Assembly (NCBI GenBank): GCA_001898255.1
Contig: MKTK01000031.1
Span: 44,913-77,072, forward strand
DNA: 32,160 nt
Origin: Chryseobacterium sp. 39-10
GTDB lineage: Bacteria > Bacteroidota > Bacteroidia > Flavobacteriales > Weeksellaceae
Direction: 5' to 3'
Part shown: one piece after another, positions 1-32,160 of the stretch
How positions within the stretch are numbered: the stretch's first letter is position 1
Layout: every line of letters starts with the position of its first letter
Program-made: the position numbers and the translations under genes
Notes under the pieces: generated by a model
Seen by the model: the letters and a program-made list of their open reading frames with translations, nothing else
Database searches by the model: none
What the model was told of the DNA's origin: nothing

Positions 1-146
1 GCGTGCCCCTTGCCAAAGCTTACAAAACTGCCGTGTCAATTTTTCCCTCTACAAGGGTCGGGCTTTCCGCTGCAACTCCTCGTGCCATCCTTTAGGCCAA
101 GCTACTGCGGGGTTTCCGCTGCAATCCCTCACGCGGGGAGGAGTTG
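1..146. repeat. GC-rich duplicated intergenic element
   Basis: Non-coding, GC-rich island in AT-rich flanks. It holds two near-identical 21-base units at 60-80 and 109-129 (core TTTCCGCTGCAA, three mismatches overall). A perfect 9-bp inverted repeat pairs CAACTCCTC (73-81) with GAGGAGTTG (138-146). GCGTG at 1-5 can pair with CACGC at 130-134, and CCCT/AGGG (45-48/54-57) can form a small hairpin. This suggests a folded RNA or a mobile palindromic repeat. I recall similar GGGCTTTCCGCT-type elements between genes in Chryseobacterium and Flavobacterium genomes but cannot verify that here. The left edge may lie outside the window, and the strand is unknown. Confidence 0.5.
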
Positions 147-430
147 GCTAAGGAAATTCTAGCCCGAAAATACAATAAACGAGCACCAATAATTCAAAGC
201 AAAACAACATTAACCTTTAAGTAATATCCGGCAAAAAGCTAATGAAAACCTCGCTCGCCACAACATGGTAAAAAACTTTATCGAACTAAGCGGGAGCTGC
301 ACTCAAGAACTTGTATTATAAATAGTTACAAAAAATAAAACATAAATTTTCTTTGCAATCCATTTAAAAAAAACAAGAACAAATCCGTCTTTTATGAGTA
401 AAACAATGCTGTTTTCGTGGCAAAAAAATG
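147..430. other. AT-rich intergenic stretch, no gene seen
   Basis: No convincing coding frame, tRNA or strong terminator is visible. The ATG at 394 opens the hpt frame, but its first 20 codons do not look like the family N-terminus, so this stretch is read as untranslated upstream DNA of hpt. Confidence 0.5.
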
Positions 431-438
431 TAAATTTG
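431..438 (+). promoter_or_regulatory. Bacteroidota -7 box before hpt
   Basis: TAAATTTG matches the Bacteroidota sigma consensus TAnnTTTG and lies 15 bases before the hpt ATG at 454. No clear TTG-type -33 element stands at the right spacing. The box lies inside the longer frame from 394, which argues for the downstream start. Confidence 0.4.
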
Positions 439-453
439 CTTTTTAGAACAACT

Positions 454-1011
454 ATGGAGACAGTTAAAATTCACGACAAAGAATTCGTGCCCTACCTGAA
501 AAACGAAGAAATTCAGGTACTCATTAAAAACCTTGCAGAAAAAGTTTACGAAGATTACAAAGACGAAACCCCTGTATTCATAGGTGTTTTGAACGGTGTT
601 ATCATGTTTTTTGCCGATTTTCTGAAACATTATCCTGGCCAATGTGAAATCGCCTTCATCCAGATGAGTTCTTACCTGGGCGGTCTTCAAAGCACCGGAA
701 TCGTTTATAAAAAAATGGAACTCACCAAAGATGTAGAAGGACGACATATTGTGCTGATGGAAGATATTGTGGACACCGGAAATACCATCGAAAGCTTATT
801 CGAATATTTCAAAAACACCCAACGCCCTAAATCTCTCAAAGTAGCTTCACTCCTGTTGAAACCCGATGTTTTCAAAAAAGATTTCCCCATCGATTACGTG
901 GCCAAAGAAATCCCCAACAAATTTGTATTGGGCTACGGGCTCGACTACGACGAACTGGGCAGAAACTTACCCGATTTGTACCAACTTTCGGAAGGCAGAA
1001 TCAATCATTAA
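454..1011 (+). CDS. hpt: hypoxanthine phosphoribosyltransferase
   Basis: Purine salvage enzyme of the cytoplasm that joins hypoxanthine or guanine to PRPP, giving IMP or GMP. The 185-residue product has the usual length for the family. The PPi-loop region is at about residues 43-58 (FIGVLNGVIMFF). The PRPP-binding signature MEDIVDTGNT at about 102-111 has the acidic pair and DTG typical of purine PRTases. The ATG at 454 is preferred over the in-frame ATG at 394 because the protein then begins METVKIHDKEF, as expected for this family, and a -7 box lies between the two ATGs. It is followed at 93 bases by adk and then obg on the same strand, probably a loose housekeeping cluster. Confidence 0.93.
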   Translation: METVKIHDKEFVPYLKNEEIQVLIKNLAEKVYEDYKDETPVFIGVLNGVIMFFADFLKHYPGQCEIAFIQMSSYLGGLQSTGIVYKKMELTKDVEGRHIVLMEDIVDTGNTIESLFEYFKNTQRPKSLKVASLLLKPDVFKKDFPIDYVAKEIPNKFVLGYGLDYDELGRNLPDLYQLSEGRINH

Positions 1012-1104
1012 CCGAATTCATCCTGAAAAATCGAAGAAAAAATATCATTACCCTCTAATACAACTGGCAACAGATTAATACCTTTTGCTGATAAAAAAAA
1101 CGCT

Positions 1105-1683
1105 ATGATCAACATTGTTCTATTTGGTCCTCCCGGAAGTGGAAAAGGGACACAGGCACAGAATTTAATCGAAAAATTCAATCTTAAACAGATTTCAACA
1201 GGCGACTTGTTCCGCTACAATATGAAAAACAATACGGAACTGGGAAAACTGGCCAAATCTTACATCGACCGAGGCGAGCTGGTTCCTGATCAGGTGACCA
1301 CCGATATGCTGATTGATGAAGTGAAAAAACCAACCGATGCAGCCGGCTTTATTTTTGACGGATATCCGCGTACTGCCAATCAGACAGAAGCGTTGGAAAA
1401 AATCGTGAAAGATGTGCTAAAAGCCGATATTTCTGTATGCCTTTCTTTAATTGTGGAAGACGAAATACTGGTCAACCGACTCTTAAAAAGAGGTGAAACC
1501 TCTGGAAGAACCGACGATTCGAATGAAGAAATCATCAGAAACCGAATAAAAGAATACTACGCAAAAACCGCAGAAGTGGCAGAACTATACAAAAAAAACG
1601 GTAAATACGTGGAAGTGAACGGCGTTGGCGAAATAGAAGATATTGCCGGAAAACTGTATGCAGAGGTAGAAAAGATTAAGTAA
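1105..1683 (+). CDS. adk: adenylate kinase
   Basis: Converts ATP plus AMP to two ADP in the cytoplasm. The P-loop GPPGSGKGT is at residues 8-16 with the phosphate-binding lysine K14. The AMP-site motif GYPRT is at 86-90 with R89, and the LID-side arginines follow in LLKRGETSGRTDD at about 130-142. The length of 192 residues and the lack of a CxxC zinc LID make this the short-LID form. The product starts directly with the P-loop strand (MINIVLFG), so the start is secure. It lies between hpt and obg, whose products also handle purine nucleotides. Confidence 0.95.
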   Translation: MINIVLFGPPGSGKGTQAQNLIEKFNLKQISTGDLFRYNMKNNTELGKLAKSYIDRGELVPDQVTTDMLIDEVKKPTDAAGFIFDGYPRTANQTEALEKIVKDVLKADISVCLSLIVEDEILVNRLLKRGETSGRTDDSNEEIIRNRIKEYYAKTAEVAELYKKNGKYVEVNGVGEIEDIAGKLYAEVEKIK

Positions 1684-1809
1684 TTAGGCAACCAATAAGG
1701 CAATGGGTACGCCTACTGAAAAGTAAATCGAGCGATTAATCAATCAAAAAATTAGCGCGCAAAAGACTGAATTCCAAAAGAAGGTTTCAAAACTGATAAA
1801 CAGCATATT

Positions 1810-2793
1810 ATGTCAAATTTCGTAGATTACGTAAAAATTCATTGTAAAAGTGGGCACGGTGGTGCCGGTTCTGCGCATTTGCGACGTGAAAAATATATTC
1901 CAAAAGGTGGACCAGACGGTGGCGATGGCGGCAGAGGCGGCCATGTGATTATGCGCGGCAACGCCAACGAATGGACCCTTCTTCCTTTGCGATATACGCG
2001 CCACATCAAAGCCGACCGTGGCGAAAATGGTGGGAAAAACCAACTCACCGGTGCGTATGGTGCAGATGTTTACATTGACGTTCCGCTGGGTACCATTGCC
2101 AAAAACGAAGACGGTGAAATATTAGGCGAGATTATGCACGATCGGCAGGAAATCATCCTGATGCAAGGCGGAAAAGGAGGTTTGGGAAATGAGCACTTTA
2201 AATCGTCCACCAACCAAACACCAAGATATGCACAACCCGGAATGCCCGGAGAAGAAGGTTTTATCACCTTTGAGCTGAAAATTCTGGCCGATGTTGGTTT
2301 GGTCGGTTTTCCCAACGCAGGAAAATCAACCCTTTTGGCCGCAGTGTCGGCTGCAAAACCAAAAATTGCCGACTATGCTTTCACTACTTTAACGCCTAAT
2401 CTAGGAATTGTGGAGTGGCGAAATCATCAGTCTTTCGTGATGGCCGACATACCGGGAATCATCGAAGGAGCAGCAGAAGGAAAAGGTTTGGGACACCGTT
2501 TCCTGCGTCATATTGAGCGAAATTCAATTCTATTGTTTTTAATTCCTTCCGATTCCGAAAATCATTACAAAGAGTTTGAAATTCTGGAAAATGAATTGAG
2601 GAAATATAACCCTGAATTGTTGCACAAAGATTTCATCGTATCGGTATCCAAATCAGATTTGCTGGATGATGAACTGAAAAAAGAAATTGCAGCAGAGTTT
2701 CCCGATAAATTTAAACCATTATTTTTTTCCAGCGTAACTGGTGAGGGCTTAACAGAACTTAAAGACGTGATCTGGAAAAAACTGCACCGGTAA
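1810..2793 (+). CDS. obg: Obg-family GTPase (CgtA)
   Basis: Essential GTPase that binds the large ribosomal subunit and acts in its assembly and in stress signalling. The N-terminal glycine-rich Obg fold covers about residues 1-160 ([35 protein letters not shown]). The G domain follows, with G1 GFPNAGKST at 166-174 and G3 DIPG at 213-216. G4 is SKSD at 280-283, where the canonical motif is NKxD; the Asn-to-Ser change is a real departure in the sequence. At 327 residues it lacks the C-terminal OCT domain found in some homologues. It starts 126 bases after adk. Confidence 0.95.
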
Positions 2794-2867
2794 GGAGTCC
2801 TGCATATTGATCCTTGTTGGCCAACCTGTACGTTACGGTTTTAAATATTGTTCATATCACCAATTTT

Positions 2868-2899
2868 TTTGTGTGCTCAAGGTTTTTGATCGAGATTTG
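2868..2899 (+). promoter_or_regulatory. possible promoter of the LRR gene
   Basis: TTTG at 2868-2871 followed after 20 bases by GAGATTTG at 2892-2899 resembles the Bacteroidota TTTG/N19-20/TAnnTTTG promoter, with a poor first half of the -7 box. The ATG at 2932 would then have a leader of roughly 25 bases. Confidence 0.3.
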
Positions 2900-2931
2900 C
2901 GAAAACATACTAAAACCAAATCGGCACCCCT

Positions 2932-4425
2932 ATGAAAAAACTTGTTCTTCTTTTTGGTTTAACGATGGGTGTCTTTGGCATAAATGCGCAGATTGTTAAC
3001 ATTCCGGATGCCCAGTTCAAAAGCGCACTTCTTAACCACTATCCTGTTATTGACACCAATAGTGATGGTGAAATACAGACTTCCGAAGCTACCGCTTACA
3101 CCTTCACCATCCTTGCATCTGATCAGAATATTACAGACCTTACCGGCATCGAGGCGTTCACAAACCTCACCGGATTAATGTGTGCTGCAAATCAGCTCAC
3201 CAATATAGATATAAGCAAAAACACGGCATTGCTTTACTTATATTGCTTTCAAAACCAGCTGACAAACCTGGACCTGACTAAAAATACGGCTTTGATCCGT
3301 TTGGAATGTCATCAAAATCTACTGACCGATTTGAACCTAACTAAAAATACGGCATTACAATTTTTGCAATGCAAGAACAACGTGCTCACCCAACTGAACA
3401 TTAGTCAAAATACCGCATTAGTGAGTTTGTACTGTTCTGCCAATCAGTTAACAAGTTTAGATTTAACCCACAATACAGCAATTAAATTTGTGGAGTGTGG
3501 CGCAAATCCGATTTCTGATCTGGATGTCACCAAGAGCATTGCATTGACTCATTTATATGCCGGAAATCATCCATTGACAAGTTTGGATGTAACTAAAAAC
3601 ACAAATTTAAAAGTACTTTCTATTGCCAATTGCCAATTGCAAGATTTGGATGTGAGCCAAAATACGGCTTTAAATTATCTGAATTGTTCGCAAAACCAAT
3701 TGACCCACTTGGATTTGAGCAAAAATATCATGTTAGAGGAATTATTTTGTTCTTTTAACCAACTTTCAAATATAGATACCAGTAAAAATCCGGCACTGAA
3801 ATACCTGCACTGTTACAATAATCAGCTCAGCAATCTGGATATTAGCAAAAATCCAGTACTGGAGAACTTGTGGTGTTTTGAAAATCAGCTGACAAACCTG
3901 GATGCCAGCAAAAATCCGGCGCTGCTTTATGTATATTGTTACGATAATCAGTTGACCCGTCTGGATGTGAGTAAAAACCCACTTCTGAAACATCTCTATT
4001 CGTTCAACAATTCTTTAACCACCATAGATACTAGCCAAAATACATATCTGGAATATTTACTTTGTCATAAGAATCAACTGACCCATTTTGACCTCACCAA
4101 AAACACCATAGTGAAACAGTTCATTGCTTTTCAAAACCAACTCGCTATGCTTGACCTGCGCAACGGAAATAATGAAATACTAACAGATATGCAGGTTTAC
4201 GACAACCCCAATCTTACTTGCATACAAGTGGATAATGTGGACAATGCAAACACCTATGGATGGATAAAAGACCAGATCGCAAATTATAGCACCGATTGCA
4301 CATTAGCCGTGCGAGCCAGCGATAAAAAAGAAATGATAATTTATCCCAATCCTGCCAAAGATATGCTGCATTTCTCGGAGGAGGTTTCGAATGTACGCAT
4401 TACAGATCTGTCGGGAGAATGGTAA
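2932..4425 (+). CDS. secreted LRR protein, T9SS tail frameshifted
   Basis: Exported protein with a signal peptide (MKKLVLLFGLTMGVFGINAQ). An N-terminal segment (IPDAQFKSALL, DTNSDGEIQTSEA) often precedes bacterial LRRs and contains a calcium-loop-like DTNSDGE. About 16 units of 21 residues follow (LxxLxCxxNQLTxLDLxxNxxL, residues ~77-416). The C-terminus opens a T9SS type A sorting domain at about residue 470 (IIYPNPAKDM) but stops after LSGEW. Reading on in the -1 frame from 4419 restores the rest of the tail, so the gene appears broken by loss of one G at 4413-4415. Restored, it would end at 4544. The LRR is probably for adhesion or protein binding at the cell surface; the ligand is unknown. 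Confidence 0.85.
   Translation: MKKLVLLFGLTMGVFGINAQIVNIPDAQFKSALLNHYPVIDTNSDGEIQTSEATAYTFTILASDQNITDLTGIEAFTNLTGLMCAANQLTNIDISKNTALLYLYCFQNQLTNLDLTKNTALIRLECHQNLLTDLNLTKNTALQFLQCKNNVLTQLNISQNTALVSLYCSANQLTSLDLTHNTAIKFVECGANPISDLDVTKSIALTHLYAGNHPLTSLDVTKNTNLKVLSIANCQLQDLDVSQNTALNYLNCSQNQLTHLDLSKNIMLEELFCSFNQLSNIDTSKNPALKYLHCYNNQLSNLDISKNPVLENLWCFENQLTNLDASKNPALLYVYCYDNQLTRLDVSKNPLLKHLYSFNNSLTTIDTSQNTYLEYLLCHKNQLTHFDLTKNTIVKQFIAFQNQLAMLDLRNGNNEILTDMQVYDNPNLTCIQVDNVDNANTYGWIKDQIANYSTDCTLAVRASDKKEMIIYPNPAKDMLHFSEEVSNVRITDLSGEW
3160..4183 (+). repeat. 63-bp LRR-coding repeats
   Basis: About 16 diverged copies of a 63-base unit encode the 21-residue LRR. The most constant part is the stretch for NQLTxLDLxKNxAL. 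Copies differ widely at the DNA level, so this is an old array rather than a recent expansion. Confidence 0.8.
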
Positions 4426-4544
4426 AAGAAATTTCTGTTCATGGCAAATCTGTAAATGTTTCCATGCTTACAAAAGGAATTTATACCATAACAGCCGTTA
4501 CAAAATGGGGCAAGACCATCATAAAGAAAATCATAAAAGAATAA
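4419..4544 (+). pseudogene. out-of-frame end of the LRR protein's T9SS tail
   Basis: In this frame the DNA reads MVKEISVHGK through TKGIYTITAV to TIIKKIIKE and then TAA. This is what is expected after the LSGR turn of a type A T9SS sorting domain. Adding one G to the run at 4413-4415 joins both parts smoothly (SGR-MVKE). It is either a true frameshift, a phase-variable site or a base-calling error. Confidence 0.75.
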
Positions 4545-4709
4545 TGCGGGGAGCGTTTGCTACAATGCAAATGCCGTGCATCCATCGTTTTCCCAGAAAC
4601 TTTCCCTTGGGTTGCCAATCCGAAAATCACCGGTCCTATTAAATTAAAAGACCTCCCGATTCTTAATGAAGAGCAGCTGCCAATTTCCGGGCGCATTTGC
4701 ATGGTTTGA
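4545..4709 (+). other. possible decayed coding remnant
   Basis: The frame directly after the LRR stop stays open for 54 codons to TGA at 4707. It reads like protein (FPETFPWVANPKITGPIKLK, then DLPILNEEQLPISGRICMV) but has no ATG. It could be the 3' remnant of a lost gene between the LRR gene and ku, or chance. I do not recognise the family. From 4710 to 4784 nothing further is visible. Confidence 0.25.
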
Positions 4710-4784
4710 TATCGCAATCATAACGGAATAATTATTGATGCATAAGAACCAGGCATTCGTTAACCTCCTTCAAATCTTTTTGTT

Positions 4785-5564
4785 ATGAAAGCAATATGGA
4801 ATGGTGCAGTGGGCTTTGGTTTGGTCAATATTCCCATTAAACTATATTCGGCCACCGAATCCGATACGCTTAATCTCGATATGCTGGATCGCAACGACCT
4901 CAGCAACATCCGCTACAAAAGAGTAAACGAGAATACCGGGAAAGAAGTGGCATGGGACAATATCGTGAAAGGATACAAAATTGATGAACATTATGTGGTA
5001 CTTACCGACAAAGATTTTCAGGCGGCAAGCCCCGAAAAAACCAAGATTCTCAGGATTTTCCAGTTTGTGAAAGAGGGCGAAATAGATCCTGCTTTTTTTG
5101 ACACACCCTATTATCTGGAACCCCAAAAGAATGGCGAAAGCGCCTACCAACTTTTGCTGGAAGCACTGATCAAAACAAAGCTAACAGGAATTGGTTCCGT
5201 TATTCTGCGCGAACGAGAAATTTTATGCCTCATTCGTCCATTTCAAGGTAAAGTTCTGATGCTGAACAGCATGCGGTATCCCGAAGAAATTAAAACATAT
5301 CATGATTTGAAAATCCCTGCCGCAAAATCTGCCCCACCAGAGGAGCTCAAAATGGCAGAAGCACTGATAAAATCTTTGGCAAGCAGTTTTGAACCTTCCG
5401 CATACAAAGACACCTACCATTCGGATCTGCTGAAAATCATCCGGCAGAAAGCAAAAGGTAAAAAAATTCCAACATATACTTCCACAGAACAGCAAGCAAA
5501 AACTACTGATTTAATGGCTTTACTGAAGGCAAGTTTAGAAAAAGAAAAAAAAATCACCGGATAA
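4785..5564 (+). CDS. ku: Ku protein (NHEJ end-binding)
   Basis: Bacterial Ku forms a homodimeric ring on double-strand break ends and recruits LigD. The 259-residue product has the family N-terminus (MKAIWNGAVGFGLVNIPIKL), the ring-forming beta-barrel core and the GSVILREREILCLIRPF strand pair at about residues 127-143. The C-terminal tail is short and Lys-rich, as in minimal Ku proteins. The gene precedes ligD by 60 bases on the same strand, so the two probably form an operon for template-independent end joining. Confidence 0.95.
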   Translation: MKAIWNGAVGFGLVNIPIKLYSATESDTLNLDMLDRNDLSNIRYKRVNENTGKEVAWDNIVKGYKIDEHYVVLTDKDFQAASPEKTKILRIFQFVKEGEIDPAFFDTPYYLEPQKNGESAYQLLLEALIKTKLTGIGSVILREREILCLIRPFQGKVLMLNSMRYPEEIKTYHDLKIPAAKSAPPEELKMAEALIKSLASSFEPSAYKDTYHSDLLKIIRQKAKGKKIPTYTSTEQQAKTTDLMALLKASLEKEKKITG

Positions 5565-5624
5565 AACTTTTGCAAAAATACGTCTGCCCAAAAATATAAC
5601 CCTCCTCCAAAACTTCCAGAAAAG

Positions 5625-8153
5625 ATGCCACTAAACGAATACCAAGAAAAAAGAAAATTCGCCGAAACCAACGAACCAAAGGGTCACGAAGCCCCTGTCG
5701 GAAAAGCACTTCGCTTTGTTGTGCAGCGCCATGCAGCCACCCGATTGCATTATGATTTTCGGCTCGAAATGGATGGCGTCCTAAAAAGCTGGGCGGTTCC
5801 CAAAGGTCCCTCGCTGAATCCCACCGATAAACGGCTTGCCGTAATGGTGGAAGATCACCCCTACCAGTACCGCACCTTTGAAGGCAACATTCCGCCCGGA
5901 AATTATGGTGCCGGACAAGTCGAAATCTGGGACGAAGGCACATACGAACCGGTGGAACACGTAAACGGAAAAACCGATGATCTGGTGATGCGCGCCGAAT
6001 TGCATCAGGAATCACTCAAATTTATTTTGCACGGCAAAAAACTAAAAGGTGAATTTGCCTTGGTTAAAATTAAAAATGATTACGGAAAAAACGATTGGCT
6101 CCTCATTAAACATAAAGACCAATACGCCGTTGCAGACCACTATGATGCCGAAGAACACACTGCCCAAAACTCTAAAGTAACCGCATTTCTGGAAGAAAAA
6201 AGCAGTAAAAAAAAAAAGACAATAAACGTCCGCCACTTTTCTGATTCCAACATTTCCGGAGAAAAGAAAATCGGCGGTTTCATAAAACCCATGCTATGCA
6301 AGACTGCAGAAAACCCATTTGACAACAAAGATTGGGCATTTGAAATAAAATGGGATGGTTACCGCGCAATTGCAGATTTAAGCAAAAAGATACCTCAACT
6401 CTACTCCCGAAATGGTCTGGATTTTTCCCAAAAATTTCGTCAACTCACCCATGCACTGCAGATGCAACCTTATGAAATGATTCTGGATGGCGAAATTGTG
6501 GCATTGGACGCCACCGGGAAACCGAATTTTCAGCGGCTTCAAAATACAGAAAACCAGTCGGACAGCACTATTGTTTATCAGGTTTTTGATTTGCTTTATT
6601 TAAACGGGCATTCTACCGAAAAACTTCCTTATCTGGAACGCAAAGAACTCCTGAAAGAAGCATTGCAGGGTCACGAATATGTGCGCTATCATGATCATGT
6701 GGTGGGTACGGGAATTCGCTTTTTTAATCAAATTACAGCACTGGGTTTGGAAGGAATGGTGGCAAAGAAAACCGATAGCACTTACCAGGAAAACTTCCGC
6801 AGCCCCGACTGGCTGAAGATAAAAGCAGTGAAAAGTGAAGAAGCGCTGATCTGCGGTTTTACCGAACCCAGAGGATCACGAAAGCACTTTGGTTCCTTGA
6901 TTCTTGGGAAATATCTGAATGGCGAGCTTGTTTTTTGCGGGCACATCGGAACGGGCTTTAGCGACAACGTCTTGGAGCAAATCGCTCAACAAATGAAACC
7001 ATTGATCAGCCCAAAGTCTCCCTTCACGACTAATCCAAAAACCAATACCGCAGCCACGTGGCTCATTCCGAAACTTGTGGCTGAAATAAAATTCGCGGAG
7101 TTCACCTCGGATCATGTGTACCGGCAGCCGGTTTTTCTGAGGTTGCGGAATGACATTGATCCCGAAGAAATTAAGTTTGAAACGCCACCAACTCCCTCCG
7201 TTGTTATGAAAAAAAAGACACCAGAAACCCCATCAGATCAGGACGTTATTCTGATTAAAACGGGAAAACACGAACTAAAACTCAGCCATCAGAATAAAAT
7301 ATACTTCCCCGAAGACCATGTCACCAAAGGGGATGTTATTTCGTTCTATCAAAGCATTTCCCAATACTTACTGCCCCATTTAAAAAATCGTCCCGAATCG
7401 CTGAATCGTTTCCCCAACGGCATTCATGGCATGAGTTTTTTCCAGAAAGATGCGCCCACAGATATACCGGACTGGATTGCGACCGAGAAGGTTTTTTCCG
7501 AAAGCACCGGCAAAAACATCGACTATATCCTTTGCAATGACCCGGAAACTTTGGCTTTTCTTAATAATTTAGGATGCATTGAACTGAATGTTTGGACGAG
7601 CAGAACAGGTCACGAAGAACAACCCGACTATCTGGTACTGGATTTGGATCCGTCCCCAAAAAACAACTTTGATGACGTGGTGGAAACGGCACTTGCTGCA
7701 AAAGAGATTTTGGACCGTGCAGGAATTCCCGGTTTCCCAAAAACATCGGGGAGTACAGGAATCCACATCTACGTTCCTATGGGTTGCCAATACCGGTATG
7801 AGCAGGTAAAGGACTTCGGGCAACTGCTGATGCGGCTCATACAGGAGCAACTCCCCGATCTTACCACACTGGAACGAAATTTACAGAAAAGGGAGCCCCA
7901 AAAAATTTACCTCGACTACCTGCAAAACCGCCGCGGGCAAACATTGGCAAGCGTGTACAGCTTGCGACCCCGAACAGGCGCACCAGTGTCCATGGCATTG
8001 GCGTGGCAGGAAGTAAAAAAAGGACTAAAACCCACCGATTTTAATATCCATAATACGCTGGCTCGGCTGCAGGAAAAAGGTGACATTTTCGAACCGGTGC
8101 TGGGAAAAGGAATTGACATGCTACAAGCCATCGAAAAACTTCAGGAAAAATGA
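5625..8153 (+). CDS. ligD: DNA ligase D (PE-ligase-polymerase)
   Basis: Multifunctional NHEJ enzyme of 842 residues that trims, fills and seals broken DNA ends. Domain order is phosphoesterase, ligase, polymerase. The 3'-phosphoesterase domain (~1-170) has RHAATRLHYDFRLEMDG with H36, H42 and D44 as likely metal ligands. The ATP-dependent ligase domain (~220-510) carries the adenylated lysine K242 in EIKWDGYRA, plus EGMVAKK and WLKIK motifs. The primase-like polymerase domain (~550-842) has the metal pair D673/D675 in VLDLDPS, preceded by WTSRTGHEEQPDY. Linkers at about 185-205 are Lys-rich. All key residues are present and the upstream partner is ku. Confidence 0.96.
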   Translation: MPLNEYQEKRKFAETNEPKGHEAPVGKALRFVVQRHAATRLHYDFRLEMDGVLKSWAVPKGPSLNPTDKRLAVMVEDHPYQYRTFEGNIPPGNYGAGQVEIWDEGTYEPVEHVNGKTDDLVMRAELHQESLKFILHGKKLKGEFALVKIKNDYGKNDWLLIKHKDQYAVADHYDAEEHTAQNSKVTAFLEEKSSKKKKTINVRHFSDSNISGEKKIGGFIKPMLCKTAENPFDNKDWAFEIKWDGYRAIADLSKKIPQLYSRNGLDFSQKFRQLTHALQMQPYEMILDGEIVALDATGKPNFQRLQNTENQSDSTIVYQVFDLLYLNGHSTEKLPYLERKELLKEALQGHEYVRYHDHVVGTGIRFFNQITALGLEGMVAKKTDSTYQENFRSPDWLKIKAVKSEEALICGFTEPRGSRKHFGSLILGKYLNGELVFCGHIGTGFSDNVLEQIAQQMKPLISPKSPFTTNPKTNTAATWLIPKLVAEIKFAEFTSDHVYRQPVFLRLRNDIDPEEIKFETPPTPSVVMKKKTPETPSDQDVILIKTGKHELKLSHQNKIYFPEDHVTKGDVISFYQSISQYLLPHLKNRPESLNRFPNGIHGMSFFQKDAPTDIPDWIATEKVFSESTGKNIDYILCNDPETLAFLNNLGCIELNVWTSRTGHEEQPDYLVLDLDPSPKNNFDDVVETALAAKEILDRAGIPGFPKTSGSTGIHIYVPMGCQYRYEQVKDFGQLLMRLIQEQLPDLTTLERNLQKREPQKIYLDYLQNRRGQTLASVYSLRPRTGAPVSMALAWQEVKKGLKPTDFNIHNTLARLQEKGDIFEPVLGKGIDMLQAIEKLQEK

Positions 8154-8305
8154 AGTGACTTTCATGCTTTTTTTATCAGTTCACTGCACAGCGCAAAGGC
8201 ACTAAACCCTTAAAAATAGCGATAAAATCCTTAGCAATACCATTTAAACAGTTCCTCAATTCCTGTTAAAACGAATAAAACAAATCTGTTTCGTAATCCT
8301 GATGT

Positions 8306-9325
8306 TTATTTTGCGATGTTACCATTTTGATAAACAACCAATTGTGAACGGGCAAACTCCACCATTTTCTGGGCAAGGAGGTGCTGCTCCTCTTCGCTGA
8401 TGTTGTTGAATCCATGGTTGCCTTTCTTCACAATTTCCAGTGTGCTCATCACATGGCGCTTTTGGAGTTCGGCCAACAGGTTTTTAGACTCCGAAATTGG
8501 CACCACATTGTCTTTTGTACCATGCATAATTTGGGTCGGAACGGCGTGATCGACAAATTTCAATGGCGAAATAGCGTCCATTAACGCATTGATTTCGGGT
8601 TTGGTTTCATCAGAAATTGTTTTGCCGGTCACCGCAAAAATCAGTTTGCTGCGAATATCGACTAATTTCGGTGCAAAAATCTTCATGATCCATAGTTTGA
8701 ATTTACCCGCGTTTACCTGAAAAACCTCGTTCATTTCTGTAGGTCCAAAATTATCCAGCACATAGTTGGATTTGGCAGAATATTTCGAAAGACCGGCATC
8801 ACCCACAAAATCATGATCCCCGGAATAAGCTGCCAGCAAAGCAAGATGACCCCCTGCAGAACCGCCCCACAAACCGATATTTTCGGGGTCAAAATGATAC
8901 ACGGCGGTGTTTTTACGAACCCATCGAATGGCATCTTTGGTATCCTGGATAAGTGCCGGAAAATGAACCTCCTTGCTCGCCAGGCGATAATCGATGCTCA
9001 CCACGGCAAATCCGTTGTCGAGGAGTTTAAGCACTGTTTTTTCGGTATAGCTGCCGGCGGGAATATCCTTATTCCCTTCAACCCAACCGCCACCATGAAT
9101 CTGTACCACGACCGGATAAGGCGTTTGGGACAAGTTTTTGGGCAAAAAGACGTCGAGCAGAATTTCTTTTCCATCGACCGTTTTATAGGCCACATCGGTA
9201 AAATGACTGGAATGGTCTGGAACTTTGGTACTAACGACGTAGTTTTGCTGCGCCCCAAGAAATGATGCACAAAAAAACAAAACAGCAAAAAGAATTTTGG
9301 CAAAAAGGAGGTTGAATTTTTTCAT
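8306..9325 (-). CDS. secreted alpha/beta hydrolase (esterase-like)
   Basis: Alpha/beta-hydrolase of the carboxylesterase/acetyl-hydrolase type. The ATG at 9325 gives a proper signal peptide (MKKFNLLFAKILFAVLFFCA), whereas the in-frame ATG at 9370 would place 15 odd residues before it. The oxyanion HGGG lies in QIHGGGWVEG. The nucleophile is S156 in GGSAGG, and the acid/base region includes MHGTKDNVVP and GNHGFN. At about 339 residues it is full length. The substrate is unknown; homologues act on acetylated or feruloylated sugars or short esters. It converges with ligD across about 150 bases holding no recognisable gene, and sits 81 bases beyond the hsdR stop. Confidence 0.85.
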   Translation of the reverse strand: MKKFNLLFAKILFAVLFFCASFLGAQQNYVVSTKVPDHSSHFTDVAYKTVDGKEILLDVFLPKNLSQTPYPVVVQIHGGGWVEGNKDIPAGSYTEKTVLKLLDNGFAVVSIDYRLASKEVHFPALIQDTKDAIRWVRKNTAVYHFDPENIGLWGGSAGGHLALLAAYSGDHDFVGDAGLSKYSAKSNYVLDNFGPTEMNEVFQVNAGKFKLWIMKIFAPKLVDIRSKLIFAVTGKTISDETKPEINALMDAISPLKFVDHAVPTQIMHGTKDNVVPISESKNLLAELQKRHVMSTLEIVKKGNHGFNNISEEEQHLLAQKMVEFARSQLVVYQNGNIAK

Positions 9326-9406
9326 ATTTTTTTTAGGATATTTAATGCCAGTTCCCGCTAAGACCATCACATAAAAAATCAGTTTTTAAACAGGAGAAAT
9401 CAATGA

Positions 9407-12400
9407 TTACCCCACATTTGCATTCACATTAATCTCATCAATAAGCATAATGATTTTCCCAGATTTATCGGCATCGTCGAAAACCCCAAATAAGCCAGAA
9501 TCATCCACATCGGTAAAAGGTGGCTGGGTGAGCATTGATTTTTCGAGCACACCGTTTATGGTTAAATAATCGATCACTTTCTGAACAAACACCATTTGGT
9601 TGGCGGTCAGGTTTTCGTTTTGAATAAATGTGGCAAAATGCCTGTTGGCAGCTTCGGTATCCAGTCCTAAAATCTTTCGGATAAAGATGCCGAGGGACTT
9701 GGTTTCATATTCATTTTCAATGTCACTCAGGTTGAATTTTTCGTGGGTCAGGAATTGCTCCAACGCTTGTAGTTCGGTTGGGGTAATGGGAATATTGCGG
9801 TACAATTTATCAATAACCAAGTGGTTTTTGTTCTTTTTGATGAAATATTCCACGCGGTCTTTATAGCTTTGCAGGTGTTTGTATTTTTCCAGCAAATCCA
9901 CTTCTTTGACGCCGGAAAAATCCAGCTCATCTTCGAAATGGGAATAGACCGGTTTTTCCGGATTTTCATCTTTCAGCAACTGCATCAGATCGCGCAGTTC
10001 TGTACGGATTTTTTCTAAACGATTCAAGGTTACCGATGACCAAAACGCTTCCGATTTAACAGCTTCAATTGTTTTCTCCTGTTGTTTTACGGATGGTATA
10101 TTTCTTTTTTTCCAGAGTAAATTTCCAATATTTACCAGATTAGCAATGTAGGTTTTTTGCTTTTTATCGGTTTTCAGAATGGCGATTTCTAACTGATAAA
10201 TCAGCAGATCAAAACGTTTTGCCATTTCATCTTTGTCATCTGTATAAGCCGCAAGGTTGGAGATGCTGTTGTGAATTTCCAGCATCGAAGAATGGTTCAG
10301 GTGCTCCCAGTTTTCGCGGTTTTTGTATTTCTTCACCATTTCCCAGTTGCGGCGCACTTCAAAACGGCTTTCATTTAGATTAGTGATTTTGGAATGCAAC
10401 TCATCGGTGTACGATTTCGCAAAATCCAGCTCTTCCTGCGAAGCATTTTCTAAATTCTGGATCGCAAAAACAACTTCCAACTGCGCTTCAAATAATTGTT
10501 GTTGCAGTGGTTTCTGCTGTTTGGACTGGTAACCATCCGGAAAATCATCAAAGAACTCAAAATTGGCACAAATATCAAAAATCAGAAAACAATCCTTGTC
10601 TTTGCCGGGACCAAAGATATTGGGACACAAACGCGTTCCCCGCCCAATCATTTGCCAGTATTTGGAATAAGATTTTACTTCTTTAAAAAAGACCAGGTTC
10701 AACACTCTTGGCGCATCCACTCCGGTATCCATCATATCCACAGAAACGGCAATCTGCGGGTCTTTTTCTTCGCCTTTGTCAAAGCAAAAGCGTTCTAACA
10801 AATCCTGCGCTTTGTCGGTATAATTGTCGATCACCTGAAGGAAAGTTCCGCCATATTCAGGATAATTTTTATTAAATCTTTCCTCAATAAACAGGGCGTG
10901 CTGATGGTTTTTAGCAAAAATAATGGTCTTTCCCAGCTTATCGCCGGATTCTATATGCAACCCATTTTTCATCAGGTATTCCAGCACCAGATCAACCGTA
11001 TTGGCATTGAAAAGGAAGGAGTTGATTTTGGATTTCGAGATGGTGGTGATATCTTCCTGATCTTCTTCTATCTGTATCCCGAACAATTCTTCGAAATGGG
11101 TTTTGTCTTTTTCCGAAAGTTCTTTGTATTTTACGCCTTCGCGGGGAAATTTCACGGGAACGGTAAAGGATTTTGGCGGAATTAGATAACCGGAATCTAC
11201 TGCTTCATTCAGTTCATAAGCAAAAGTGGGGTTATCGTCTTCAATCTCGAAAAGGCGGTAGGTGTTGATGTCAATATCTTTTTTGGGAGTTGCCGTTAAA
11301 CCAATCAAAAGTGCGTCAAAATAGTCGAAAATCGCCTGGTATTTTTGGTACACCGAGCGGTGCGCTTCATCAATAATGATGACATCAAAATGCCCGATTC
11401 CGAACAACTTCTCATCATTATTCCTCATATTGTCGATGCGGTTAAGAATTGTGGGATAAGTGGAGAACACAATTCTGGCTTCGGGATTGTCTTTTTCCTT
11501 GGTTAAATCGATTGCGGAAAGTTGAGGCAGGTACTCTTTAAACGCATTTTTTGCCTGTGTTACCAATGCGTTTCGATCTGCAAGAAACAAAATTCTCTTT
11601 GCCCAGTTGCTTTTGGTTAGCATATCGACAATGGCGGCAGAGGTTCTGGTTTTGCCACTTCCGGTTGCCATTACCAAGAGTGCTTTGCGGTGTTTCCCGG
11701 TTAATGTACCGTTTTTTGTGGCGGCAAAGTTTTCGGCAACACGCTGAATGGCCTGCAACTGATAAGGTCTTCCTGCAATGGCCGTATTGATCGGAAACTG
11801 GCGTATGTCCTGCCGGTTGGTTCTTCTTCTGATGAGCGTCTGCAACTCTTCTTTGGTATAGATGCCATAGACTTTTCTTGCCGGATAAAACTGATCGTCC
11901 CACAGATAGGTATCGAATCCGTTGGAATAGAAAATGACGGGGCGTTGCCCGAACTGTTTTTCCAGGCAATCGGCATAGAGAAATGCCTGATGTTTTCCTT
12001 TGGCGGCATCAAAAAGTGTTTTTTTGGCTTCAATCACGGCTAAGGGTTTACCATTATCGTCCCACAAAACATAATCCACGAAACCTTTTCCGGATGGATT
12101 GGTGGAGTGCGGCATTCCTGAAACTTCAAATTCCACGGTTACGGACGGCAACACCCCGTCCTCCTTCGTCGGACACCCCTCTTGAAAAGAGGGGAATTTC
12201 CAGCCGGCTTCTTTCAGCAGCAGATCAATGAGCTGTTTTCTGGTTTGTGCTTCCGAGGTAAGTTCGGGAACGGGTTCGGTATGTTGGTATATTGCTGTTC
12301 TTTCCGTTTTTCTTTCCGCAATGATTTGAAGTTGTTCTTTGAGCCGGGCTTTTAATTGTGCATTTTCTTCGGCTAAAATTTGTTGTTGCTTAAGGGCTTT

Positions 12401-12898
12401 CTCAGTCGATTTGCGTTCTTTCTCAAAATCTTCGGCCAATTGCTGGAGTTGTTTTACGGTCTTGTCTTTTTGATCGCCGTAAGGAATGTAGCGTTCTTCG
12501 AACGCAGGAACATCGGGATCTTCTTTGCTGTAATATTTGCTGATCCAGGACAAAAACCGGAAGATGTTTTTCAGCGATTGAAGCGCGTCCAGCGCACGAA
12601 TCTTTTCTCCGTGTGCGGCTTTGTTGCCAAATCGGCGCACAATATCCAGCTCCATAATCATACTTGGCTTAATGATTTCTTTGAAGGAATCGCTTTGCAA
12701 CAGTACTGCAAGTGTTGCCTGATAAGGCATTACCAGGTCTTCATCGTTTTCGTAGAGCCAGAACATTGCTTTTTCTAAGGTGCTTCGGCAAAGCAAAGCC
12801 GCATAACGGGGTGCGGTAAACGTATGCTTTTCAGCTTCTGCAGCTTCGCTGTACAGGTTCTTAAATTCGGTGATGAGAAAAGTAAAGTTGCTGTTCAT
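9407..12898 (-). CDS. hsdR: Type I restriction enzyme R subunit
   Basis: Motor and nuclease subunit of a Type I R-M complex, 1163 residues. A DUF4145-like helical N-terminus (~1-125) is followed by a coiled coil (~140-205). The HsdR nuclease domain has FVDYVLW and E290-A-K292 in VIEAKK. The SF2 motor has ATGSGKT at about 408-414, DEAH from D510, GLTATP, and motif VI QMIGRGTRL. The C-terminus matches EcoEI-type R subunits (SYTDELHSKI, LGLDTEAANRHFATFI). A palindromic repeat is translated in frame at about residues 233-249 (KFPSFQEGCPTKEDGVLP), between GW and the EFEVSGMP strand. It is the last gene of the minus-strand locus; the gap to hsdS is filled with palindromes. Confidence 0.93.
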   Translation of the reverse strand: MNSNFTFLITEFKNLYSEAAEAEKHTFTAPRYAALLCRSTLEKAMFWLYENDEDLVMPYQATLAVLLQSDSFKEIIKPSMIMELDIVRRFGNKAAHGEKIRALDALQSLKNIFRFLSWISKYYSKEDPDVPAFEERYIPYGDQKDKTVKQLQQLAEDFEKERKSTEKALKQQQILAEENAQLKARLKEQLQIIAERKTERTAIYQHTEPVPELTSEAQTRKQLIDLLLKEAGWKFPSFQEGCPTKEDGVLPSVTVEFEVSGMPHSTNPSGKGFVDYVLWDDNGKPLAVIEAKKTLFDAAKGKHQAFLYADCLEKQFGQRPVIFYSNGFDTYLWDDQFYPARKVYGIYTKEELQTLIRRRTNRQDIRQFPINTAIAGRPYQLQAIQRVAENFAATKNGTLTGKHRKALLVMATGSGKTRTSAAIVDMLTKSNWAKRILFLADRNALVTQAKNAFKEYLPQLSAIDLTKEKDNPEARIVFSTYPTILNRIDNMRNNDEKLFGIGHFDVIIIDEAHRSVYQKYQAIFDYFDALLIGLTATPKKDIDINTYRLFEIEDDNPTFAYELNEAVDSGYLIPPKSFTVPVKFPREGVKYKELSEKDKTHFEELFGIQIEEDQEDITTISKSKINSFLFNANTVDLVLEYLMKNGLHIESGDKLGKTIIFAKNHQHALFIEERFNKNYPEYGGTFLQVIDNYTDKAQDLLERFCFDKGEEKDPQIAVSVDMMDTGVDAPRVLNLVFFKEVKSYSKYWQMIGRGTRLCPNIFGPGKDKDCFLIFDICANFEFFDDFPDGYQSKQQKPLQQQLFEAQLEVVFAIQNLENASQEELDFAKSYTDELHSKITNLNESRFEVRRNWEMVKKYKNRENWEHLNHSSMLEIHNSISNLAAYTDDKDEMAKRFDLLIYQLEIAILKTDKKQKTYIANLVNIGNLLWKKRNIPSVKQQEKTIEAVKSEAFWSSVTLNRLEKIRTELRDLMQLLKDENPEKPVYSHFEDELDFSGVKEVDLLEKYKHLQSYKDRVEYFIKKNKNHLVIDKLYRNIPITPTELQALEQFLTHEKFNLSDIENEYETKSLGIFIRKILGLDTEAANRHFATFIQNENLTANQMVFVQKVIDYLTINGVLEKSMLTQPPFTDVDDSGLFGVFDDADKSGKIIMLIDEINVNANVG
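12151..12200 (-). repeat. palindromic repeat inserted in frame in hsdR
   Basis: A perfect 8-bp inverted repeat, CCCCTCTT (12176-12183) and AAGAGGGG (12187-12194), has a 3-base loop and is followed on the coding strand by a GTGTCCG...GACGGGGTG tail. The composition differs from the surrounding gene. The translated peptide interrupts the HsdR nuclease domain where homologues, from memory, go almost directly from AGW to the nuclease strand. It resembles a dispersed flavobacterial repeat type; copy number must be checked in the whole genome. Confidence 0.65.
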
Positions 12899-12967
12899 TG
12901 ATGAGTAATCTGAAAAGCTAAAATTAGGAATAATAGTTTAAGTTCACAAGATATTAAATGTCGTTTC

Positions 12968-13207
12968 GGCTGGCTTCGGCTTCGGTGGCTTCTGGCTTCG
13001 GCTACGCTGGCTTCGACTTCGCTGGCTTCGACTACGCTCAGCCACCGTAGTGCGGTCACTGAGCGGAGTGCGGTCACTGAGCGGAGCCGAAGTGACCGGT
13101 GGCTGCGTAGAACTTTTACCGCTGGCTTCGACTTCGCTGGCTTCGGCTTCGCTCAGCCACCGGATTACGGTCACTGAGCGGAGCCGAAGTGACCGGAGCC
13201 GGAGCCA
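12968..13207. repeat. palindrome cluster A (hsdR-hsdS gap and hsdS end)
   Basis: Dense array of partial and whole palindromic units built from GGCTTCGRCTYCGCTCAGCC and its complement, with arms such as GGTGGCT/AGCCACC and GGTCACT/AGTGACC. Units are joined head to head and head to tail without regular spacers. It fills the gap between hsdR and hsdS and runs into the last ~25 codons of hsdS. Peptides read from it are the repetitive AERSRSQRSRSQ type. Confidence 0.85.
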
Positions 13208-14381
13208 CAAATGCTTCCTGCAACAAACGCTGGAACAGTGCTTCACTTTTGGCTAAGCCGTCTTGTGCCAGTTGTTTTTGGGCTTCTATTTTTTCGATGC
13301 GTTCGGCGAATTGGTTTTGGAGTTGGATTGGGGGAAGTAATAATTCAAGCTCTTCAATTCTAAACAATGCTAACTTGGGAACACCAACAGCCATAGTTTT
13401 TTTTGAAATATTTTTCTGAACAAATTCCATTTGTAAATAAAAAGCTAAATATTTACTATCTAAAATTTCTTGATTCTTTACTAAGATTTTATTTGCATTC
13501 TCGGTTAAATTAGCTTTATGTAATTCTTTTGGAACAATTCCAATATCTCCAATATTAGCACCAACCACAGTAATACAAACATCACCTTCATCAACAATAT
13601 AGTTTTTTATTTTTTTTTGTGTTTCTGGAAGTAAGAACTCTAAGTCTTTTGTTGTTACTTTTCCATTCTTGATATTTCCTGCTTTTATATATGGAAAACC
13701 TGTATTTTCTTTTATTAATGATTCTCCTTTTGGAACTCTTTTTCCGCCTTTTATTTTGCATTGTTCTTTTAGCAGTACCTTTAAAAAACCCTTTTCATTT
13801 TTCACGGGATCCCCGAACATATCAAGGAAAAGCGACTGTGTAAGGGCATCGTATTTGCCAATGAGTTGCTGGTTGAGCCGGCGGATTTCATCGGCTTTGT
13901 CCAGTTTTGCAGCAATGGATTTTTGCTCGGATAATGAGGGAAGTGGGATTTCTAAATCTTTTACGATACCTAATGAAATATTCATCAAAGCTACTCCAAC
14001 CGCTCTATTTAACAATTTTTCTTTTATAGACTGAAACCAATACCGAAGATAATTAATATCTAAACGCTCAACATCTTTGATATTAATTCCTAAGATAGCT
14101 TGATTAGTTGTTAAATCAATTCCCGTAATAGCAGTTTTTCCCACAGAACCATACATCGCCAACAATAAAGTTCCTTTTTTGAAAAATCGGTTATTAATTG
14201 ACTGTAATCCTTTTTCTGTTATTAATTCCTCAGTTGAATATACATATCCATCATTTGAAGTTTCTAAATCACTGATTTTTGCCCAAGGTATAGTTCCGTT
14301 TTCCCAAAAAACAGAACTTTTTCTTGATGGCGTTCCACCACTTTGCATTTGACATAATTCTCCTATTCTAACTTTCTCCAT
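13116..14381 (-). CDS. hsdS: Type I restriction specificity subunit S
   Basis: DNA-recognition subunit that sets the bipartite target of the Type I methylase and nuclease. Two target-recognition halves are visible: MEKVRIGELCQMQSGGTPSR with WAKISDL, and KIKGGKRVPKGESL with FPYIKAGNI. Each is followed by a conserved helical spacer (PLPSLSEQKSIAAKLDKADE at about residue 150; PPIQLQNQFAERIEKIEAQ near 358). The expected end after LLQEAF is replaced by about 27 residues encoded by palindrome cluster A (VAPAPVTSAPLSDRN, AERSRSQRSRSQR). The ATG at 14381 overlaps by one base the stop of the mini-ORF just upstream, implying coupled translation. Confidence 0.92.
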   Translation of the reverse strand: MEKVRIGELCQMQSGGTPSRKSSVFWENGTIPWAKISDLETSNDGYVYSTEELITEKGLQSINNRFFKKGTLLLAMYGSVGKTAITGIDLTTNQAILGINIKDVERLDINYLRYWFQSIKEKLLNRAVGVALMNISLGIVKDLEIPLPSLSEQKSIAAKLDKADEIRRLNQQLIGKYDALTQSLFLDMFGDPVKNEKGFLKVLLKEQCKIKGGKRVPKGESLIKENTGFPYIKAGNIKNGKVTTKDLEFLLPETQKKIKNYIVDEGDVCITVVGANIGDIGIVPKELHKANLTENANKILVKNQEILDSKYLAFYLQMEFVQKNISKKTMAVGVPKLALFRIEELELLLPPIQLQNQFAERIEKIEAQKQLAQDGLAKSEALFQRLLQEAFVAPAPVTSAPLSDRNPVAERSRSQRSRSQR

Positions 14382-14452
14382 TACCTCAATATTTTTTCGA
14401 GTTCAAGCATTGCGTTTTGTCTTTTAACATCGACGGTTATATTATTTTTCAT
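14381..14452 (-). CDS. 23-codon mini-ORF, echo of hsdM 3' end
   Basis: A short frame of 23 codons (MKNNITVDVKR then QNAMLELEKILR). Its end copies the HsdM C-terminus (RQNAILELEKMLG). Its ATG overlaps the TGA of the chimeric gene by one base and its TAA overlaps the hsdS ATG by one base. The likely role is to carry ribosomes onto hsdS as the original hsdM-hsdS junction did; the peptide itself is probably not functional. Confidence 0.5.
   Translation of the reverse strand: MKNNITVDVKRQNAMLELEKILR
14385..14422. repeat. 38-bp direct repeat, copy 1
   Basis: Matches 15659-15696 at 35 of 38 positions, in the same orientation. It is the duplicated hsdM 3' end lying just before hsdS. Together with copy 2 it brackets the chimeric gene. 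Confidence 0.85.
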
Positions 14453-15639
14453 CATTTGATATTTTCGGATGGGTTGATGGTTTTGTAGGCCTGTTTTGGG
14501 TGGTTGATGACTTCGGGAATCGAATATCCTATTTTTTCTTTTTTCATTAATACATTCAAGAATTTTTCCCGAATATGGTGTGGTCTTCTCTTTAGAATTT
14601 TAGACAGTTCATCCAAATTGAATGCTTTTATGTTGCATATTTCCAAGATGACTTCTTCCATTATTTCGGGTTTGCTTCTGCTTCCCAAACCACGAATTTT
14701 TTGTTGCAATGCTTCGGGGAACTCCAACAATAAGGAGTCGAACTCCACCAATAAGGAATCAGACTCCACCAATAAAGAGTCGGACTCCCCAAATAAGCCA
14801 TGGAAGTTACCAGATAAGAGATCGGACTCCCCAGATAAGCGTTCTCGCTGGTGGAGTTCCAAGGATTCTAAAAATATTTTTCCGGGTACGTAATAGGTGT
14901 TTTTCTTTGAGTTTCCTTTTTGTTGTAACAGATTACAGGTCACCATTTTTCTAAGATCTGTACTGGATTGAAAAAGGTTAACACCTGTTGATTGCCTATA
15001 TGCAAGATTATCTAACGCTCCTACTTCCCGCAAAAATATAAGTGCCGTTTTTTGCTCGTCATTGAGTTGGAACTCGTCAAATTTCATTAGCCAAGAATGG
15101 TCTGTTTCATTAATAAGATGATGCAATAATAATCTTAAGGTAAAACTGTTTGCAGCATGAGAACTTTCAAATGTTGGGGGCAACATTTGACTTTTCAATA
15201 AGAGTTTTTTCATCGATTTAATTCCCGTTCCTTTGGTCTCTGCAAGATTGGTATCGTGAAATATAGATGCGATATGTGGATTCCTGGCAAATGAACCGGG
15301 TTCGCCAATAGAATCAATCGCTTTTAGAGATTTGTTATTTTCTAAAAAGGCAGTTACCGACTGCCCAATTTGTGGATATTCTTGATGAAATTGTCTGAAA
15401 AGTTTTAAGTTTCTGTAAGATAAACTTTTCTGATTTAGATTTTCGGCTAATTTTTGCAATAAAAACTTCCCATATTGTGCTCTATCTTCACCATTTTGTT
15501 CAAACTCAACAATATAATAACCAATCAACCAATTTCTTATGGTAAGATAGATATTAACCGCTTTTGCTGCACTTTGCTGTGTTGCAGTATGAGTATTTTG
15601 TATATTTTGTTGTAGAATTTCAAAATTCATAACGATCAT
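14452..15639 (-). CDS. chimeric DUF1016-N / RecG-like-tail protein
   Basis: A 395-residue product assembled from two families. Residues ~4-105 match the N-terminal domain of DUF1016/YhcG proteins (YLTIRNWLIGYYIVEFEQNG, GKFLLQKLAENL, LSYRNLKLFRQFHQEYP), but the expected PD-(D/E)XK nuclease half is missing. After about residue 110 it continues with the end of an AlbA/RecG-like ATP-binding family (GSFARNPHIASIFHDTNLAE, TKGTGIKSMKKLL). A winged-helix segment (~200-250), a heptad tandem repeat (~265-306) and a second helical DNA-binding-like part follow. It starts 15 bases after hsdM. Starts at 15639 or at the ATG at 15630 are both possible. It is probably a deletion fusion of two R-M cargo genes; whether it works is unknown. 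Confidence 0.75.
   Translation of the reverse strand: MIVMNFEILQQNIQNTHTATQQSAAKAVNIYLTIRNWLIGYYIVEFEQNGEDRAQYGKFLLQKLAENLNQKSLSYRNLKLFRQFHQEYPQIGQSVTAFLENNKSLKAIDSIGEPGSFARNPHIASIFHDTNLAETKGTGIKSMKKLLLKSQMLPPTFESSHAANSFTLRLLLHHLINETDHSWLMKFDEFQLNDEQKTALIFLREVGALDNLAYRQSTGVNLFQSSTDLRKMVTCNLLQQKGNSKKNTYYVPGKIFLESLELHQRERLSGESDLLSGNFHGLFGESDSLLVESDSLLVEFDSLLLEFPEALQQKIRGLGSRSKPEIMEEVILEICNIKAFNLDELSKILKRRPHHIREKFLNVLMKKEKIGYSIPEVINHPKQAYKTINPSENIK
14719..14844 (-). repeat. 21-bp tandem repeat in the chimeric gene
   Basis: Six 21-base units in register with the reading frame encode variants of ESDSLLV (ESDSLLV, EFDSLLL, ESDLLSG, with one unit diverged). The plus-strand unit resembles GACTCCACCAATAAGGARTC. 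Unit number could change without shifting the frame. Confidence 0.85.
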
Positions 15640-15654
15640 TTTTAAAGCGGTAAT

Positions 15655-17307
15655 TTATCCCAACATTTTTTCGAGTTCAAGAATTGCGTTTTGTCTCAGT
15701 TGGTCCAGTGCTTTGATGTCGGCAATAATGGTTTCGGGTGCATCGTAGTGCACTTCTTCGTAAACGGTTTCTTTGTAGCGATTGATGCTGAGGTCATAAT
15801 CATTGGCCACAATTTCTGCTTTGGGCACGAGGAAGGATTGTTGGGTTCTGGCTTTGGCTTCGACTCCGCTGGCTTCGACTCCGCTCAGCCACCGTTTGGA
15901 ATGTGCTGCCGGAGTGGAGTCGGCGGTGGCTTCGGTATCGGTGGAATCGGCTTCGCTGGCTTCGGCTTCGCTCAGCCACCGATGACGATTCCATGCTAAT
16001 AAAATATCGGGGATGTCGCATTTTCCGGCGACTTCGTCTTTAATATTCTCTGGCTCAGAAAATACCTGATCAAACGCCTCTTCAGAAATCAAAAGATTGC
16101 GTTTGTCATCCAAGCTCAGTCCATCGGCTTTCATATCGTAAAACCAAACATTACTGGTACCACCCATATTGGTTTTGGTAAAGAGCAAAATGGCCGTACT
16201 TACGCCTGCATACGGTTTGAAAACCCCACTCGGCATCGAGATAACGCCTTGCAGCTGATGGTGTTCTACCAGTTCTTTACGAATATTCTTGTGTGCTGTG
16301 GAACTTCCGAACAATACGCCATCGGGAACGATTACAGCGGCGCGTCCACCGGTTTTCAGCATCCTGAGAATCAGTGAAAGAAAAAGAAGTTCTGTTTTTT
16401 TGGTTTTCGTCACCTGCAACAGACTTTTTTCTACTTCGTCATAATCCAGCGCCCCTTTAAAGGGTGGATTGGCAAGGATTAATGAATATTTATTGCTGAT
16501 GTCATTGCTTTCTGCCAACGCACTACCGCCTTCCAGATTGGGGTTTTCGATGCCGTGCAATTGCAGGTTCATAGAAGCAATTCGCATCATAGAAGGATCA
16601 ATCTCAATCCCGTTGAACATTTTTTTGTTGTAATGTTCTCTAAAATCTTTTTCTAAAAACCAATCGTTATGCACCTCGTGCATATACTGACTTGCATTAA
16701 CCAAAAAACCAGCGGTTCCCATTGCGGGATCACAAATGGTATCTTCCTTATTGGGTTCCATCAGTTCTACCATCATCCGAATAATATGCCGTGGGGTACG
16801 GAACTGTCCATTGGTTCCGGCTTCTGCAATTTTGGAAAGCATATATTCGTACAGATCGCCTTTGGTATCTTTCTTTTCTAAGGGCAGTTTGTCGATCTGC
16901 TGCACCACTTTGTCCAATAGTTTGGGCGTGGGAATCATAAAGGTTGCGCCTTTCATATACTCGGAAAACTTGCCACCATCTGCACCGAGCGTTTTCATAA
17001 AATCAAAAGCCGTGGTATTATTTAGCTGCTCTTTTGGACGGGTAAAAGTGATGAACATCTCTTCCGGCTCCTGATCTTTGAAATTGGACCAGCGCAACGG
17101 TACTAAATTTTCGGGATAAATTGGTTTGCGCTGTGAACTTCCTAAAACAGTCATATCTTTTTCGTAAAGCGTTTGTCTGTCGTCCAGTTGTTTCAGAAAT
17201 ATAAGGTAGGTAAATTGCTCTATGACCGTTAGAGGGTTAGAAATTCCGCCTGTCCAGAAGTCGTTCCAGATTTTATCGATTTGAGATTTTAGTTCTCCGG
17301 TAATCAT
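15655..17307 (-). CDS. hsdM: Type I N6-adenine methyltransferase M subunit
   Basis: Modification subunit of the Type I system, methylating adenine with S-adenosylmethionine. The helical N-terminal HsdM_N region (SQIDKIWNDFWTGGISNPLT) precedes the Rossmann methylase core. The SAM motif DPAMGTAGF starts at about residue 193, and the catalytic NPPF is at about 281-284. TGGRAAVIVPDGVLFGS follows. Residues ~440-486 are palindrome-encoded and in frame (RWLSEAEASEAD, then RWLSGVEASGVEA), sitting between AWNRH and SFLVPKAEIVANDYDL. The native C-terminal helix resumes to LELEKMLG. A run of nine A residues lies directly before the ATG. All catalytic motifs are intact. Confidence 0.94.
   Translation of the reverse strand: MITGELKSQIDKIWNDFWTGGISNPLTVIEQFTYLIFLKQLDDRQTLYEKDMTVLGSSQRKPIYPENLVPLRWSNFKDQEPEEMFITFTRPKEQLNNTTAFDFMKTLGADGGKFSEYMKGATFMIPTPKLLDKVVQQIDKLPLEKKDTKGDLYEYMLSKIAEAGTNGQFRTPRHIIRMMVELMEPNKEDTICDPAMGTAGFLVNASQYMHEVHNDWFLEKDFREHYNKKMFNGIEIDPSMMRIASMNLQLHGIENPNLEGGSALAESNDISNKYSLILANPPFKGALDYDEVEKSLLQVTKTKKTELLFLSLILRMLKTGGRAAVIVPDGVLFGSSTAHKNIRKELVEHHQLQGVISMPSGVFKPYAGVSTAILLFTKTNMGGTSNVWFYDMKADGLSLDDKRNLLISEEAFDQVFSEPENIKDEVAGKCDIPDILLAWNRHRWLSEAEASEADSTDTEATADSTPAAHSKRWLSGVEASGVEAKARTQQSFLVPKAEIVANDYDLSINRYKETVYEEVHYDAPETIIADIKALDQLRQNAILELEKMLG
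15659..15696. repeat. 38-bp direct repeat, copy 2 (inside hsdM end)
   Basis: This copy is the true 3' coding end of hsdM (RQNAILELEKMLG) and matches 14385-14422 at 35 of 38 positions. The three differences suggest the duplication is not recent. Confidence 0.85.
15850..15983. repeat. palindrome cluster B inside hsdM
   Basis: Two groups of GGCTTCGACTCCGCT...CAGCCACC-type units (15850-15893 and 15925-15980) are separated by about 30 bases. The whole insert keeps the hsdM frame open and in register. It shares its unit with clusters A, C and D. Confidence 0.85.
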
Positions 17308-17349
17308 TTTTTTTTTGAATTTTTGAGGTGTAAAAATAGGGATAATTTT

Positions 17350-17514
17350 GGTGGCTTTGGTGGCTGGCTTCGGCTCCGGTGGCTGAGCGGAGCCGTCGGT
17401 GACTGAGCGAAGCCGAAGTCACCGTAACTGAAATCACCAACTACTACGGTGGCTGAGCGGAGCCGTCGGTGGTTGAGCGGAGCCGTCGGTGGCTGAGCGT
17501 AGCCGAAGCCACCA
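17350..17514. repeat. palindrome cluster C upstream of hsdM
   Basis: Array of GGTGGCTGAGCGGAGCCG units. The best single palindrome is 17488-17513, with arms GGTGGCT (17488-17494) and AGCCACC (17507-17513). It fills most of the gap between the GIY-YIG gene and hsdM, so any hsdM promoter must lie in or beyond it, or in the ~40 AT-rich bases next to the hsdM ATG. Confidence 0.85.
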
Positions 17515-17524
17515 GAGCTGAAAA

Positions 17525-17836
17525 TCACTCTTTCTTAAAATTTTTCCAATGGGTTTCATTCATGCATTCTGCAGCTTTTTTCAGTTCTTGTTCCCAACCG
17601 TTGATCAATGCTTCTTTCTTTTTTCTGCTCCACCCTTGTATTTGTTTTTCTCGGTAAAACGCTTTATCAATCCTTTGGTATTCCTCGTAATAGACCAATT
17701 TTACAGGAAGCCGCTTTTTCGTATGATTTGCGGCTTCTCCTGATTGGTGCTGTGCAAGACGAAGTTCTAAGTTATTGGTACTTCCGGTATAATAACTTCC
17801 ATCTGAACATAATAGAATATACATATAGCCAAGCAT
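17525..17836 (-). CDS. GIY-YIG domain nuclease
   Basis: Single-domain GIY-YIG protein of 103 residues. The motif pair is YMYILLCSDG and YYTGSTNNLELRLAQHQSG, with the catalytic-type arginine in LELRLAQH. The REKQIQGWSRKKKEALI helix is usual in the UvrC-like small family. The ATG at 17836 (or 17824) is chosen because the longer frame to 18064 reads through palindrome cluster D and yields only repetitive Arg/Ser peptide. The gene is wedged between clusters C and D. Such proteins cut or nick structured DNA; the role here is unknown, and it may be cargo of the R-M locus. Confidence 0.82.
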   Translation of the reverse strand: MLGYMYILLCSDGSYYTGSTNNLELRLAQHQSGEAANHTKKRLPVKLVYYEEYQRIDKAFYREKQIQGWSRKKKEALINGWEQELKKAAECMNETHWKNFKKE

Positions 17837-17876
17837 AATCAAAATTTTAGAATGATAATTTTCAAAATTACGCATT

Positions 17877-18061
17877 TGGCTTCGACTTCGCTGGCTTCGG
17901 CTCCGCTCAGCCACCGGAGCCGAAGTCACCGAGAGCGCCGTGACTGAACGGAGCCGAAGCAACCGAGAGTACCGGTGGCTGAGCGGAGCCGAAGTCACCT
18001 TTGCTCCCGTGGCTTCGACTTCGCTCAGCCACCGGAGCCGAAGCCACCGGAGCCGGAGCCA
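17877..18061. repeat. palindrome cluster D between HIRAN and GIY-YIG genes
   Basis: Seven or so units of the same family as A-C, including GTGGCT (18009-18014) facing AGCCAC (18027-18032). It begins just before the GIY-YIG start and ends 4 bases short of the HIRAN gene's stop codon. Confidence 0.85.
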
Positions 18062-18064
18062 CAT

Positions 18065-18379
18065 TTACTTCACCAAATGCACGACCACCGAAATCTGATT
18101 TTCGGGATGCGCATCTTTTGCAATACGCTGGATTCTGGCTTCAACGAACTTTTGTAAGCCAACGCTAAAAAGTTTGTAAAAGATTCGGTTTTCGGATCGT
18201 GGAACGTAGCCGAGTTTGTGATCTTCGTAATAAATAGCCACCGCACGCGGATCGTATTTATTTTCCTGATCCAGCTTCAACCGGAGTTTGGTGCCGATGC
18301 GCAGGTCTTTGAACGCCAATGCACCATCATAATAAGTGAAGCCGGCAATGTCGAAATGGGATAAATGTTCTTTTTTCAT
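18065..18379 (-). CDS. HIRAN domain protein
   Basis: The 104-residue protein is essentially one HIRAN domain: FDIAGFTYYDGALAF, then LRLKLDQENKYDPRAVAIYY, then HKLGYVPRSENRIFYKL. These match the family pattern of a GxxYY start, the N-x-YDPxAVAV strand and the LGYVPR strand. HIRAN domains bind 3' DNA ends in helicases such as HLTF and occur alone in bacterial defence and repair neighbourhoods. Its stop abuts palindrome cluster D. It is preceded by 238 bases holding a membrane-peptide remnant. Confidence 0.82.
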   Translation of the reverse strand: MKKEHLSHFDIAGFTYYDGALAFKDLRIGTKLRLKLDQENKYDPRAVAIYYEDHKLGYVPRSENRIFYKLFSVGLQKFVEARIQRIAKDAHPENQISVVVHLVK

Positions 18380-18457
18380 TTTGATAGGTTTTTACATTAA
18401 TAATTCAAAGGTAAGAATGAGCAATGCAGTAGAACTGCATTGTATTTATTTCGCTTT

Positions 18458-18655
18458 TTAGGGCAGGACTCTAAGAGTCAGGAAAATGATGATTAACCAG
18501 AATATCCAAGGTCCAAAAAGAAAGAAAATAAATAGTAAAGTCAGTGCAAACAAAGGAATTGAAACCAATAGGTTAATCAAGACCCAAAAAAATTCCTCAT
18601 CATTCCGGACTAAAAATTCAACAGTTTGTTTTTGATATAATTTTGCCCAGCTCGA
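18458..18655 (-). pseudogene. small membrane-protein remnant without ATG
   Basis: A 65-codon open frame partly overlapping the 3' end of the ASCH gene. Its last 40 residues, from a TTG at 18580, are strongly hydrophobic with two likely membrane spans (LVSIPLFALTLLFIFFLFGP, then WIFWLIIIFLTLRVLP). No ATG exists in the frame. It is either a TTG-started membrane peptide or the tail of a gene whose 5' part was lost when the ASCH gene arrived. I do not recognise the family. Confidence 0.3.
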
Positions 18656-18959
18656 TCACAAAATTGCAGTTGTCGGTGGTTAGAAAATCTCCGTTTTCGG
18701 GATGAACGTCTTCGTCATTTTCTATGAAAATATCGGTGACTTCTACAATTATTTGTGGTGCTTTTTTTTGGTAACCCTGCTGAAATTTTACGGTTTTGTA
18801 TTTTTTGGTGTCCACAATTTTTCCATTTTCATCAACCACACAAAGGCGGCTGATGTAGAAATCGGTAAACGCACGGTATTCTTCGTGTTTTCGGCCTTCT
18901 AATATTTGGGTAAACCATTCTTTAGCAAGGACAAGGTAGAGTTGGTCTTGTGTTTTCAT
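18618..18959 (-). CDS. ASCH-like (PUA-fold) domain protein
   Basis: The 113-residue product starts with LYLVLAKEWFTQILEGRKHE then EYR, the typical opening of ASCH domains (strand, amphipathic helix, G-x-K-xxEYR). A strand with KAPQIIVEVTDIFI follows. ASCH domains are PUA-like folds thought to bind RNA or modified nucleobases. It starts 17 bases after the VWA gene stop, so the two are probably cotranscribed. The domain call rests on motif recognition only. Confidence 0.6.
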   Translation of the reverse strand: MKTQDQLYLVLAKEWFTQILEGRKHEEYRAFTDFYISRLCVVDENGKIVDTKKYKTVKFQQGYQKKAPQIIVEVTDIFIENDEDVHPENGDFLTTDNCNFVIELGKIISKTNC

Positions 18960-18976
18960 CGTTAATTAATGGGTTT

Positions 18977-19609
18977 TTAAATTGAATCATCAAAGAAATC
19001 TCCCTTTGTGTCTTCCTTGCGGTTGATCTTTGCGTAATATTTGTTTCTTGCGCTTTGTTCTTTCTGAAACATTTTGTCAATTCCTTCGTCATTCTTTTCA
19101 AAAATCAAAGTATTGGTAATGGACAGTTTCAGGGCAATGGCATCCACATCGTGGTCGGTGCCAATGTAGGTGAAGGTCCAGTTTTTTTCTTTCAGATTTT
19201 CAATAATCTTTTTGATGTCTTTCCCTGTGAATTCGCGGGAATCATTTTCCTCTCCATCTGTGAGAATAGTGACCAAAACGTGATGTTCAACTTGCGTGTC
19301 AATTTTCGAATTTAATTGTGCGACGGCTTTCCCAATGGCATCAAAAAGCGGTGTCGCATCGTCGGGCTGGTAAAGATTGGCGTCAATCTCTTTGAGCTGA
19401 TCCACCGAATCGCATAAATGCAATGTTTTGATTGCCTCTCCATTAAATGTAATCACCGAAACCGTATGTTCCTGTTGGGGAAAATTCTTTTGTGCGTTTC
19501 GGATACTTTGTGTGGTCTCGTTGAACCCGGAAATAATCTGGTTTTTAATGCTCATCATCGAGCCGCTTTCATCCAGAATAATGACGTTGTGAATTTGTTC
19601 TGTTTTCAT
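18977..19609 (-). CDS. von Willebrand factor A (VWA) domain protein
   Basis: Cytoplasmic VWA protein of 210 residues with no signal peptide. The MIDAS metal site is complete: DESGS (D13, S15, S17), T86 in DDATPLFDA, and D118 in LTDGEEND. A charged C-terminal helix (KNDEGIDKMFQKEQSARNKY) follows. VWA proteins act as metal-dependent assembly adaptors, often with MoxR-type ATPases, but no ATPase is nearby. It lies 70 bases downstream of the WYL regulator in the same direction and directly before the ASCH gene. CATCTTTG, a near-match to the -7 box, lies just upstream of its ATG. Confidence 0.85.
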   Translation of the reverse strand: MKTEQIHNVIILDESGSMMSIKNQIISGFNETTQSIRNAQKNFPQQEHTVSVITFNGEAIKTLHLCDSVDQLKEIDANLYQPDDATPLFDAIGKAVAQLNSKIDTQVEHHVLVTILTDGEENDSREFTGKDIKKIIENLKEKNWTFTYIGTDHDVDAIALKLSITNTLIFEKNDEGIDKMFQKEQSARNKYYAKINRKEDTKGDFFDDSI

Positions 19610-19679
19610 CTTGATTTATTTTTAAGATTATGAAACAAAGATGAAACAGATGTGTGCAGCCGAAGTGCATTAATAAGAA

Positions 19680-20660
19680 TTAACCCATTTTTTGAATTCG
19701 ACCCATTAATTTCAGTTTCAAACTTTCGGGTTCCAAAACCTTCATATTTTCGCCAAAAGAAAGAATAAGCGATTCCAGTTCATAATTGATTTTGACTTCA
19801 ATGGTCAGCATATTACCGTGAATTTTCTGCGATCCGTGGATGGGTTTAGAGGCGATATAGGGAATTATATTTTCTGATAATTGAACTTCTATTAGCTCAA
19901 CTTCTTTGTTGGGGTCGTTGCTTACGCCGATAATATCCTCAAAATATTCATCAAAATCAATCGGCGATTCTTTGTATTTTTCTTTGGATTGTTCCAGTGA
20001 AATGATACGATCCAGAGGGAAATTCTGCAAATAATGCTCGGAATGATTCCATCCAAATAAGAACCAACGATTGTTGTATTGTTTTAAAAAATAGGCCGAA
20101 ATCACATAATCTTCAGGTTTTATCGCTTTAAAACTTTGATAGCTTATGGCCAAAACCTGACGATTGATAATGTAATGATACAAAGGATTCAGAAAATCTA
20201 TACCTTTCAGAAATTCATTTTCTTCAAAACTGATGATTTTCCGGTTATCATTATTCACATCCAACACGGAACTTAATTTTGCCTGTACCGAATCCACCCA
20301 ATCAAAACCTGGAATATTGCTCATTCTGCCCAAAGTTTCCATGGCATCGGCTAAAGAACTTTGTTCATAAACGGAAAGTGGTTTATTGAGGATCGAAAAT
20401 TCAGTGGTGGCATAGCGGTAATAGACCTGCCTTCCGTCTTTAAGGGACTCAATTGGAGCCGCAAAACCGGCGTCACTTTTCATAAAATCCATATCATCAA
20501 AAATCTGTCGGCGCGAAACCGACATTTCCTGCGCATAATGATCCGACAGTACTTTTGAGCAATACTCAATTAAGTCCTTTATATAAAATCTCCTAAATTG
20601 ATTTGAAAAGCAACCGTCTAAGGCCTTATATCTGATCTGAGCATTTTTGTGAACTGCCAC
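19680..20660 (-). CDS. WYL domain transcriptional regulator
   Basis: A 326-residue protein with an N-terminal helix-turn-helix (KNAQIRYKALDGCFSNQ, SVSRRQIFDDMDFM), a central WYL ligand-sensing domain (LYHYIINRQVLAISYQSF to LKQYNNRWFLFGWNHSEHYL) and a C-terminal WCX-type extension. The start is GTG at 20660: a stop lies five codons upstream and the next ATG falls inside the DNA-binding domain. WYL proteins often control defence genes in response to nucleic-acid ligands. Here it is first in a row of same-strand accessory genes and may control the VWA-ASCH unit; that control is inferred from position only. Confidence 0.85.
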   Translation of the reverse strand: MAVHKNAQIRYKALDGCFSNQFRRFYIKDLIEYCSKVLSDHYAQEMSVSRRQIFDDMDFMKSDAGFAAPIESLKDGRQVYYRYATTEFSILNKPLSVYEQSSLADAMETLGRMSNIPGFDWVDSVQAKLSSVLDVNNDNRKIISFEENEFLKGIDFLNPLYHYIINRQVLAISYQSFKAIKPEDYVISAYFLKQYNNRWFLFGWNHSEHYLQNFPLDRIISLEQSKEKYKESPIDFDEYFEDIIGVSNDPNKEVELIEVQLSENIIPYIASKPIHGSQKIHGNMLTIEVKINYELESLILSFGENMKVLEPESLKLKLMGRIQKMG

Positions 20661-20794
20661 GATTTCGTTTTTTCAATGGCTAAATATACAAACTGCACCC
20701 TACAGAAAAAAGAGGAAAGGCAAAATAAAATAACGAAATAAACACCGATAACGACACGTCTGTAATTTGCCGGCAACCGACCACTACCAAAACA

Positions 20795-20822
20795 AAAGCA
20801 CCCACATTGCTGCAAGTGCTTT
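20795..20822 (-). terminator. possible terminator after the tRNA
   Basis: Seven-bp stem (AAAGCAC at 20795-20801 with GTGCTTT at 20816-20822) with a 14-base loop, followed on the minus strand by a T-rich run. It lies about 12 bases beyond the tRNA 3' end. Confidence 0.35.
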
Positions 20823-20833
20823 ATTTAAAAATG

Positions 20834-20907
20834 TGGCCCAGCTTGGGCTCGAACCAAGGACTTACTGATTATGAGTCAGTTACTCTAACCAACTGAGTTA
20901 CAAGGCC
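20834..20907 (-). tRNA. tRNA with CAT anticodon (Met, or Ile2)
   Basis: Full cloverleaf of 74 bases: D arm ACTCAGTTGGTTAGAGT, anticodon stem ACTGA/TCAGT around loop CTCATAA (anticodon CAT), five-base variable loop, T arm CTTGG-TTCGAGC-CCAAG. CCA is not encoded. The acceptor stem GGCCTTG/CTGGGCC has a U-U mismatch and a G-U pair. From sequence alone elongator Met cannot be told from lysidine-modified Ile2. Confidence 0.93.
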
Positions 20908-20985
20908 TGAAAACAATGAACAAATCATCGTTATTCGTTGGGTGTGCAAAAATAATCTTTTTTGCGGCGAATACAAAAATTTTTT

Positions 20986-21381
20986 CTACTTTTCCTGACA
21001 AAGTTCTACTAAAACACCATTAGTACATTTAGGATGCAGAAAAACAACCCGCTTATTATCGGCACCGTCTTTGGGCTCTTCCGAAATAAAAACAAAACCC
21101 AGACCCTTAAGTCGCTCAATTTCATCTAAAATATTATCAACCCCAAAAGCGATGTGGTGGATCCCTTCTCCCCTTTTCTCAATGAATTTTGAGATGGGAC
21201 TTTCCGGATTGGATGCTTCTAATAATTCTATTTTGCTGTCGCCAACATTATAAAAAGAAGTAATAACACCTTCCCTTTCTACCGATTCGTGTTTATAGTT
21301 TTCTTTTCCCAGCAAACGGGCAAAAAGATCATCAGCTTCCTGCAGCGACTTCACCGCAATGCCTAAGTGTTCAATTTTCAT
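20986..21381 (-). CDS. mce: methylmalonyl-CoA epimerase
   Basis: Interconverts the R and S forms of methylmalonyl-CoA, linking propionyl-CoA metabolism with succinyl-CoA. The 131-residue vicinal-oxygen-chelate protein has two beta-alpha-beta-beta-beta modules. Probable metal ligands are H5 in IEHLGIAV, H75/H76 in GEGIHHIAFGVDN and E126 in GVLVELC. GDSKIELLE and FLHPKCTNGVLVEL are family signatures. It is transcribed away from rbfA, with a 137-base divergent region between them. Confidence 0.93.
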   Translation of the reverse strand: MKIEHLGIAVKSLQEADDLFARLLGKENYKHESVEREGVITSFYNVGDSKIELLEASNPESPISKFIEKRGEGIHHIAFGVDNILDEIERLKGLGFVFISEEPKDGADNKRVVFLHPKCTNGVLVELCQEK

Positions 21382-21506
21382 CCTAACAGATTTTTTGGAT
21401 TCGTTATTGTATTAGTCAAAAAAAATCAAATGATCGGCGGTGTGTCAAGAATTTCAATTAAGAAATTTCAAGCGGACTTCGCCTTCCAACTTCCAAACAA
21501 AAATAC

Positions 21507-21514
21507 TAAATTTG
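21507..21514 (+). promoter_or_regulatory. -7 box abutting the rbfA start
   Basis: TAAATTTG fits TAnnTTTG and ends only 4 bases before the rbfA ATG. If active, transcription would begin at or near the ATG and give a leaderless or nearly leaderless mRNA. No good -33 element is visible. Confidence 0.4.
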
Positions 21515-21518
21515 CGGC

Positions 21519-21881
21519 ATGAACGAAAGCAACAGACAAAGAAAAGTAGCACAGATAATTCAAGAAGATTTCGCAGAACTTTTTAGAAAACAGGCATCTG
21601 AAAGTAAACAAAGTTTTTTGGTAACTGTTTCTGATGCTAAAGTAACACCCGATTTAAGCATCGCTAAAATTTATTTGAGTATTTTTCCGCAAGAATTTCG
21701 CCAACAAATCATGAAGGAAATCGAGGAGAATAAATCCCATTACCGAAACTTCATCGGCCAGAAAATGGCAAAGCAGGTGCGCATTATTCCCGAACTTCAA
21801 TTTTACCTGGATACCACGCTGGATGATGTGGAAAGAATTGAACGTGAACTGAAAGGTGAAGGTGATAATCCTGTCCTTTAA
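21519..21881 (+). CDS. rbfA: ribosome-binding factor A
   Basis: Small KH-fold factor for maturation of the 30S subunit and 16S rRNA 5' end. The 120-residue product shows the family opening NRQRKVAQIIQEDFAELFRK, the strand VTVSDAKVTPDLSIAKIYLS and the closing RIIPELQFYLDTTLDDVERI. It is followed after 15 bases by a lipoprotein-release-type permease, so cotranscription is likely. A -7 box stands only 4 bases before the ATG. Confidence 0.94.
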   Translation: MNESNRQRKVAQIIQEDFAELFRKQASESKQSFLVTVSDAKVTPDLSIAKIYLSIFPQEFRQQIMKEIEENKSHYRNFIGQKMAKQVRIIPELQFYLDTTLDDVERIERELKGEGDNPVL

Positions 21882-21896
21882 TTCTAATAACATTTC

Positions 21897-23111
21897 TTGA
21901 AAAACACGGCATTTTATATTGCAAAAAGATACCTGCTGGCAGACAAAGGAAGCACCGCAGTCACCTTTATCACTTGGTTAGCAGCATTGGCAATGATGGT
22001 GGCAGTTACGGCCATGTTCATCATTATCTCCGTTTTTTCAGGATTGGAAGATCTAAACCAGGACATGATCGCCAACCTCCATGCCGATCTTACCATTAAA
22101 AGCAAAGCAGGAAAAACCCTGGTCAACATCGACAAAGTAACCAAAACACTGAATTCTGATCAGGATATTGCTCATTATTCGAAAACCATTGATGAGAAAG
22201 TGTACCTCAGTTATCGAGAGAGTGGCGACATTGCTAACCTGCGTGGTGTAGATTCTGCCTACATTTTCGTGAACCCCATCAACAAAAATATTTTCTACGG
22301 TACTTATCCTTCCTTTAAATATACCAACGAAGTGCTGATGGAAAATAAACTCGACAACCGACTGAGCATCCCAATTGGCACCAACGGACAAGATACGGGT
22401 GTCTTGATGATGCCCAAGCCGGGAACTGGCATGATCAGTTCACAAGACGACATTTTCAACAAGAAGGAATTCTTTGTTTCTGGTGTTTTTCCGGGAAATG
22501 ATCAGTTGGATAATATGATTATTGCCCCGCTGGAACTTACGCAGGAATTACTCAATTTGCCAAAGAAATCGGCATATCAAATTGTCATCAAACTCAAGAA
22601 TCCTCAAAATGCCGACCAGGTAAAATCCGAACTGCTCGATAAGCTCGGGAAGTCGTACGAAATCACCACGAAATCGGAAGAAAATGCAGCATTCTGGAAA
22701 ATGATCAACACCGAGAAACTTTTCATATACCTCATTTTTGCGCTGGTTATTTTCATCACCACCTTCAATTTGGCTGGTGCCATTATTATTCTTCAGCTCG
22801 ATAAGAAAGGACAGGCAAAATCACTCCTATCGCTGGGCATGAACCTGAGTTCGTTGCGAAATGTGTATTTCTACACAGGCATTCTTATCGTAACGTTCGG
22901 CATTGTTTGTGGTTTGACTTTGGGAAGTGCTATCAGTTATTTTCAGATTGAAACTGGTTTTTTCAAAGCCGGCTCCAATATTGACCTGCCTTTTCCAGTG
23001 CGCATCCGTCTCATTAATTATCTTATTGTGGCAGGAACGGCGGCGTTATTTGGTTTTTCTATTTCATGGTTTTTTTCGAAGATCAACAAATCGTTCTTCA
23101 ACAATGTTTAA
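21897..23111 (+). CDS. FtsX/LolC-type ABC transporter permease
   Basis: Inner-membrane permease of the lipoprotein-releasing family (LolC/LolE-like), which with an ATPase extracts lipoproteins from the inner membrane. The 404-residue product has the order TM1 (~20-45, FITWLAALAMMVAVTAMFII), a MacB-like periplasmic core (~46-270), then three TM spans of the FtsX domain near residues 277-302, 320-348 and 370-392. The start codon is TTG at 21897; it gives the normal family N-terminus KNTAFYIAKRYLLADKG. No ATPase is adjacent, as is common for LolD in Bacteroidota. LolC versus LolE cannot be decided. Confidence 0.88.
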   Translation: MKNTAFYIAKRYLLADKGSTAVTFITWLAALAMMVAVTAMFIIISVFSGLEDLNQDMIANLHADLTIKSKAGKTLVNIDKVTKTLNSDQDIAHYSKTIDEKVYLSYRESGDIANLRGVDSAYIFVNPINKNIFYGTYPSFKYTNEVLMENKLDNRLSIPIGTNGQDTGVLMMPKPGTGMISSQDDIFNKKEFFVSGVFPGNDQLDNMIIAPLELTQELLNLPKKSAYQIVIKLKNPQNADQVKSELLDKLGKSYEITTKSEENAAFWKMINTEKLFIYLIFALVIFITTFNLAGAIIILQLDKKGQAKSLLSLGMNLSSLRNVYFYTGILIVTFGIVCGLTLGSAISYFQIETGFFKAGSNIDLPFPVRIRLINYLIVAGTAALFGFSISWFFSKINKSFFNNV

Positions 23112-23275
23112 ACACACCAAAAGACCGATCAGGACCATGATCTTTTCTCCTTACTGCAAACTTTTTCAGATGGTAAGGTATTCAACTTAATCGTTGTCCA
23201 TCGCAAATAATCTTTTTTAAGAAAACTTTAAACTGTTCCAAGAACATCACCTGAATTTTCCTTCTCTTTTTTATC

Positions 23276-23283
23276 TAACTTTG
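23276..23283 (+). promoter_or_regulatory. -7 box of the first endonuclease I gene
   Basis: TAACTTTG matches TAnnTTTG and lies 22 bases before the ATG at 23306. The preceding gene ends at 23111, so an own promoter is expected. Confidence 0.5.
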
Positions 23284-23305
23284 CACGGTATTATCTAATT
23301 ACATT

Positions 23306-24430
23306 ATGAAAAAAACGTTGACTTTTATTTTCGCAGCCATGCTTGCCAACACTGCGATAGCACAAATTCCCGCCGGCTATTATAACGGAACCGAAGGACT
23401 AACCGGATACGCCCTTAAAACAAAACTGAACACTATTATTTCAAACGGAGCATTGGATCTAGGTTATGGAAGCGGAACGGGTGGTTTATGGACTACTTAC
23501 TTCACTTCCGATGTGGATAAATATTACGAAAAAAACGGAACGGTTCTCGACATGTATTCCGAAATTCCTAGCGGACCCGATGCTTACGAGTACAAATTCG
23601 GTCAGGTTTCGGCAGGCGGCAATCAATGCGGCAACGGCAGCAACCATGAAAACAGCTGCTACAACCGTGAGCATACTTTACCTAAAACTTATTTTGGTGG
23701 ACAAACAGCGGCACCGATGGCCAATGATGCCCATTTTGTAATTCCTAGTGATTATTATGTGAACAGCATGCGGTCCAATTATCCTTATGGTGAAATCAGC
23801 AATCCGAGTTGGACTTCTACCAACGGAACGAAAGTGGGGCCATCTTCATTCCCAGGTTATGTGGGTACAGTGTTCGAACCCATTAACGAGTTTAAAGGAG
23901 ATATCGCAAGAATGCAACTCTACTTTATCACAAGATATGAGGATCGACTGACGTCTTTTACACAGTTCCAAACAGCAACAAGTCCGCTGGATGGAAGCAG
24001 CAATCGTGGATTTAATCAGTACTACATCAATCTTTTATTGAAGTGGGCCAATCAGGATCCTGTTTCGCAACGAGAAATTGATAGGAATAATGCGGTGTAC
24101 GCCAGACAAAAAAACAGAAACCCATTCATCGATCATCCAGAATGGATCAATATGATATGGACAAGCACCATGTCAACGCAAGAGATGAATCATTTAAAAG
24201 CTACTCTGTCTATTTTTCCCAATCCTGTACGTGGTGGTGAACTTCATGTCGCCGGTTACGGACTTGAGAAAGTAAACAGTATCGAAATTTACACTGCAGA
24301 TGGAAAACAACTAAAATCTGTAAAGCAAAATCTTAAACAGTCGCCGATTGTAGATGTAGCCCATCTTAAAAGTGGTGTTTATTTCTTAAAAACCGATACC
24401 GACCAAATGGCTAAATTCATTGTTGAATAA
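23306..24430 (+). CDS. secreted endonuclease I with T9SS tail
   Basis: Extracellular nuclease of the endonuclease I (EndA/Vvn) family, 374 residues. A signal peptide (MKKTLTFIFAAMLANTAIA) is followed by the catalytic domain (~25-285) with SCYNREHTLPKTYF (His and Asn of the beta-beta-alpha-metal site), NDAHFVIPSDYYVNSMRSNY and NRNPFIDHPEWI. A T9SS type A sorting tail covers about residues 302-374 (LSIFPNPVRGGELHVAG to MAKFIVE). Cysteines around CGNGSNHENSC suit an oxidised, secreted protein. It probably degrades extracellular DNA or RNA for nutrients. It forms a tandem pair with the next gene but has its own promoter and terminator. Confidence 0.92.
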   Translation: MKKTLTFIFAAMLANTAIAQIPAGYYNGTEGLTGYALKTKLNTIISNGALDLGYGSGTGGLWTTYFTSDVDKYYEKNGTVLDMYSEIPSGPDAYEYKFGQVSAGGNQCGNGSNHENSCYNREHTLPKTYFGGQTAAPMANDAHFVIPSDYYVNSMRSNYPYGEISNPSWTSTNGTKVGPSSFPGYVGTVFEPINEFKGDIARMQLYFITRYEDRLTSFTQFQTATSPLDGSSNRGFNQYYINLLLKWANQDPVSQREIDRNNAVYARQKNRNPFIDHPEWINMIWTSTMSTQEMNHLKATLSIFPNPVRGGELHVAGYGLEKVNSIEIYTADGKQLKSVKQNLKQSPIVDVAHLKSGVYFLKTDTDQMAKFIVE

Positions 24431-24450
24431 TCAAATGCTATCATTAATAA

Positions 24451-24477
24451 AAGCCACCGGATCGTCGGTGGCTTTTT
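24451..24477 (+). terminator. intrinsic terminator
   Basis: Nine-bp perfect stem AAGCCACCG (24451-24459) and CGGTGGCTT (24466-24474) with a six-base loop and a run of five T, 20 bases after the endonuclease stop. The arms resemble the palindrome arms of the R-M locus (GCCACC/GGTGGC), but the structure is a plain terminator. Confidence 0.9.
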
Positions 24478-24581
24478 ACTATTCAAAAAGCGGTAATTAT
24501 CGTTTTATTAATCCGTTATTAAAAAAATGTTACAAATAATGATACGGTGATAGCAGTACAATTTATAGTGTTTTTTTTCAT

Positions 24582-24589
24582 TACCTTTG
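24582..24589 (+). promoter_or_regulatory. -7 box of the second endonuclease I gene
   Basis: TACCTTTG matches TAnnTTTG, 25 bases before the ATG at 24615. AAGGA at 24607-24611 is a possible weak ribosome-binding site. Confidence 0.5.
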
Positions 24590-24614
24590 GCATCCCTAAA
24601 TTTAATATAAGGAC

Positions 24615-26672
24615 ATGAAAAAAATTACTTCTTTACTTCTAATTTCACTATTTTCCTTTGCGTGGGCACAAGCCCCTTCAGGATATTATGACGGAACAGA
24701 AGGTTTAACAGGTGCTGCGCTCAAAACAAAACTGAGTGCCATTATCACCGCCGGGCATAAAGACAATGGATATGATGGTTTGTACACAGGTTACCCCACC
24801 ACTGACACGGACCACTTCTATGATAACGACGGTACTGTACTCGACATGTACTCCGAAAAACCAATAGGTACCGATCCTTATAACTTTCGGCATGGCCAAA
24901 AAAAATGTGGAAACTATAGTGCTGAAGGCGATTGCTACAACCGTGAGCACGTTATACCACAAAGTTTTTTTAAAGAAAGAAGACCAATGGTTTCCGACAT
25001 CCACCATGTGCGCCCAACGGATGGAAAAGTGAATGGAATGCGCAGTAATTATCCTTATGGTAAAGTGAATAATGCAGCATTTACCTCCAAAAACGGAACC
25101 AAGGTTGGACCAAGTGTTTCAGCAGGATACAGTGGATCGGTGTGCGAACCTATAGATGAATTCAAAGGAGATATAGCCAGGATGATTTTCTATTTCGTTA
25201 CACGCTACGAATCACAACTTTCCGGATTCTCAAGCGGTAATATGCTTGGCACATCTGCTTATCCCGGATTGCAAACTTGGGAAAGAGATGTATTGCTGGA
25301 ATGGGCTGCATTGGATCCTGTTTCACCTTCAGAAATTGAAAGAAACAATGCTGCGTTCGTTTTTCAGAAAAACAGAAACCCATTTATCGACCATCCAGAA
25401 TGGGTAAACCAAATCTGGGGATCGCCAATAACCGATACACAGGCACCCACAGCACCTACCAATTTAGCCGTGGTTTCCACATCAACTGCTTCTGCTAATT
25501 TAACATGGACTGCAGCTACGGATAATGTGGCAGTAACTTCCTATAAAATTTATGCTGATGGCGTTTTCAAAACAAACTCAAGTACTACAACTGCGACCGT
25601 CTCCGGTCTTAACCAAGGAACTACGTACAGCTTCCGGGTACACGCACTAGATGCTGCAGGAAATATTTCTCCACAAAGTAACGACGCTTTAGGGACAACA
25701 TTAACAGACAATGAGGCGCCAACTGCACCAACCAACCTTACCGTAACTTCGGTAGGAAGCAATAACATTGTAGTAAGCTGGAATGCAGCTACCGATAATA
25801 TTGGTGTAGCTTCTTATGATATTTATGTAGGATCAACCATGATGGGTACCACGAGTTTACTCAGCAGCAATATCGCCAACCTGAACCCTGCAACTACTTA
25901 TTCCATTTATTTGGTGGCAAAAGATGCCGTAGGCAATGTATCACCGCAGAGCAATACCGTTACCGCAACTACATTAACAGTTGGTACAACATGTGGTGAC
26001 GAACATTTTGATAATTTAGAGGTTGTTCCTAACCAATATTCAACTTACAATTGGGAAAGCAACGGAATCTCCTGGACTTCCGAAGATTCCAGAACCGATG
26101 AAACCATTAACGGTAAAGCTTTAACTATAAGAAACGGTTCATTAACTGCACTTTCTGTACCTAATGGCATCGGACAATTAACAGTAACTGCGCAGTTAAA
26201 ATACTCAGGGACTGCAGGAACGCTTAAACTTTTTGTAAATGATGTTGACACAGGAAAAACCATCCCTTACGGTGGAAGAAATTCAGCACCTGTTACAACA
26301 ACTCTTACAGGGATTGACGTAGCAGGAACAGTGGAAATCCGTTTGCAACAAAACGGAGCTGCAACGAACAGAGTTGCAATTGATGATGTTACCTGGACTT
26401 GCTATGCACCAAGCGCCGCAGTTACGGAATCCGGAGCTCTTCAAAACAAATTGACTATTTTCCCCAACCCTGTTAAACATAGTGAACTTAATGTTTCTGG
26501 GAACAACTTGCAGAATGTTGAAGTAGCATACATTTTTGATTTTACAGGTAAAATGGTACAAGCGATCGCTGCACCATTCCGTTCCACATCAAAAATTTCG
26601 CTTAAAAACTTACCGAAAGGAGCTTATATGCTAAAAGCAGGAACAGAAACTGCTAAATTTATTGTTGAGTAA
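24615..26672 (+). CDS. secreted endonuclease I with Fn3 domains, T9SS tail
   Basis: Larger paralogue of the preceding gene, 685 residues. It has a signal peptide (MKKITSLLLISLFSFAWAQ) and an endonuclease I domain (~22-270) with DCYNREHVIPQSFF, SDIHHVRPTDGKVNGMRSNY and NRNPFIDHPEWV. Two fibronectin type III repeats follow (APTAPTNLAVVS and APTAPTNLTVTS, ~277-455). A jelly-roll-like domain (CGDEHFDNLEVVP, SWTSEDSRTDETINGKALTI, ~457-600) precedes a T9SS type A tail (LTIFPNPVKHSELNVSG to TAKFIVE). The added modules probably bind a surface polymer or space the nuclease from the cell. Confidence 0.92.
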   Translation: MKKITSLLLISLFSFAWAQAPSGYYDGTEGLTGAALKTKLSAIITAGHKDNGYDGLYTGYPTTDTDHFYDNDGTVLDMYSEKPIGTDPYNFRHGQKKCGNYSAEGDCYNREHVIPQSFFKERRPMVSDIHHVRPTDGKVNGMRSNYPYGKVNNAAFTSKNGTKVGPSVSAGYSGSVCEPIDEFKGDIARMIFYFVTRYESQLSGFSSGNMLGTSAYPGLQTWERDVLLEWAALDPVSPSEIERNNAAFVFQKNRNPFIDHPEWVNQIWGSPITDTQAPTAPTNLAVVSTSTASANLTWTAATDNVAVTSYKIYADGVFKTNSSTTTATVSGLNQGTTYSFRVHALDAAGNISPQSNDALGTTLTDNEAPTAPTNLTVTSVGSNNIVVSWNAATDNIGVASYDIYVGSTMMGTTSLLSSNIANLNPATTYSIYLVAKDAVGNVSPQSNTVTATTLTVGTTCGDEHFDNLEVVPNQYSTYNWESNGISWTSEDSRTDETINGKALTIRNGSLTALSVPNGIGQLTVTAQLKYSGTAGTLKLFVNDVDTGKTIPYGGRNSAPVTTTLTGIDVAGTVEIRLQQNGAATNRVAIDDVTWTCYAPSAAVTESGALQNKLTIFPNPVKHSELNVSGNNLQNVEVAYIFDFTGKMVQAIAAPFRSTSKISLKNLPKGAYMLKAGTETAKFIVE

Positions 26673-26696
26673 TTAATCAACAATTCTTACTTTCAT

Positions 26697-26726
26697 AAGA
26701 CCGCTGCATCGTCAGCGGTCTTTTTT
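26697..26726 (+). terminator. intrinsic terminator
   Basis: Ten-bp stem AAGACCGCTG (26697-26706) and CAGCGGTCTT (26713-26722) with loop CATCGT and a T run. Its loop is close to that of the terminator after the paralogous gene (GATCGT), suggesting that gene and terminator were duplicated together. Confidence 0.9.
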
Positions 26727-26795
26727 GTTTACCACACCTGCACATTTTTTATGCTAAATCATCCTCGACAAAGATGATATTGCCTATAATTTCAT

Positions 26796-26803
26796 TAATT
26801 TTG
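26796..26803 (+). promoter_or_regulatory. -7 box abutting the aroE start
   Basis: TAATTTTG fits TAnnTTTG and ends 4 bases before the aroE ATG, the same tight spacing as at rbfA. A strong terminator lies upstream, so a promoter is needed here. Confidence 0.4.
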
Positions 26804-26807
26804 AGTA

Positions 26808-27545
26808 ATGGAAACAAAACGAAAATTGGGTATTATTGGAAAAAATATATCCTATTCTTTTTCGAAAAAATACTTCGAAAACAAATTTAAAAACCTCATG
26901 CTTACCAATCATTGTTATGATGTATTTGATTTGAGTGACCTTTCGGAAGTGCAAAAAATACTGGAAATACCCGATTTAGCAGGACTGAATGTAACCATAC
27001 CGTACAAAGAAAAAATAATTCCTTTTCTGGATGAGCTAAGCGATGAGGCAAAATACATTGGTGCTGTGAACTGTATTTCGATAGAAAACGGAATCAAAAA
27101 AGGATACAACACTGATGCTGAAGGATTCGAGAAAACACTACTACTCCATAAAAAAAACCACCATCAGTTGGCACTCATCTTAGGCAATGGCGGTGCTGCA
27201 AAGGCCGTACAGTACGTTCTAGAAAAGAACGGAATCCCCTACCAAACAGTTTCCAGAAATACAGCATTGAATTATGATAACCTCACTACCGACATTGTCG
27301 CCCAAAACCTATTGATTATTCAGTGTACACCGGTAGGAACTTTCCCTAAGGTGGAAGATTGTGTGAAATTTCCGTTTGATGCCATTACCGAAAACCACCT
27401 CATCATCGATTTGATTTACAATCCCAGTGAGACCCGCTTTATCCGAAATGCCGCAGAAAAAGGAGCAAAAACCACCAATGGCTTCTATATGCTCGAAAAA
27501 CAGGCGGAAAAAAATTGGGAAATTTGGAACATTCAGGAAAAATAA
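26808..27545 (+). CDS. aroE: shikimate dehydrogenase
   Basis: NADPH-dependent reduction of 3-dehydroshikimate to shikimate in aromatic amino acid and chorismate synthesis. The N-terminal substrate domain has GKNISYSFSKKYF (shikimate-binding serines) and the catalytic lysine K67 in NVTIPYK. The paired aspartate D103 is in YNTDAEGF. The nucleotide-binding loop is GNGGAAKAV, and a C-terminal GFYMLEKQAEKNWEIW helix closes the protein. At 245 residues it is a compact full-length form. It is followed after 67 bases by the DUF349 gene on the same strand. Confidence 0.95.
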   Translation: METKRKLGIIGKNISYSFSKKYFENKFKNLMLTNHCYDVFDLSDLSEVQKILEIPDLAGLNVTIPYKEKIIPFLDELSDEAKYIGAVNCISIENGIKKGYNTDAEGFEKTLLLHKKNHHQLALILGNGGAAKAVQYVLEKNGIPYQTVSRNTALNYDNLTTDIVAQNLLIIQCTPVGTFPKVEDCVKFPFDAITENHLIIDLIYNPSETRFIRNAAEKGAKTTNGFYMLEKQAEKNWEIWNIQEK

Positions 27546-27612
27546 ATTAAATTAGTGCACTGTTTATTGAAGAACAGAATATCGCTCGCTAAAAATCACA
27601 TAATCGTTTGCC

Positions 27613-29595
27613 ATGATCACAGAAGATTCAATCTCTGACAACAATGAGAAAAAACCAATTACTGAAGAGGTTTTAAACAACAGTACATCCGAAATTACCG
27701 AAACACCTACAGATCAATTGGATGAATCTGCAGCTACATCCGCGGAAGTACCAACCAGTACAGAAAACGCCGAAACTGTTCCAGAAACCGCAGAACAACC
27801 GGCAGAAACTCATGAAGAAGCGACTTCGCCCGATGTGGCGACGGAAGAAATTGTTCCTGCCGTTATGGCGGAGGATCATGACGAGGAAAAGGAGCAACAC
27901 GAAGAGCATCAAAACGAATTGGAAACCCTGTCTGCACTAACGTTACCGGAAATACTGAAAGAGTTGGAGACCATCGTTAATAAAACAGATGCAGATGCAC
28001 TTTCCCGAATGTTTAACCAACTGAAAGAGCAGGCACTGAAACTGATTCAAGAAGAAACAGAAGATAAAAAAACTGAGTTTACCCAATCCGGAAATGCTGA
28101 AGAAAACTTTAATTGGGAGCATGCGGCACTGGCTAAAATTTCCGGATTGGCCTCTATTTTCCGAGAAAAAAGTGAAGCATTCCATAAGACTCAGCAGGAA
28201 AACCAAACCAAAAACCTTGAAGAACGACAAGGCATCATCGAAAAACTGAAAAATCTCTATACCCATACCGAGCCGGGAACCAACCTCTTTAAAGCCATTC
28301 GCGAGATAAAAGAAGAGTGGAAAAATGCTGGTCAGGTGGCAAAGTCTGAGTTTAAATTACTTAACAATAATTATTTCCACCACCTTAATCAGTTCTATCA
28401 GATGCTCGACATGAACAAAGAGTACATGGAGCAAGAATATGCACACAACCTAGAAAAGAGGCAGCATATTATTGAGCGTGCAAAAGAACTGGAAAATGAA
28501 CCATCGGTGCAGAAAGCGCTAAACGAGCTGCAGTATCTTCATAAACTATGGAAAGAAGAAGCTGAACCTGTTGCTGAAGAATTTCGGGAAAAAACGTGGG
28601 ACGAATTCCGGGAAATCTCCAACAAAATTCATGAAAGAAAAGGGGAACTTTCTGAGCAAATAGAAAAGGAACAGAACGAAAATCTCGAAAAGAAAAATAA
28701 AATTATTGAGGAAATCATCAAGATCACTTCACCTGAAAAAACGCCCAACCACAGTTACTGGCAAAATGCCATTAAAAAAATTGAAGACCTGCGAACCGAA
28801 TTTCTGAAATTAGGAAGTGTGCCTCGAAAAGTGTCTAATCAAAACTGGAATGATTTTAAAACGCACCTTCGCAATTTCAATACCAAGAAAAACGAATTCT
28901 ATAAAGGGCTGAAAAACGTGCAGCAAACCAACCTGGATGAGAAAATAAAACTCATCCAAACCGCAAAAGACAATATGCTTTCTGAGGATTGGGAGACCAT
29001 TGTGCCACTTTTCAAAAAACTACAGGACGATTGGAAAAAGATAGGACATGTGCCCAGAAGCATGACCAATAAAGTGTGGGACGAATTTCGGGAGGCATGC
29101 AATATTTTCTTTAATAACTACCGGGAGAAAAATAATGCCGTAAACGACAACTGGAAAGAAAATTATAAAAATAAAAAACAGTTGCTGGACGAGTTGAAGG
29201 AAATAGGAAATGAAGAAGGCAGCGTCGAAAAAATTGAGGAACTGAAAAACAAATGGAACGCCATCGGAAAAGTTCCACGCGAGAAACTGGCAATCAATAC
29301 AGAGTTTAATAAAACATTAAGAGAAAAACTTAAACTCAACAAAATCACGGAGTATGAATTGAAAGAAGAAGGTTTATCCGAAAATCAGTTGACCGATAAA
29401 GCCAGAAAAATTAAAAATCAAATTGGTGATCTGGAAGCAGAAATCAGTAAGCTTGAAAATAATCTTGCGTTCTTCAGCAACTCGACTCGGGAAAATCCTC
29501 TTTTAAAAGATACTTTCGACAGTATTGACCAGAAAAAAGCACAACTTGATAGCATGAAACAGTCACTCCATCAAATTCTGTCAGGCGAAAACTAA
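27613..29595 (+). CDS. DUF349 repeat protein
   Basis: A 660-residue cytoplasmic, highly charged and helical protein. Residues 1-100 are acidic and low in complexity (Glu, Thr, Pro). From about residue 190, five DUF349-type helical units of ~70-75 residues appear, marked by W-K-x-x-G-x-V-P-R turns (EWKNAGQVAKSEF, LWKEEAEPVAEEF, FLKLGSVPRKVSN, DDWKKIGHVPRSM, NKWNAIGKVPREK). A coiled coil closes the protein (ITEYELKEEGLSENQL onward). The biochemical role of DUF349 proteins is poorly known; the family is common in Bacteroidota. It lies between aroE and a small exported protein 5 bases downstream. Confidence 0.88.
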   Translation: MITEDSISDNNEKKPITEEVLNNSTSEITETPTDQLDESAATSAEVPTSTENAETVPETAEQPAETHEEATSPDVATEEIVPAVMAEDHDEEKEQHEEHQNELETLSALTLPEILKELETIVNKTDADALSRMFNQLKEQALKLIQEETEDKKTEFTQSGNAEENFNWEHAALAKISGLASIFREKSEAFHKTQQENQTKNLEERQGIIEKLKNLYTHTEPGTNLFKAIREIKEEWKNAGQVAKSEFKLLNNNYFHHLNQFYQMLDMNKEYMEQEYAHNLEKRQHIIERAKELENEPSVQKALNELQYLHKLWKEEAEPVAEEFREKTWDEFREISNKIHERKGELSEQIEKEQNENLEKKNKIIEEIIKITSPEKTPNHSYWQNAIKKIEDLRTEFLKLGSVPRKVSNQNWNDFKTHLRNFNTKKNEFYKGLKNVQQTNLDEKIKLIQTAKDNMLSEDWETIVPLFKKLQDDWKKIGHVPRSMTNKVWDEFREACNIFFNNYREKNNAVNDNWKENYKNKKQLLDELKEIGNEEGSVEKIEELKNKWNAIGKVPREKLAINTEFNKTLREKLKLNKITEYELKEEGLSENQLTDKARKIKNQIGDLEAEISKLENNLAFFSNSTRENPLLKDTFDSIDQKKAQLDSMKQSLHQILSGEN

Positions 29596-29600
29596 CCTCT

Positions 29601-30197
29601 ATGATGATTCGTAAACTTCTTATCGCATTATTTACCGGTTTCCTCACGCTGTGGTATGCACAGGAAACGAATAATTTGCTGTCGTTGCCCAATCCAATTG
29701 AATTTGATGGTACAGAGTTCTTTTTGGCTCGGGCCAAACAGCGTTCCAAAACATTGTTCCAACAACAGTATATTCCCAAAGATGAAACCATTGAACACTT
29801 TGACCAAATTCTTGACTTTTCTTATTTCAACAAAGAAATAGACATTCGACTTGCCGTGAAACAAAAAGTAGAAATGGTTCAGGCGAGGCAAAAAGAAGAC
29901 AAGTATGCCAAAGTAAATGTGAGCGAAAGTCCCGATGAAACCGAGTTTATTGTAGATTTCATCATCAGCGAAGCACCGGAAAAGGGCGACAGTTTTGCCG
30001 AGTATAACGTTTTCCGATTCAAGAGTTACGATAACGGAACTCAGAAAAGTTTCCTGATGTTTTCTTATGCCAAAAGAATTTATGGTGACCTGAAATCGGC
30101 ATCAAAAATACTGTCAAAGCAACGAGACCGAATTATGACGCAGGTCATCGAGTATAAAATACCGGAAATAAAAGTGCCCGGCACTTCCGGAAAGTAA
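29601..30197 (+). CDS. hypothetical exported protein
   Basis: A 198-residue protein of unrecognised family. The N-terminus (MMIRKLLIALFTGFLTLWYA, then Q) is a signal peptide, so the product is probably periplasmic or outer-membrane associated. No lipobox Cys and no T9SS tail are seen. The body is mixed alpha/beta with many charged residues (FFLARAKQRSKTLFQQQYIP, ETEFIVDFIISEAPE). ATG codons at 29601 and 29604 are equally possible starts. It begins 5 bases after the DUF349 stop and ends about 60 bases before ribD, so cotranscription is likely. Confidence 0.75.
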   Translation: MMIRKLLIALFTGFLTLWYAQETNNLLSLPNPIEFDGTEFFLARAKQRSKTLFQQQYIPKDETIEHFDQILDFSYFNKEIDIRLAVKQKVEMVQARQKEDKYAKVNVSESPDETEFIVDFIISEAPEKGDSFAEYNVFRFKSYDNGTQKSFLMFSYAKRIYGDLKSASKILSKQRDRIMTQVIEYKIPEIKVPGTSGK

Positions 30198-30260
30198 ATC
30201 AATAAAAACACTCGACAACCGTTGGGTGTTTATCTTTTATTCCAAAAACAGCATCAATTA

Positions 30261-31286
30261 ATGAAGAATGAACTATTCATGAAGCGCTGCATCGAACTCG
30301 CCAAAATGGCTATTGGGCAAACTTACCCAAATCCTTTGGTAGGAAGCATCATTGTGCACAATGGAAAAATCATCGGCGAGGGATATCATCACAAAGCAGG
30401 AGAAGTGCATGCCGAAATCAACGCGATTAATTCGGTGAAAGATGCATCACTTCTACCTTTCTCGGATATTTATGTTTCGCTGGAACCTTGCGCGCATTTC
30501 GGAAAGACGCCTCCTTGTGCCTTAAAAATTAAAGAGATTGGTTTTAAAAAAGTATTCATAGGAGCATTAGATCCGCATGAAAAAGTGAACGGGCAAGGAA
30601 AAAAAATCATTGAAGAGGCAGGAATTGAAGTGACTGACGGAATACTGGAAAAAGAATGCCGGGAACTCAATAAAAGATTTTTCACGTTTCATCAAAAAAA
30701 GCGTCCGTACATTTTATTGAAGTGGGCACAGTCTGAAGATGGATTTTTGGATGCTAATTTTAAACCAGTACCCATCGGAAACCCATTAACACAGCAGTTT
30801 GTCCATGTTTTAAGAAATCAGGAACATGCAATTTTAGTCGGGACACAAACAGCACTGAATGATAACCCAAGTTTAACAACCCGCGCCGTTGCAGGAAGAA
30901 ATCCCACACGGATTCTCATTGACTTTGATTTAAAAGTTCCCAGCTCCTATCAGATATTTAATAAGGATGCGCAGACTATTATTTTTAATGGAATGAAAAA
31001 TCAAATCGAAAATCATCTTCATTTTATTAAAATAGAAAAAGAAAATTCTATGCAGCAGCTGTTGACAAAACTTTATGAACATCAGATACAATCTGTATTG
31101 GTTGAAGGTGGAAGATCTACTTTGCAACAGTTCATTGATGCCGGGATTTGGGATGAAGCCATCATTATTAAAAACCCCAATCTACGTTTAGAAAAGGGCA
31201 CCAAAACCCCAGAATTCAATGGCGAGAATGGAAAATCCACACAATTTCGTGATAATGAAGTGGTTTTTTATGAGAATAAATGCTAA
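30261..31286 (+). CDS. ribD: riboflavin biosynthesis deaminase/reductase
   Basis: Bifunctional enzyme of riboflavin synthesis: deaminates diaminohydroxyphosphoribosylaminopyrimidine and then reduces the ribosyl chain. The N-terminal deaminase domain has the zinc site H50-A-E52 with C77 and C86 (EPCAHFGKTPPC). The C-terminal reductase domain starts near residue 150 (RPYILLKWAQSEDGFLD) with ILVGTQTALNDNPSLTTR and VLVEGGRSTLQQF. The ATG at 30261 is preferred over the in-frame ATG at 30222 because MKNELFMKRCIELAKMA is the family start. It overlaps the downstream YigZ-type gene by 7 bases. Confidence 0.94.
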   Translation: MKNELFMKRCIELAKMAIGQTYPNPLVGSIIVHNGKIIGEGYHHKAGEVHAEINAINSVKDASLLPFSDIYVSLEPCAHFGKTPPCALKIKEIGFKKVFIGALDPHEKVNGQGKKIIEEAGIEVTDGILEKECRELNKRFFTFHQKKRPYILLKWAQSEDGFLDANFKPVPIGNPLTQQFVHVLRNQEHAILVGTQTALNDNPSLTTRAVAGRNPTRILIDFDLKVPSSYQIFNKDAQTIIFNGMKNQIENHLHFIKIEKENSMQQLLTKLYEHQIQSVLVEGGRSTLQQFIDAGIWDEAIIIKNPNLRLEKGTKTPEFNGENGKSTQFRDNEVVFYENKC

Positions 31287-31900
31287 AAATGTTTGAGTAC
31301 AACACCATACAATCCCCGGTTGAAAACATCCTGATGAAGGAAAAAGGAAGCAAATTCATCGGCTTTGCCTATCCTATTTTTACTGATAGTGAAATCAAAA
31401 AATCTCTGGAAAAACTTCGGGAAGAGCATTCGAAAGCAACACACCACTGTTACGCTTTTCGCCTGGGACTCGAGGTAGAAAACTACAGAGCCAACGATGA
31501 CGGTGAACCTTCTGGAAGCGCGGGTTTACCAATTTACAATCAGCTTTTAGCCCATAATCTTACAAATATTTTGGTGGTGATTATTCGCTATTTTGGGGGC
31601 ACCAAACTGGGCGTCGGTGGATTGGTGAAGGCCTATAAAGAATCGGCTAAAATGACTTTAGACGAAGCCACCATCATCACCAAAGAATTGGAAAGCATCA
31701 TTGAACTCACATTTCCTTTCGAGCAACAAAACATCATTTTCACTTTGCTGAATAAATTTGATGCTAAAATAAACCGTTTCGATGCTGAGGAGACATGTAT
31801 TATTACAGCAAGTGTCAAAACAGTACAAAAAGAAAGCATCTCGAAACTATTGTCTGAGATGCACTTTTTATCGTTTAAATTCATAGATCAACCTGAATGA
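31280..31900 (+). CDS. YigZ/IMPACT family protein
   Basis: A 206-residue protein of the UPF0029/IMPACT family. The N-terminal domain carries the signatures KGSKFIGFAYPIFT, HHCYAFRLG, NDDGEPSGSAGLPI and IRYFGGTKLGVGGLVKAY. A ferredoxin-like C-terminal domain follows (ITASVKTVQKESISKLLSEM). Its function is unclear; relatives bind RNA or ribosomes and affect translation control. The ATG at 31280 overlaps ribD by 7 bases; an ATG at 31289 would start 2 bases after the ribD stop and is equally plausible. Either way it is translationally linked to ribD. Confidence 0.88.
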   Translation: MLKMFEYNTIQSPVENILMKEKGSKFIGFAYPIFTDSEIKKSLEKLREEHSKATHHCYAFRLGLEVENYRANDDGEPSGSAGLPIYNQLLAHNLTNILVVIIRYFGGTKLGVGGLVKAYKESAKMTLDEATIITKELESIIELTFPFEQQNIIFTLLNKFDAKINRFDAEETCIITASVKTVQKESISKLLSEMHFLSFKFIDQPE

Positions 31901-31960
31901 AAAAGCAGTTGACTTTTAAGAAGGTGACAAATCGTCATCCGTTTATCTTCAAACTCCCTT

Positions 31961-32160
31961 CTAATCCCTTCTTCCACTCAGCATTGATGCGAAATAAATA
32001 AGCTGTGCAAGAGATCCTAATGCGGCAACAACATAAGTTCTTGCTGCCCATTTCAATGAATCTTGTGCAGCTTCATGCTCGCTTCTGTCCAACGTACCTG
32101 AACTCTCAAGCCATTTTAGTGCGCGGTTGCTTGCATCATACTCTACTGGCAGCGTAACAA
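31961..32160 (-). CDS. membrane zinc metallopeptidase, 3' end
   Basis: The last 66 codons of a gene entering from the right edge, ending in TAG at 31961-31963. The translation begins TLPVEYDASNRALKWLESSG, continues TLDRSEHEAAQDSLKWAARTY and ends VVAALGSLAQLIYFASML. This is the C-terminus of the YugP-type (PF04298) membrane metallopeptidase, including the last transmembrane span. The HExxH site lies outside the window. It converges with the YigZ-type gene across about 60 bases. Confidence 0.8.
   Translation of the reverse strand, partial: VTLPVEYDASNRALKWLESSGTLDRSEHEAAQDSLKWAARTYVVAALGSLAQLIYFASMLSGRRD

Follow-up and report, generated by a model that had tools for sequence, protein, structure and literature searches.

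Palindrome clusters and genes of the locus

The window, the whole analysed stretch of 32,160 nucleotides from Chryseobacterium sp. 39-10, contains a restriction-modification (R-M) locus, a HIRAN-domain gene, a small GIY-YIG nuclease gene and four palindrome clusters (A–D):

9407..12898, minus strand: hsdR, a neighbour outside the element
12968..13207, no strand assigned: cluster A, cores at 13026, 13077, 13141 and 13174; overlaps the 3' end of the hsdS frame
13116..14381, minus strand: hsdS, whose last codons (about 30 C-terminal residues) are supplied by cluster A
15655..17307, minus strand: hsdM, with cluster B inserted in frame, adding about 30 residues to a variable linker
15850..15983, no strand assigned: cluster B, cores at 15873 and 15960; in frame within hsdM
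17350..17514, no strand assigned: cluster C, cores at 17383, 17403, 17453 and 17493; immediately downstream of the GIY-YIG gene
17525..17836, minus strand: GIY-YIG nuclease gene, 103-aa core, single domain (PF01541, E 2.3e–18)
17877..18061, no strand assigned: cluster D, cores at 17895, 17944, 17979 and 18013; immediately upstream of the GIY-YIG gene
18065..18379, minus strand: HIRAN-domain gene (PF08797, E 1.2e–16), a neighbour outside the element

All four clusters were found where a preliminary description of this DNA had placed them, with a G+C content of 63–66% versus 41% for the window. The core CTGAGCGNAGYCGAAG (up to two mismatches) occurs 14 times in the window, always within 13026–18028, versus a mean of 0.03 and a maximum of 1 in 100 dinucleotide shuffles of the window. 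All 14 cores thus lie between the HIRAN gene and hsdR, the confinement reported earlier. All 12 matches of the 21-nt pattern TGAGCGNAGCCGAAGNNACCG (up to two mismatches) in the source genome, 3.07 Mb on 41 contigs, lie at the R-M/GIY-YIG locus; a shorter palindrome pattern has 14 matches, two of them on a different contig. Units of the window type, three of which were folded, give DNA hairpins of 26–29 nt (z from –2.6 to –3.0). Spacing is irregular, units occur in both orientations and no CRISPR-type regular spacers separate the palindromes of clusters A–D, in agreement with the previous view that they form neither a CRISPR nor a simple tandem array. The view that they are short hairpins of a mobile kind was also right, and the palindromes recur in other genomes. 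Their reported position mostly at gene borders holds in part: cluster B lies inside hsdM, and A and D are read within ORFs, so not all are intergenic. The cluster B insert is absent from all ten hsdM homologues compared. The listed 179-aa GIY-YIG ORF extends to 18064 solely because its frame continues through cluster D, which adds an N-terminal extension. The GIY-YIG gene between clusters C and D had no place in the preliminary description.

The GIY-YIG protein

By its domain and its conserved Tyr, Arg and Glu, the window gene encodes a GIY-YIG nuclease, with activity predicted from these features. Y6, Y16, G18, R26 and E63 are invariant in ten sequences, and we take the conserved Tyr, Arg and Glu to have the catalytic roles assigned to them in the GIY-YIG domain. 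NCBIfam profiles gave weak matches only, below the cut-off. Profile comparison matched the protein to the UPF0213 structures 1zg2 and 1ywl, the nearest solved ones, both annotated as hypothetical. The predicted model (pLDDT 82) likewise retrieved UPF0213 folds from the PDB at the top, followed by Slx1. Slx1 entry titles name branched DNA as the substrate, which would fit a hairpin; however, Slx1 works with Slx4, and its fold match to the window nuclease is weak (E 0.02). GIY-YIG homing endonucleases and UPF0213-type proteins share the fold, but the 103-aa core of the window protein is too small for a separate DNA-binding domain and its gene is framed by palindromes.

Association of nuclease genes with flanking palindromes

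Flank-to-flank repeats were detected without any motif, at a threshold score of 16. A repeat common to the upstream and downstream flanks was found at 66 of the 80 nuclease loci of the family (missing at the other 14) versus 20 of 1600 control windows. Within the genus the figure was 27/30, and size-matched control ORFs gave 15/569. Hence, at these loci an enzyme gene is flanked on both sides by one REP family. Palindrome density falls from 9.25/kb at up to 100 bp from the nuclease gene to 0.055/kb at 5–10 kb, and copies lie both in genes and in spacers near the nuclease. When six palindrome types, whose motifs were picked after GIY-YIG flanks had been inspected, were mapped on the nuclease tree, 12 changes sufficed versus a shuffled mean of 64.9 (0/200 shuffles as low); 9 of the 113 genes had been recovered via the palindrome, and 7 of the 113 have none of the six motifs. 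The two rows that branch deepest in this tree, L108 and L113, lack all six, and the flank repeat of L113 resembles part of a tRNA. At nucleases of Salinivibrio (32% identical), Rhizobium tumorigenes and Photobacterium, flank repeats were not above control. Heads point outward in 27 of the 46 nuclease genes with both heads mapped.

The linkage is also seen from the side of the repeats. One palindrome type has 134 copies in 36 genomes; for 35 of these copies a GIY-YIG gene lies no more than 1 kb away, where 0.13 would be expected. A nuclease at least 60% identical is present in 22 of 35 genomes with the exact window palindrome versus 30 of 197 family genomes, the two sets having at least four genomes in common. 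One of the genomes with the exact palindrome is that of the cyanobacterium Leptothoe, where it flanks the nuclease gene on both sides. Of 48 stretches carrying the exact palindrome of the window, 39 showed no nuclease in the surrounding DNA examined, and the REP arrays L322 and L323 have no detectable nuclease in about 20 kb. Overall, the linkage of nuclease and palindrome is well supported. REP copy number was dropped as support: an earlier test (P-value 0.0009) was discarded as circular because its groups had been defined by adjacent copies, and copies located beyond 5 kb of any GIY-YIG gene show no significant relation to nuclease presence (P-value 0.11).

Probable mobility of the REP-nuclease units

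In 16 of 93 non-collinear pairs, which collapse to two or three independent relocations, homology of the REP-nuclease-REP unit stops no more than 1 bp from each outer REP head, in unrelated surroundings. Homology ends before a head on some side in 63/93 pairs and passes the upstream head in 8/93. For loci L172 and L174, a 380-bp unit is the sole similarity in 20 kb. A discrete unit with defined ends thus occupies different sites, as a mobile element does. Some units keep their gene neighbours (synteny) in many species; hence they are inherited and do not jump often.

Presence and absence of the unit were also observed. A Sinorhizobium allele, 95–96% identical, lacks the nuclease gene: in place of the REP-nuclease-REP unit of S. 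meliloti Ak57, strain K101 carries one REP that forms a symmetrical hairpin plus another REP. This allele is ambiguous, reflecting either entry of the gene into a hairpin or, equally, deletion between REP arms. In the genus, the unit of genome G002 finds no room at the matching gene junction of the other 35 genomes (29 junctions read, six judged by coordinates), their spacers being too diverged to fix an insertion point or duplication.

Comparison with CGTC REPs and REPtrons

CGTC-tagged REPs, which include Neisseria dRS3 and Rickettsia RPE-4 and RPE-6, are known from five phyla; no dedicated transposase was reported for them, and their defining paper closes by asking what moves them (Rocco, De Gregorio, Di Nocera 2013, PMC3733652). 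Azospirillum lipoferum, Sinorhizobium meliloti, Novosphingobium aromaticivorans and Neisseria are among the carriers named there (PMC3733652). We found CGTC REPs as the flank repeats at nucleases of Sinorhizobium, Azospirillum, Novosphingobium and Neisseria. Units at proteobacterial nucleases match the CGTC REP form (CGTC head, AT stem start, stem of 8–9 bp, loop of 4–5 nt and tail near CCA), as judged from one folded unit, the rhizobial CGTCATCCTCGGGCTTGACCCGAGGATCCA (CGTC unpaired, 9-bp stem, 5-nt loop, CCA); Sphingobium and Novosphingobium units have the CGTC head but not the AT pairs. The flank units at nucleases of the four taxa named above resemble CGTC REPs in their short stem-loop, CGTC/TGTC head, short tail, dimers and clusters, and occasional location within genes, and differ in that a nuclease is linked to them in the present loci while no transposase was reported for CGTC REPs (PMC3733652). 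The window units themselves lack the terminal CGTC/TGTC/CCTC head that marks the superfamily: their arms are GGTGGCT or GGTCACT (GGTGGC/GGTCAC), and the GTC head is mostly missing. Elsewhere in the family, nuclease-associated palindrome types related to these carry TGTCA heads.

The arrangement is reminiscent of a REPtron, a RAYT gene between GTAG REPs. In both, a small enzyme gene is flanked by REPs, repeat type tracks enzyme clade, copies occur elsewhere and the unit is often inherited along with the genome. However, the window enzyme is a GIY-YIG protein (PF01541), not a HUH tyrosine (Y1) transposase/RAYT, the REP class is different, and RAYT loci of the genus bear repeats other than the GIY-linked ones.

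Origin of the clusters

We suggest that clusters A–D are probably local, non-autonomous copies of a REPtron-like element with the GIY-YIG nuclease, not a RAYT, as its enzyme. The RAYT-like mobiliser first proposed is the wrong partner; the linked enzyme is the GIY-YIG gene within the clusters, and RAYT-mobilised REPs are now a most improbable account. The source genome does have a RAYT-type gene, a single PF01797 match, but this sits on another contig and its flank repeats are of a different kind. None of 20 RAYT loci tested among the 95 matches listed (high-scoring ones and the source genome's own) carries any of the six GIY-linked motifs, while the same method, with these loci as a positive control, found own flank repeats at 19 of the 20; the 134 copies of the GIY-linked type include none within 1 kb of a RAYT (the 68 stronger among the 95 matches listed). 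It is just as hard to credit that the clusters are recombination joints for exchange of R-M cargo. They do sit at or in R-M genes, and two other genomes of the genus (G013 and G027) also have hsdR, hsdS and hsdM beside the nuclease. The nuclease clade also shows a loose, post hoc tendency towards proximity to type I R-M genes: any Hsd match at 5/24 versus 2/56 loci (P-value 0.02), and two or more Hsd genes at 3/24 versus 1/56 (P-value 0.08). Against such joints, 19 of the 24 loci of the clade have no Hsd match, cluster B lies within hsdM, and the core palindrome has no copy at nine relatives' homologous R-M loci (14.6–19.9 kb), one with the identical hsdS-ORF-hsdM order; for this last reason the idea is not supported. 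The R-M genes would then be bystanders hit by the element.

A more serious, if still unlikely, alternative is that REPs are made by another process and the nuclease is a passenger, a homing endonuclease targeting pre-existing REP loops or arrays. The K101 allele looks as if a gene had entered a REP hairpin, REP arrays without the nuclease exist, distant REPs are not clearly more numerous in nuclease-bearing genomes, and GIY-YIG domains occur in homing enzymes (PMC1564403). However, the K101 allele has its deletion reading, relocated units bring both REPs into unrelated surroundings with homology that can stop at the outer heads, and no other linked enzyme was found: none of the 20 RAYT loci tested shares a motif, and for CGTC REPs Rocco et al. 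report none (PMC3733652). We give little credence to a regulatory or terminator role of the REPs for a domesticated nuclease gene, with which they would be conserved while dispersed copies would be relics only. Synteny of several units would agree with this, and a hairpin adjoining the stop codon could terminate transcription; yet palindromes also lie upstream, in arrays, within hsdM and dispersed through genomes.

In the favoured REPtron-like reading, the basic unit would be REP, nuclease gene and inverted REP, a REPtron analogue with an unrelated enzyme. The nuclease would recognise its own hairpin (head and stem-loop, perhaps extruded at replication forks) and cut there; repair or strand transfer would then copy single REPs, or the unit in its entirety, into other sites, many of them nearby. 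We infer that the GIY-YIG nuclease mobilises REPs.

Implications

The linkage suggests which enzyme is the partner of a repeat class reported without one in 2013. Whether GIY-YIG nucleases are the missing mobilisers of the whole CGTC REP superfamily (dRS3, RPE-4/6, and the GTCATTGCGAG and GTCATTCTGAA repeats) is a near-even call that we make tentatively; they might represent a second, independently evolved route of REP spreading, by structure-specific cutting of extruded hairpins and not by a HUH transposase. In a collection lacking all preprints and most subscription papers, the few publications listed that pair GIY-YIG with a repeat term deal, judged by their entries, with fungal mitochondria or introns, a phage, and soybean. 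With a clade-matched linked enzyme, the question of what moves CGTC repeats becomes open to tests on purified protein and oligonucleotides. If the proposal is true, the origins of REP-type elements involved at least two unrelated enzymes, in-gene insertions such as that of hsdM would have a source, and a common uncharacterised UPF0213-like GIY-YIG family would acquire a role.

GIY-YIG nuclease genes framed by palindromes

The palindrome family, described previously as confined to the R-M locus of the window, is indeed dense there (14 cores versus 0.03 expected), and all 12 genome matches of a 21-nt pattern fall at this locus. The hairpins are 26-29 nt long (e.g. GGTGGCTGAGCGGAGCCGAAGCCACC and CGGTCACTGAGCGGAGCCGAAGTGACCG). 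They are not limited to gene borders, where most had been placed: cluster B (15850-15983) is a translated segment inside hsdM, cluster A (12968-13207) encodes the HsdS tail, and cluster D (17877-18061), read in frame, makes the N-terminal extension of the ORF between clusters C (17350-17514) and D. The hsdM linker is at least ~30 residues shorter in seven homologues (the closest 77% identical); in three more distant ones (~50% identical) it is long and unrelated.

The ORF flanked by clusters C and D encodes a single-domain GIY-YIG nuclease. Scanning one genome per GTDB species, we found GGTGGCTGAGCGNAGCCGAAGCCACC in 48 stretches, mostly from Bacteroidota, three from cyanobacteria and others singly. 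Nine of them contain a relative of the window nuclease; the palindrome lies on both sides of the gene in eight, and the ninth gene is truncated by the stretch end. Of 35 searched genomes that carry the exact window palindrome, 22 encode a nuclease at least 60% identical, compared with 30 of 197 family genomes (P-value 1.6e-8); the two sets share at least four genomes and differ in taxonomy. Among the 35 is the cyanobacterium Leptothoe (locus L345), with the palindrome on both sides of its nuclease gene.

Relatives of the protein were found in 26 of 36 genomes of the genus and 115 of 197 of the family; from the family, 80 loci, mostly of 20 kb, were fetched among 150 matches listed. When the 300 bp upstream were compared with the 300 bp downstream without reference to any motif, the threshold score of 16 was reached in 66 of the 80 family loci versus 20 of 1600 windows of the same stretches and 15 of 569 control ORFs of 80-170 aa. 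The genus gave 27 of 30 loci, a few being tandem nuclease genes and one having a tRNA-like flank repeat. We assigned the flank repeats to six palindrome types. One of these lies within 350 bp (one mismatch permitted) of 106 of 113 distinct nuclease genes, nine of the 113 having been found via the palindrome, and the identical type stands on both sides in 78 of the 106. Among control windows, matching types on the two sides occurred in 1/1600 and a type on at least one side in 53/1600 (0/569 and 30/569 for ORFs); as the types were defined post hoc from such flanks, the motif-free comparison is the cleaner test. Palindrome copy density is ~170-fold lower at 5-10 kb than at 100 bp from the nuclease.

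Several GIY-YIG genes stand in a row, with repeats in between, at L104, L118 and L119 (genomes G029 and G014). In several nucleases, e.g. those of L062 and L174, the reading frames extend into C-terminal tails such as GFDSAQP, apparently the translated downstream palindrome.

Mapped onto a tree built from 112 nuclease proteins, repeat type requires 12 changes; the possible minimum is 5, and shuffled labels give 64.9 changes (0/200 shuffles as low as 12). Types A to E each arise at more than one place of this tree, in which the short length of the protein leaves many branches with weak support.

Relation to RAYT and R-M genes

The preliminary description named a RAYT-like transposase as a possible mover, and our data speak against it. 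The same method detects flank repeats in 19 of 20 RAYT loci, as expected of REPtrons (RAYT genes between REPs), but the six GIY-linked motifs are absent from all 20. Likewise, no copy of GTCATTGCGAGG lies within 1 kb of the best 68 of 95 RAYT matches listed in 36 genomes, while 35 of its 134 copies in these genomes have a GIY-YIG gene within that distance. Copy number gives no clear support for the nuclease model: the median is 6 in nine genomes with a nuclease framed by this type versus 1 in the other 27, groups that had been defined by adjacent copies, and the difference is not significant once copies inside 5 kb are excluded (P-value 0.11). Of the copies in G013 (11) and G016 (15), some stand in arrays that have no detectable nuclease over ~20 kb and for which the nuclease model has to invoke loss. 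Such arrays, with no nuclease detectable in the 20 kb read, lie at 8926-10073 of L323 and 10204-14939 of L322.

The core palindrome has no copy in nine R-M loci of relatives, and the repeats are therefore not part of the R-M system. Type I R-M genes are somewhat commoner around the window's nuclease clade (5 of 24 loci versus 2 of 56), and hsdR, hsdS and hsdM lie beside the nuclease gene in G013 and G027, both genus genomes opened for this check. This tendency was noted post hoc and may reflect shared hypervariable sites. The R-M locus of the window also contains:

14381-14422 and 15655-15696, 42-nt direct repeat (90%), the hsdM 3' end recurring beside hsdS
14452-15639, ORF with DUF1016_N and HATPase_c_4, framed by the 42-nt repeat copies
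14721-14825, 21-nt coding tandem repeat within this ORF

The 42-nt repeat looks like an insertion joint for the ORF.

Flank repeats in other phyla

A tblastn search matched 33 named plasmid records, 14 of which were fetched for diversity; a second search gave 45 records (four fetched). Flank repeats exceeded local control windows in 12 of the 14 and shuffled flanks in three of the four; one locus is common to three Sphingobium records. They are CGTC-headed in the majority of the rhizobia fetched, in Azospirillum and in sphingomonads, Novosphingobium among them; N. gonorrhoeae and Aeromonas flanks carry ATTCCCGC...GCGGGAAT units with CGTC heads. By a simple pattern, the nearest heads point outward on both sides in 9 of 18 loci and inward in 2; Bacteroidota types with an asymmetric head are oriented outward in 27 of 46. 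S. meliloti, A. lipoferum, Novosphingobium aromaticivorans and Neisseria are among the carriers of CGTC REPs named by Rocco et al. 2013 (PMC3733652), who report no transposase dedicated to these repeats. On a Planktothrix plasmid (L232), a GIY-YIG gene and GTCATTCTGAGT arrays lie between an MmeI-type R-M gene and the DISARM gene drmA.

Mobility of the unit and possible mechanism

We compared 93 pairs of units (REP, nuclease gene, inverted REP) of the same type, with non-collinear neighbourhoods and a head mapped on both sides. In 16 pairs, which represent two or three independent relocations, homology ends no more than 1 bp from the outer head on each side; it falls short on some side in 63 and passes the upstream head in 8. 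A 380-bp unit is the sole sequence common to L172 and L174 over 20 kb. L214 and L218 have a region in common with the unit at different positions, and the unit site of L214 and L220 is occupied by other sequence in L218 and L224. The unit of L171 (genome G002) is syntenic in other genera, and the same junction leaves no room for it in the other 35 genus genomes. In Sinorhizobium K101, whose flanks are both 95-96% identical, the gene is absent and its position is taken by a symmetrical hairpin plus a second REP; this allele may represent an empty target or have lost the gene by deletion between REP arms.

The main rival explanation is a homing nuclease that invades pre-existing REPs. The nuclease has a GIY-YIG fold whose nearest structures are UPF0213 and then Slx1, a branched-DNA nuclease. 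In the nuclease model proposed here, the protein would recognise its own hairpin and probably cut there, and repair or strand transfer would then spread the REPs and, more rarely, the whole unit.
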